From assembly GCF_030539355.1 (NCBI RefSeq), contig NZ_JAUNSF010000012.1, positions 1 to 48,347 of the forward strand: a stretch of 48,347 bases of DNA, in the 5' to 3' direction. Position numbers and translations under genes: made by a program. Under the pieces are notes generated by a model. The model was given only the letters and a program-made list of their open reading frames with translations. It was not told the DNA's origin and did no database searches. Below are positions 1 through 48,347 of this stretch, piece by piece (the first letter of the stretch is position 1; each line of letters opens with the position of its first letter). This stretch comes from Sutterella sp. GTDB lineage: Bacteria > Pseudomonadota > Gammaproteobacteria > Burkholderiales > Burkholderiaceae_F.

Positions 1-55
1 GAGCGCAACCTTGCCAAGGTTGAGGTCGCGAGTTCGAGACTCGTCTCCCGCTCCA
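1..55 (+). tRNA. tRNA-Gly (GCC), 5' truncated by window edge
   Basis: The visible part starts in the D arm and runs through the anticodon stem (CAACC/GGTTG) with loop TTGCCAA, giving anticodon GCC for glycine. The T arm contains GTTCGAGAC, and the acceptor end is CTCCCGC followed by T and an encoded CCA. Every visible base matches the complete copy that follows 22 bp downstream, so this is the first of a tandem pair probably made from one transcript. Confidence 0.93.
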
Positions 56-77
56 CAAAAACTGCGTTCACGGCGAT

Positions 78-153
78 GCGGGAGTAGCTCAGTTGGTAGA
101 GCGCAACCTTGCCAAGGTTGAGGTCGCGAGTTCGAGACTCGTCTCCCGCTCCA
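78..153 (+). tRNA. tRNA-Gly (GCC)
   Basis: This is a complete cloverleaf. The acceptor stem is GCGGGAG/CTCCCGC, the D arm carries AGCTCAGTTGGTAGAGC, the anticodon stem is CAACC/GGTTG with anticodon GCC, and the T loop has TTCGAGA. The discriminator base is T and CCA is encoded in the DNA. It is the second copy of a tandem duplicate and is followed by an intrinsic terminator. Confidence 0.97.
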
Positions 154-168
154 GAATTCCAAAGTGAA

Positions 169-194
169 GGGGAAGCCGCGAGGTTTCCCCTTTT
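169..194 (+). terminator. intrinsic terminator of the tRNA-Gly pair
   Basis: A 9-bp stem (GGGGAAGCC pairing with GGTTTCCCC, one G-T pair) with loop GCGA is followed by TTTT. It lies 15 bp after the CCA of the second tRNA and closes the tRNA transcript. Confidence 0.85.
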
Positions 195-270
195 CTCTAT
201 CCAAGATCCCGTCGCTCGCCGCAGCGGACGAAAAAAGATGCTCGTTTCGCTGAGCAAACGCCCGGGAGTT

Positions 271-279
271 TGGTAGAAT
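271..279 (+). promoter_or_regulatory. candidate extended -10 promoter for rpmF
   Basis: TGGTAGAAT is an extended -10 element (TG, one base, TAGAAT) about 130 bp upstream of rpmF. The -35 region (TGAGCA, 17 bp upstream) is poor, as is usual for extended -10 promoters. The resulting leader of about 125 nt shows no recognised structure. Confidence 0.4.
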
Positions 280-412
280 CCGCCGCTTGCCGTACTGCCC
301 TCGTGAAGAGGGAGAAGTCGCGGCGCAATCATGGAATTCCGTGTTCTGGAACGAGTGCCTGGTCACGGAAGAAATTTGTTCGACACTCGCTTATACCTAC
401 GTGGGGTTTGCC

Positions 413-595
413 ATGGCTGTTCAGCAGAATAAGAAATCGGTCGCCCGTCGCGGCAATCGTCGTGCTCATGACTTTCTGAAGAATCCTCCGACGGCTGTCG
501 AGGCTACGACCGGTGAAGTTCATCGTCGTCACCACATCAGCCCGACCGGCTTCTATCGCGGCAAGAAGGTCATCGCGACGAAGCAGGACGAATAA
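413..595 (+). CDS. rpmF: 50S ribosomal protein L32
   Basis: This 60-residue protein is bacterial ribosomal protein L32, a small basic component of the large ribosomal subunit. It begins MAVQQNKKS, continues with the conserved [11 protein letters not shown] region and has the family core [24 protein letters not shown] near its end. The reading frame stays open upstream to 287, but family length and the usual MAVQQNK start fix the ATG at 413. In most Proteobacteria rpmF lies between yceD and plsX-fabH. Here no yceD lies upstream and plsX is missing, so rpmF sits alone between the tRNA terminator and a hairpin just after its stop codon. Confidence 0.95.
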
Positions 596-634
596 TTCGT
601 CCGATTGCCTCCGATACCGCGGAGACATCGGCCG

Positions 635-660
635 TTCGGTCACCGGACCGAAGTTTCTTC
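635..660 (+). terminator. probable terminator after rpmF
   Basis: TTCGGTC pairs perfectly with GACCGAA around the loop ACCG and is followed by the T-rich GTTTCTTC. It begins 40 bp after the rpmF stop. The tail is interrupted, so termination may be partial. Confidence 0.5.
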
Positions 661-804
661 ATACCGGCGTTCCTGCGCACCCCACGGTGAAGTGGAACCG
701 GTTGACGAGACAGTCCGAGGAACGGACGGAAGCCCGAAGGCCAAGGGCTTTGAAGCTGATGATTGAAGCGCGTTTCAAAGAGGCGGCTCGATTGTGAGAA
801 AAGA
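661..804 (+). other. structured intergenic segment, possible small RNA
   Basis: No convincing protein gene is visible here. The strand folds into successive hairpins: GTCCG/CGGAC at 713-727, AAGCCC/GGGCTT at 730-750, and an alternative CTTTGAA/TTCAAAG at 748-780. These run straight into a very strong terminator at 805-832. A 36-codon GTG-start frame (687-797) of basic residues exists but has no ribosome binding site. This is where plsX usually lies, and nothing resembling PlsX can be read. A small RNA is possible but no promoter is clear. Confidence 0.25.
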
Positions 805-832
805 GGGATCCCGAAAACGGGGTCCCTTTTTT
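805..832 (+). terminator. strong intrinsic terminator upstream of fabH
   Basis: A 9-bp stem GGGATCCCG/CGGGGTCCC (one T-G pair) with loop AAAA is followed by six T residues. It separates whatever is transcribed from 600-800 from the fatty acid synthesis cluster. Confidence 0.88.
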
Positions 833-907
833 CATGGCCGCTTCCCGCGTGAGGGCGCCCTCGCGCATACCTGATCCGCGTTCGTCCGCAGGGACGATTC
901 AGGGGAC

Positions 908-936
908 TTCAGCCCGGGGAAAATGGCGTGTAATAT
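908..936 (+). promoter_or_regulatory. candidate sigma-70 promoter of the fab cluster
   Basis: TAATAT (931-936), preceded by TG, is a good -10 element. The -35 candidate TTCAGC at 908-913, 17 bp upstream, is weak. It lies about 37 bp before the fabH start and after the terminator at 805-832, so it is the most likely promoter for fabH-fabD-fabG. A palindrome GAGGGCGCCCTC at 851-862 lies upstream. Confidence 0.45.
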
Positions 937-972
937 CCCAAGGATTCACTACTTTCTGAGGGATTTACCCGG

Positions 973-1971
973 ATGAGCATGTATTCCCGCATCGCCGCCA
1001 CCGGCAGCGCGCTCCCCGAGACGCGCGTGACCAACGCGGAGCTTGCGACCCGCCTCGCCGCGCGCGGGGTGGAGACAAATGACGAATGGATCCGCACCCG
1101 CACGGGCATCGAGGCCCGCAGGTTCTGCGATCCGGAGAAGGGCGAGACGACCACGTCGCTCGCCGCCAGGGCCGGGGCCCAGGCGCTCGAGCGCGCCGGG
1201 TTCGACCCCGCCACGATCGATCTGATCATTGTCGCGACGACCACCCCCGACATGGTGTTCCCGTCGACGGCCGCGCACGTGCAGTCGATGCTCGGCTGCG
1301 CCGGATGCGCCGCCTTCGACGTGCAGGCCGTCTGCGCGGGCTTCATCTATGCCTTGAACGCCGCCGACGCGATGCTCCGTGCCGGCCCCTATCGCCGTGC
1401 CCTTGTGATCGGCGCCGAGACGATGTCGCGCGTCATCGACTTCGACGACCGCTCGACCTGCGTGCTCTTCGGCGACGGCGCGGGCGCGGTCGCGCTCGAG
1501 GCGAGCGACGCCCCGGGCATCCTCGCCGCCCGCATGTACGCCGACGGCCGCTACGACGAGAACGTGCTCGGCCTCACGGCCTGCCTCTCGGGCGGCGCGG
1601 TGAAGGGGAGCCCCTTCCTCAACATGGACGGTCGCATGGTCTTCAAGCTCGCCGTCGAGGGCCTCACGGGGTCCGCCGAGGAGGTCGCGAAGCTCGCGGG
1701 CGTGTCGCCCTCCGAGGTGAAGCTCTTCGTGCCGCACCAGGCGAACCTGCGCATCATGACGATGGTCGCCCGCAAGCTCGGCATTCCCGATGATGTGATG
1801 GTCAAGACCGTGAGCGAGCACGGCAACACCTCGGCCGCCTCGGTTCCGCTCGCGCTCGACGCCGCCGTGACTGCGGGGCGCGTGAAGGACGGCGACCTCG
1901 TGCTCTTGCAGGCCGTCGGCGCCGGCATGGCCTGGGGCTCGGCGATCCTGCGCTGGCGCACCGCGCCCTGA
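973..1971 (+). CDS. fabH: beta-ketoacyl-ACP synthase III
   Basis: FabH starts type II fatty acid synthesis in the cytoplasm by condensing acetyl-CoA with malonyl-ACP. The 332-residue length is normal. The catalytic triad of the thiolase fold is visible: Cys near residue 121 in QAVCAGF, His near 255 in VPHQANLR and Asn near 285 in EHGNTSAAS. A GAGGGA ribosome binding site lies 10 bp before the chosen ATG; a second Met two codons later is also possible. It is the first gene of fabH-fabD-fabG, 66 bp ahead of fabD. plsX, normally just upstream and making the phosphate donor for phospholipid synthesis, is not present. Confidence 0.96.
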   Translation: MSMYSRIAATGSALPETRVTNAELATRLAARGVETNDEWIRTRTGIEARRFCDPEKGETTTSLAARAGAQALERAGFDPATIDLIIVATTTPDMVFPSTAAHVQSMLGCAGCAAFDVQAVCAGFIYALNAADAMLRAGPYRRALVIGAETMSRVIDFDDRSTCVLFGDGAGAVALEASDAPGILAARMYADGRYDENVLGLTACLSGGAVKGSPFLNMDGRMVFKLAVEGLTGSAEEVAKLAGVSPSEVKLFVPHQANLRIMTMVARKLGIPDDVMVKTVSEHGNTSAASVPLALDAAVTAGRVKDGDLVLLQAVGAGMAWGSAILRWRTAP

Positions 1972-2037
1972 GCGGACGAGAACCAAAGAATTCCCCATAT
2001 ATTCAATTCCCCGAACAAGACAAAAGGAAGAAAACCC

Positions 2038-2985
2038 ATGCGTCTCGCATTCGTTTTTCCCGGACAGGGCAGCCAGTCGGTCGGCATGCTGAACGGGTTC
2101 GCCGGCAACGCCGTCGTTGAGGACCACATCGCGCGCGCGGACGCCGCGCTCGGGTTCCCCATCTCGAAGCTCATCGCCGAGGGCCCGGCCGAGGAGCTCG
2201 GTCTCACGGTCAACACCCAGCCCGCGCTTCTCACGGCGAGCGTCGCTTTCTACGACGCCTGGATCGCCGCGGGCGGCGAGAAGCCCGAGATCATGGCCGG
2301 CCACTCGCTCGGCGAGTACTCGGCCCTCACGGCCGCGGGCGCCATCGGCTTTGACGAGGCCGTGAAGCTCGTGCGCTTCCGCGCGACCGCCATGCAGAGC
2401 GCGGTTCCCGTGGGCGTGGGCGGCATGTGCGCCGTGATCGGTCTCGATGACGCGACCGTCGTCGAGTGCTGCCGCGAGGCGAGCGCGATCGGTCCCGTCG
2501 AGGCCGTGAACTTCAATTCGCCCGGTCAGGTCGTGATCGCGGGCGAGAAGGCCGCGCTCGAGCGCGCCGCCGAGCTCGTGAAGGAGAAGGGCTGCCGCCG
2601 CGCGATTCCGCTCGCCGTCTCCGGCCCCTTCCACTCCTCCATGCTCGCCCCGGCCCGCGAGGCCCTCGCGGGGCGCCTCGCCGAGACCGAGGTGAAGGCG
2701 CCCGCGATTCCCGTCATCGCCAACGTCAACGCCGAGGTGCACGGCTCGCCCGACGAGATCCGCGCCGCGCTCGCGCTTCAGGTCTGCTCGGCCGTGCAGT
2801 GGGTGAAGACCATCGAGAAGATGGCCGCCCTCGGCATCACCGACATCGTCGAGTGCGGCCCGGGCAAGGTCCTCCAGGGCCTCATCCGCCGCATCGCCCC
2901 GTCGATCCGCATCCACGGCGTCTCCGACCAGGCTTCGCTCGAGGCGACGATGGCGAAGCTCGCCGAGCTGCGCGCGGCCGAGTGA
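2038..2985 (+). CDS. fabD: malonyl-CoA:ACP transacylase
   Basis: FabD transfers malonyl groups from CoA to acyl carrier protein, supplying extender units for fatty acid synthesis. The 315-residue protein has the N-terminal FVFPGQGSQ motif, the nucleophile elbow GHSLGEYSA with Ser about 90, and the catalytic His about 199 in GPFHSSML. An AAAGGAAG ribosome binding site precedes the ATG. It lies between fabH and fabG on the same strand with gaps of about 65 and 46 bp, consistent with one operon. Confidence 0.96.
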   Translation: MRLAFVFPGQGSQSVGMLNGFAGNAVVEDHIARADAALGFPISKLIAEGPAEELGLTVNTQPALLTASVAFYDAWIAAGGEKPEIMAGHSLGEYSALTAAGAIGFDEAVKLVRFRATAMQSAVPVGVGGMCAVIGLDDATVVECCREASAIGPVEAVNFNSPGQVVIAGEKAALERAAELVKEKGCRRAIPLAVSGPFHSSMLAPAREALAGRLAETEVKAPAIPVIANVNAEVHGSPDEIRAALALQVCSAVQWVKTIEKMAALGITDIVECGPGKVLQGLIRRIAPSIRIHGVSDQASLEATMAKLAELRAAE

Positions 2986-3031
2986 GCCCCCGCGACGGAA
3001 CACCACCAATTCATTTAGCAGGATTTAAACC

Positions 3032-3799
3032 ATGGACAAGATGTATTTCACGGCTGACGCGCTCGCCGGCCAGGTCGCGCTCGTCACGGGCGCCTCGCGC
3101 GGCATCGGCGCGGCGGTGATGGAGGCCTTCATGAAGGCCGGCGCCTACGTGGTCGGCACGGCCACCTCCGAGGCGGGCGCGGCGAAGATCACCGAGGCCG
3201 CCCAGGCTCTCGGCGGCAACGGCCGCGGCATCGTTCTCAACGTCTGCGACGCCGAGGCCTCGCAGAAGGCCGTCGACGACATCGTCACCGAGAAGGGCCG
3301 CATCGACATCCTCGTCAACAACGCCGGCATCACCAAGGACATGCTCGTCATGCGCATGAAGGACGACGCCTGGGAGTCCGTGATCGACACGGACCTCTCG
3401 AGCGCCTTCCGCCTCGCGCGCGCCTGCGTGCGTCCGATGATGAAGCAGCGCAGCGGCCGCATCATCTCCATGAGCTCGGTCGTGGGCGCCATGGGCAACC
3501 CGGGCCAGGTCAACTACGCCGCCGCCAAGGCGGGCCTGATGGGCATGACGAAGGCGCTCGCCCGCGAGATCGGCTCGCGCGGCATCACGGTGAACTGCGT
3601 CGCCCCGGGCTTCATCGAGACCGACATGACGAACGCGCTTCCCGAGGCCCACCGCGAGGCGCTCGCCAAGCAGATTCCGCTCGGCCGCCTCGGCCAGACG
3701 GATGACATCGCCAACGCCTGCCTCTTCCTCGCCTCCCCCGCGGGCGGCTACGTGACGGGCGTCACGCTGCACGTCAACGGCGGCATGTTCATGGGGTGA
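3032..3799 (+). CDS. fabG: 3-oxoacyl-ACP reductase
   Basis: FabG uses NADPH to reduce the 3-keto group formed by FabH or FabF. This 255-residue short-chain dehydrogenase shows the dinucleotide-binding TGASRGIG at 19-26, NNAG at 96-99 and the catalytic Ser149, Tyr162 and Lys166 in YAAAK. The start sits about 10 residues further upstream than in many FabG proteins but follows a CAGGA sequence at suitable distance. Its place between fabD and acpP distinguishes it from the many other short-chain dehydrogenases. Confidence 0.95.
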   Translation: MDKMYFTADALAGQVALVTGASRGIGAAVMEAFMKAGAYVVGTATSEAGAAKITEAAQALGGNGRGIVLNVCDAEASQKAVDDIVTEKGRIDILVNNAGITKDMLVMRMKDDAWESVIDTDLSSAFRLARACVRPMMKQRSGRIISMSSVVGAMGNPGQVNYAAAKAGLMGMTKALAREIGSRGITVNCVAPGFIETDMTNALPEAHREALAKQIPLGRLGQTDDIANACLFLASPAGGYVTGVTLHVNGGMFMG

Positions 3800-3808
3800 T
3801 TTTTACGT

Positions 3809-3836
3809 TTGCAGAGTCTCCGGGCTCTGCTAAACT
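3809..3836 (+). promoter_or_regulatory. candidate promoter of acpP with embedded inverted repeat
   Basis: TTGCAG (-35, 3809-3814) and TAAACT (-10, 3831-3836) are separated by 16 bp. The spacer holds an inverted repeat GCAGAG/CTCTGC (3811-3830), a potential operator or a weak fabG terminator hairpin. A separate strong promoter for acpP fits the very high demand for acyl carrier protein. Confidence 0.5.
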
Positions 3837-3925
3837 TTACAGCTAATCCTTATTTCAACCCTGCTTGCTCCATAGGCACGGGGTTCCCTTTCCCAGAGAT
3901 CAACCCCTACACGGAGTGAATACAA

Positions 3926-4165
3926 ATGGACGAAATCGAACAGAAGGTCAAGAAGATCATCGCTGAGCAGCTCGGCATCAAGGAAGAGGACATCAAGAAC
4001 GAGTCCTCCTTCATCGAAGATCTCGGCGCCGACAGCCTGACCACGGTCGAGATGTCCCTCGCCCTCGAGGACGCCTTCGGCATCGAAATTCCTGACACCG
4101 AGCAGGAGAACCTCCGCACGGTCCAGCAGGCCGTCGACTTCGTGAAGGCCGCCGTCAACAAGTAA
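3926..4165 (+). CDS. acpP: acyl carrier protein
   Basis: This 79-residue acidic protein carries growing acyl chains on a 4'-phosphopantetheine arm. The attachment site is Ser37 in GADSLTTVE. The helix I and III sequences are typical of bacterial AcpP. A GGAG ribosome binding site precedes the ATG. A dedicated promoter upstream and a terminator at 4286-4312 suggest it is also made as an abundant short transcript. The synthase that loads the arm (AcpS) is not found at its usual place beside pdxJ in this window. Confidence 0.97.
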
Positions 4166-4285
4166 TACGGCGCCCGACCGAAAGGTTCGGAAATGAGGCC
4201 CGGCGCCCCCAGAGGTTTTCGCAGCCGTACCCGCCAGGGGACGGAACGTGACCCGGGGTGCTGAGCGCTCACAAATAAGCACAGG

Positions 4286-4312
4286 CGGGATCCGGAGACG
4301 GGTCCCGTTTGT
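4286..4312 (+). terminator. terminator between acpP and fabF
   Basis: CGGGATCC pairs with GGGTCCCG (one T-G pair) around a 6-nt loop and is followed by TTTGT. It lies 120 bp after acpP and 120 bp before fabF. Partial read-through would explain acpP being more abundant than fabF. Confidence 0.65.
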
Positions 4313-4431
4313 ATTGCGGGGGCTTGCAGATCACGGCTTTCCGCTAATCCTTTCGCCGCCCGGGGCGCTTCCCAAGGAAGACAGAGGGGAGCATCACCGC
4401 GGCGCATGTTGATAACGGGAGTTTTTCACCC

Positions 4432-5673
4432 ATGATGAACCGTCGCGTTGTTGTCACCGGTCTCGGCATGATCTCGCCGCTCGGCAACGATCTTGAGACG
4501 AGCTGGAAGGCCGCGCTTGAAGGCAAGAGCGGCATCGGCAGGATCACGCACTTCGATCCGTCGGACCTCGGCTGCCAGATCGCCGGCGAGGTCAAGGACT
4601 TCGATGCCTCGAAGTACCTCGACGTGAAGGAGATCCGCCGCTTCGACCGCTTCGTGCACTTCGGCGTCGGCGCCGGTCTGATGGCCCTCGAGGACTCGGG
4701 TCTCGAGATCACCGAGGAGAACGCGCCCATGATCGGCGTCGCCATCGGTGCCGGCATCGGCGGCCTGCAGACGATCTGCGCCAACGACGAGGCGATGGTC
4801 GCCCGCGGTCCGCGCCGCATCTCGCCCTTCATGATTCCGGGCAGCATCATCAACATGACCTCGGGCCAGCTCGCGATCATGAAGGGTCTCAAGGGCCCGA
4901 ACATCGCGCACGTCACGGCCTGCTCGACCGGCCTGCACGCGATCGGCGAGGCGATGTACATCATCGCCCGCGGCGACGCGGACGTGATGGTCGCCGGCGG
5001 CAGCGAGGCGACCGTCTGCAAGATCGGCATCGGCGCCTTCGACGCCATGCACGCGCTCTCGCGCGCCAACGAGGAGCCCGAGAAGGCCTCGCGTCCCTTC
5101 GACAAGGACCGCAGCGGCTTCGTGATGGGCGAGGGCGCCGGCGTCCTCGTTCTCGAGGAGCTCGAGCATGCTAAGGCCCGCGGCGCGAAGATCTACGCCG
5201 AGGTGGTCGGCTACGGCCTCTCGGGCGACGCGTTCCACATCACGACCCCGGCCTCCGACGGCCCGGTCCGCTGCATGCGCATGGCCCTGCGCCACGCCGG
5301 CATGAAGCCCGAGGACATCGACTACCTCAACGCCCACGGCACCTCCACCGCCGTCGGTGACGTCAACGAGGTGAAGGCGATCCGCGAGGTCTTCGGCGAC
5401 CACTGCTCGAAGCTCGTCGTGAACTCCACGAAGTCGATGACGGGCCACCTCCTCGGCGGCGCCGGCGGCATCGAGTCCGTCTTCTCGGTGATGGCCGTGA
5501 AGGAGCAGGTCTCGCCCCCGACGATCAACCTCGAGAACGTCGATCCCGAGTGCGAGGGCATCGACTTCTGCGCGAACAAGGCCCGTCCGATGACGATCCG
5601 CGCCGCGATGAAGAACTCCTTCGGCTTCGGCGGCACGAACTCGACCGTGATCTACAAGCGCTACGAGGCCTGA
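4432..5673 (+). CDS. fabF: beta-ketoacyl-ACP synthase II
   Basis: FabF elongates acyl-ACP by decarboxylative condensation with malonyl-ACP. The 413-residue protein has the Cys-His-His triad of elongating synthases: Cys164 in VTACSTG, His302 in NAHGTST and His339 in [11 protein letters not shown]. Two adjacent ATG codons (4432, 4435) are possible starts; a GGGAG lies upstream at fitting distance. It closes the fab cluster and is followed by a good terminator. Confidence 0.96.
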
Positions 5674-5704
5674 TAAAGCCTCTCCAGGCGGCGCTTCCCG
5701 CAGT

Positions 5705-5749
5705 GAAGGGCGTCCTCCGGGTGAACCGGGAAGGGCGCCCTTCCTTTTT
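5705..5749 (+). terminator. intrinsic terminator of the fab cluster
   Basis: GAAGGGCG pairs with CGCCCTTC. Inside that stem a second one, CCGG/CCGG with G-T extension, is formed. The hairpin is followed by CTTTTT and begins 31 bp after the fabF stop. Confidence 0.85.
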
Positions 5750-6101
5750 CCGGGAAGACACGGCCGATAAGCAAAACTTGCACTCGCTTTCTCTTTTCCG
5801 TCCGAGGCCGGGGCCCTATCACGCTAAAATGACGCCTCCGGGAAGCCGGGCGCCTGCGGGCAGTCCCTTCCCGGTGAAAAACCGGAAAAGAATGTTCGGG
5901 TGCGCTCCCAGACAGCGTTTTTTTGAAAACGCGGGCGGGAGGGCACCCTCGCGCGCGTCCGCAGAAATCATCGGAAGAGGCGCGCATCTCCGGAAAATTT
6001 CAGACAGATTTCCTTCTCCGACCACGGCGCAAGACCATGGCGGGGCGGCTCCCCCGCAGGCCCGTGCGGCCTCTCCGGGAGTCCCGAGCATTGACAGACG
6101 A
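5750..6101 (+). other. gene-free stretch before lepA
   Basis: A reading frame continuous with lepA is open across this stretch but shows no conserved protein sequence and begins inside fabF, so it is taken as chance. The only structure seen is an inverted repeat GCGTTTT/AAAACGC at 5915-5932. A lepA promoter presumably lies here, but I see no convincing pair of -35 and -10 boxes. Confidence 0.5.
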
Positions 6102-7895
6102 ATGAAGAACATCCGCAATTTTTCGATCATCGCCCATATCGACCACGGCAAGTCCACGCTTGCCGACCGACTCATCCAGCGCTGCGGAGGCCTCTCCGAC
6201 CGCGAGATGAGCGAGCAGGTGCTCGACAGCATGGACCTTGAGCGCGAGCGCGGCATCACGATCAAGGCGCAGACGGCTGCGCTCAGGTACCGCGCCAGGG
6301 ACGGCGAGATCTACGAGCTCAACCTCATCGACACCCCGGGCCACGTCGACTTCTCCTACGAGGTGAGCCGTTCGCTCTCCGCGTGCGAGGGCGCGCTCCT
6401 CGTCGTCGACGCCACGCAGGGCGTCGAGGCGCAGACGGTCGCGAACTGCTACACCGCGATCGACCTCGGCGTCACCGTGATTCCCGTGCTCAACAAGATG
6501 GACCTTGCGAGCGCCGACCCGATCGCCGCGAGCGAGGAGGTCGAGGACGTGATCGGCATCGATGCGACGGATGCGATTCCCTGCTCGGCGAAGACCGGCA
6601 TGGGCGTCGACGACATCCTCGAGCGCGTCGTGCGCGACGTGCCGCCCCCCGAGGGCGATCCGGACGCCCCGCTCCAGGCGCTCATCATCGACTCGTGGTT
6701 CGACAACTACGTGGGCGTGGTGATGCTCGTGCGCGTCGTGAACGGAACGATCCGCCCGAAGGACAAGATCGAGCTGATGGCGACGGCCGCGACGCACCTC
6801 GTCGAGCAGGTCGGCGTCTTCACGCCGAAGAGCAAGACGCGCGAATCGCTCTCCGCGGGCGAGGTGGGCTTCATCATCGCCGGCATCAAGGAACTCAAGC
6901 ACGCCCGCGTGGGCGACACGGTCACGGGCGCCTCGAAGCGCGCCGACGCGCCGCTCCCCGGCTTCAAGGCCGTCAAGCCCCAGGTGTTCGCGGGCCTCTT
7001 CCCCGTGGAATCGAACCAGTACGACGCGCTGCGCGATGCGCTGACGAAACTGCAGCTCAACGACGCGGCGCTCCAGTTCGAGCCCGAGAACTCCCAGGCG
7101 CTCGGCTTCGGCTTCCGCGCGGGCTTCCTGGGGCTTCTCCACATGGACATCGTGCAGGAGCGTCTCGAGCGCGAGTACAACATGGACCTCATCACGACCG
7201 CCCCGTCGGTGGTCTACGAGGTGCTGATGACCGACGGCGAGGTGATCCACGTCGAGAACCCGTCGAAGCTGCCGCCCGTGGACAAGATCGACGAGATCCG
7301 CGAGCCGATCGACACGGTGACGATCTTCGTGCCGAACGAGTTCGTCGGCGCCGTGATGAAGCTCTGCCAGGACAAGCGCGGCGTGCAGACGAACCTCGCC
7401 TACCACGGCCGCCAGGTGCACCTCACCTACGACCTCCCGCTCGCGGAGATCGTGCTCGACTTCTTCGACCGCATGAAGAGCCTCACGCGCGGCTACGCCT
7501 CCATGGACTATGAGTTCAAGGAGTACCGCGCGGCCGACGTCGTGCGCGTCGACGTGCTCATCAACGGCGACAAGGTCGATCCGCTCTCGGCGATCATGCA
7601 CCGCGCCAACGCCGTTCCCCGCGGCCGCGAGCTCGTGCAGCGGCTCCGCTCGCTCATTCCGCGCCAGATGTACGAGGTCTCGATCCAGGCCGCGATCGGC
7701 GCGAACATCATCGCCCGCGAGAACGTGAAGGCCCTGAGAAAGAACGTGCTCGCCAAGTGCTACGGCGGCGACATCACCCGCAAGCGCAAGCTCCTCGAGA
7801 AGCAGAAGGCCGGCAAGAAGCGCATGAAGCAGGTCGGCAGCGTCGAGATCCCGCAGGAAGCCTTCCTCGCGATCCTTCAGACCGAAGAGAAGTAA
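6102..7895 (+). CDS. lepA: elongation factor 4 (LepA), back-translocating ribosomal GTPase
   Basis: LepA/EF4 is a translational GTPase that acts on stalled or mistranslocated ribosomes. The 597-residue length from this ATG matches the family. Motifs are the P loop in AHIDHGKST at 11-19, the switch region [17 protein letters not shown] and NKMD, followed by EF-G-like domains and the LepA C-terminal domain with [15 protein letters not shown] near the end. The open frame extends far upstream, but family alignment fixes the start at MKNIRNFSI. The ribosome binding site is weak. It heads the conserved lepA-lepB-rnc-era-recO block. Confidence 0.96.
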
Positions 7896-7924
7896 TTCAA
7901 ATCAAGGAACAGTAAGGAACAGGC

Positions 7925-8815
7925 ATGAACTTCGCTCTGATTCTTTTCCTCCTCACGCTCATCACGGGCGTCTTCTGGATTTTCGAGCGCACCGTCTTCT
8001 ACCCGCAGCGGAAGAAGCGCGCCGAGGCCGTGGCGAACGAGTACGCCTCGCGCAACCGCGAGGCGCTCGGGCGCGGCGAGGCCTCCGTCGTGGAGGAGCA
8101 CAAGCGCCTGCGCGCCGAGGCGCTCCGCCAGCCCTGGTGGCTCGAGTACACCGCGGGCCTCTTCCCGGTGATCCTTCTGGTCTTCCTGCTCCGCAGCTTC
8201 CTCTTCGAGCCCTTCCGCATTCCGTCGGGCTCGATGCTCCCGACGCTGCACGTGGGCGACTTCATCCTCGTCAACAAGTACGAGTACGGCATCCGTCTCC
8301 CGGTCTCGAACCTGAAGGTGCTTGACCTCGGCAGTCCCCAGCGCGGCGACGTCGTGGTCTTCCGCTATCCGATGGACGAGAACGTCGACTTCATCAAGCG
8401 CATCGTGGGCGTTCCCGGCGACCGCGTCGAGTACCGCAACAAGGTGCTCTACATCAACGGCGTCGAGCAGAAGCAGACCCGTCCGCGCGACTTCATCGAC
8501 GAGAACTCGATGGTGACGCTCGACGAGCGCGACGAGGACCTGAGCGGCGTGACGCACCTCATGGCCCTTGACCACCGCCGTCCGAGCTGGGTGCCGATGC
8601 AGGCCGTGATGCGCCACGAGCCCACCTGCGAATACAACGACCGCGGCTTCGTCTGCACGGTGCCCGACGGCAAGTACTTCGCGATGGGCGACAACCGCGA
8701 CAACAGCGAGGACAGCCGCTTCTGGGGGTTCCTGCCTGACGAGAACCTCGTCGGCCGTGCCATCCTCATCTGGGCGAACTTCGGCGACATGAGCCGCATC
8801 GGTCGCTTCCAGTGA
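7925..8815 (+). CDS. lepB: signal peptidase I
   Basis: LepB is the inner-membrane protease that removes signal peptides from exported proteins, including the two autotransporters encoded here. The 296-residue protein has two N-terminal membrane segments (about 2-20 and 77-93). The catalytic Ser103 is in PSGSMLPT and the general base Lys158 is in DFIKRIVG. The conserved GDNRDNSEDSRFWG box lies near the C terminus. It follows lepA by 29 bp, as in most Proteobacteria. Confidence 0.95.
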   Translation: MNFALILFLLTLITGVFWIFERTVFYPQRKKRAEAVANEYASRNREALGRGEASVVEEHKRLRAEALRQPWWLEYTAGLFPVILLVFLLRSFLFEPFRIPSGSMLPTLHVGDFILVNKYEYGIRLPVSNLKVLDLGSPQRGDVVVFRYPMDENVDFIKRIVGVPGDRVEYRNKVLYINGVEQKQTRPRDFIDENSMVTLDERDEDLSGVTHLMALDHRRPSWVPMQAVMRHEPTCEYNDRGFVCTVPDGKYFAMGDNRDNSEDSRFWGFLPDENLVGRAILIWANFGDMSRIGRFQ

Positions 8816-8835
8816 TCCCTGCGGCCGCCCGCCCC

Positions 8836-8899
8836 GGGGAGTGAGCGAAAGCCGCTCCCCGTTTCAGAGAAGCCCCGGGCGGACGCTGCCCGGGGTTTT
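8836..8899 (+). terminator. tandem hairpins between lepB and rnc
   Basis: Two adjacent stems occur. GGGGAG/CTCCCC (8836-8860) encloses an inner GC-GAAA-GC. CCCCGGGC/GCCCGGGG (8873-8895) is perfect and is followed by TTTT. The second is a classic terminator, yet rnc, era and recO lie directly downstream with no strong promoter seen. The pair may therefore act as an attenuator or as an RNase III target in the rnc leader. Confidence 0.7.
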
Positions 8900-8939
8900 G
8901 CTCGAAGAAGAATTACAGACAGCACAGAAAAAGAAAATC

Positions 8940-9629
8940 ATGCTTCCCCTTTCCGCGCTCGAAGAGCGCATCGGCTATGAATTCAAGGACAAGAAGCTCC
9001 TGCGCCGAGCCATCACGCACCGCAGCTTCGGCGCCGAGCACAACGAGCGCCTTGAGTTCCTCGGGGACTCGGTCCTCAACTGCGTGATCGGCTACACGCT
9101 CTTCCAGCGTGACCAGCACTTCAACGAGGGCGACCTCTCGCGCGTGCGCGCGAACCTCGTCTGCGAGGGGACGCTCTACGAGATCGCCCGCCGCATCGAC
9201 GTGTCCTCGTTCCTCCTGATGGGCGACGGCGAGGTGAAGACGGGCGGACACCAGCGTCCCTCGATTCTCGCCGACGCGATGGAGGCGATCTTCGGCGCGG
9301 TGTTCCGCGAGTCGGGGTTCGAAACCGCCGAGCGCGTGATCCTGAAGCTCTACGAGCCGATCTTCTCCACGGGCCTGCCCGCCGAGAAGCTGAGCAAGGA
9401 TCCGAAGACGCGTCTGCAGGAGCTCCTCCAGGGCGAGCACCTGCCGCGCCCCGAGTACAGCATCGTCTCCACGTCGGGCGCCGCGCATGAGCGCAGTTTT
9501 GAGTGCGAGTGCCGCATCGAGGCGCTCGGGATCGTGACGACGGGGCGCGCCAAGAACCGGCGCGCCGCCGAGCAGTGCGCCGCAGAGGCCGCCATTGAAA
9601 TCGCCAAGCAGAGGACGGAAACGAAATGA
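8940..9629 (+). CDS. rnc: ribonuclease III
   Basis: RNase III cuts double-stranded RNA in rRNA precursors and mRNA leaders. From this ATG the protein has 229 residues, normal for the family. The signature ERLEFLGDSVL lies at about 37-47 and holds catalytic acidic residues; a second acidic cluster is in DAMEAIFG. The C-terminal third is the double-stranded-RNA-binding domain. The frame opens at a GTG at 8841, but that codon is inside the upstream hairpin, so the ATG is preferred. The stop codon overlaps the era start. Confidence 0.94.
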   Translation: MLPLSALEERIGYEFKDKKLLRRAITHRSFGAEHNERLEFLGDSVLNCVIGYTLFQRDQHFNEGDLSRVRANLVCEGTLYEIARRIDVSSFLLMGDGEVKTGGHQRPSILADAMEAIFGAVFRESGFETAERVILKLYEPIFSTGLPAEKLSKDPKTRLQELLQGEHLPRPEYSIVSTSGAAHERSFECECRIEALGIVTTGRAKNRRAAEQCAAEAAIEIAKQRTETK

Positions 9630-10729
9630 CGAAGAAGAAGCACGAGCAGGACGACGAGCTCATCGTCGAGACCGAGGTCGAGATCGAGGAAGAGGAGCTC
9701 GAAGACGAGGCTGATGAGGCCGAAGAGGAACTCGACGAGGCCGAAGACGAAGAGGGCGGTCCCGCGATGAGCGAGACCGAGCTCGAGGCGATGCTCGCCA
9801 AGGCCGGCGCCGTCACGGGCCGCGCCGTTCCCGAGGGCTTCCGCTGCGGCTACGTCGGCGTGGTCGGCCGCCCCAACGTCGGCAAGTCCACCCTGATCAA
9901 CGCGCTCGTGGGCGAGAAGGTCTCGATCACCTCGAAGAAGCCCCAGACGACGCGCAACCGCGTCCTCGGCGTCCTCACGACCGAGATGGCGCAGTTCGTC
10001 TTCGTCGACACCCCGGGTTTCCAGACCAAGGTGAAGACGCAGCTCACGCGCCGCATGAACCGCTCGGTGCGCTCCGCCATGGGCGAGTGCGACGCGATCG
10101 TGCTCCTCATTGAGTCCTCGGGCTGGAAGCCCGCCGACATGGAGGTCCTGCAGCTTCTGCCGAAGGAATCCTCGAACGTCATTCTCGCGATCAGCAAGAC
10201 CGACCTCGCGAAGGACCGCAATGCGCTCCTGCCGCTCATGGCCGACTCGATGCGCCGCTTCCCCTTCGCCGCGATCGTGCCGGTCTCGGCCGAGAAGGGG
10301 CGTCAGCTCGACGACCTTCTGCGCGAGATCGAGAAGCTCCTTCCCGAGAGCATCCCGTACTTCGACCCGGACCTCTACACGGACAAGTCGCCGCGCTTCA
10401 TCGCCGCGGAAACGATCCGCGAGAAGGCCTTCCGCCTGTTGGGCGACGAGCTCCCCTACGGCACGGCCGTCACCATCGACCGCTGGAAGGAGACCGAGGA
10501 GGACGGAAAGCGCACCGCCGACATCGTCGCGACGCTCATCGTTGACCGCGAGAGCCACAAGCCCATCGTGATCGGCGAGAAGGGCGCGAAGCTCCGTGAG
10601 ATCTCGCGCCTCGCGCGCGCCGACATCACCGAGCAGCTCGGCTGCCCCGTGCACCTTGAGGTCTGGGTGCGGGTGCGCCGCGGCTGGTCCGACGACGTGA
10701 AGGCGTTGAAGACCCTCGGCTACGACTGA
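9626..10729 (+). CDS. era: GTPase Era with long acidic N-terminal extension
   Basis: Era is an essential GTPase that binds the 3' end of 16S rRNA during small-subunit assembly. G motifs are GRPNVGKST (81-89), DTPGF and SKTD, and the C-terminal KH domain has GEKGAKLRE. At 367 residues it is about 65 longer than usual. The extra N-terminal part (residues 10-48) is almost entirely Glu, Asp and Ala. The ATG overlaps the rnc stop (ATGA), supporting this start by translational coupling. An internal ATG at 9767 would remove most of the acidic part and is the alternative. Confidence 0.93.
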   Translation: MTKKKHEQDDELIVETEVEIEEEELEDEADEAEEELDEAEDEEGGPAMSETELEAMLAKAGAVTGRAVPEGFRCGYVGVVGRPNVGKSTLINALVGEKVSITSKKPQTTRNRVLGVLTTEMAQFVFVDTPGFQTKVKTQLTRRMNRSVRSAMGECDAIVLLIESSGWKPADMEVLQLLPKESSNVILAISKTDLAKDRNALLPLMADSMRRFPFAAIVPVSAEKGRQLDDLLREIEKLLPESIPYFDPDLYTDKSPRFIAAETIREKAFRLLGDELPYGTAVTIDRWKETEEDGKRTADIVATLIVDRESHKPIVIGEKGAKLREISRLARADITEQLGCPVHLEVWVRVRRGWSDDVKALKTLGYD

Positions 10730-10751
10730 TCGTCCCTGAAACAAAGGCTTC

Positions 10752-11759
10752 ATGTCGGACACGGAGAAGGCGGATTCAGAACTCAGGGAGGGCGCGCAGG
10801 CGCCCTCCGCGCCCGTGCTCGCCCTGCCGGCGCCCGCTGTGCCTGAGCGGCTCGTCGTCAAGACGCTGCCGAGGACCGGGCCGGAGAAGGCTGCGCGTCC
10901 TCTTCCGAAGCGAAAGACGGCGCCGAAAAAACCGGAGACGCCGCGCATCCTCACGACGGGGCGCTCCGAGGTGACCCTCGAGGACGCGATCCGTCAGGGC
11001 AGGGCCGCCGAGGCGATTCTGGACGAGATCGAGCGCGAGGAGGCCGGGGGCGCGAAGTCCCGGCGGAATGCCGCCGAGCCCGCGCTCGTGCTCCACACCC
11101 GTCCCTGGAGCGAGTCGAGTCTCGTCGCCGACGTGCTCACCGCCCGCTCGGGACGGCTATTCATGATCGCCAAGGGCGCGAAGCGCCCGGGATCGAACCT
11201 GCGCGGCGTGCTCGTTCCCTTCTCGCTCCTGCGCATGACGTGGTCGGGAAAGCGCGAGGCGAAGATCCTGATGCGCGCCGAGAGGCTCGGGGGGCTCCCG
11301 ACGCTCACGGGCGAGGCTCTGCTCTCGGCCTTCTACGTCAACGAACTCGTGCTGCGTCTCACCGAACGCGATGACCCGCATCCGGGCCTCTTCGCCGCGG
11401 TGGTGCGCGCCGTCGCGCATCTCGGCGACCCCGACCCGGTGGAGCGCCAGAGAACGCTGAGGCGCTTCGAATCAGAGCTTCTCGCCTGCTGCGGCTGGCC
11501 CGTGCTCGTGACCGAGGGGAAGGACATGCCGCGCTTCGTGCTCCGCGCGACGGGCGAGCTCACCGGCATCTCCGAGGAGGCGGCCGAGGGCCTGAAGACC
11601 TGGGGCCGCGCCGAGGTCGAGGACGTCATCGCCGGCAGGCTCGAGCGAGCGGAGGCGCTGCGCGCCGCGCGCGAGATCTACCGCGAGGCGATCGAACTGA
11701 GGCTCGACGGCCGGCCTCTGCGCACCCGTCGCGTGCTCGCGGAGCTCAAGCGCATCTGA
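10752..11759 (+). CDS. recO: DNA repair protein RecO with N-terminal extension
   Basis: RecO helps load RecA onto single-stranded DNA covered by SSB in the RecFOR pathway. The recognisable OB-fold domain begins near residue 108 (ALVLHTRPWSESS) and continues with GRLFMIAKGAKRPGS; the helical C-terminal half follows. Family members are usually about 240 residues, so this 335-residue protein carries about 100 extra N-terminal residues rich in Pro, Ala, Lys and Arg. The start is 22 bp after era. No internal start with a better ribosome binding site is evident, but a later start cannot be excluded. Confidence 0.88.
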   Translation: MSDTEKADSELREGAQAPSAPVLALPAPAVPERLVVKTLPRTGPEKAARPLPKRKTAPKKPETPRILTTGRSEVTLEDAIRQGRAAEAILDEIEREEAGGAKSRRNAAEPALVLHTRPWSESSLVADVLTARSGRLFMIAKGAKRPGSNLRGVLVPFSLLRMTWSGKREAKILMRAERLGGLPTLTGEALLSAFYVNELVLRLTERDDPHPGLFAAVVRAVAHLGDPDPVERQRTLRRFESELLACCGWPVLVTEGKDMPRFVLRATGELTGISEEAAEGLKTWGRAEVEDVIAGRLERAEALRAAREIYREAIELRLDGRPLRTRRVLAELKRI

Positions 11760-11768
11760 CCTCTCCGG

Positions 11769-12443
11769 TCAGACATCAACGATCTCGGCCAGTGCCCGCG
11801 CCGAGACCGTCCGCGGCAGGATCACCTCGAGGCCGGTCGCCTCGGCGACGAGGCGCTTCTGCGCCCGCGAGAATCCCATGCAGTCGAGCAGGATCACCGC
11901 CGCGCCCTGGGCCTTGAGACTCTCCGCAGCCGCGAGCACGGTGTCCATGTCGCCGTAGGGAAGCGCCGCGGCGCACGCGATGAGCCCCGCGCCCTCGTCG
12001 TGCCAGAAGATGTGCGCGGCCTGCATCTTCCCGGCAGCCGGACTGAGCACGCCGAGGCGCCGTCCCCTGAGCGTTCCCGTCACGAACGCCCGGACGAGCG
12101 CGGTGGGCTGCAGCACCGGGATCTGAGAGCGGAAGGCCGGGAAGGCGCCGGTGCAGAGCATGAGGATCGCCGAGGCGCCCGCCGCCTCCGCGCGGGTGAT
12201 GCAGTCCTGCAGACGTCCGAGAATCTTCCGGTCCGAAAACTCGACGGGCGTGCCGTCGGCGAGCTTCGTCGTCACCGGCGCCTCGCCCGGGTCGGGCCCG
12301 AATTCGCGGCGGATCTCAGCGGGCGTGAGGCCGTCGAGCGCACCGAACTGAAGGATTTCCACCCCGGGAAGCAGCGGGGCGATGTCGGAGACCATGTCCG
12401 TGCGCGGGGACTGGCCGACGGTGATGGCAGCGATTTTCTTCAT
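11769..12443 (-). CDS. AroM family protein
   Basis: This 224-residue protein resembles AroM, a protein of unknown function found beside aroL in enterobacteria. It has the ITVGQSPRTDM start and the LLDCMGFS block typical of the family. The two cysteines, in LMLCTGAF and LLDCMGF, are placed like those of the Asp/Glu racemase fold, so a racemase or isomerase-like reaction is possible but unproven. It faces recO with 9 bp between stop codons and splits recO from pdxJ, which are normally adjacent. A GAAGCGAGA stretch precedes the start. Confidence 0.82.
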   Translation of the reverse strand: MKKIAAITVGQSPRTDMVSDIAPLLPGVEILQFGALDGLTPAEIRREFGPDPGEAPVTTKLADGTPVEFSDRKILGRLQDCITRAEAAGASAILMLCTGAFPAFRSQIPVLQPTALVRAFVTGTLRGRRLGVLSPAAGKMQAAHIFWHDEGAGLIACAAALPYGDMDTVLAAAESLKAQGAAVILLDCMGFSRAQKRLVAEATGLEVILPRTVSARALAEIVDV

Positions 12444-12752
12444 TGATTTTTCTCGCTTCGTAATGGCCGCCGCGGGTGGGGGTGCCCGCAGCGGATAACC
12501 TGAAAAGGATAGAGGGAGGGTCCTGAGCGCGCACCTCCCCGTTGGGAGGCCCCGGACTTATCCCGAAGGATTACGAAACCGCCTGCGGCTTAGGCAGAAC
12601 GGAGAAGGGCGGCCGAGTCTGTGCGTGATAAGCTCACCCAAATTCAAAGAAGAATCCGGTACGAATCAGAAATTCCGGCACCCCCATGAGGCTTCTTCCA
12701 GCCGCGGGGAGCGCAAAGACCCGTTTCAAACGTTTTCGAGGAGATGAGGACA
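12444..12752. other. divergent region between the AroM-family gene and pdxJ
   Basis: This 309-bp stretch must hold the promoters of both divergent genes. Visible structures are a GC-rich inverted repeat near 12470-12495 and a hairpin CCTCCC/GGGAGG at 12534-12549. No promoter matches well enough to call. Confidence 0.4.
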
Positions 12753-13508
12753 ATGGTCCGCACTCAGCTTTCCGTCAATCTCAACAAGGTTGCGCTCGTG
12801 CGCAATTCCCGCGAGGGCAACGCTCCCGATCCGGTCCGCCTCGGCCGCATCGCGCTCGAGGCCGGCGCCGCCGGTCTCACGGTTCATCCGCGTCCCGACG
12901 AGCGCCACATCCGCCGCTCGGACTTGGCGCCCCTCAAGGCCCTCGTCGACAGCTTCCCCGGACGCGAACTCAACATCGAGGGCAATCCCTTCGAGAACCT
13001 GATGCCGATCATCCGCGAGATCCGCCCGCACCAGGTGACTTTCGTGCCGGACGCCACCGACCAGAAGACGAGCGACCACGGCTTCTATCTTGACGACGAG
13101 GACGTGCGCAAGCAGCTCCGCCCGGTGATCGAGGAGGCGAAGAAGCTCGGCTGCCGCGTGAGCCTCTTCGTCGATCCCGAGCCCGACTTCATCAAGTACG
13201 TCAAGGAGCTCGGCGCCGACCGCATCGAGCTCTACACCGAGGCCTACGCCATCGCCGCCGAGACCGAGATCGTCGAGGACGTGATCGTCCCCTACGCCGA
13301 CTGCGCGCAGATCGCGAGCGAGCTCGGCATCGGCGTCAACGCCGGCCATGACCTTTCGCTCACGAACGTCGGGCAGCTCCTCAGGGAGTGCAAGCACATT
13401 CAGGAGGTCTCGATCGGCCAGGCCTTCACCGCCGAGGCGCTCGAGTACGGCTTCGCCGAGACGGTGCGCCGCTACAATCAGATCTTTGACGAAATCGCCG
13501 GAGCCTGA
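12753..13508 (+). CDS. pdxJ: pyridoxine 5'-phosphate synthase
   Basis: PdxJ joins 1-deoxy-xylulose 5-phosphate and amino-acetone phosphate to make pyridoxine 5'-phosphate (vitamin B6, DXP-dependent route). The 251-residue TIM barrel shows LSVNLNKVALVRN, HPRPDERH with an active-site His, LNIEGNP and GVNAGHDLS. The ATG at 12753 is chosen because GAGGAG lies 9 bp upstream; an ATG three codons earlier almost touches that site. nagZ follows after 5 bp. acpS, usually between them in this lineage, is missing. Confidence 0.94.
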   Translation: MVRTQLSVNLNKVALVRNSREGNAPDPVRLGRIALEAGAAGLTVHPRPDERHIRRSDLAPLKALVDSFPGRELNIEGNPFENLMPIIREIRPHQVTFVPDATDQKTSDHGFYLDDEDVRKQLRPVIEEAKKLGCRVSLFVDPEPDFIKYVKELGADRIELYTEAYAIAAETEIVEDVIVPYADCAQIASELGIGVNAGHDLSLTNVGQLLRECKHIQEVSIGQAFTAEALEYGFAETVRRYNQIFDEIAGA

Positions 13509-13513
13509 TTCTT

Positions 13514-14554
13514 ATGCTCAGCCGGGAAAAAATCGCCCTTGCCGACTCGCTCGGTCCCGTGGTCGTCGACATTGAGGGAACCGTCCTCACGACGCACGAG
13601 ATCGAACGCCTGCGGCACCCCCTCACGGGCGCCGTGATCCTCTTCACGAGGAACTTCGCCAACCCGGACGAACTCACCGCGCTCACGGGTGCCATCCACG
13701 GCGTCCGCCCCGGGATCCTCATTGCAGTGGATCACGAGGGCGGCCGCGTGCAGCGCTTCCGCGAGGGTTTCACCGCCATCCCCGCGATGTCGGACTTCCG
13801 AAAGTTCGGCGACCAAGCCCCGGGGCTCCTCGCCGCCGCGGGCTACGTGCTCGCCTCGGAACTCCGCGCATGCGGCGTGGACTTCAGCTTCACCCCCGTT
13901 CTTGACCTCGACCACGGCCGCTCGGCCGTGATCGGCAACCGCTCGCTCGGCGCGACCCCGGCGGAGGTGACGCGCAACGCGCGCGGCCTCATCGCGGGCC
14001 TGCGCCAGGCAGGCATGAGCAACTGCGGCAAGCACTTCCCCGGCCACGGCTGGGCGCAGGCCGACAGCCATGTGGCGCTGCCCACCGACGAGCGCAGCCT
14101 CGAGGAGGTGCTCGCCGACCTCGCGCAGTACCGCGCGCTCACGACCGAACTCGACTCGGTCATGACGGCCCACGTGGGCTACACGTGCTACGGCGGCGAG
14201 ACGGCCACCTACTCGAGGGAACTCCTCGGGCACGTGCTCCGAGAGTCAGTCGGCTTCTCGGGCATCGTCTTCTCCGACGATCTCTCGATGAAGGGCGCGG
14301 GCAGCCTCGACTCGCCCGCCCAGCGCGCCATCCGCGCGCTCGCCTCGGGCTGCGACATGGTGCTCCACTGCAACCATCCCGACGAGGTGGACTCGATCCT
14401 CGGGGAACTGCACTGGACGCGCCCGGCGGCCTTCAACGAGCGCCTCGCGAGACTGCTCCCCGACCCGGGCACGCCCGTGTCGATGCAGCACCTGCGGCAG
14501 ACGGCCCTCTGGCGGGCCGCGCACGGGCGCCTCGCCGAGGCCGGACTCGTCTGA
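13514..14554 (+). CDS. nagZ: beta-N-acetylhexosaminidase, peptidoglycan recycling
   Basis: NagZ removes N-acetylglucosamine from anhydro-muropeptides in the cytoplasm during cell wall recycling. The 346-residue glycoside hydrolase family 3 protein shows the substrate loop KHFPGHG followed by DSHVALP, DHEGGRVQRF near residue 75 and the nucleophile region SDDLSMKGA. It starts 5 bp after pdxJ and is probably co-translated. A strong terminator follows. Confidence 0.94.
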   Translation: MLSREKIALADSLGPVVVDIEGTVLTTHEIERLRHPLTGAVILFTRNFANPDELTALTGAIHGVRPGILIAVDHEGGRVQRFREGFTAIPAMSDFRKFGDQAPGLLAAAGYVLASELRACGVDFSFTPVLDLDHGRSAVIGNRSLGATPAEVTRNARGLIAGLRQAGMSNCGKHFPGHGWAQADSHVALPTDERSLEEVLADLAQYRALTTELDSVMTAHVGYTCYGGETATYSRELLGHVLRESVGFSGIVFSDDLSMKGAGSLDSPAQRAIRALASGCDMVLHCNHPDEVDSILGELHWTRPAAFNERLARLLPDPGTPVSMQHLRQTALWRAAHGRLAEAGLV

Positions 14555-14582
14555 TGCCTGACGGCCTGATGAACTAAAGAAT

Positions 14583-14621
14583 CGCCGCGGATCTCTCCTG
14601 AAGGTCCGCGGCGAAATTCTT
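14583..14621 (+). terminator. intrinsic terminator after nagZ
   Basis: A perfect 9-bp stem CGCCGCGGA/TCCGCGGCG with a 13-nt loop is followed by AAATTCTTTT. It ends the pdxJ-nagZ transcript. Confidence 0.8.
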
Positions 14622-14666
14622 TTCGGGGAGCAGCCCCGGAGCTCACACGAAGCGCCTGGGCGGCAT

Positions 14667-14706
14667 CATGGGGAATCGGCGCCGGTCATGGGGAAAATTC
14701 CCCATG
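14667..14706. repeat. three CATGGGGAA repeats, two forming a palindrome
   Basis: CATGGGGAA occurs at 14667-14675 and 14687-14695, and inverted (TTCCCCATG) at 14698-14706. The last two form an inverted repeat with a 2-bp centre. The cluster lies between converging genes (nagZ and the autotransporter). It may be a protein-binding site or an RNA structure. Confidence 0.7.
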
Positions 14707-14727
14707 ATCCGCGGAGGCCGGAAGAAT

Positions 14728-14763
14728 GAAATCGCCGCGGCCCGGGAGATCCGGACCGCGGCG
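14728..14763 (-). terminator. terminator of autotransporter 1
   Basis: CGCCGCGG (14733-14740) pairs with CCGCGGCG (14756-14763) and an inner CCCGG/CCGG extends the stem. Read leftward it is followed by ATTTCATTCTT. It lies about 35 bp beyond the autotransporter stop. Confidence 0.7.
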
Positions 14764-14795
14764 ATGATTCACTCAGCGGTGATCAGAGAGGCTGA

Positions 14796-17009
14796 TCAGT
14801 ACCACGTGTGGCGCAGGCCGATGTTGAAGCGCCAGAGTTCGTCGACGTCGCCGCCGCTCGTGCGCTCAAGGTCAACGTACGTGTAGGTGCGGTCGGTGAG
14901 GTTGAAGTTGGCGCCGATGCCGTACTCAACCCAGGCGCCGCCGATGTCGTCGGTGATGCGCGAGGTGTTCGTGCCCTTCGAGTACATGGCCTCGGACTCG
15001 CCGTCGAAGTCATAGACGGCAGAGACGCGGGCGTAGATGTTGCCGCGTTTCTCCGGGAACTTCAGGCCGCCGCGCAGGCCGATGCGGCCGATGAGCGAGC
15101 TGAAGTCGTCCTGCTCGATGCGCACGCCGTTCGATGCGGTGACGTCATCGCCGATGATGCGGCCGTAGGTGAGCTCGGCCTGCGGCTCGACGAAGGCGAT
15201 CTCGTTGACGTCCCAGTGCCAGCCGGCCTCGGCGCTCACCGAGTACGCGTTGTTCTTCGTCTTGCCCGACATGTTCGCGATGTCGAACTTCGACTCGATG
15301 CGCGAGTACTTCGCGATCAGGTCAAGGAAGAAGCCGTTGTCGGAGATCCAGGAGCCGTAGGCGGCGAGGCCGAAGGTCTCGGTGTCGCCCGAGCCCTGGG
15401 CATAGGTGGTCGAACCGTCGGTGTAGCTGAACGCGCCGCCCACCTTCCAGTCGCCGATCGCGTAGTCGCTGCCGACCTGGATCGAGGTGCTCTTCTGGCG
15501 GACGTTCTGGCGGCCGTACTTCTGCTCGGCGCCGTAGATGCGGGCCCAGGAGCCGAGCGTGCCCGGCTGGTCACGCAGCTCGCCCATGCGCTTCGTGAGG
15601 TCGTTCATCTCGTGGCGCCACTGGATGGTGGCGAGCGACGTGACCGACGAGAGGGTCTCGAGCTTGGTGTTGGTCGCGGTCGTGGGGGTTGAGATTGTGC
15701 CCGTATCGGCATCAACCGTGGCCGTCACGGCGCCGTTCACGTCACCCTCGGCGACCGACAGGGTCTGGCTGGTGCCCTCGGCAGTGATGTTGCTCTGGAG
15801 GGTCGCGAGATCCTCGGCGGCGTTCGTCAGGTCATCGGCGGTGATGCCGGTGAAGTTGACGGCGAGGGCGGGCGTCGATTCCGTCGTGTCCACACTGGTG
15901 GCGACGAACTTGGCGGCGCTGAAGCCATCATCGGTCTTCGTCGTCTCGAGGTTGATCGTGCCTCCCGTGCCCGAGAGATTGTCAACGGTGACCGCGGCGG
16001 CATCCGAGCCGACGAGGTCGGACGTGATGTTGATCACGCCGTCGTTGAGCTCAAGATTGTTGATCGACTGGTACTTGATGATCTGGGTGCCGTCATCCGA
16101 GTTGGTGACAGCCGTCGGAGTCCACTGCGCGCCGTCGGAGATGGAGACATAGAGACCGGAGGTCTCGTTGTACTTGGCCGTGCCCTCGTTGGACTTCGGG
16201 TAGTCCTTGTAGGCATTGCCGGTCCAGGAGGAGCCGGCGCCGGAGAGGTTGAGCTTGACCGTGGAGCCGATGTAGTTGCCGCTGTTCTGCGAGGAGCCCG
16301 GGGTCTCGAAGACGATGTCGCCGTTGAGCACGACGGTGCCGGTGCCGGCCTTGTTGATGACGATCGTGGCGAAGCCGCGGGTGTCGATGGCGTTCTTGGC
16401 ATTGACCGTGAGGTTCCCGTTCACCTCGACGTAGCCGTTCGAGAAGGCGGAGATGCCGATCTGGTCGCTCGTGATCGTCGTGTTCGCGGCGTTGATGATG
16501 ATTTCCGAGGTGCCATCAGGCGCCGTGGTGCTCTCGGTGTTGTTCTGGGAGTGAATGCCGAACGTGCCGGAATTCACGACGAGGTTCTCGGCATTGATCT
16601 TGACCGAGCCGCCCTTCAACGCAAAGATGCCCATGTAGGAGCCGTCAAGCGTCACCGTCTTCGTGTTCTCGTCGCCCACGACGATATTGCCGCCCAAGAC
16701 GCTCGCCTGGAGCGCACGGACCGAGCTGACGGAGATGTCGCTGCCGAGGATCGTGGCCGTTTCAGCCTGAGCCGTCGGCTTCTCAAGAGAGGAGTCAACG
16801 TAGCCGACGGCGATGCCGTAGCTCGAGGTCCCCTGAGTGATGACGACGCTCTGGGCGTCCGTGGAACCGATGGCGATCGCGCCGTTCTCAAGAACGGGTG
16901 TGACAGCTGTGCCGTCAACTGTGACGGAGCCGGCGTTGAACGCGAAGGCGGACGAGGAGATTGCCGCGAACGTCGCAATGGCGACGGCGGACTTGAGGAA
17001 CTGCTGCAT
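14796..17009 (-). CDS. autotransporter, type Va secretion, outer membrane barrel
   Basis: This 737-residue protein begins MQQFLKSAVAIATFAAISS and has a Sec signal peptide probably cut after SAFA. The passenger (about 30-480) is Ser/Thr/Asn/Gly-rich with alternating hydrophobics, as in right-handed beta helices. The last 250 residues form an autotransporter barrel (GSWARIYG, then amphipathic strands ending in LRHTWY), which anchors it in the outer membrane. The frame opens at 17087, but GGGAGG 4 bp before the ATG at 17009 and the signal peptide fix this start. It has its own upstream region with an AGGG-type dyad. The function of the passenger is unknown; adhesion is the usual role. Confidence 0.9.
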   Translation of the reverse strand: MQQFLKSAVAIATFAAISSSAFAFNAGSVTVDGTAVTPVLENGAIAIGSTDAQSVVITQGTSSYGIAVGYVDSSLEKPTAQAETATILGSDISVSSVRALQASVLGGNIVVGDENTKTVTLDGSYMGIFALKGGSVKINAENLVVNSGTFGIHSQNNTESTTAPDGTSEIIINAANTTITSDQIGISAFSNGYVEVNGNLTVNAKNAIDTRGFATIVINKAGTGTVVLNGDIVFETPGSSQNSGNYIGSTVKLNLSGAGSSWTGNAYKDYPKSNEGTAKYNETSGLYVSISDGAQWTPTAVTNSDDGTQIIKYQSINNLELNDGVINITSDLVGSDAAAVTVDNLSGTGGTINLETTKTDDGFSAAKFVATSVDTTESTPALAVNFTGITADDLTNAAEDLATLQSNITAEGTSQTLSVAEGDVNGAVTATVDADTGTISTPTTATNTKLETLSSVTSLATIQWRHEMNDLTKRMGELRDQPGTLGSWARIYGAEQKYGRQNVRQKSTSIQVGSDYAIGDWKVGGAFSYTDGSTTYAQGSGDTETFGLAAYGSWISDNGFFLDLIAKYSRIESKFDIANMSGKTKNNAYSVSAEAGWHWDVNEIAFVEPQAELTYGRIIGDDVTASNGVRIEQDDFSSLIGRIGLRGGLKFPEKRGNIYARVSAVYDFDGESEAMYSKGTNTSRITDDIGGAWVEYGIGANFNLTDRTYTYVDLERTSGGDVDELWRFNIGLRHTWY

Positions 17010-17182
17010 AAAACCTCCCAAGTGGTTGGCAGTGTGGTACGACCAATTTAGTCTCACATGGCGCGGCTTGAAAAGTTCTGAGTTCAATACGGGTTCATTC
17101 AGGACCCTGTGACGCGGCCGAGCAACAGTCTGTCGCGATCAGGCCCCGGGAAGCCCGGTGCCGGCATGTTGCGTTTCCTTAG

Positions 17183-17214
17183 AATTTAGTTTTTTAGATC
17201 CTAGGGAAAACACT
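17183..17214 (-). promoter_or_regulatory. candidate promoter of autotransporter 1 with AGGG-N4-CACT dyad
   Basis: Read leftward, AGTGTTTTCCCT (17214-17203) is followed 14 bp later by TAAATT (17188-17183), a possible -10. The dyad would cover the -35 position, as a class II activator site does. Similar dyads occur at 43643, 43717, 47912 and 47941. Confidence 0.35.
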
Positions 17215-17568
17215 GAGTTGCTTTTCTGAAATCGAGGAAGTTGAGATTCCAGGTTCCCTGTTTCACGACATATCCTGAGTCACGATTCTCTTCGCCGGGC
17301 CGGACCGGGAATCAACTGTCCTGCCCTCGTTTACAGGGGAGATGCGTCGTGGAGAGTGAAAGTGAACAAGACCTGCCGGGGCATTCTTGATTGCGTCATC
17401 AGATCTGCCTGACGGCGGCAGGACTGCATTCAGAACCCTCCGGTCATGGGATTGCACGGGCACGACAGGATTCCGGCTCCTGTTGCTCAGACCATGAGGA
17501 TCCGGGCGGCAGGAGCCGGGGCGGGAATCAGACATTGCGGAGCCGGGCCTTGCCGGCCCGGTTCCGGG
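17215..17568. other. gene-free stretch between the two autotransporters
   Basis: No protein gene is supported here. A perfect hairpin CCGGGCC/GGCCCGG near 17543-17561 lies just after the stop of autotransporter 2 and may terminate it, although no T run follows. A short CTGCC/GGCAG repeat lies near 17405. Nothing else stands out. Confidence 0.4.
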
Positions 17569-20500
17569 TTAGAAGCGGTAGCGCGCGCCGATCGCAAAGC
17601 CCGTCGAGCGGAAGCTGTCCGAGCCTTCGCGGTGGCTCAGGTCCGTCCACACCGAGACGGCCGGGGTGAACTGCGCCTCGAGGCCGAGCCTGAGTTCGCC
17701 GAGGTTCCTCGCGCTCATCGTCGCCGTGCTCACATCGCCTTCGTTCGTGACGGTCGTCGCGAAGTCCTTGGTGTTGTGAACCCAGTTGAGCTCGGCGAAG
17801 ACATTCATCCACTCGCCGGTCTCGTCCGCCCCGGTGATCCTCAGCGCCGTGCGGGCGCCCAGCGTCGTGCGGACGTTGCCGTCGCCCGTCGTCTCGAAGC
17901 GCTGGCCGTAGGAGTCGATCTGCGTGTCGGTTTCGATGCCGGACCAGAGCACGCGCGCATGGGGCTCGATCGCCCAGGTCCAGCCGCCGCCCGTCGCGAG
18001 GGGCTGGTTCCAGCCCGCCTCGAGCGCGACGGTCCAGCCGTCGGCGTCGTACTTTTCCTTCGCAAGCCCCTCGCCCTGCACCTTGTTCTCAAAGGTGTTC
18101 CAGCGGACCTGGGCGCCGGCCCACGGGCCGGTGTCGCCCGGGAGTCCCCAGGCGGCATAGGCGCCGATCGACCAGCCGCGGAAGTCGCCGTCGGCGGTGC
18201 CGCCCGTCACGCGGGAGTCCGTGTCGACCTCGGCGCTCGAGTAACCCGTGAGGAGGCCGAGGCGCAGCGTGCCGTCACCCGCGGGCAGAACGGCCACGTC
18301 GCCGCCCACGTGGGTGGTGAGGAGGCGCGCCTTGCTCTTCAGCTGTCCGCTCGTGTCGTCGAGCCTCGTCCAGTCGCCCGTCTGGCTCACCCAGAGCGTG
18401 GAGGAGATCTCCTCGCCCGTGACCGGGTCGGTGCGGACGCGGTCGCCCGCCTTGCCGCGCAGACTGAGGTCAAAGGCCTCGGCGGCAAGGAGCGCGAGCG
18501 TCGCGCGGGCGCCGGTCCCCGGGGTCTTCACGTCTCTCGCGCCCGAGGTGCCGGCGAGGTAGTAGATCCTGTTGCCGTCGACGTCGTAGACGGACTCGAG
18601 GGTGTAGGTGCAGTCGTTGATGACGAGGGGCTCCTCGAGGGTGAGCGTGAACTCCGTGCCGTCCGAGATCGTGGCGATCGTGAGGTTCGAGAGCGCTCCG
18701 CCGACGCTCCCGTCGAGCAGACTGACGGCGAGGGAGGCCGAGCCGGCGGCGGCGCCCTCGATGGTCAGCGTTCCGGCAGCGGAGTCGCTGCCCGAGAGCA
18801 GGGCGGCGACCGAGATGACGCTCCCTGCGGTGCTCGTGAGCGAGGCTGCGGTGAGGGAGTTGGCGCCGATGTCGAGCGTTGCGCCGTCGAGCGTGAGGTT
18901 CTGAAGCGTCGTCGCGGTCGTGAGCCGGAGCGTGGTGCCCGAGCCCGCGGTGAGGTTCCGGATCTCCTCAGCAGCGGCGAGCGTCGTTCCCGAGAGCTCG
19001 ACCGTTGAGTTCAGCAGCGTGAACAGCCCCGAGTAGCCCGAGAACTGACCGGCGCTCTCAAACGTGACGTTCGCGCCGCCGCCGTGGACCGTGTAGTCGC
19101 CCGCGCCGGTCAGGGTGTTGCTGAAGACATAGCTCACCGCGTCCGCGGTCTGCGTCTCGCCGGCCGTCGCGATTCCCTCCTCGGCGGCGACGGCGATCCC
19201 GTCATCGGCGGCCGAGGAGAGCGACTCGATCAGATAGTGGTGGATCGAGGTGCCTTCGGCAAGCTCATAGGTGCCGGTGAAGCCCGAGGCGTTCGAGCCC
19301 ACAGTCACCGCGGCGCCCGAAGCGGCAAGCGCCACGGAGCCCGAGCCCGAGAGGTCGTTGGCGAGATTTCCCGAGACGGCGCCGTCAATCTGAAGCACGC
19401 CGTTGATGGTGAGCTCTCCCGAGCCGAGGCCGCCGAGGTCATCGATCCTCGTCGTGCCCGAGGCGATCTCAACGCCGCCGGTGAGCCCCTCGTTGGCGCC
19501 CGTGACGGCCGAGTCGCCGGTGATCCGGAGAAGACCGGTGCCCTTGAGCGCGCTGCCCGCCTCGGTCGTGAGCTTCGTGATCTCGGCGCTCGAGAAGCTG
19601 ACTGAGCCGCCCGAGAAAACGGACAGCTCGGCGGCCCTGCCGCCCGTGAAGGCGAACGCCGCGCCGGAGGCGACGGAGAGGCTGCCCGAGACCGCGAGAT
19701 CGCCGTTGACCGTCTGGTCGCCCCGGACCTCGACGGCAGTGCCGGCCGCGGTGGTGAGGCCGGAGGTGTTTCCGAGCGCATTGTCCGCGGCAAGGATGAG
19801 GGTGCCGCTCTCGACCCTGGTCCCGCTCTGATAGCTGTTGGAAGACGTGAGGGTGACCTCGCCGCCCGTGACGGTGATGCCGCCTTCGCCAGTCACCGTC
19901 GTCCGCAGCGTGGCATCGCTGTCGCTCTCCGCTGAGGGCGCGAGAAGAAGCTGAACGCCTTCGCCCACGTCAATGTTCTTCAGGGCGAAGGAGACCCAAA
20001 CGGCGGAGCCGGAGGCCGTGTCGCGCACGCTCAGGGTGTAGTCATAGGTTCCGGTGACCGAGGAGCCGTCGGACTGGATGATGGCCGCCGAGACGGAACT
20101 GTCCGTGCCGCCGACAATATTGAGCTTGACATTCGAGAGCGAGACGGAGCCGCTCTCGGAGGTGGCGAGCGCCACGCCGCTCTCGGACTCGTCCTGGTCG
20201 AGGACGTTTCCGGAGAGCACGTTCCTCGAGATGTCGCTGAGCGAAGAGCTCTCGACCTCGACCGAGGCATTGGTGAGCGCGATGTCTCCGGTGACGGCAA
20301 GACGCCCCGATTCGCTGAAGTCAAGCTCGGAGCCGTCGTTCAACGAGAGACCGCCGCTCACGGAGGATTGAGCGTCATTGACCTCAACCGTGGCGTTGGT
20401 GAGATCAAAGGTGCCGGCCGACCCCGAAAGGGTCACGAGAGTCGCGGACGAGCCCGTGCCGGTGAAGGCCAGGGTGCCGGTGCCCGAGGTGCTGACGGCG

Positions 20501-23500
20501 TACTCGGCGGCCGAGGAAACGATGGCGAGCGCTGCGCCGTCGCCGACGTTCCAGGTGCCCGAGAAGGAAGCCGCGTCGCTCGTGACCGAGCCCGAGCCGC
20601 TAGTGAGCGAGAAGGTGCCCGAGCCCGAGATCGTGTTCGCGAAGCTCGTCTCGAAGGCTGAGCGGAGGTTCACGGAGAGTTCGGCATTCCCGTTGATCGT
20701 GATCACGCCGGTGCCGAGGCCCTCGGCGGAGTTGATCGAGGTAGTCCCGGACTCGATGGTCACGCCTCCGGTGAGACCGGGGTTCACGCCGTGGATGCTC
20801 GAGTCACCCGTGATCGTGAGCATCCCCGGGGAGGCGAGGGCGAGCTCGGTCTCGGTCGTGAGGTTCGCGACCGAGCCGCTCGAAAAGGTGAGCATGGCCC
20901 CGGAGTTGACGGTGAGGGAGCCGGAGACGGCAAGGGCGCCGTTCACGGTCTGGTCGCCCCGGACCTCGACGGCGGTGCCGGCCGAGGTTGTGAGACCGGA
21001 GGTTCCCCCGAGCGCATTGTCGGCGTCGAGGATGAGGGAGCCGCCGGTGACGCTGGTCGCGCCTCTGTAACTGTTGGCAGACGCGAGGGTGACCGCTCCG
21101 CCCGTCACTGTGATGCCGCCTGCGCCCGTGACCGCTGCGGAGAGGGTCCCGTTGCCCGTTTCCAATGTGCGCGCGAGGAGAAGCGAAACGCCTTCTCCCA
21201 CTTCAATCGTCTTCAACGCATAGGTGACGATGAGGCTGGAGGAGGATTCGCCGAGGCTCGTCGTGAGCGCGTAGTCATAGGTGCCGGTGACAGAGGTTCC
21301 GTCGGTCTGCGAGATCGCCCGTGTAATGGAAGTGCTCGAGACGCCCTCGAGCGAGAGCGAGGCACCGTCAAGGGAGACGGAGCCCGCGGTGGCAAGCGTC
21401 ACGCCGGTCGTCCCCTGATCGAGCACGTTCGAGGCGAAGGCGCTCTCGAACCCTGTCTGGGCGGCGCTCGTGACATGAACCGCGGCGCCGCTGATCGTGA
21501 GCGCACCCGTGACGGATAGCGCATCCGCGGCGACGAAGGTGAGCGAGGCGCCTTCGTTCACCGTGAGGGCGGCGAGCTGAAGCCCCGTCGTATCGGCCGT
21601 GTAGGACGAGCCCGAATTGAGGACGAGGGACGAGGAGGGCGCGGTGTAGTTCGAGCCCGTGAGCGCGGCGTTCGTGAAGGCTGCGGTGCCGGAGAAGGAG
21701 CTTTCGTGAACGGTGACGGCCGCGGCGCTCTCCCCCGTGCCGGTGAGCTCAAGCCATCCGCCGCCCGCCATCGAGAAGGAGGCGGCCGAGGCCGCGTTGA
21801 GCGAGAGGCTCGCGCCCTCGGCGACGCTCCAGGTGCCGGAGAAGGAGGCGGCGTCGCTCGTGACCGAGCTCGATCCGCCCGTGAGCGAGAAGGTTCCCGC
21901 CCCGGTGATCGTGTTGCTGAAGTCCTTTTCGAAGGCCGTGGCGACATTCGCGGAGAGCTCGGCCCCCTCGCTGATCGTGATCACTCCGGAGCCGAGGCCC
22001 TCGGACGAGTTGAGCCCGGTCCTGCCGGAGGCGATTGTCACGCCGCCGGTGAGGCCCGGGTTGATGCCGTGGATGCTCGAGTCGCCCGTGATCGTGAGCT
22101 TTCCCGAGGAGGCGAGCGCAAGTTCGGTCTCGGTCACGAGGTTCGCGACCTCGCCGCTCTCGAAGGTGAGGAGCGCTCCGGAATTGACGGTGAGACTCCC
22201 CGAGACGGCAAGCGCGCCCTTCACGGTCTGGTCGCCCTGGACCTCGACGTCGGTGCCTGCGGCGGCAGTGAGGCCGGAGGTGCTTCCAAGCGCATCATCC
22301 GCGGCCAGGATCAGGGTGCCGTTTGTCACCGTCGTCGCGCCCGAGTAGGTGTTCGTGCGGGCGAGCTCGACGGAGCCGGTTGTGTTGATCTCGATGCCGC
22401 CCTCGCCCGTGACCTTCACGGAAAGGGTGGAGTTTCCGCCCTCGGAGGGCGTGAGCGTGAGAACGTGGCCGGCCGATACATTGAGCTCGGTGAGCGCATA
22501 GGTGACATAGAGCGAGGTGCCGCCGTCGCCGCCCAGGGTGTAGTTCCAGATGCCGGTGACGCCGTCGTAGCCGGAGAGCGTCACGGTTCTGGCACTTCCG
22601 GCCTCGACGCCGCCGATGAGGAGCGTCGCATTGGTGAGCGAGACGCTGCCGGCCGAGGCGAGCGTCAGTTTCGCCTCGCCGTCATCCATGTCGAGGACAT
22701 TGGCGGCGGTGGTTGAAGTGCTGTCTGAGCCGGTCGGGAGAAGCGAGGCGGCGATGTCGACGACGGCGTCGCCCAGCGTGAGCGCCCCGGTGACGGCGAG
22801 TGCGTTCGCAGTGTCGAACCTGATGGTCGAGCCCTCGGCGCCGACGAGCGCGCCGACGGTTGCCGCGCCAGCTACCAGCCAGGTCGAACCGTTCCCGAGC
22901 GCGAGCGTGGCGTTCGCGAACCAGTTCCCGGTGCCCGAGGTCGTGAGCGCGGTGTTCGTCGCCGTGGCCGTTCCCGAGAAGGCGGAGGCGGCCGTGTCGG
23001 AAAAGCTCACGGCGGCGGCGGTCCCGCCGGTGCCGGTGAGAAGAAGCGCGCCGGTGCCCGAGATGGTCTCGGAGATGACCTGGTCGGAGGCGAGGCTGTA
23101 GACGAGGGAGCCCCCCGTCGTGTCGATGGCGCCGGTGAGTTTCCCCGCCGTCGCGTTCGTGAGCGTGAGCGACCCGCCCGAGCCTTCGAACCCCACGGTG
23201 ACGAGGCCGGCGAAGGCCGCCTCGGCCGCGGACTCATCAAGGCTGAGCGCGGTGTCCCCGGCGATGAGAAGGGCCGAGCTCCCCGAGAAGCTCCCGGAGA
23301 GCGCCGTGGACTCATCGGAATCGACGCGCACGGTCGAGCCCGAGGCGCCAGAGACGGGGGCGGACGCGACTGCGTCGCCCTCGGTGAGGGTGAGAACGGC
23401 GCCCGTGGCAAGCGTGAGGTTTCCGGTGAAGGCGGTCTGGGCGCCCGAGACGGTGAGCGCGGCGTTTTCCGCGAGCGCGAGCGTGCCCGTCTGCGAGAGC

Positions 23501-25050
23501 GCGGCGTCGCCCGAGATTGCAGAGCCGGTGCCCCTGAGCGTGAGCGTCGTCGCGTCGGCGGTCACTTTTCCGCCCTCGGCAATCGTGAGCTTCTCGATTG
23601 CGAGGTCAGCGAGAAGCTCCGCGGCGGCGCCAGAGGCGACCGAGAGGCCGGAGGTCGCGAGCGCTGTGTCGGCGGCGACGATGAGGCTGCCGGCGTTAAC
23701 GAGCGTCGCGCCCGTGTAGGTGAATTTGCGGGAGCCCTCGAGCGTCACGGTGCCGCCCGCGATCGCGAGGTCGCCCGGGCCCGAGATGTCGATCTGCACG
23801 GTGCCGGCGCCGCCCGTCTCCGAGGAGGCGTTGAGCGCGAGGGCGTCGCTCCCGGTGCCGACGAGTTCAAGCGAATCGGCGGCGGCGGAGTAGGTGACGG
23901 ACTTCTCGGCGATCGTGAGGCCGGAGGTCTCGGCCCAGTGCAGGCGAGCGGCGACGCTGCCTGAGCTCGCGAGGATCTCGCTTCCCTCGTTCATGAAGGT
24001 GCTGAGCGAGAAGTCATCCGTCGTGAGCTCGGAGAAGCTGCCCGAGGTGGTGGTGAAGAGGGTCTGGGTGAGCGCGGCGGCGCTCGAGAAGAAATTCATC
24101 GAGGAGGCGGAGAGCTCCCCCGAGAGGTCAATGGAGATCCAGTTGCCCGAGGTCGCGGTGATGCCGCCCACGAGCGCGATCGTGCTCGCGCCGTCAAGGC
24201 TGATCTCGACCTTGCCGCCGTTGAAGGAGATGCGGTTCAGGTACCTCGTGCCGCCCGAGACGGAGAGGGTGGAATTCGTCCCGAGCACGAGATTCAGCGT
24301 CTGCGTCGTGCGCGCAGCCCCGCTGAAGGTTGTGGAGACGTTCTCGAGCCAGAGCGTGCCGAGGAAACTGCCGTAGTAGCTGAAGGCGCGCGCCCCGAAG
24401 GTGACGGAGAGCGGGTCGTCGGTCGCGCTCGAGATGCTGATCGTGCCGTATCCCCGGAAGTCGGTGTCGATCGTCTGCGCCCCGGTCCCGGCGGCGTAGA
24501 TGACATTGAGCGCGGTGGCGCTGCTCTGCGCCCTGGTGCCGAGATTGATCGTGCCGTAGCCCGAGAGACCGCCAACGGTCTGTCGGTGGCCGTTCAGCTT
24601 GACCTCGCCCGTGTTGACGACCGTGAGCCAGGAAGTCTCGCCCATGGCGTTGTCCGCGTCGAAGCTCACGACGCTCCCCGCGCTCACCTCGGTCGTTCCG
24701 GTGTAGCTGCTCGTCGTCCCGAGCGTGAGCGTCTCGCCCGCGGTCGTGAAGCGGATGCCGCCCTCGCCCGTGAAATTCGCGAGCGCCGTCGTGGCCTCCG
24801 AGACGGAGACGTCGAGCACGCTGCCGGCGGGAAGGGCGATCTCGCCCTCCTGAGTGATGTCCGCGTCCGCTGCAAGCGCCGGGGAAGGGGCGCCGACGGA
24901 GAGCGCGGCGGAGATGGCAAGGGCGACCGCGGAGGCGCGGAGCACCGGCGAGGCGGAGCCGGAACTGCGGCGCTCCGTCCGGGTGAGTTCGTTCACCGCC
25001 TGGAAAAGACGGAGGGAGTCGTTCCAGATGACGCGGAAGGTCTTGTTCAT
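17569..25050 (-). CDS. giant autotransporter with extended signal peptide and repeated passenger
   Basis: This protein of about 2,493 residues is a type Va autotransporter. It begins MNKTFRVIWNDSLRLFQAVN, the extended signal peptide region of large autotransporters, followed by a hydrophobic core ending ALAADADITQ. The passenger carries many passenger-associated repeats of the form GxGGIxxxGG, NSYxGxTxVxxGxLIL, DxALGxTSGL. Three copies of a roughly 415-residue unit are nearly identical in places. A C-terminal barrel of about 280 residues ends in ARYRF. The frame is open to 25833, but the signal region fixes the start at 25050. No purine-rich ribosome binding site precedes it. It is probably a surface adhesin; its ligand is unknown. 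Confidence 0.9.
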   Translation of the reverse strand: MNKTFRVIWNDSLRLFQAVNELTRTERRSSGSASPVLRASAVALAISAALSVGAPSPALAADADITQEGEIALPAGSVLDVSVSEATTALANFTGEGGIRFTTAGETLTLGTTSSYTGTTEVSAGSVVSFDADNAMGETSWLTVVNTGEVKLNGHRQTVGGLSGYGTINLGTRAQSSATALNVIYAAGTGAQTIDTDFRGYGTISISSATDDPLSVTFGARAFSYYGSFLGTLWLENVSTTFSGAARTTQTLNLVLGTNSTLSVSGGTRYLNRISFNGGKVEISLDGASTIALVGGITATSGNWISIDLSGELSASSMNFFSSAAALTQTLFTTTSGSFSELTTDDFSLSTFMNEGSEILASSGSVAARLHWAETSGLTIAEKSVTYSAAADSLELVGTGSDALALNASSETGGAGTVQIDISGPGDLAIAGGTVTLEGSRKFTYTGATLVNAGSLIVAADTALATSGLSVASGAAAELLADLAIEKLTIAEGGKVTADATTLTLRGTGSAISGDAALSQTGTLALAENAALTVSGAQTAFTGNLTLATGAVLTLTEGDAVASAPVSGASGSTVRVDSDESTALSGSFSGSSALLIAGDTALSLDESAAEAAFAGLVTVGFEGSGGSLTLTNATAGKLTGAIDTTGGSLVYSLASDQVISETISGTGALLLTGTGGTAAAVSFSDTAASAFSGTATATNTALTTSGTGNWFANATLALGNGSTWLVAGAATVGALVGAEGSTIRFDTANALAVTGALTLGDAVVDIAASLLPTGSDSTSTTAANVLDMDDGEAKLTLASAGSVSLTNATLLIGGVEAGSARTVTLSGYDGVTGIWNYTLGGDGGTSLYVTYALTELNVSAGHVLTLTPSEGGNSTLSVKVTGEGGIEINTTGSVELARTNTYSGATTVTNGTLILAADDALGSTSGLTAAAGTDVEVQGDQTVKGALAVSGSLTVNSGALLTFESGEVANLVTETELALASSGKLTITGDSSIHGINPGLTGGVTIASGRTGLNSSEGLGSGVITISEGAELSANVATAFEKDFSNTITGAGTFSLTGGSSSVTSDAASFSGTWSVAEGASLSLNAASAASFSMAGGGWLELTGTGESAAAVTVHESSFSGTAAFTNAALTGSNYTAPSSSLVLNSGSSYTADTTGLQLAALTVNEGASLTFVAADALSVTGALTISGAAVHVTSAAQTGFESAFASNVLDQGTTGVTLATAGSVSLDGASLSLEGVSSTSITRAISQTDGTSVTGTYDYALTTSLGESSSSLIVTYALKTIEVGEGVSLLLARTLETGNGTLSAAVTGAGGITVTGGAVTLASANSYRGATSVTGGSLILDADNALGGTSGLTTSAGTAVEVRGDQTVNGALAVSGSLTVNSGAMLTFSSGSVANLTTETELALASPGMLTITGDSSIHGVNPGLTGGVTIESGTTSINSAEGLGTGVITINGNAELSVNLRSAFETSFANTISGSGTFSLTSGSGSVTSDAASFSGTWNVGDGAALAIVSSAAEYAVSTSGTGTLAFTGTGSSATLVTLSGSAGTFDLTNATVEVNDAQSSVSGGLSLNDGSELDFSESGRLAVTGDIALTNASVEVESSSLSDISRNVLSGNVLDQDESESGVALATSESGSVSLSNVKLNIVGGTDSSVSAAIIQSDGSSVTGTYDYTLSVRDTASGSAVWVSFALKNIDVGEGVQLLLAPSAESDSDATLRTTVTGEGGITVTGGEVTLTSSNSYQSGTRVESGTLILAADNALGNTSGLTTAAGTAVEVRGDQTVNGDLAVSGSLSVASGAAFAFTGGRAAELSVFSGGSVSFSSAEITKLTTEAGSALKGTGLLRITGDSAVTGANEGLTGGVEIASGTTRIDDLGGLGSGELTINGVLQIDGAVSGNLANDLSGSGSVALAASGAAVTVGSNASGFTGTYELAEGTSIHHYLIESLSSAADDGIAVAAEEGIATAGETQTADAVSYVFSNTLTGAGDYTVHGGGANVTFESAGQFSGYSGLFTLLNSTVELSGTTLAAAEEIRNLTAGSGTTLRLTTATTLQNLTLDGATLDIGANSLTAASLTSTAGSVISVAALLSGSDSAAGTLTIEGAAAGSASLAVSLLDGSVGGALSNLTIATISDGTEFTLTLEEPLVINDCTYTLESVYDVDGNRIYYLAGTSGARDVKTPGTGARATLALLAAEAFDLSLRGKAGDRVRTDPVTGEEISSTLWVSQTGDWTRLDDTSGQLKSKARLLTTHVGGDVAVLPAGDGTLRLGLLTGYSSAEVDTDSRVTGGTADGDFRGWSIGAYAAWGLPGDTGPWAGAQVRWNTFENKVQGEGLAKEKYDADGWTVALEAGWNQPLATGGGWTWAIEPHARVLWSGIETDTQIDSYGQRFETTGDGNVRTTLGARTALRITGADETGEWMNVFAELNWVHNTKDFATTVTNEGDVSTATMSARNLGELRLGLEAQFTPAVSVWTDLSHREGSDSFRSTGFAIGARYRF
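18650..22415 (-). repeat. three tandem ~1.25 kb passenger repeats in autotransporter 2
   Basis: In coding order, units begin near 22415, 21137 and 19900, at VTGEGGIEI, VTGAGGITV and VTGEGGITV. Each continues with a TYSGAT-like motif, DxALGxTSGL, GDQTV(K/N)G and a GDSxxxGxNxGLTGGV block. Units 1 and 2 are alike over most of their length; unit 3 diverges and has an insertion after its LAVSGSL segment. The spacing of the GDQTV codons (about 22217, 20948 and 19712) gives periods of roughly 1,270 and 1,236 bp. Copy number could vary between strains by recombination. Confidence 0.85.
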
Positions 25051-25358
25051 GGTGTGAGAGGGAGAGGGCGGAAAGGAGTCCGGCGGGGCGGATCTCCGGC
25101 CGGAAGCGCTCCGAACGGCGAGGGAACGGTCCGGGGGAGCGGAGACACCGGCTGCGTCGGCCGGCAATGGGTATACCCGAATTTTCGCCCAAAACAGGGC
25201 CCGGTGAAATTGCATTCCGTCGTCTGAATCAAGCAAGGGGGCCGACCGGAAAAGTCGCCCGGCACATGGTTCTGAACATGTCCTCAGGGAAATCCGGGCC
25301 GGGAGGGCGCTTGAAATGAACCGCCCCCGCGGGGGAAAATTAAAAATTGACCGCCCGC
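25051..25358. promoter_or_regulatory. upstream region of autotransporter 2
   Basis: Read leftward, TATACC within the palindrome GGGTATACCC (near 25171-25180) is the best -10 candidate for autotransporter 2; its -35 is poor. CCCCCGCGGGGG (25324-25335) is followed by an A/T-rich run. The divergent Crp-type regulator unit starts at 25417, so sites for that regulator could lie here. Confidence 0.35.
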
Positions 25359-25392
25359 AAAAAAATGAGGCGCTCCTTTTGAGGGAAGCGCC
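25359..25392 (-). terminator. leftward-facing terminator without an obvious leftward gene
   Basis: GGCGCT (25369-25374) pairs with AGCGCC (25387-25392). Read leftward the stem is followed by TCATTTTTTT. Genes to the right run rightward, so only antisense transcription would be stopped here. It could shield the promoter of autotransporter 2, or serve as a leader hairpin for 25417. Confidence 0.5.
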
Positions 25393-25416
25393 CGCAGACT
25401 TTCCGTCCTGAGATCC

Positions 25417-25764
25417 ATGCAGAACATTGACGCCAACTCGATCTTCGCCTCCGCACTGGGGATCCACGAACCCTGGTTCGTCTCGAAGTACGAGTTCCAC
25501 CCGGAGCCCGGCCTGGGCAAGGTGCTGCACATCTGGATCGATTTCGAGGCGAGCGCGCGGTTCAACTGCCCCGCCGAAGGGTGTGTCGAGACCGAGCTCC
25601 GGGTCCACGGCTCGAGCGAGCACCTCTGGTGGCATGAGAATTTCTGCGACCGCGGCTGCTACCTGCACTGCAGGCTGCCGAGCGTTGACTGCGCCCAGCA
25701 CGGCGTGCACACCGTCCCGGCTCCCTGGGAAGGACACGTGCCCGGCTTCAGGCGCATCCACTGA
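25417..25764 (+). CDS. ISL3-family transposase N-terminal zinc-finger fragment
   Basis: This 115-residue ORF matches only the first domain of ISL3-type transposases. It starts with the ALGIHEPWFV region, continues with LHIWIDFE and a zinc ligand pattern (CPAEGC, then CYLHC), and ends with the HGVHTVPAPWEGHVPGF block that normally leads into the helix-turn-helix and DDE core. Those later domains are absent and no inverted terminal repeats were seen. The ORF itself is intact and sits 17 bp before a Crp-type gene. It is either a degraded insertion sequence or a domesticated DNA-binding domain. Confidence 0.75.
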   Translation: MQNIDANSIFASALGIHEPWFVSKYEFHPEPGLGKVLHIWIDFEASARFNCPAEGCVETELRVHGSSEHLWWHENFCDRGCYLHCRLPSVDCAQHGVHTVPAPWEGHVPGFRRIH

Positions 25765-25781
25765 AGCCTGCCGGAGGATCG

Positions 25782-26570
25782 ATGCGCCAGGTCTTCCGCA
25801 TGCGGCCCTGGGTGTTTCCGCCCGAGCCCGCACCGATCGCCGAGATATTCAAGCGGCACGGCAAGCGCCGTGACTACCCGAAGGGCTCCGGCATGCCGCA
25901 CGGGGGCCTCGGCGACACCGCGCAGGTGGGCTACCTCGTGAGCGGGCTCGCCACCTTCTCCTGCATGGACGTGATGAAGCAGCTCCACATCTTCGCGCTT
26001 CTCGCGCCGGGCAGGTGCCTCGCGGATCTGGACGCCCTCAATCCGCACCGCGTCAACGTCATGGTGGAGTTCATCCGCCCGTCAACGGTTCTGCTGGTTC
26101 CCCGGAAGACCTTCATCGCGGGGCTGAGGCAGTCGATCGACACGATGCAGCTCTACGCCGACCTCGCGATCCTCAAGGAGGAGTCGGTGATCGAGGGCAT
26201 GCTTGCGAACTTCACGCTCGACATGGACTCGCGGCTGCGCGTCTTCCTCATCTCGGCGATCTCGAGCTTCTCGGAATTGAGGAACGACGGCTGGAACGAG
26301 TGCCCGCTCGGCCTCACCATCACGGAGCTCTCGCGGATCATCTCCGCCAACCGCAGCTGGGTCTCGACCAAGGTGGGCGAGTGGGTGAAGGCCGGCCTCG
26401 CCCGCAAGGAAGGCCGCAGGCTCCTCGTCCACGGGAAGCTCTTCGAGAACATCTGGGACTGGGGCCGCGGAACCGGCGTGCAGCCGAGCGGCCTCATGGC
26501 CGAGCCGCGGATGGACCGCCTCTATTCGCCGCAGATTCTGCCTCCCGAGCTCTGCCCCAGGGAAGACTGA
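25782..26570 (+). CDS. Crp/Fnr-family transcriptional regulator
   Basis: This 262-residue protein has an N-terminal cyclic-nucleotide-binding-like barrel (about 15-125: YLVSGLATFS, LLAPGRCLADL) and a C-terminal winged helix-turn-helix (about 178-208: TITELSRIISANRSWVST). No Fnr-type N-terminal cysteine cluster is seen, so an iron-sulfur oxygen sensor is unlikely. The effector is unknown. A GGAGG lies 4 bp before the ATG, rather close; Met7 is an alternative start. It is transcribed away from autotransporter 2 and probably with the ISL3-like ORF, so control of the autotransporter is a reasonable guess. Confidence 0.8.
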   Translation: MRQVFRMRPWVFPPEPAPIAEIFKRHGKRRDYPKGSGMPHGGLGDTAQVGYLVSGLATFSCMDVMKQLHIFALLAPGRCLADLDALNPHRVNVMVEFIRPSTVLLVPRKTFIAGLRQSIDTMQLYADLAILKEESVIEGMLANFTLDMDSRLRVFLISAISSFSELRNDGWNECPLGLTITELSRIISANRSWVSTKVGEWVKAGLARKEGRRLLVHGKLFENIWDWGRGTGVQPSGLMAEPRMDRLYSPQILPPELCPRED

Positions 26571-26581
26571 GGCCGCGCCGA

Positions 26582-26619
26582 CCCCGCCGGCGGCGGGGGC
26601 TCAAAAAAATCTTTTGAGC
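26582..26619 (+). terminator. terminator after the Crp-type gene
   Basis: CCCCGCC/GGCGGGG (26582-26598) is followed directly by a second stem GCTCAAAA/TTTTGAGC (26599-26619). Together they form a compact terminator-like element 12 bp after the stop. Confidence 0.6.
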
Positions 26620-26647
26620 GAAACTGCCTCAAGTGTTGAGTGGCAAA

Positions 26648-26792
26648 CACTCTCCTCATCGCGTATGCGCTTCAATAAGGACCCGTGAGACGTTTCCTTG
26701 TGTGAACTGCTCCGCGCTCCTCAGAGTGACTGACGGACAGTCACTGACAGCGGCACCCGGTTCACGTTTCTCACGCACTTCAATGAGGAGTG
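26648..26792. repeat. 145-bp nested inverted repeat, possible structured RNA
   Basis: Four pairs of complementary segments are nested around one centre: CACTCTCCTCAT (26648) with ATGAGGAGTG (26783), GTGAGA (26685) with TCTCAC (26769), GTGAAC (26702) with GTTCAC (26760), and AGTGACTG (26725) with CAGTCACT (26738). No protein gene fits. It could be a structured RNA or the remnant of a small mobile repeat. Confidence 0.5.
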
Positions 26793-26993
26793 CCCTCCGT
26801 CTGAAACCCCTGCCGTCCTTCCGGACGCTGACAGGAGAAACGCACTTCAGAGGAAGGCGCTCCTCGCCCCGGCTTCCGCGAACGGCTGCTCCCGAGAAGT
26901 TGTATCCTTCCCGACCTTCCGCCTGACGGCGACTGCCCTGACCGACTTCAGGCACCTCGGACGCCGGTCGGCTCTGAACTTTATTTTCCGCGC

Positions 26994-27030
26994 GCGACGC
27001 CGGTCTTCTTTTTGGACCGGCGTCGCTTTC
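26994..27030 (+). terminator. very strong terminator or attenuator before the YczE-type gene
   Basis: A perfect 12-bp stem GCGACGCCGGTC/GACCGGCGTCGC with a 9-nt T-rich loop is followed by TTTCTTTCCCC. It lies 44 bp before the next start codon. GACGCCGGTC also occurs at 26960-26969 and could pair with the same 3' arm, which would allow an alternative fold. Confidence 0.75.
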
Positions 27031-27073
27031 TTTCCCCTGATCCCGGGAACAAACTGACAGAAAAAGAAAAAAA

Positions 27074-27805
27074 ATGACGCTGCGCCCGCCTTCTCCCCGT
27101 CGCTTTCGCAACCTTCTCGGCCGCATCCTGCTGCTCCTTGTGGGCATGTTCCTCGCGGCACTCGGCATCGGCTTCACCACCACGGCGGGCCTCGGCACCA
27201 CGCCGATCAGCACCGTTCCGTACACGGGCGCGGCCATCACCGGCATCAGCTTCGGCATGTGCACGGTGATCCTCAACTTCGCCTTCGTCGCGGGGCAGAT
27301 CATTCTGCTCAGAAAGCGCTACCGCCCGATAAACCTCATCCAGATCCCCGTGGGCTTCGTCTTCGGCGTCTTCATCGACTTCGCGATGCATCTCGTGGGC
27401 GGCCTCATTCCGCCCAACTGGTTCGTCGCCGCGGCGATGAGCCTCTTCGGCAATGTGGTGCTCGCGCTCGGCACCGTGCTGCAGATCCGCTCGAAGACGA
27501 TCGTGCAGCCGGGCGAGGGTCTCGTGATCGTCGCCGCGGCCCTCTCGCACAAGTCCTTCGGCACGATGAAGATCTGCAATGACGTTTCGCTCACGGTCGT
27601 CGCCGCGCTGATGGGCATCCTCTTCCTCGGCCACATCGAGGCGATCCGCGAGGGCACCCTCGTCTCCGCCGTGATGATCGGCCTCTTCGCGAAGCTGATC
27701 GACAAGCTCTTCACGCGTCTCACGCCCGCCCCGAAGGTGGTCGAGCCGCGCGAGGTGCCGCTGCCGAAGGAAGAGACCGAGCCTCACGAGGTGAAGCTCA
27801 AGTAA
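27074..27805 (+). CDS. YczE/YitT-family membrane protein
   Basis: This 243-residue protein has about five hydrophobic membrane segments (near 17-36, 45-65, 68-80, 92-110 and 118-135, with another near 175-190). It carries the LGTTPISTVPY and GFVFGVFIDF motifs of the YczE/YyaS/YitT family of inner membrane proteins, whose transport or sensing role is unknown. The C terminus is a charged cytoplasmic tail rich in Pro, Glu and Lys. It converges with the HAD hydrolase gene. Confidence 0.8.
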   Translation: MTLRPPSPRRFRNLLGRILLLLVGMFLAALGIGFTTTAGLGTTPISTVPYTGAAITGISFGMCTVILNFAFVAGQIILLRKRYRPINLIQIPVGFVFGVFIDFAMHLVGGLIPPNWFVAAAMSLFGNVVLALGTVLQIRSKTIVQPGEGLVIVAAALSHKSFGTMKICNDVSLTVVAALMGILFLGHIEAIREGTLVSAVMIGLFAKLIDKLFTRLTPAPKVVEPREVPLPKEETEPHEVKLK

Positions 27806-27877
27806 GTGAGCGGTCACTCCGGGAGTGGAAGAGCCTGAGGACTTTTCCGGCGCCTCTCCTTCAGGGGCGTAGATTGA

Positions 27878-28555
27878 TCAGAGCCCGAGGAAGGGCGCGA
27901 TCTCTCCGATCGAATTGATGACGCCGCAGGCGCCGGCCGCGCGGAGCTTCGCGGCCGCGGCCTCCCGGTCCTCCGCCCAGCGCGTGAAGCCCACGGACCG
28001 GATGCCGGCCGCGACGCCGCCCCGGACGCCGGCGGTCGAGTCATCGATCACCACCGCCTCGGCGGGCTCGAACCCGCAGCTGCGGCAGGCGAGGAGATGA
28101 AGGTCGGGCGCGGGCTTGCCGCGCGGCACGTCCGCCGCGCTGAAGACTCTCCCCTCGACGAGCGGGAGCACCCCGATCTTCTCGAGCGTGAGCTCAAGCC
28201 GCCCGTGGATGCTGTTGCTGGTGACGGCGAGCGTCACGCCCTTTGCCGCCAGTCTTTCAAGTGCCGCGACCGTGTCGGGCCCGGGCGGCAGTTCCTCGCG
28301 GATGCCGCGCAGCGTGAGCTCGTCCTTTCTCGCGAAGGCCTGCGCGAGCGCCTCCTTGTCGGTGACGCCATGGTCAATCAGCCATTCCGTGAGGTAGACG
28401 CGGTCCGTGCCCGTGAAGAGATGCACGGCCTCCGGGGTCGAAATCGGCACCCCGGCCTCGGTGAAGGCCGCGGCGACGGCGCCGCAGGAGATTTCCTCGG
28501 TGTCGGCGAGCACGCCGTCGCAGTCGAGCAGGAGAAGCTTGCGGAAGTCGGTCAT
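27878..28555 (-). CDS. HAD-superfamily phosphatase, beta-phosphoglucomutase/Gph-like
   Basis: This 225-residue protein has all HAD motifs: DCDGVLADTE near residue 11 with the nucleophilic Asp, TSNS (motif II), the Lys of PRGKPAPD (motif III) and VIDDSTAG (motif IV). A helical cap lies between the first two, as in subfamily I enzymes acting on sugar phosphates or phosphoglycolate. The substrate cannot be told from sequence. It is divergent from pncB with about 165 bp between start codons. Confidence 0.85.
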   Translation of the reverse strand: MTDFRKLLLLDCDGVLADTEEISCGAVAAAFTEAGVPISTPEAVHLFTGTDRVYLTEWLIDHGVTDKEALAQAFARKDELTLRGIREELPPGPDTVAALERLAAKGVTLAVTSNSIHGRLELTLEKIGVLPLVEGRVFSAADVPRGKPAPDLHLLACRSCGFEPAEAVVIDDSTAGVRGGVAAGIRSVGFTRWAEDREAAAAKLRAAGACGVINSIGEIAPFLGL

Positions 28556-28722
28556 GGCGGAGGTTTTCTTCGTCAGGCTGGCAGGACAAATTGCAACCGG
28601 TGGAAACGGGCGGATGTTTACGAGTTGAAAGCGCAGTGATGATAGCCCGCGAAGGTTACACTTCTAAGACTTAACCAAGAAAATCTGAGGGAGCCCGGGA
28701 GGACTCCCCAGGAGCACGCCGC

Positions 28723-29919
28723 ATGATCATTGAATCCCTGCTTGACACGGATCTCTACAAATTCACGATGCAGCAGTGCGTGCTGCACCAGTTCCCCGCC
28801 GCGGAGGTGCAGTACCGCTTCAAGTGCCGCACGCCGGGCGTCGATCTCGCGCCCTTCGTCGACGAGATCAACGCGGAGCTCGATCACCTCTGCAGGCTCT
28901 ATTTCTCCGAGGCCGAGCTCGAGTACCTGCGCGACCTGCGCTTCATGAAGGCCGACTACATCGAGTTCCTGTCGCTCTTCCACCTGAAGCGCAAGTACAT
29001 CTCGGTCGTGCGCGATCCGAGCCAGCCCTGCGGCATCGACATCCGTATCCGGGGCCCGTGGCTGCACACGATCCTCTTCGAGATCCCGGTGCTCGCGATC
29101 GTCAACGAGGTCTACTTCCGAGGGCGCTTTCCCGGTCTCACGGAGGACGAGGGCTGGCGGAGGCTGAACGAGAAGATCGAGCTCCTCAACAACGAGCCCG
29201 ACGCCGAGGAACTGCGCATCTCGGACTACGGCACGCGCCGCCGCTTCTCGCGCGACTGGCAGCGCAAGGTGATCGTCGCGCTGAAGGAAAACCTGGGCGA
29301 GAGGCTCTCGGGCACCTCGAACGTGCTCTTCGCGCGCGAGCTCGGGCTCACCCCGCTCGGCACGATGGCCCACGAGTACCTCCAGGCCTGCCAGGCCCTG
29401 GGGCCGCGCCTGCGCGACAGCCAGGTCTTCGGCTTCGAGCAGTGGGCGAAGGAGTATCGCGGCGACCTCGGCATCGCGCTCTCGGACGTCTACGGCATGA
29501 AGCCCTTCCTCGAGGACTTCGACATGTACTTCTGCAAGCTCTTCGACGGCGCGCGCCACGACTCGGGCGATCCCTTCGTCTGGGGCGAGCGCATGATCGA
29601 GCACTGGAAGGCGAACAAGTGCGACCCGCGGGCGAAGTGCCTCATCTTCTCCGACGGCCTCACGATCCCGAAGACCCTCGAGCTCTGGCGGCGCTTCAAC
29701 GGCCGCGTGGGCCTCGGCTTCGGCATCGGCACGAACCTGATGAATGACCGCGGCCCGCAGGCCCTGAACGTCGTCATCAAGATGGTCGAGTGCAACGGGC
29801 AGCCCGTCGCGAAGATCTCCGACTCGCCTGAGAAGGGCATGTGCGAGAACGAGGAGTACGTGCGTTACCTGAGACAGGTCTTCCGCATGGACGAACCCGA
29901 GATTACCCCTAAGAGATAA
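28723..29919 (+). CDS. pncB: nicotinate phosphoribosyltransferase
   Basis: PncB converts nicotinate and PRPP to nicotinate mononucleotide in NAD salvage. The 398-residue length fits. Recognisable parts are the [13 protein letters not shown] start, [16 protein letters not shown] and GTMAHEY, with His217 matching the autophosphorylated His of the enterobacterial enzyme. HDSGDPF and GFGIGTNL form the phosphoribosyl-binding part. GGAG lies 8 bp before the ATG. A strong terminator follows, so it is probably a single-gene unit. Confidence 0.95.
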
Positions 29920-29962
29920 GCCAAAAGCACATTTCGGTAAATCTACCTAATTGAAATCTCGC

Positions 29963-29990
29963 AAAAGGGCGCCTCACCGGCGCCCTTTTC
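29963..29990 (+). terminator. intrinsic terminator after pncB
   Basis: AAAAGGGCGCC pairs perfectly with GGCGCCCTTTT around TCACC. The A-run and T-run symmetry makes it potentially bidirectional. Confidence 0.9.
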
Positions 29991-30188
29991 GGTGTAAGGT
30001 TAGAAGATTCGTATCTGCCCTAGGTCAATGTTTCCGCACTGTGTAAAGCTCCTGCGGCCGTGACCCCGGGGAAGAACCGATCCGTCCTGAACCCTTTCCC
30101 GGCCGAATGTCCTTTGAGAGACAGGGAATCCGAGGCGAGGGATCACAAAAATTTCTTCCAATCCCACCCCAAGCTAGGGAGGTTCCCC

Positions 30189-31601
30189 GTGACGTTCTCC
30201 AACGCCGCGCGTCTCGCCGTCGCACTTTCAGCGCTCTGCGCTCTGCCCGCTCATGCAGCCGGTCTCGACGGCAGCGCCCTCGGGCTCGGCTGGGCAATTC
30301 CGTTCGCCGGAATTCTGCTCTGTATCGCCCTCTGTCCGCTCTTCGCCGCCGAGTTCTGGCATCACCACTTCGGCAAGGTGTCCGTGTTCTGGGCGCTCTG
30401 CTGCGCCGTCCCGCTCTGCGTGCTCGTTGACTTCGCGACGGGCTACCACGCGATCGTGCACGTGCTCCTCGCCGACTACGTGCCCTTCATCATCTTCGTG
30501 GGCGCGCTCTTCGTGGTCGCGGGCGGCATTCACATCAAGGGCTCCTTCGTGGGCAAGCCCGTCGTGAACGTCTGCTTCCTTGCGCTCGGCGCCGTCATCG
30601 CCAACTTCATGGGCACGACGGGCGCCGCGATGCTGCTGATCCGCCCGCTCATTGAGGCGAACCGCGGCCGCAAGCGCGTCATTCAGACCTTCGTCTTCTT
30701 CATCTTCCTCGTGGCGAACGTGGGCGGCTGCCTCACCCCGCTCGGTGATCCTCCTCTCTTCCTCGGCTTCCTGAAGGGCGTTGACTTCTTCTGGACGGCC
30801 TCGCATCTCATCGTGCCCTGGATCTTCACCCTCGTGATCCTGCTCGCGATCTACTTCGTGATCGACTCGATTCAATACAAGAAGGACGTGGCTGACGGCT
30901 ACAAGCCCGCCGACTCGAACCAGAAGTTCGCGATCGAGGGCGGCATCAACATCCTGCTGCTCGCCTGCATCATCGGCTCCGTGCTGATGTCGGGCTTCTG
31001 GCACCCGGGCGTCGAGTTCGAGTTCCAGGGCGTGCACTTCGCCCTCGAGTCGATCTGCCGTGACGCGCTCTTCCTCATCATCGCCGGCGCCTCGCTCGTG
31101 CTCACGACGAAGGCCACGCGTGAGGCCAACCACTTCTCGTGGGATCCGATCCTTGAGGTCGCGAAGCTCTTCTTCGGCATCTTCTGCTGCATCGTGCCGG
31201 TGCTCGAGATGCTCCGCGCCGGCCACAACGGCGCCTTCGCCCCGCTCGTGGCGCTCGTCACGAACGCCGACGGCTCGTTCAACAACACGGTCTTCTTCTG
31301 GCTCACGGGCTCGCTCTCCGCGTTCCTGGACAACGCCCCGACCTACCTCGCCTTCTTCAACCTCGCCGGCGGCGATCCTTCCGTCCTCATGACGACCGAT
31401 GCCCGCACGCTGATGGCGATCTCGATGGGTGCGGTGTTCTGCGGCGCCATCTCCTACATCGGCAACGCCCCGAACTTCATGACCGTCTCGATCTGCAACG
31501 AGCGCGGCGTCAAGATGCCGTCCTTCTTCGGCTACATAGTCTGGTCGGTCTGCATCCTCGTGCCGGTCTTCTTCATCATGGACATGGTCTTCCTCGCCTG
31601 A
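30189..31601 (+). CDS. sodium:proton antiporter-like permease (CitMHS_2/ion transporter superfamily)
   Basis: This 470-residue polytopic membrane protein belongs to the ion transporter superfamily. It has the conserved MGTTGAAMLLIRP and GGCLTPLGDPPLF segments, the latter in a re-entrant region, and a C-terminal copy with DNAPTYLAF and ISYIGNAPNFM. Such proteins are annotated as sodium:proton antiporters or putative citrate transporters; the substrate is not decided by sequence. The frame opens at 30060, but GGGAGG 6 bp before the GTG at 30189 and the signal-like N terminus favour the shorter form. Confidence 0.82.
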   Translation: MTFSNAARLAVALSALCALPAHAAGLDGSALGLGWAIPFAGILLCIALCPLFAAEFWHHHFGKVSVFWALCCAVPLCVLVDFATGYHAIVHVLLADYVPFIIFVGALFVVAGGIHIKGSFVGKPVVNVCFLALGAVIANFMGTTGAAMLLIRPLIEANRGRKRVIQTFVFFIFLVANVGGCLTPLGDPPLFLGFLKGVDFFWTASHLIVPWIFTLVILLAIYFVIDSIQYKKDVADGYKPADSNQKFAIEGGINILLLACIIGSVLMSGFWHPGVEFEFQGVHFALESICRDALFLIIAGASLVLTTKATREANHFSWDPILEVAKLFFGIFCCIVPVLEMLRAGHNGAFAPLVALVTNADGSFNNTVFFWLTGSLSAFLDNAPTYLAFFNLAGGDPSVLMTTDARTLMAISMGAVFCGAISYIGNAPNFMTVSICNERGVKMPSFFGYIVWSVCILVPVFFIMDMVFLA

Positions 31602-31663
31602 TCGGCATCTGACCACCCCATGACCGGAGCCTCCTGAATCCCTTCAGGGGGCCGGCCGGAAAA

Positions 31664-31708
31664 CCGCGGGCGTCCGCGGGGGCTTCGAAGCCTCCCGGGC
31701 GCCCGCGG
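31664..31708. repeat. 45-bp GC-rich cruciform after the antiporter gene
   Basis: CCGCGGGCG (31664-31672) pairs with CGCCCGCGG (31700-31708). Inside them lies GGCTTCGAAGCC (31681-31692), a perfect 12-bp palindrome. No T run follows on either strand, so any role in termination would need Rho. Confidence 0.65.
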
Positions 31709-31789
31709 TGCGTCTAGACTTCCGGAATATCGTCCGGGGCTCACCGTTCCCGGACTTCCGGATTTCTCAGGATTCGATTCCCCTCACTG

Positions 31790-33364
31790 ATGATGAAGAA
31801 GCTCCTCCCCGCGGTTCTCCCTCTCGTGCTCCTCGCCCTCTGGTGGGCGGTGACGCACTTCGGGAACGTGCCCGCGCTGCTCCTGCCGAGCCCGGAGCAG
31901 GTGGGACGGCGCTTCGTGCAGCTCCTCGTCTCAGGGGAACTCCTGCAGCACGCCGGCACCTCGATGCTGCGCGTCTTCACTGGGTTCCTGATCTCGTCCT
32001 CGGTCGCGCTCGTGCTCGCCTTCGTCGTGAGCAGGAACGACGTGGTCGAGCGCTCGCTCTCGCTCGTGCTCGAGGCGCTGCGCGTGATCCCGCCGCTCTC
32101 CCTCGTGCCGCTCCTCATCCTCTGGCTCGGCATTGACGAGGCGCCGAAGCTCGCGATCGTGGTCCTGGCGAGCTTCTTTCCCGTCTACCTCTCCGCGCTC
32201 TCGGCGACAAGGAGCGTGAGCGGCGCCTACCGGGATCTCGCCCGCGTGCTCGGCCTGAGTGAGCGGGAGATGGTGAAGCACATCCTGCTCCCCGGCGCGG
32301 CGCCCGGGATCCTCACGGGCCTGCGGCTGGGCTTCGGCTACGCGTGGCGCGCGCTCGTGGGCTCGGAACTCATCGCGGCCGCGGCCGGCCTCGGGTACTT
32401 GATCGAGGACGCCTCCGCGCTTGCCCGCACCGACGTCGTCATCGTCGGCATCCTCACGATCGCGGTGCTCGGTATTCTCTGCGACGCGTTCTTCCAGCGC
32501 ATCGCCCGCCGCTTCACGCCCGGCGCCCAGAGGAAGGCCGGCCGCTCTGCGAGAGCGGTTTCCGAGAGAGCGGACGCTCACTCCGCAGAGACGGAGAGCG
32601 GGGCGCCCGCGGGGGCCGGGGCTGAACCCGGGAAACTCCCGGGCATTGAGATCAAGGATCTCACCGTCACCTATCCGGGGCTCGCGAAGCCGCCCATCGA
32701 CGGGCTCTCGCTCTCGGTGGCGGCGGGCTGCATCACGGCGATCCTCGGGCGATCCGGGTGCGGAAAGACCACGCTTCTGAAGACCGTCGCCGGGCTCCTC
32801 GAGGCTCGGAGCGGCTCGATCCGCTTCACGGGAGAGGCGGGTAAGTCGCCGCGCCTCTCGATGGTGTTCCAGGAGCCGACGCTGCTCCCCTGGAAGACGG
32901 TGCGTGAGAACGTCGCCCTTGCACTCGTGGGAAAGATGGGAGAGCAGGCGCTCACTCACGCAAAGGTCGCGGAGGCGATCCGGCTCGTGGGCCTCGAGGG
33001 CCTTGCCGAGCGCTACCCCGACGAACTCTCGGGCGGGCAGCAGCAGCGGGCGGGCTTCGCCCGGGCGCTCGCCGCCGACCCGGAGGTGCTCCTGATGGAC
33101 GAGCCCTTCGGCGCACTCGACGCCCTCACGCGCCAGGAACTGCAGGACGAGAGCATCCGGGTGTTCTCGCAGCGGCAGATGACCGTGCTGATGATCACCC
33201 ACGACGTGCGCGAGGCCGTGCGCATGGCCGACGCCGCCGTGATCCTCGACCCGCAGGGCGGGTGCGAACGGTTCGAGGTGGATCTTCCGCGGCCGCGCCG
33301 GCTCTCCTCGCCCGGCGTCGCGGAGCTCGAGGAACGGATCCTCGACCTCCTCATGAGGCGCTGA
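31790..33364 (+). CDS. ABC importer, fused permease-ATPase (SsuC-SsuB-like)
   Basis: This 524-residue protein joins two normally separate subunits of a nitrate/sulfonate/taurine-type importer. Residues 1-245 form the permease with about six membrane helices and the EAA loop (EREMVKHILLPGAAPGILTG, 158-177). A Pro/Ala/Glu-rich linker spans about 246-285. Residues 286-524 are the ATPase: Walker A GRSGCGKTT (320-328), Q loop FQEPTLLPW, signature LSGGQQQR (413-420), Walker B VLLMDEP and H loop ITHD. No stop or frameshift separates them. The binding protein gene follows. The substrate is unknown. Confidence 0.9.
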   Translation: MMKKLLPAVLPLVLLALWWAVTHFGNVPALLLPSPEQVGRRFVQLLVSGELLQHAGTSMLRVFTGFLISSSVALVLAFVVSRNDVVERSLSLVLEALRVIPPLSLVPLLILWLGIDEAPKLAIVVLASFFPVYLSALSATRSVSGAYRDLARVLGLSEREMVKHILLPGAAPGILTGLRLGFGYAWRALVGSELIAAAAGLGYLIEDASALARTDVVIVGILTIAVLGILCDAFFQRIARRFTPGAQRKAGRSARAVSERADAHSAETESGAPAGAGAEPGKLPGIEIKDLTVTYPGLAKPPIDGLSLSVAAGCITAILGRSGCGKTTLLKTVAGLLEARSGSIRFTGEAGKSPRLSMVFQEPTLLPWKTVRENVALALVGKMGEQALTHAKVAEAIRLVGLEGLAERYPDELSGGQQQRAGFARALAADPEVLLMDEPFGALDALTRQELQDESIRVFSQRQMTVLMITHDVREAVRMADAAVILDPQGGCERFEVDLPRPRRLSSPGVAELEERILDLLMRR

Positions 33365-33540
33365 ATCTTGGGGCCGATGGGCGGGAGTGTGCGCTCACTA
33401 TCGGCGGCGGCTTACAGTCTCCATCTAGTTCTTCCGGCGGAAGGGAGGACTAAAATTGCGATCAATTCTCAAACGGGGAAGAACGCGGCGGCTTCTCGCA
33501 ACGGGCTCCGCTGCACCTTTCTGAACAAGGATTTTTCGCC

Positions 33541-34491
33541 ATGAAACTCAGGACCCTTCTTGCCACGGTGGCCGTCACCGCGAGCGCCATCCTCTCCACC
33601 GCCGTCTCGGCTGCCATGCCCGAGCAGATCTCGATCACCTACGTGAAGTCGCCCTTCAACCTTCAGAACATCGTGATGAAGGAGCGCGGCATGCTCGAGG
33701 AGGCCTTCAAGGCCGACGGCGTCAAGATCAACTGGCGCGTGATCAACTCGGGCGCCGTGCAGGGCCAGGCGATGGCCTCCGGCGACCTCGACTTCTCGGC
33801 CGTGATGAACACCGCGAGCGTGCTGATGGCCGCCGGCGCCGGCAACCCGATCGCCATCGCGACGGGCGTCGGCCACCCCAAGGAGATCTTCGCGATTATC
33901 GGCAAGCCCGGCGCCAACTACACCGTGAAGGACTTGAAGGGCAAGAAGGTCGTGGGCCCGAAGGGCACCGTCCTGCACCAGCTCCTCGTGGCCGCCCTCC
34001 TGAAGGAAGGCATGAAGATCTCTGACGTCGACTTCATCAGCATGGATCCGGCCGCCGCCATGACCGCGGTTGTCTCAGGCAACGCCGACGCGGGTCTCGT
34101 CGCCGCCGGCCTCATCATCAAGGCCAACGCCTCGGGTGCCAACACCATCGCCACGTGCGAGGGCTATGTCTCTCCGAACCTCGTGATGACGGTGCGCCGC
34201 GCCTTCGTCGAGCAGTACCCGGAGGCCTTCGAGAAGGTGGTCGCCACGAACCGTGCCGCGCTTGCCTGGATTCGCGCGAACAAGGCCGAGGCCCTCGCCA
34301 TGGGCGCCAAGGAGCAGGGCATCTCGATCGAGAACGCCGAGAAGCTCTTCAACTGGTCCGGCTTCTATGACACGCTCACCGAGGCCGATGTGAAGGGCCT
34401 CGAGGCCGATCAGCAGTTCCTCCTCGAGAACGGCATGATGGAGAAGAAGATTGACGTCCGCTCGCTTCTGCTCCCGTCCGCGACGAAGTGA
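33541..34491 (+). CDS. ABC transporter substrate-binding protein (SsuA/TauA/NMT1-like)
   Basis: This 316-residue periplasmic protein has a signal peptide (MKLRTLLATVAVTASAIL, cut near AVSAA) and the fold of nitrate/sulfonate/taurine or thiamine-precursor binding proteins, with SGDLDFSAVMNTASV and DLKGKKVVGPKGT. It presumably delivers substrate to the fused transporter encoded 176 bp upstream. The gap holds TAAAAT at 33451-33456, a possible -10 giving the abundant binding protein its own promoter, with a poor -35. An AAGGA lies before the ATG. Confidence 0.88.
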   Translation: MKLRTLLATVAVTASAILSTAVSAAMPEQISITYVKSPFNLQNIVMKERGMLEEAFKADGVKINWRVINSGAVQGQAMASGDLDFSAVMNTASVLMAAGAGNPIAIATGVGHPKEIFAIIGKPGANYTVKDLKGKKVVGPKGTVLHQLLVAALLKEGMKISDVDFISMDPAAAMTAVVSGNADAGLVAAGLIIKANASGANTIATCEGYVSPNLVMTVRRAFVEQYPEAFEKVVATNRAALAWIRANKAEALAMGAKEQGISIENAEKLFNWSGFYDTLTEADVKGLEADQQFLLENGMMEKKIDVRSLLLPSATK

Positions 34492-34543
34492 TGCGACAGC
34501 ACTGAATGAGACCGTGGGACGCGTGAGCGTCCTCTGAAGACGA

Positions 34544-34586
34544 CGAAGCCGTCCGATGAGCGCATGCATCCGGGCGGCTTTCGTTT
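34544..34586 (+). terminator. terminator of the ABC importer genes
   Basis: CGAAGCCGTCC pairs with GGGCGGCTTTCG, with one bulged T and a G-T pair. It is followed by TTTC. Confidence 0.7.
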
Positions 34587-34590
34587 CATG

Positions 34591-34631
34591 ACAAGCAAAG
34601 ACCCCGGCGACTTGAGAATCACCGGGGTCTT
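34591..34631 (-). terminator. terminator of guaA, probably bidirectional
   Basis: AAGACCCCGG (34598-34607) pairs perfectly with CCGGGGTCTT (34622-34631). Read leftward it is followed by TTGCTTG; read rightward by CGTCAATC. It lies 30 bp beyond the guaA stop. Confidence 0.75.
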
Positions 34632-34661
34632 CGTCAATCTGTGGGTCGGAGCTCTGCCGAA

Positions 34662-36233
<1,572 letters not shown>

Positions 36234-36566
36234 CGGGCGGTAACTCCGAATGGAAGGAATCTTGTCTTTGGCGGAGAGGCTTTTCTGAACCCGCGGCCCG
36301 GAACCCGGGGGCTCGACGGAAGGACGGGTTTCAGCGGTGGTCCGGCCTCGCATCCGCGCGCGTGACTATAGCAAAACGGCTGGGGATCGAATGAGAAAAG
36401 GCGCCTCGGACGCTCGCGGCCGCAGGGATTTCGCCCGGGGACCGGAGGTGCCCGCAGCGCCTCTTTCATCTTGGGTGGGGAGGAGGAAAAGCACCTCCCC
36501 GGAAAAGTGAATCGCGCCGCCCGGGTTTCAAGTTCGAGCGGCGCGCTTCCATGTCGTCAGGACGGA
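36234..36566 (-). other. guaB-guaA intergenic region with hairpins
   Basis: Reading leftward from guaB, GCGCCGC/GCGGCGC (36544-36514) followed by a short CTTTTCC tail is a probable partial terminator. A second hairpin GGGGAGG/CCTCCCC lies at 36477-36500. These suggest guaA expression depends on read-through or on its own promoter, which I could not place. No gene is seen. Confidence 0.5.
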
Positions 36567-38036
36567 TTAGTTGGCCTGGCGATAGTTCGGGGCTTCCTTC
36601 GTGATCTTCACGTCATGGACGTGGGACTCACGCAGGCCGCCGGCGGTGATCTGCACGAAGCGGGCGCGGGTGCGCATCTCGTCGATCGTGCGGCAGCCGC
36701 AGTAGCCCATGGCGGAGCGCAGACCGCCGATCATCTGATAGATGATCGTGGAGACGCTGCCCTTGAACGGGACCATGCCTTCGATGCCTTCCGGAACGAG
36801 CTTGTCGAGGTTGCCCTGGTTGTTGTCCTGGAAGTAGCGGTCGGCCGAACCCTTGCCCATGGCGCCGAGCGAGCCCATGCCGCGGTAGGACTTGTAGGAG
36901 CGGCCCTGGTAGAGGATCACTTCACCCGGGGCTTCCTCGGTGCCGGCGAACATGCCGCCCATCATGACGGTCGAGGCGCCCGCGGCGATCGCCTTGGCGA
37001 TGTCGCCCGAGAAGCGGATGCCGCCGTCGGCGATGCAGGGAACGCCCGTGCCCTGGAGGGCCTCGGCGACGTTGCTCACCGCGGAGATCTGCGGAACGCC
37101 GACACCCGCAACGATACGCGTCGTGCAGATGGAGCCCGGGCCGATACCGACCTTGACGCCGTCGGCGCCGTGCTCGACGAGGGCGAGAGCGGCCTCGCCG
37201 GTGGCGACGTTGCCGCCGATCACCTGCAGATCCGGGTAGTGCGTCTTGACCCACTTGACGCGGTCGAGAACGCCCTTGGAGTGGCCGTGGGCCGTGTCGA
37301 CGACGATCACGTCAACGCCGGCGTCGACGAGCTTCTCAATGCGCTCCTCGGTGCCGTGGCCGACGGAGACGGCGGCGCCCGCGAGGAGCTTGCCCTTGGC
37401 GTCCTTGGCGGCGAACGGATGGTCGGTGGCCTTGGTGATGTCCTTGACGGTCATCAGGCCCGCGAGGTGGAAGTCGTTCGTGACGACGAGCACGCGCTCG
37501 AGGCGATGACGGTGCATCAGGTTCTTGGCTTCCTCGAGGGAGGCGCCTTCGTGAACCGTGACGAGGCGCTCGCGCGGGGTCATGACCTCGCGGACGGGAA
37601 CGCTCATGCGGGTTTCGAAGCGGAGGTCACGGTTGGTGACCATGCCGAGCACGGTGCCGTCCTCGGCGACGACCGGGAGACCGGAGATGCGGTGCTCGCG
37701 GGCGAGCGCAATCACGTCACCGACGAGCATCTCGGGCCCGATGGTGATCGGCTCGGCGACGACGCCGGCCTCGTGGCGCTTGACCTTGGCGACCTCGGCG
37801 GCCTGCTGGTCAGCAGTCATGTTCTTGTGGATGAAGCCGACGCCGCCTTCCTGGGCGAGCGTGATGGCGAGCTTCGCTTCCGAGACGGTGTCCATGGCGG
37901 CGGAGACCATCGGGATATTGATCGAGAGCGAGCGGGTGAGGCGCGTCTGAAGGGCGACGTCGCGGGGAAGAACTTCCGAATAGGCAGGAACGAGCAGTAC
38001 GTCGTCGAACGTAAGAGCCGTCTGAAGGAGTCGCAT
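36567..38036 (-). CDS. guaB: IMP dehydrogenase
   Basis: GuaB oxidises IMP to XMP with NAD, the committed step to guanine nucleotides. The 489-residue TIM barrel has catalytic Cys304 in GPGSICTTR, the IMP-binding [11 protein letters not shown] region and the flap ending near the C terminus. Two CBS domains, which bind regulatory nucleotides, occupy about 95-205. The ATG at 38036 follows AGAGG by 5 bp and gives the usual [15 protein letters not shown] start, although the frame is open to 38120. Confidence 0.96.
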
Positions 38037-38377
38037 AACAACCTCTGAGGACAAAAAAAAATCGACCGTCCGATCCGCCGGCTGCCGCTTCGGGCTGGGG
38101 CCGCGCTTCTCGTCAGGCACGTCTGAAAGCTGTCAGGACACTGTGCGGGGGCAGGCGGTGCTGTCCGCAGTCGCACGGTGCACTAAATCCTTCCCAGGAT
38201 GCCGCATTGCGCGAGGGTTGCACCAGGAGAAGGAAAAATCCGAGATTGGTTTGCGCACGCAGTGTAATGATTTTTGCCCTCTCCGTGGGGCTGCGGCGGA
38301 AAGAAATTTGGCCTCGCTCAATAACGGGATCACCCCCTCAGGCCCCCGGGACGGTCGTCCAGGTTCGCGGAGACACG
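38037..38377 (-). other. guaB upstream region
   Basis: This stretch should hold the guaB promoter (leftward). TACACT near 38265 is a weak -10 candidate without a good -35. No gene, riboswitch or repeat could be recognised here. Confidence 0.35.
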
Positions 38378-38407
38378 AAGGGCGCCGGCCCTGAAGCACG
38401 GCGCCCT
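38378..38407 (-). terminator. terminator of the acyl-CoA synthetase pair
   Basis: AGGGCGCCG and CGGCGCCCT are complementary around an 11-nt loop. Read leftward the stem is followed by TCGTGTCTC, a poor T tail. It lies 35 bp past the stop of the second synthetase. Confidence 0.55.
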
Positions 38408-38441
38408 CGCGCGGTGACTGCGGCTCCACGGGCCCGGGTGA

Positions 38442-40277
38442 TCAGGCGCCCGGGTGGCCCGCGTAGATCGACTCGATCAGGTCGTGGAAGTGCTCGAGGA
38501 ACTTCGGGCGCTTGGGCTTCATGGTCGGGGTGAGGAGTCCGCTCTCCACCGTGAAGGGCTCGCGCAGGATCGCGATCGAGCGCGGGATGCCGTAGGAGGG
38601 GAAGTCCTTCGCGGCGGCGCGCACGCGCTTGAGCACAAGCCTCATCATCGCGCGGTTCGTGAGCGTCGCGGGCGACTCGGGGTCGAGCTCCATCTCGGCG
38701 CAGAGGTTCTTCCAGTGATCGGGGGAGACCACGGTGAGCGCGGTGATGAACGGGCGGTTCTCGCCGCAGACGAAGACCTGCTCGAAGAGCGGATCCTCCT
38801 GGATCGCGAACTCGAGGTCCACGGGGGCGATCTTCTCGCCCGTGCTCGTCACGATGATCTCCTTGATGCGGCCCTTGATGCGGATGCGGCCGCCGTCGGA
38901 CAAGTCCGCCTGGTCGCCCGTGTGGAACCAGCCGTCGGGGGTGAGCACGCGAGCCGTGTCGGCCTCGCGCTTCCAGTAGCCCTTCATCACCTGCGGGCCG
39001 CGGATCATCAGCTCGTCGTTGTCGCCGAGCTTGACCTCGGTCGTGCCGAGCGGCCAGCCCACGGTCTCGGGGTGGTTCATCGCGGAGGTCGAGATGCTGA
39101 TCACGGGCGAGGTCTCGGTGAGGCCGTAGACCTGGCGGATCGGGAGCCCCATCGCGCAGAAGAACTTCGCGACGGTGTAGTTGAGGCAGGCGCCGCCGGC
39201 GAGGATCGCCTTGAAACGGCCGCCGAAGGCCGCGCGGACCTTCGCGCCCACGTCCTCGTCGAGGGTCGGCAGAACCGTGTCATCCAAGTGCGCGCGCTCG
39301 CTCTCCTCGACGGGCAGTCCGTTCTCGCGGCAGAACCGGCGCCAGCCGGCCTCGGCCGCCCAGGCGGCGATGTACTGGTCGTGCTCGTTCTCCTTGGAAA
39401 GCGCCAGCTGCCGCTTCTGGTAGATGCGCTCGAGCACTCGGGGCACCGTGCACATGAGCGTGGGCTTCACGTCCACGAGGTCGCTCTCGATGTGCGAGAC
39501 CGAGCGGGCGAAGACCATCGCGGCGCCCTTCGAGAGCGCGGTGTAGTGCGCGACCGTGCGCTCGAAGGTGTGCGAGAAGGGCAGGAACGAGAGGTACACG
39601 TCCTCCTCGTTGATGCTGATGACGGTGTGGATCTGGCGGACGTTCGCGACGAGGTTCCTGTGCGTGAGCATCACGCCCTTGGGGCGCCCCGTCGTGCCGG
39701 AGGTGTAGATGAAGCCCGCGAGCGAGTCGGGCGCCGGCTCGGGCGGCAGCTCCTCGTCGGGGATGCCGTTGCCGCGGGCGAGCCAGGCCTCGACGCCCAT
39801 CACGTGGACGCCGTTCACATAGTCGTCGGCGAGGTCATTGATGAGCACGACCTCCTCGAGCGCGGGGAACGACTCCGCGGCGTCCTTGATCGCGTTCCAG
39901 CGGGCGCGCGACGAGGTGACGAGGATGCGGCTGCCGGAATCGTTGAGGATGTAGGCCGAGGACCCCGGCGTGTCGATCGCGTGGAGGGGCACCGGGACGA
40001 GCGAGTCCCAGAGCGCGGCGTCGTCGAAGGTCACCGCCTCGATGCAGTTCGTGAGCAGCATCGCCACGCGGTCGCCGGGCTTCATGCCCGCTGCGTGGAA
40101 GGCGCGGCGCCAGCGCATCACGTCGAGCATGAACTCGCCCCACGTCACGGATATCCAGGCGTTCTCCGCGTAGTCGAACTGCCGGAAGGCCTCCCTCTCG
40201 GGAAACTTCGCGGCGGTGTTCCTCAGAAACTGCGGAATCGTTTCGCCCTCGAGGCGTGACGTGGTGGGTGCGTTCAT
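38442..40277 (-). CDS. long-chain fatty acid--CoA ligase (second of tandem pair)
   Basis: This 611-residue enzyme activates long-chain fatty acids to acyl-CoA through an acyl-adenylate. AMP-binding motifs are YTSGTTGRPKG (P loop), YGLTETSP and the TGDQ and GRIKEIIVTSTGEKI segments containing the catalytic hinge and Lys region. It belongs to the FAA1/long-chain family rather than to FadD. It lies 103 bp downstream of a paralog of similar length in the same direction, probably by duplication. No beta-oxidation genes are seen in the window, so recycling of exogenous fatty acids into lipid is as likely as degradation. Confidence 0.92.
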   Translation of the reverse strand: MNAPTTSRLEGETIPQFLRNTAAKFPEREAFRQFDYAENAWISVTWGEFMLDVMRWRRAFHAAGMKPGDRVAMLLTNCIEAVTFDDAALWDSLVPVPLHAIDTPGSSAYILNDSGSRILVTSSRARWNAIKDAAESFPALEEVVLINDLADDYVNGVHVMGVEAWLARGNGIPDEELPPEPAPDSLAGFIYTSGTTGRPKGVMLTHRNLVANVRQIHTVISINEEDVYLSFLPFSHTFERTVAHYTALSKGAAMVFARSVSHIESDLVDVKPTLMCTVPRVLERIYQKRQLALSKENEHDQYIAAWAAEAGWRRFCRENGLPVEESERAHLDDTVLPTLDEDVGAKVRAAFGGRFKAILAGGACLNYTVAKFFCAMGLPIRQVYGLTETSPVISISTSAMNHPETVGWPLGTTEVKLGDNDELMIRGPQVMKGYWKREADTARVLTPDGWFHTGDQADLSDGGRIRIKGRIKEIIVTSTGEKIAPVDLEFAIQEDPLFEQVFVCGENRPFITALTVVSPDHWKNLCAEMELDPESPATLTNRAMMRLVLKRVRAAAKDFPSYGIPRSIAILREPFTVESGLLTPTMKPKRPKFLEHFHDLIESIYAGHPGA

Positions 40278-40313
40278 ATTCTTTCGTTACCCTGCGGTGG
40301 TTCTGTAGGGTGG

Positions 40314-40356
40314 GGGAGCCCTGTGGTGAGGGGAAGGGCTCCCGGTTTTCTTCTTT
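40314..40356 (+). terminator. rightward-facing terminator between two leftward genes
   Basis: GGGAGCCC (40314-40321) pairs with GGGCTCCC (40336-40343). On the plus strand it is followed by GGTTTTCTTCTTTTC. Both flanking genes run leftward, and leftward the stem lacks a T run. It would stop antisense transcription. Confidence 0.5.
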
Positions 40357-40380
40357 TCTATTTCAGAGCGGCTCTCTTGA

Positions 40381-42246
40381 TCAGCTGCTCTTCTTCTTCG
40401 GCGTGATCTCGTCGAACATGGCGTCGATTTCCTCGTGCCAGCGGCGGACGATCTGGTTGCGCTTGATCTTGAGCGTCGGCGTGAGCAGCCCGTTGTCGAT
40501 GGTCCACGGGTCCTTCAAGAGCGTCACGACGCGCGGCACGCCGTAGTTCGGGAAGTCGGAGGCGGCCTTGCGGATGCGCTTGATCGCGGCCTGCCTCACC
40601 TCGCGGGCCTTGTAGGACGCCTCGTCCTTCGGGTCGAGGCCGAGCGTCTCGCAGAGCTTCTCGAACTCGACCGGGTTCACGACGGCGACCAAGCCGATGC
40701 AGATGCGGTCGTCGCCCACGGCCATCGTCTGCGCGAAGAGCGGATCGGTCTCGATCGCGGCCTCGAGGTCGGCGGGCGGAACCTTCTCGCCCGTGCTCGT
40801 CACGATGATCTCCTTGATGCGGCCGGTGATGCGGATGTGGCCGTCGGAGTAGATCTCGGCGATGTCGCCCGTGGAGAGCCAGCCGTCGTCGGAGAGGATG
40901 GCCTTGGTCGCGTCCTCGCGGTTCCAGTAGCCCTGCATCACGGAGGGGCCGCGCACCTGGAGCTCGCCTTCGGGCGAGAGCCTCACCTCGAGGTTGTCGA
41001 CGGCGGGACCCACGGTGTTCGGGTGGTTCGAGCCCACGCGGTTCACCGCGATGATGGGCGAGGTCTCGGTCATGCCGTAGCCCTGGTAGATGGGAACGCC
41101 CAGGCCCAGGAACACCTTCGCCACGGCGGGATTGAGCGCCGCGCCGCCCGAGATGTAGAGATGGATGCGGTCGCCGAACACGTCGCGCAGTTTCTTGCCC
41201 ACCTTGCGGTCGAGGAAGCCGGCGACGAGCGGATCGAGCCAGGCGCGGCCCGAGGGCTCGACGGGGAGGTTGTTCTCGCGGCACACGCGCCGCCAGCCCA
41301 CCTCGACGGCCCAGTTGAACATGTACTGCACGACCTTCGACTGCTTGGCGAGTCCGTCGCGCAGTTTGCCGTAGATCATGTCGTAGACGCGCGGCACGCT
41401 CATCAGCAGCGTCGGGCGGATCGTCTTCAGGTCGTCGGCGAGGAGCGCGATCGAGCGGTTGAAGGCGAGCGTGAGGCCGATGCCGACGGCGAGGTAGTAG
41501 GACGCCGTGCGCTCGAAGGTGTGCGAGAGCGGCAGGAACGAGAGAAGCACCTCGTCGGAGCGGGGCTGCAGGCTCTTCAGAACGCCCTTGAGGTTCGAGA
41601 GGACGTTCCTGTGCGTGAGCATCACGCCCTTCGGGTTGCCGGTCGTGCCCGAGGTGTAGACGAGGGCTGCGAGGTCCGTCGGGCGCGGGCCCGGGGGGAG
41701 CGGCGCCGTCGGCGTCTGGCTGAGCCACGTCTCGAGCGACATCGTCGGGATGGCGGCGTCCGGATCGTCGCAGAACTCGTCGTCGGTGATGACGACGAGC
41801 TTGAGGTTCGGGAAGTCGCCCGTCTCGCGGATCTGGCGCCACTTGAGCTTCTTGTTCGTGACGAGGAGCTCGGCCCCGGAGTCGTTCAGGATGTAGGCCG
41901 AGGACTTCGGCGTGTCGATCGCGTGCAGCGGCACCGGGGTGAGGGCGTTGGCGAGCACCGACTGGTCAAAGAGCACCGCCTCCATGCAGTTCGGCAGCAG
42001 CATCGCCGCACGCGCGCCGCGCGCGAGGCCCATGCCCGCGAGAGCGTGGCGCCAGCGCTCGACCTCGTCATAGCCCTGACGGAAGGTCCAGTCGCACCAG
42101 AGCTTCTTCTTGTTGTCCCAGGACTTCCATCCGATGGCGTCGGGACGCTTCTCGACCTGATGCGCGAGGAGCTCGGGAATCGTGGCGAGCACGTCGAGTT
42201 CGCGGATGCGCTCAAGTCCTTCTTCAATCGTGGAGTTCTGTGTCAT
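40381..42246 (-). CDS. long-chain fatty acid--CoA ligase (first of tandem pair)
   Basis: This 621-residue enzyme is a paralog of its downstream neighbour and activates long-chain fatty acids to acyl-CoA. Motifs are YTSGTTGNPKG, YGMTETSP, TGDIAEI and GRIKEIIVTSTGEKV. The C terminus ends in KKKSS. A good leftward promoter (42434-42462) lies upstream, with a leader of about 180 nt, so the pair is probably one operon led by this gene. Having two near-equivalent synthetases suggests different chain-length preferences, which sequence alone cannot show. Confidence 0.92.
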   Translation of the reverse strand: MTQNSTIEEGLERIRELDVLATIPELLAHQVEKRPDAIGWKSWDNKKKLWCDWTFRQGYDEVERWRHALAGMGLARGARAAMLLPNCMEAVLFDQSVLANALTPVPLHAIDTPKSSAYILNDSGAELLVTNKKLKWRQIRETGDFPNLKLVVITDDEFCDDPDAAIPTMSLETWLSQTPTAPLPPGPRPTDLAALVYTSGTTGNPKGVMLTHRNVLSNLKGVLKSLQPRSDEVLLSFLPLSHTFERTASYYLAVGIGLTLAFNRSIALLADDLKTIRPTLLMSVPRVYDMIYGKLRDGLAKQSKVVQYMFNWAVEVGWRRVCRENNLPVEPSGRAWLDPLVAGFLDRKVGKKLRDVFGDRIHLYISGGAALNPAVAKVFLGLGVPIYQGYGMTETSPIIAVNRVGSNHPNTVGPAVDNLEVRLSPEGELQVRGPSVMQGYWNREDATKAILSDDGWLSTGDIAEIYSDGHIRITGRIKEIIVTSTGEKVPPADLEAAIETDPLFAQTMAVGDDRICIGLVAVVNPVEFEKLCETLGLDPKDEASYKAREVRQAAIKRIRKAASDFPNYGVPRVVTLLKDPWTIDNGLLTPTLKIKRNQIVRRWHEEIDAMFDEITPKKKSS

Positions 42247-42433
42247 GACCGTCTGGGGGCGGGCGCGCCTGAAAGGAGACTGTTTGCGGTCTCCCTGCGG
42301 GAGACGGGCGCCGCCTCTTCTTCTAGAGAGTTGATTGGCAGTGTTGGTCGCAGGGCCGGAACCTGGGGCGGGCCCGAACGGGAGATTCGTGAGGGGCGGT
42401 CACATCTTTATGCGAGAGACCCCCAAAACTGGA

Positions 42434-42462
42434 ATTGTATCGGTGCGGGGACCTGTGGTCAG
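42434..42462 (-). promoter_or_regulatory. sigma-70 promoter of the acyl-CoA synthetase operon
   Basis: Read leftward, CTGACC (-35) and TACAAT (-10) are separated by exactly 17 bp, matching 4/6 and 5/6 consensus bases. Transcription would begin near 42427, about 180 nt before the synthetase start. Confidence 0.55.
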
Positions 42463-42515
42463 GTTTCCCGGACTAGGCCGTTCGGACGGTGTGACGCCCG
42501 GGTCTCGCCGGGCCC

Positions 42516-42577
42516 TACACCCGGACGGGTGTATAGGCCCCGGGGGACTGGTCACGAAAGTTACGTGTATTCACGTA
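42516..42577. repeat. hairpin TACACCC/GGGTGTA and operator-like TACGTG-N4-CACGTA
   Basis: TACACCC (42516-42522) pairs with GGGTGTA (42527-42533). A second perfect dyad TACGTG/CACGTA occupies 42562-42577. They lie between the synthetase promoter and the NtrC-type sites. The second has the size and symmetry of a dimeric repressor site. Confidence 0.5.
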
Positions 42578-42606
42578 TGTTTTTCGCATCGAGTGAATTT
42601 TGCTGA

Positions 42607-42672
42607 GCACCATCATGGTGCGCATAAGAAATTGGAGTAGTGGTAAACCCTCAAATTGCACGGCATTGGTGC
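42607..42672 (+). promoter_or_regulatory. two NtrC-type binding sites
   Basis: GCACCATCATGGTGC (42607-42621) matches the NtrC pattern GCACY-N5-RGTGC exactly. GCACGGCATTGGTGC (42658-42672) matches except for one base. Their centres are 51 bp apart, close to five helical turns, so both would face the same side. They lie about 105 and 156 bp upstream of the predicted start of the downstream sigma-54 promoter, a normal enhancer distance. Confidence 0.5.
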
Positions 42673-42743
42673 GATTTCGGCGCTGTTCTGCGGGTTTGCG
42701 AGAAAGGCCGGAGGCGTGTAACTTTCGTCCTGCAGCAGAACAA

Positions 42744-42759
42744 ATGCACATGCGTTGCT
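42744..42759 (+). promoter_or_regulatory. candidate sigma-54 promoter
   Basis: ATGCACA-N4-TTGCT compares with the sigma-54 consensus TGGCACG-N4-TTGCW. The -12 element is perfect (5/5) and GCAC of the -24 element is kept, but the conserved GG is TG here. Alone it is a weak call; the two NtrC-type sites upstream raise its likelihood. Transcription would begin near 42770. Confidence 0.35.
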
Positions 42760-42769
42760 CCTCAAACGC

Positions 42770-42864
42770 TTACAAATGGTGTGGTTGGTCCTGCATCATC
42801 TGAATGAAGCTGCAAATACAAAAGGGCTGACGACAGCAAGGGATGTCGTCAGCCCTTTCCTTTG
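42770..42864 (+). ncRNA. candidate nitrogen-regulated small RNA of about 95 nt
   Basis: Between the predicted sigma-54 start and the end of the terminator lies a stretch with no plausible ORF. It ends in a perfect 14-bp terminator stem. The 5' half is single-stranded-looking (CTTACAAATGGTGTGG) with a weak TGCA/TGCA pairing. It resembles in design, not in sequence, RpoN/NtrC-dependent small RNAs such as NrsZ of Pseudomonas. Expression is not shown. Confidence 0.35.
42821..42864 (+). terminator. very strong bidirectional terminator
   Basis: AAAGGGCTGACGAC pairs perfectly with GTCGTCAGCCCTTT (14 bp) around a 10-nt loop. It is followed rightward by CCTTTGTC and leftward by TTGTATTTG. No protein gene ends nearby on either strand. 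Confidence 0.88.
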
Positions 42865-43423
42865 TCTGCGTTTTTCTCCTCCTCTCTTCCGTCCGCCGCC
42901 CTCTCCGGGCCCTGTCGCCGTCTCCCCTGCATCCGGTCCCGCCCCGGGCCGCGGGAAGCTTCCCACTGCGCCGCGGGCGCGTTCCTGCGGGCCCTCCGGT
43001 GCGTCTCCCTTCCTCCAGGTCCCCCTCTCGCCCTCGCCGTCGCATCCGTGGCCGGGGAACGCTCCTCTCATGATTCGTCCGGTGACGAAATCCCCGGGCG
43101 CCGGATTCCCTCTCATCAGGAGCTTATGAGGGAAATCCCCACGGGGGGATGGAGGCATGTTGGGCAGCCTGTTCCGGGAGGCCTTCCGCGCCGCTCCCGG
43201 CCCCCGGTCCGAGGCCGGGAAATAACGAAGCCTTGACAAAAGTCAAATTGGACGTGCCTCCTGAACACTCGCCGCAGGACCGGAATCCGGGGGACACCCG
43301 ACTGCGTATTTATGCGTATTCCCTGCGATCCGCCTGCGGCGCGGCTGCTGAGAACGGCTCTCAACCGGGGCCGGAACCGGGCACGCGGATTGCTCTGCTG
43401 GAAGATCCGGGACCGCCGGGCAG
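42865..43423. other. gene-free stretch upstream of the nrd locus
   Basis: Several overlapping frames are open here, but all are Pro/Arg/Ser-rich and resemble nothing known. Visible signals are an AGGGAAATCCCC dyad (43129-43140), a TTGAC-AAAA-GTCAA repeat (43233-43246) and a direct repeat TGCGTATT with a 10-bp period (43303-43320). I see no gene. Confidence 0.45.
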
Positions 43424-43460
43424 AAAAAAAGCCCGCTCTGCCTTGGTCAGCAGCGCGGGC
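43424..43460 (-). terminator. leftward-facing terminator, possible end of a non-coding RNA
   Basis: GCCCGC (43431-43436) and GCGGGC (43455-43460) are complementary. Read leftward the stem is followed by seven T residues and then CTG. No leftward protein gene exists to its right up to nrdD, so it may end a non-coding transcript from 43460-43700. Confidence 0.6.
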
Positions 43461-43568
43461 CGGAACAACATTCGGACGCGGCATGCTTGCATTAGCAATG
43501 CCGGCCTCTGGCGAGGCGGACATTCCAATACAGCCCCTCGGAAGCGCCCGATGTCGACGCACGCCTAA

Positions 43569-43728
43569 CCGGCTCGGTGGGAGCCGGAAAGGAGGAATTG
43601 ATCCGAGGGCAATTCTAGGAGGTTTTGATTAGACCGGCACTGAGGAAAATCCCTTGTATGGCCCCGGCCGGAACCCGCCGCACAGGGGGTGTGCAGGCCG
43701 AATGATCCTCAAACTTAGGGAAAACCCT
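43569..43728. promoter_or_regulatory. cluster of dyads upstream of nrdD
   Basis: In order: hairpin CCGGCTC/GAGCCGG (43569-43587), GAATTG-N9-CAATTC (43595-43615), AGGAAAATCCCT (43643-43654) and AGGGAAAACCCT (43717-43728). The last is followed by TGATACGAT, an extended -10-like element. The density of dyads suggests a complex control region. Confidence 0.4.
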
Positions 43729-43832
43729 GATACGATGAGCCTCATCCCTGACGCGCCGCGCAGGGCAGGGGAGGAGCCCGAGGGCCCTAGGTCCGGACAC
43801 CTCGAACGGGTGAGGCGGCGCCTGCCGGGCTC

Positions 43833-43841
43833 TGATATAGT
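43833..43841 (+). promoter_or_regulatory. extended -10 promoter of nrdD
   Basis: TGATATAGT provides TG, one base and TATAGT, a strong extended -10. The -35 region is poor. Transcription would start near 43848, giving a leader of about 104 nt that contains the paired NrdR-like boxes. Confidence 0.5.
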
Positions 43842-43864
43842 TTCCCCCGTCGATTGATCACGAC

Positions 43865-43910
43865 CACAACCTATAGTGACTCACCTGCCTGTGGGCCACT
43901 ATAGGTTGTT
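43865..43910 (+). promoter_or_regulatory. paired NrdR boxes upstream of nrdD
   Basis: CACAACCTATAGTG (43865-43878) matches 12 of 14 positions of the NrdR core CACWATATWTWGTG; CACTATAGGTTGTT (43897-43910) matches 11. Their starts are 32 bp apart, three helical turns, the arrangement NrdR uses. The two also form an inverted repeat (CAACCTATAGTG/CACTATAGGTTG) followed by a T-rich run, so an RNA hairpin is an alternative reading. Confidence 0.55.
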
Positions 43911-43951
43911 GTTTTCTTAATTGTTGATTTCTTTAGGTAAACGAGCTCGAG

Positions 43952-45994
43952 ATGACCAGCGCACTCCCCCAGCACCTCCTGAAGCGTGACGGTTCCGTCC
44001 GTTATTTTGATGTCGAGAAGATCGTGAAGGCCGTGGCCAAGGCCGGCCGCGCCACGAAGGAGTTCGACGAGGACGCCGCGCGCGCCATCGTCACCGACCA
44101 CGTTCTTCCGCGTCTCGCCCATCACGACGCCGCCCGCACGCCGAGCATCGAGTGGGTGCAGGACGCCGTCGAGCACGCGCTCTTCGAGACGGGCCATTTC
44201 ACGACGCTGCGCGCCTACATCGTCTACCGCGAGTCGCGCGCCAAGGTGCGTGACGCGAAGAAGAGCTGGGTGAACGTCGAGAGCTCGATCAACGAGTACC
44301 TCGACCAGCTCGACTGGCGCGTGAACGCCAACGCCAACCAGGGCTACTCCTTGGGCGGCCTCATCCTCAACGTCTCGGGCAAGGTCGTCGCCAACTACTG
44401 GCTCAACTACATCTACCCGGCCGAGGTGGGCCGCGCCCACCGCGAGGCCGACGTGCACGTGCACGACCTCGACATGCTCTCGGGCTACTGCGCCGGCTGG
44501 TCGCTGCGCACGCTCCTCCAGGAGGGTCTGAACGGTGTGGCCGGCAAGGTCGAGGCCGATGCCCCGAAGCATCTCTCGTCCGCCACGGGCCAGATCGTCA
44601 ACTTCCTCGGCACGATGCAGAACGAGTGGGCCGGCGCCCAGGCGTTCTCGTCGTTCGACACCTATCTCGCCCCCTTCATCCGCAAGGACAACCTCCCCTA
44701 CACCGAGGTTCTCCAGTGCATGCAGGAGCTCATCTACAACCTCAACGTGCCCTCGCGCTGGGGCACGCAGACCCCGTTCACGAACCTCACGTTCGACTGG
44801 ACCTGCCCCGAGGACCTGAAGAAGGAGCACCCGCTCATCGGCGGCGAGACCATGCCCTTCACCTACGGCGAACTCCAGGCCGAGATGGACATGATCAACC
44901 GCGCCTACATCGAGGTCATGATGAAGGGCGACGCGAAGGGCCGTGTGTTCACGTTCCCGATCCCGACCTACAACATCACCCCGGACTTCGACTGGGAGAG
45001 CCCCAACGCGCTGAAGCTCTTCGACATGACCGCCCGCTACGGTCTGCCGTACTTCCAGAACTTCATCAATTCGGAGCTCAAGCCCAACATGATCCGCTCG
45101 ATGTGCTGCCGCCTGCAGCTCGACCTGCGCGAGCTCCTGAAGCGCGGCAACGGCCTCTTCGGCTCCGCGGAGCAGACGGGCTCGCTCGGCGTCGTCACGA
45201 TCAACTGCGCGCGCCTCGGCTTTCTCTTCAAGCACGACAAGGAGCATCTCTACGAGCGCCTTGACTACCTCCTTGAGCTCGCCAAGACCAGCCTCGAGAT
45301 CAAGCGCAAGGTGATCCAGCGTCACATCGACCAGGGTCTCTTCCCGTACACCAAGCGCTACCTCGGCACGCTGCGCAACCACTTCTCGACGATCGGCGTC
45401 AACGGCATCAACGAGATGATCCGCAACTTCACCGACGACGCGGAGAACATCACGACGGACGCCGGCCACGCCTTCGCGCTCGAGTTCCTCGACCATGTGC
45501 GCGCCCGCCTCGTGGAGTTCCAGGAGGAGACGGACCACATGTACAACCTCGAGGCCACGCCGGCCGAGGGCACGACCTACCGCTTCGCCAAGGAAGACCG
45601 CAAGCGCTTCCCGGGCATCCTGCAGGCCGGCACCCCGACGAATCCGTACTACACGAACTCCTCGCAGCTCCCGGTGAACTTCACCGACGATCCCTTCGAG
45701 GCGCTCGAGCGCCAGGACGACCTGCAGCGCAAGTACACGGGCGGCACGGTGCTCCACCTCTACATGAACGAGGCCGTCAGCTCCCCCGAGGCCTGCCGCG
45801 ATCTCGTGCGCCGCACGCTCACGAACTTCCGCCTGCCCTACATCACCATCACGCCGACCTTCTCGATCTGCCCGAAGCACGGCTATCTCTCCGGCCGTCA
45901 CGACTTCTGCCCGAAGTGCGACGCCGAGCTGATCGCCCGCAAGCGCCGTCTCGCGGCCGGTGCCGCCGGCACGCCCGCGCACGCCGCGAGCTGA
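43952..45994 (+). CDS. nrdD: anaerobic ribonucleotide reductase large chain, lacking glycyl-radical segment
   Basis: Class III reductase makes deoxyribonucleoside triphosphates without oxygen. This 680-residue chain has an N-terminal ATP cone (about 5-95) and the ten-stranded barrel with Cys180 in HDLDMLSGYC and the thiyl Cys385/386 in RSMCCRL. Near the end CPKHGYLSGRHDFCPKC (640-656) is the zinc-binding region. Normal NrdD continues directly into a glycyl-radical segment (RVxGY). Here the chain ends instead in a low-complexity Ala/Arg tail, and that segment is encoded separately at 46206. The ATG follows GAGCTCGAG; paired NrdR-like boxes lie upstream. Confidence 0.93.
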   Translation: MTSALPQHLLKRDGSVRYFDVEKIVKAVAKAGRATKEFDEDAARAIVTDHVLPRLAHHDAARTPSIEWVQDAVEHALFETGHFTTLRAYIVYRESRAKVRDAKKSWVNVESSINEYLDQLDWRVNANANQGYSLGGLILNVSGKVVANYWLNYIYPAEVGRAHREADVHVHDLDMLSGYCAGWSLRTLLQEGLNGVAGKVEADAPKHLSSATGQIVNFLGTMQNEWAGAQAFSSFDTYLAPFIRKDNLPYTEVLQCMQELIYNLNVPSRWGTQTPFTNLTFDWTCPEDLKKEHPLIGGETMPFTYGELQAEMDMINRAYIEVMMKGDAKGRVFTFPIPTYNITPDFDWESPNALKLFDMTARYGLPYFQNFINSELKPNMIRSMCCRLQLDLRELLKRGNGLFGSAEQTGSLGVVTINCARLGFLFKHDKEHLYERLDYLLELAKTSLEIKRKVIQRHIDQGLFPYTKRYLGTLRNHFSTIGVNGINEMIRNFTDDAENITTDAGHAFALEFLDHVRARLVEFQEETDHMYNLEATPAEGTTYRFAKEDRKRFPGILQAGTPTNPYYTNSSQLPVNFTDDPFEALERQDDLQRKYTGGTVLHLYMNEAVSSPEACRDLVRRTLTNFRLPYITITPTFSICPKHGYLSGRHDFCPKCDAELIARKRRLAAGAAGTPAHAAS

Positions 45995-46016
45995 TTTGGG
46001 TCGGGATCAACCGGCA

Positions 46017-46062
46017 CACCATATGTTGTGGTTTCTTTGAATCGAAACTACCACATATAGGG
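46017..46062 (+). promoter_or_regulatory. paired NrdR boxes upstream of the glycyl-radical gene
   Basis: CACCATATGTTGTG (46017-46030) matches 12 of 14 NrdR core positions; TACCACATATAGGG (46049-46062) matches 10. Their starts are 32 bp apart, exactly the offset seen before nrdD. They also form an imperfect inverted repeat with an 8-nt loop, so an RNA hairpin after nrdD is an alternative. Confidence 0.5.
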
Positions 46063-46101
46063 TTTTGAAACATTTCGACGTCCCCGTTTCCGCCTCCGGG
46101 C

Positions 46102-46178
46102 TGATATGATGGACGGACCGAAAAAACTGACAGCCGCCCCGGAAGACCGGGCTCCCGAGACCCGGAGGCAGGGGCGGC
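46102..46178 (+). promoter_or_regulatory. extended -10 promoter and leader hairpin of the glycyl-radical gene
   Basis: TGATATGAT (46102-46110) is an extended -10 nearly identical to that of nrdD. It is followed by a nested hairpin, GCCGCCCC/GGGGCGGC (46133-46178) with CCGGG/CCCGG inside, ending about 15 bp before the ribosome binding site. Confidence 0.45.
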
Positions 46179-46205
46179 GGAAAAACTATTTGAAGGAGTC
46201 TCAAA

Positions 46206-46403
46206 ATGGCTGAGAACGAAACGATTGAACTCAAGGACAACGAGCGCCAGAAGTGCGAGGTCTGGACCCGCGTGATGGGCTACCACCGTCCGGTTCAGAG
46301 CTTCAACATCGGCAAGAAGGGCGAGTTCCAGGAGCGTGTCTGCTTCACCGAGCAGCGCGCCGACGCCCACGGTGAGATCGCCCGCCCCTGCTGCGGCCGC
46401 TGA
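46206..46403 (+). CDS. stand-alone glycyl-radical domain of class III ribonucleotide reductase
   Basis: This 65-residue protein matches the extreme C terminus of NrdD: CEVWTRVMGYHRPV, then FNIGKKGEFQER. Gly25 in RVMGY is the expected radical-bearing glycine. In other class III enzymes this segment is fused to the large chain directly after the zinc region, where the upstream nrdD stops. AAGGAG lies 8 bp before the ATG. The tail ends in PCCGR, adding two cysteines not part of the usual motif. It presumably docks into NrdD and is activated by NrdG encoded 37 bp downstream. Function in trans is inferred. Confidence 0.85.
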   Translation: MAENETIELKDNERQKCEVWTRVMGYHRPVQSFNIGKKGEFQERVCFTEQRADAHGEIARPCCGR

Positions 46404-46440
46404 TCGAATCCTTCGTCGACAGAGAAACCTTGATATAGAG

Positions 46441-47247
46441 ATGACCGACATGGATGCCGCAGCGGCACGAGGGGTCATTCCGCTCGAACCCGCGGCACCG
46501 TCGGAACACTCTGATGTGATCCCGGCCTCGCGGCTTCGCGTTGCCGGGATCACGCCTTTCACGACCATCGATTTTCCGGGGAAGCTTTCCGCGGTCGCGT
46601 TCCTCCAGGGCTGCCCCTGGCGGTGCGTGTACTGCCAGAACCCCTGGATGCAGCCCACCGAGTTCGACCCGGCGCTCGAGCACGACTCGTGGGAGAAGCT
46701 CGAGGCGCTCCTCAGGAAAAGGAAGGGGCTCCTCGACGGCGTCGTCTTCTCCGGGGGCGAGCCCTGCGCGGATCCGGCGCTCAAAGCCGCCGTCGCCGCC
46801 GTGAAGGCGATGGGCTACGCCGTGGGGCTGCACACGGGAGGCATCATCCCGAAGCGCCTCGCCGAGGTGCTCCCGATGCTCGACTGGGTCGGGCTCGATG
46901 TGAAGGCGCCCCCGACGGACGCCGCGCTCTACGACCGCGTCACGGGCCGCGCGCACTCGGCCGCGCATTTTCTCGAAAGCTTCCGCATGATCCGTGAGAG
47001 CGGCGTCGCGCTCGAGTGCCGCACGACGGCCCATCCGGACTATCTCCCGGACGGGAAGCTCCTTGAACTCGCGGAATGGCTCCACGCCGAGGGCGTCGAT
47101 ACCTTCGCGCTCCAGATCTACCGCAAGCCCAACGGCGGCCTCTTCTCGGCCTTCCCGGCGGTGGGCTCGGACTATCCGGCCCCGGAGACGAAGGCGCGCC
47201 TTGAGGCGCTCTTCCCGAAGTTCATCGAACGGCGCAACGACCGCTGA
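46441..47247 (+). CDS. nrdG: anaerobic ribonucleotide reductase activase, radical SAM
   Basis: NrdG is a radical S-adenosylmethionine enzyme that generates the glycyl radical. The 268-residue protein has the [4Fe-4S] ligands Cys58, Cys62 and Cys65 in GCPWRCVYCQNP and the SAM-binding FSGGEPCADP. It belongs to the class with GITPFTTIDFPGKLS before the cluster. The frame opens at 46336 inside the upstream gene, but the ATG at 46441 is the first after its stop. It follows the glycyl-radical gene by 37 bp and is probably co-transcribed with it. A bidirectional terminator follows. Confidence 0.92.
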   Translation: MTDMDAAAARGVIPLEPAAPSEHSDVIPASRLRVAGITPFTTIDFPGKLSAVAFLQGCPWRCVYCQNPWMQPTEFDPALEHDSWEKLEALLRKRKGLLDGVVFSGGEPCADPALKAAVAAVKAMGYAVGLHTGGIIPKRLAEVLPMLDWVGLDVKAPPTDAALYDRVTGRAHSAAHFLESFRMIRESGVALECRTTAHPDYLPDGKLLELAEWLHAEGVDTFALQIYRKPNGGLFSAFPAVGSDYPAPETKARLEALFPKFIERRNDR

Positions 47248-47269
47248 CGCCGGGAGCGCAGAAACTGAA

Positions 47270-47309
47270 ACAGCCTGCTTTCCATCATGGGAAGGCAGGC
47301 TGTCTTCAT
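47270..47309 (+). terminator. bidirectional terminator between nrdG and hup
   Basis: ACAGCCTGC pairs with GCAGGCTGT and an inner TTCC/GGGAA extends the stem. Rightward it is followed by CTTCATATTC and leftward by TTCAGTTTC. It separates the converging nrdG and HU genes. Confidence 0.75.
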
Positions 47310-47359
47310 ATTCGGAGGCCGGGACGGGGAGTCGGATCCCGGGCCGGTGGAGAAGGTTC

Positions 47360-47641
47360 TCAGAGTTCCTCGTTCAGGAGTTCCTTGAAGGTGACGCCGG
47401 GCGTGAACTTCGGCTTTCTCTGCGAAGGAATGCGGATCTGCTCGCCCGTGGAGGGATTGCGACCCATGCGCGGGGCACTTTCAACACTCTTGAAGGTGCC
47501 GAACCCGATCAGTGTGACGGTCTCGCCGGCCCGGACGGCGGCGATGATCTCCTCGAGGGCGCTCACGATGATGCGGTCAACCTCTGCCTTGCTGGCAGTG
47601 TTGCGTGCTGCGACGCGGTCGACGAGTTGATTGCGGTTCAT
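47360..47641 (-). CDS. hup: nucleoid-associated protein HU
   Basis: This 93-residue DNA-bending protein is a member of the HU/IHF family. It begins MNRNQLVDRVA, has the dimer-core signature GFGTFK (47-52) and the DNA-binding arm GRNPSTGEQIRIP (60-72) with the conserved intercalating Pro. Sequence fits HU rather than IHF. CAGGAAAACC precedes the start. It is transcribed towards nrdG, which it meets at the shared terminator. Confidence 0.93.
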   Translation of the reverse strand: MNRNQLVDRVAARNTASKAEVDRIIVSALEEIIAAVRAGETVTLIGFGTFKSVESAPRMGRNPSTGEQIRIPSQRKPKFTPGVTFKELLNEEL

Positions 47642-47911
47642 TGATGTGGTTTTCCTGAAGATACGAAGGATCCGCGGGAGTGCAGGGACTTCTGGTCCGG
47701 ATGCTGCAGCCGGTGCACCCGAGCCGCGGACGGGCTGCCAAAAGGGGGAGGCTGCCTGTGAAGGCCTGAGAGCGTAGGAAAGAGCGGGATTTCGCCTTCC
47801 TCAGGACCGGCCAGACAGATGCCTCTGGGCAGAAAAAATCTAGTTGTCCCCTAACTTTAGCACCGGAAAACAATGGACGAGACTGTTCTTGTGTGACACT
47901 TTGGGCATGTT
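47642..47911. other. HU upstream region
   Basis: This region should carry the leftward hup promoter. TAGATT, read leftward near 47840, is a possible -10 without a clear -35. No gene is seen. Confidence 0.35.
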
Positions 47912-47973
47912 AGGGAAAACCCCTTTCTAGGTATTCGATCAGGGAAAACCCTATGTACCTCTAGAGGTATAGG
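47912..47973 (+). promoter_or_regulatory. double AGGGAAAACCCN site with palindrome and candidate promoter
   Basis: AGGGAAAACCCC (47912-47923) and AGGGAAAACCCT (47941-47952) have starts 29 bp apart. They are followed by the perfect palindrome TACCTCTAGAGGTA (47956-47969) and TATAGG (47968-47973), a possible -10 lying 15 bp after the second dyad. The dyad-to-(-10) distance is like that at autotransporter 1. Confidence 0.45.
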
Positions 47974-48347
47974 GGTTTTATGTTAAGGCAGACGGTGTCG
48001 CGCCGATGCGAATTGAGGAAGGACAAACATTCGAAATTTTTAACAGGAGAAACATTCAGTTTTGATGACATTGAGGTGGTTCCGGGTAGATAATGAACCT
48101 GTCGCGGAAATCGCGACAGCTGTCCCGGGCAACCGAGACATCTCCTTTGGTGGTAGTTTTAGAGTCATTGCTTCGACGCAAGACCGGCGGAGGGTGAAGG
48201 TTTTCACTTTCACCCGATGCTGGAGAACATCGGACGGACGAGCCGTCCGATGTTCTTCAGCGGTAAGTCGCTCAAGGACAGTCGGACAATGACTCTCTTT
48301 TTTCATGAAAGCAGAGTGGAGCCGCGGGCGCACGACGCCCTGCCCCC
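47974..48347 (+). other. structured non-coding segment at window end
   Basis: Consecutive hairpins are visible: CTGTCGCG/CGCGACAG (48099-48119), TGTCCCGG/CCGAGACA with a GCAA tetraloop (48121-48140), GGGTGAA/TTCACCC (48192-48215), and a 19-bp stem with one G-T pair and loop ACGAG (48219-48261). GGACAAACATTC and GGAGAAACATTC repeat at 48021 and 48046. A 76-codon frame crosses it but breaks no fewer structures than chance. It may be a non-coding RNA or the leader of a gene beyond the window. Confidence 0.4.

Follow-up and report, generated by a model that had tools for sequence, protein, structure and literature searches.

A class III ribonucleotide reductase encoded in two genes: a separate glycyl radical protein beside a truncated NrdD in Sutterella, and related small genes in phages

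Introduction

In class III ribonucleotide reductases the glycyl radical domain is described as the C-terminal part of the reductase chain itself (PMC9669993), and within RNRdb2 the motif MCCR is given as that of the group NrdDh4 (PMC4493059). Glycyl radical domains that act in trans are known from two proteins serving pyruvate formate-lyase, E. coli YfiD/GrcA and phage T4 Y06I; PMC8683613 presents them as the only validated spare glycyl radical proteins and goes no further than speculation about other enzymes. Phages can also bring a complete enzyme: T4 and its relatives encode full-length NrdD (PMC3653736), and a protein of the archaeal virus ANMV-1, AJP62049.1, has been treated as an oxygen-sensitive ribonucleotide reductase (PMC4372165). 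In Cupriavidus necator H16, NrdDG is reported to be essential for denitrification (PMC2864759). No earlier description of a class III enzyme in two pieces, with a separate radical part, was found in the literature searched.

The locus described here comes from Sutterella sp. (assembly GCF_030539355.1, 96% complete, 203 contigs). The window, meaning the whole stretch of DNA that was analysed, comprises 48,347 nt of contig NZ_JAUNSF010000012.1. An initial annotation of the window had proposed that its class III enzyme is split, the radical glycine being carried by a 65-residue protein of its own.

Results and discussion

The first gene, nrdD (43952..45994, + strand), encodes a truncated class III catalytic chain of 680 residues with an ATP-cone (PF03477, E 2.9e-16) and the NRDD barrel but without a glycyl radical domain. 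In Pfam profile searches it aligned with positions 2-538 of the 562 in PF13597 (E 3e-176), and it was also matched by NF006126 (E 0). The stretch IRSMCCRLQ, together with GLFG for the finger-loop Phe, places it with NrdDh4 on comparison by eye with PMC4493059. Cys385-Cys386 of the MCCR motif, the presumed radical-accepting cysteines, are encoded at 45104..45109 (+). A zinc-type motif, CPKHGY...CPKC, starts at residue 640 (45869..45919, +), close to the end of the protein; the chain stops past it, and RVxGY is absent from the 680-residue translation. The motif, expected at the end of the catalytic chain, sits instead in a separate one.

This second chain, a stand-alone glycyl radical domain protein of 65 residues, is encoded at 46206..46403 (+) behind its own ribosome-binding site, AAGGAG, at 46193..46198 (+). 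It aligned with positions 530-562 of 562 in PF13597 (E 2e-8), which exceeds the curated cut-off and is therefore far above chance, and with positions 549-579 of 581 in TIGR02487. Besides NRDD its Pfam matches contained a single sub-threshold entry, and the radical domain of pyruvate formate-lyase was not among them. The two proteins thus cover PF13597 in a complementary manner with slight overlap. Gly25, the presumed radical glycine (codon 46278..46280, +), lies in RVMGY, the columns of which show no variation across 14 aligned proteins. The third gene, nrdG (46441..47247, +), encodes a radical SAM activase of the NrdG2 type, the activase of a class III enzyme, with 268 residues counted from ATG (TIGR02495, E 1.8e-53, over the cut-off); its frame also permits a longer, GTG-started reading. 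An intrinsic-terminator-like hairpin with a 14-pair stem, recognised by consensus match only, lies 3' of nrdG at 47270..47303 (+).

The nrdD and small genes are in different frames and separated by 211 bp, which the initial annotation had taken to hold control elements and not decayed coding sequence. The best NrdR-box-like pair in the 48-kb window (score 24; 16-mers at 46016 and 46048, spanning 46016..46063) was found there, and the second best (score 23; 16-mers at 43864 and 43896, spanning 43864..43911) lies upstream of nrdD, the maxima across 20 block shuffles being 18-21. Scoring used a consensus for the NrdR box. Repression by NrdR is probable both for nrdD and for the unit of small gene and nrdG. 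A search of the gap for regulatory RNA gave a single sub-threshold Rfam match (E 0.74), with a fold z-score of -1.26.

Two adjacent, complementary pieces are also what would remain if a single nrdD had recently been split by frameshift, sequencing error or decay. The distribution of the pieces was followed in a survey of 61 genomes, the window genome and 60 relatives. A separate radical gene was present in 29/29 genomes with a truncated NrdD and in 0/32 of the others. In a Pseudomonadota sample (n = 160) it was present in all six genomes with a truncated NrdD and in none of the other 154, and the open reading frames were confirmed to be separate. The database check suggested with the initial annotation therefore came out in its favour, the split being kept in relatives. 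Three of the 29 have a radical gene that does not adjoin nrdD, which speaks against a frameshift and is also a point against the two-gene reading, as is an in-frame stop in one of the 29 truncated NrdDs.

Among at least 571 relatives 80 named loci were kept, comprising 59 radical genes that are separate and near NrdD (out of 63 that are unfused), 17 in one open frame with NrdD and four without a nearby NrdD. L141 and L180 are among the 17. Gaps between NrdD and the radical gene in 71 neighbour rows range from -4 to 298 bp, and the relative frames of the pairs are distributed 20/23/28, without bias. The 20 rows with a shared frame could be read in favour of a broken single gene, as could the draft genome of L180, in which nrdD is frame-broken and its final piece runs into the radical gene. 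Against this, the arrangement is common to many families and some further phyla, and the small gene of Sutterella sp. has a start, a ribosome-binding site and NrdR-like boxes of its own. With 86 rows in the NrdD tree, the split or fused state needs 3 changes, compared with 15.9 when shuffled. Natural single-chain relatives carry the radical domain at the corresponding end of NrdD, and in actinobacterial relatives it is fused.

Plasmid pHG1 of C. necator H16 has the identical three-gene set, its small gene being H16_RS32675 (66 residues). The mass computed for its truncated NrdD is 76,191 Da; the NrdD in the 1999 work of Siedow et al. on C. necator NrdDG is reportedly a 76.2-kDa protein.

Frameshift or decay was rejected on the grounds of conservation and is left with practically no probability. 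The initial annotation had likewise argued against a simple frameshift, and conserved co-occurrence, the frames, the single-chain relatives and the C. necator H16 locus all bear this out. Complementary profile coverage and strict co-occurrence also uphold its central claim, and a real two-gene class III enzyme is strongly supported by these comparisons of sequence.

How the two chains might work together can be proposed in some detail. The 65-residue protein would fold as the missing C-terminal hairpin and dock into the NrdD barrel at the site of the fused domain. The neighbouring NrdG, using SAM, would place the radical on Gly25, from which it would pass to one cysteine of Cys385-Cys386, starting nucleotide reduction; NrdR would hold both transcription units in check. 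That the small protein would dock and be radicalised by NrdG is the natural reading. A structure model of a tethered relative has the class III ribonucleotide reductase fold, with the Gly at a turn joining two strands. A search of solved structures with the profile of the glycyl radical domain (GRD) alone gave no match. Replacement of the small protein after cleavage by oxygen, as the initial annotation suggested, may also be possible. A detachable radical part could come from elsewhere too, and many phages, including the prophage of this genome, would bring only that part, most likely forming or refreshing active host NrdD for dNTP supply. A two-chain class III enzyme of this kind, with docking, charging of Gly25 by NrdG and copies supplied by phages, is considered very probable as a whole.

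The small protein might instead be merely a spare, in the manner of YfiD, while another, full-length NrdD does the work. The logic of YfiD (PMC8683613) lends this some weight, as does the genus: all 11 of the congeners searched additionally have a full-length NrdD, and in G003, the one congener read, this second enzyme is canonical and accompanied by its own NrdG. The initial annotation had named a second full-length NrdD as one finding that would overturn it; there is one in the congeners, and no NrdD barrel besides that of the locus was found in the 96% complete, 203-contig draft of Sutterella sp. As this draft is the basis for the latter result, the genus may have a further class III enzyme besides the split one. 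Nevertheless, the NrdD adjacent to the small gene has no radical domain, and the small part must therefore be obligatory in the host; the partner of a true spare part has a replaceable radical domain of its own. Moreover, 12 of the 29 genomes carrying a truncated NrdD show no full-length one, and in G003 and G005 the second NrdD belongs to another type (RVCGYLG), so that it ends in a sequence to which the small protein does not correspond. A mere spare is thus very improbable. The parallel with YfiD/GrcA drawn in the initial annotation is apt in its logic, but the word spare does not fit the host part.

A second stand-alone copy of the radical domain, outside the view of the initial annotation, was located in a prophage of the Sutterella sp. 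genome, between holin and endolysin in a holin-endolysin-spanin arrangement. Reading of neighbours revealed three further lysis-region contexts of radical genes among the relatives. In IMG/VR, 71 of the 72 records searched whole have the radical domain without an NrdD barrel, although these contigs are predictions, the viral records have no assigned hosts and many may be fragments. For comparison, E. coli-type NrdD tails in IMG/VR belong to full-length proteins in 74/80 loci. An in-frame stop was seen in one of the radical genes from the 72 records. In a phage collection of 50,697 records, three weak matches were obtained with the prophage protein and ten with a second GRD query, the top two of these ten being ANMV-1 and a full-length NrdD. 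A DUF4031-GRD protein matched over its DUF4031 part, among the matches listed (30 of 299). Scanning viral sequences with the ANMV-1 protein returned no relatives, and scanning them with the tail of one full-length NrdD from Sutterella returned one.

The phage copies could simply be host genes in mis-called fragments, given that IMG/VR contigs are predictions and that extra or unlinked copies do exist on chromosomes. Such chromosomal copies were observed at L036-L039. However, the viral neighbours include endolysins, terminases, integrases, portal and tail proteins, the absence of the barrel from 71/72 whole records contrasts with the 59/63 unfused host loci that lie near NrdD, and the Sutterella sp. 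prophage is unambiguous. Mis-called host fragments are accordingly a highly unlikely source. As host-type metabolic genes within phage genomes, the copies are candidate auxiliary metabolic genes.

Phage radical genes have a pN/pS of 0.12 in close pairs, indicating purifying selection. Gly-Tyr is kept in 74/74 phage rows, a table that is biased because the search patterns contained part of the motif and the row filter itself demanded Gly-Tyr; it is also kept in five loci outside the filter. Nearest-neighbour counts were 55 same and 19 different for phage and 93 same and nine different for host sequences, over about 33 columns that carry no claim as to origin.

What these genes do for a phage is less settled. 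The split may make the radical cofactor portable: in phages whose hosts have the split enzyme, the product of a single gene of about 50-75 codons, carried without any reductase, would plug into host NrdD and be charged by host NrdG, and DNA-precursor synthesis would be restored or taken over in infection, for example after oxygen had cleaved the host part. This is given an even chance. Position in the lysis region, seen for some phage copies, is an unexpected place for dNTP-supply genes. Alternatively, the copies might act as inhibitors or decoys of host NrdD or NrdG, or be moron genes tied to lysis, the split enzyme still being real. The holin-endolysin-spanin placement in Sutterella sp. and an endolysin within 2.5 kb of the radical gene in 10/52 distinct viral loci point this way. 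On the other hand, a decoy needs no intact radical glycine and the radical motif is kept, the genes are under purifying selection, and the 125 neighbouring viral proteins also include ThyX, uracil-DNA glycosylase and DNA polymerase A (one each). Inhibition or a lysis-tied role is therefore the less likely, if still credible, account. As to the portable part, its presence by itself in many phages suggests that a small viral gene can fit into a host enzyme and renew it.

A two-chain form that is widespread has consequences for the annotation and purification of class III enzymes. Truncated NrdD expressed alone is expected to be inactive, and the radical half is lost to length filters, for example the 400-residue cut in PMC9531940. 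The split enzyme is also a clean system for asking if exchange of a radical domain is possible once oxygen has damaged it, and C. necator H16 is a genetically tractable host. These phage copies suggest that one very small gene can give a virus control over a large host enzyme, and would extend to DNA-precursor synthesis a spare-part idea validated so far, according to PMC8683613, only for pyruvate formate-lyase.

Comparison with known systems

The Sutterella locus shares with the Thermotoga maritima type of NrdD/NrdG the barrel, the ATP-cone, the neighbouring NrdG, the double cysteine and the zinc-type motif, and differs from it in that the radical domain is a separate 65-residue protein. The radical of class II ribonucleotide reductases derives from cobalamin. 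NrdJa/NrdJb of Pseudomonas aeruginosa, a split class II enzyme, is likewise a ribonucleotide reductase in two chains (PMC9669993, PMC4520616), but its small chain is no glycyl radical domain. Unlike phages of the T4 type, those with only the radical part (71/72 records) would require a host barrel. ANMV-1 AJP62049.1 (144 residues, 'anaerobic ribonucleoside triphosphate reductase') ends in the glycyl radical motif and, unlike the 65-residue protein, has a zinc-ribbon-like stretch in front. YfiD and Y06I are likewise small, stand-alone radical domains acting in trans, and of these two known examples one is phage-borne (PMC8683613). In contrast to YfiD/GrcA, the Sutterella part belongs to the NRDD family, is obligatory for the host enzyme and has a partner that makes DNA precursors.

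Results and discussion

Three genes stand in a row on the forward strand of the window: nrdD (43952-45994, 680 aa), a small radical gene (46206-46403, 65 aa), which encodes a stand-alone glycyl radical domain (GRD), and nrdG (46441-47247, 268 aa). In profile searches NrdD contained an ATP-cone, had NF006126 as its nearest family and covered positions 2-538 of the 562 of the NRDD profile; the 65-aa protein covered positions 530-562 (E 2e-8, exceeding the curated cut-off), and NrdG was TIGR02495 (NrdG2). The two NRDD matches thus place the RVMGY motif with Gly25 in a protein of its own, as the initial annotation had claimed, and each of its coordinates that was checked proved right. By its MCCR motif, compared by eye with PMC4493059, NrdD would fit group NrdDh4 of subclass NrdDh, which, according to the accessible part of that paper, includes members using a protein reductant.

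The split is conserved in relatives. In a search of the window's genome and 60 relatives (61 in total), a separate radical gene was present in all 29 genomes with a truncated NrdD, one ending before the radical domain, and in none of the other 32. It lay directly 3' of nrdD in 26 of the 29; in G012 and G025 the two genes are on different contigs, and in G044 the radical gene adjoins nrdG, about 9.5 kb from nrdD. When 160 Pseudomonadota genomes were sampled evenly, 16 had NrdD (six truncated, ten full-length), with a radical gene behind nrdD in all six truncated cases; the other 144 had neither NrdD nor radical gene. Two separate ORFs were seen in all five truncated cases read, the window's own excluded.

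The named genome collection contains at least 571 relatives of the radical protein. Among the best 80, which were retained, 59 were separate ORFs near NrdD, 17 lay in the same open frame as NrdD and the remaining 4 lacked NrdD in the locus. The 17 comprise 15 Actinobacteria, the alphaproteobacterial locus L156 and locus L180, from a Massilia genome in which nrdD is broken across several frames. Frameshift damage was considered as the origin of the split and is ruled out: across 71 NrdD-radical gene rows (including the duplicated loci L029/L045, L026/L046 and L027/L130) the gap had a median of 39 bp (range -4 to 298), and the three possible frames relative to nrdD were spread 20, 23 and 28, a pattern unlike such damage. 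With its conservation, this bears out the initial view that the split is not a simple frameshift. On a quick NrdD tree (86 rows, radical domain left out, SH-aLRT support only, several long branches) split and fused forms required 3 changes vs 15.9 with shuffled labels, and at least two were forced by starred branches.

Other arrangements were also seen. In L156:3-1679 (Alphaproteobacteria MAG SZUA-601) the NrdD chain ends in two tandem glycyl radical domains, an arrangement reminiscent of a fused-in spare. The conjugative plasmid pACRY03 of Acidiphilium cryptum carries this enzyme type in fused form, overlapping nrdG (L271:1746-3629). On Allochromatium vinosum plasmid pALVIN01 a stand-alone radical gene, annotated nrdD, adjoins a CHAP-domain protein (L272:3489-3698), and neither NrdD barrel nor NrdG is annotated within about 3.5 kb of it.

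The whole 48-kb window was scanned for pairs, 30-33 bp apart, of what we take to be NrdR-like boxes. The top-scoring pair (46016, score 24) lies inside the 211-bp gap and the second (43864, score 23) upstream of nrdD, against per-shuffle maxima of 18-21 in 20 shuffled windows. NrdR is encoded in this genome, as is a large ribonucleotide reductase subunit, class I-type by reading. Behind nrdG there is a terminator-like hairpin; the stretch between nrdD and nrdG showed none. A GC-rich hairpin (46100-46215) just ahead of the small gene's ribosome-binding site has an ordinary folding energy compared with shuffles (z -1.26).

A second, full-length NrdD, which the initial annotation had named as a possible alternative worker, was not found in the window's assembly (3.24 Mb in 203 contigs, completeness 96%), where profile search gave the window's nrdD as the sole NrdD barrel; one is present in all 11 congeners searched, which argues against the split enzyme being the only class III enzyme throughout the genus. 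No full-length NrdD was found in 12 of the 29 genomes with a truncated one, the window's among them. In congener G003 the second NrdD (L273:2697-5480) is canonical, 720 aa, of the RVCGYLG type and with its own NrdG; the tail of that of G005 resembles it. The locus of congener G008 and S. wadsworthensis DSM 14016 are identical across 4,243 bases, which gives the genus as Sutterella. One congener NrdD has an in-frame TAA within the barrel match (G002:C1:649094-650689), an error or decay.

The same three genes occur on megaplasmid pHG1 of Cupriavidus necator H16, with an NrdD of 676 aa (76,191 Da, computed) and a small gene of 66 aa that RefSeq also names nrdD. Complete denitrification by H16 is reported to require the NrdDG enzyme, encoded on pHG1 (PMC2864759, citing Siedow et al. 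1999, in the part available). Going by this enzyme-level statement, a split enzyme seems to be functional in vivo. The same part of PMC2864759 gives the C. metallidurans NrdDG genes as Rmet_5137 and Rmet_5139, leaving a single locus number between them.

For modelling, nrdD and the radical gene of L182, a Nitrosomonadales relative, were joined into one chain in which the intervening TAG was translated as Gln; 50 additional rows accompanied it. AlphaFold2 gave a mean pLDDT of 83.6 and a pTM of 0.78 and placed the radical glycine (residue 714 by count) between strands 707-712 and 715-718. The first 36 Foldseek matches were class III reductases (TMt 0.61-0.76). The model is consistent with docking of the radical domain into NrdD.

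A second radical gene of the window's genome (72 aa, contig C127) lies in a prophage that includes a tail sheath. It overlaps the end of a holin gene and the start of an endolysin gene (gene starts by reading), and an Rz-like spanin and integrase lie downstream. By reading of gene labels, additional copies sit in similar lysis regions of three relatives (L040, L042, L043), and two relatives have additional chromosomal copies (L036, L037). An NrdR-like pair (score 23, no shuffle control) immediately precedes the chromosomal copy L036 of G033; prophage copy L035 has no such pair (best score 16). Each of the 14 prophage and host proteins aligned in A1 matched phrog_4132 (unknown function).

Two IMG/VR scans (135 relatives, best 80 kept; then 59 loci) gave 135 loci combined, on 101 contigs by name. 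An NrdD barrel was within the fetched stretch in only two: L261, a split form on a viral contig, and L269, where a full-length NrdD of this enzyme type occupies a single ORF of 964 codons (L269:886-3747) whose matched parts are separated by about 1.1 kb, perhaps an intein. Of the 72 of 101 viral records searched entire (E up to 0.01), 71 had the radical domain without an NrdD barrel and one, L261, had both. Among the best 80 of 94 E. coli-type NrdD tails in IMG/VR, the control, 74 had at least 300 residues upstream in the ORF, five were shorter and one lacked the motif. Tail-only carriage is therefore special to the split-enzyme type.

Purifying selection acts on the viral radical genes: among sequences with Gly-Tyr, pN/pS was 0.12 (98 pairs, at least 85% identity), and 0.22 and 0.29 at greater distances, at which synonymous sites approach saturation. 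One of the 72 records has an in-frame TGA in its radical gene (G269:C1:35150-35248, the record of L264), by decay or a reassigned stop. A 160-aa ORF on another viral contig has a DUF4031 domain followed by the radical domain (L113:5656-6138).

Of the 80 viral loci kept in the first scan, 66 had a radical gene readable by a sequence pattern, with 52 distinct cores, and an endolysin was at most 2.5 kb away in 10 of the 52. Families among the 125 neighbour proteins scanned (of 160 listed) included uracil-DNA glycosylase, DNA polymerase A and Thy1; on viral contig L126 the gene behind the radical gene (6113-6694) resembles a ThyX-type thymidylate synthase. The mechanism we consider most likely is that the small protein would dock into NrdD at the site held by the fused C-terminus in relatives, NrdG would radicalise Gly25 and the radical would move to the Cys385-Cys386 pair. 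Phages of split-enzyme hosts could then provide the one component that is lost to oxygen or keeps activity low. That some of the phages have the gene beside lysis genes is the chief difficulty for phage supply, and the main rival is that the phage copies have a moron-type or inhibitory role instead.

In the open-licence literature searched, which included the accessible parts of PMC9669993, PMC11226230, PMC4390871, PMC3653736, PMC9531940, PMC3019208, PMC8683613 and PMC4493059, no description was found of a class III enzyme whose radical chain is separate or of phages with that chain alone; subscription papers may hold one of either. As far as found, the small protein is annotated (RefSeq: nrdD) but apparently unremarked there.

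Two GRD queries of an annotated phage collection gave weaker matches only, among them a 144-aa protein of the archaeal virus ANMV-1 (L210:2680-3114). It is annotated as an anaerobic ribonucleoside triphosphate reductase, and its authors interpreted it as an oxygen-sensitive reductase (PMC4372165, available part), yet it has no more than a zinc-ribbon-like stretch and a radical domain. Among the known systems for comparison are YfiD and Y06I, in the available part of PMC8683613 the only validated spare parts, where the existence of others is speculated.
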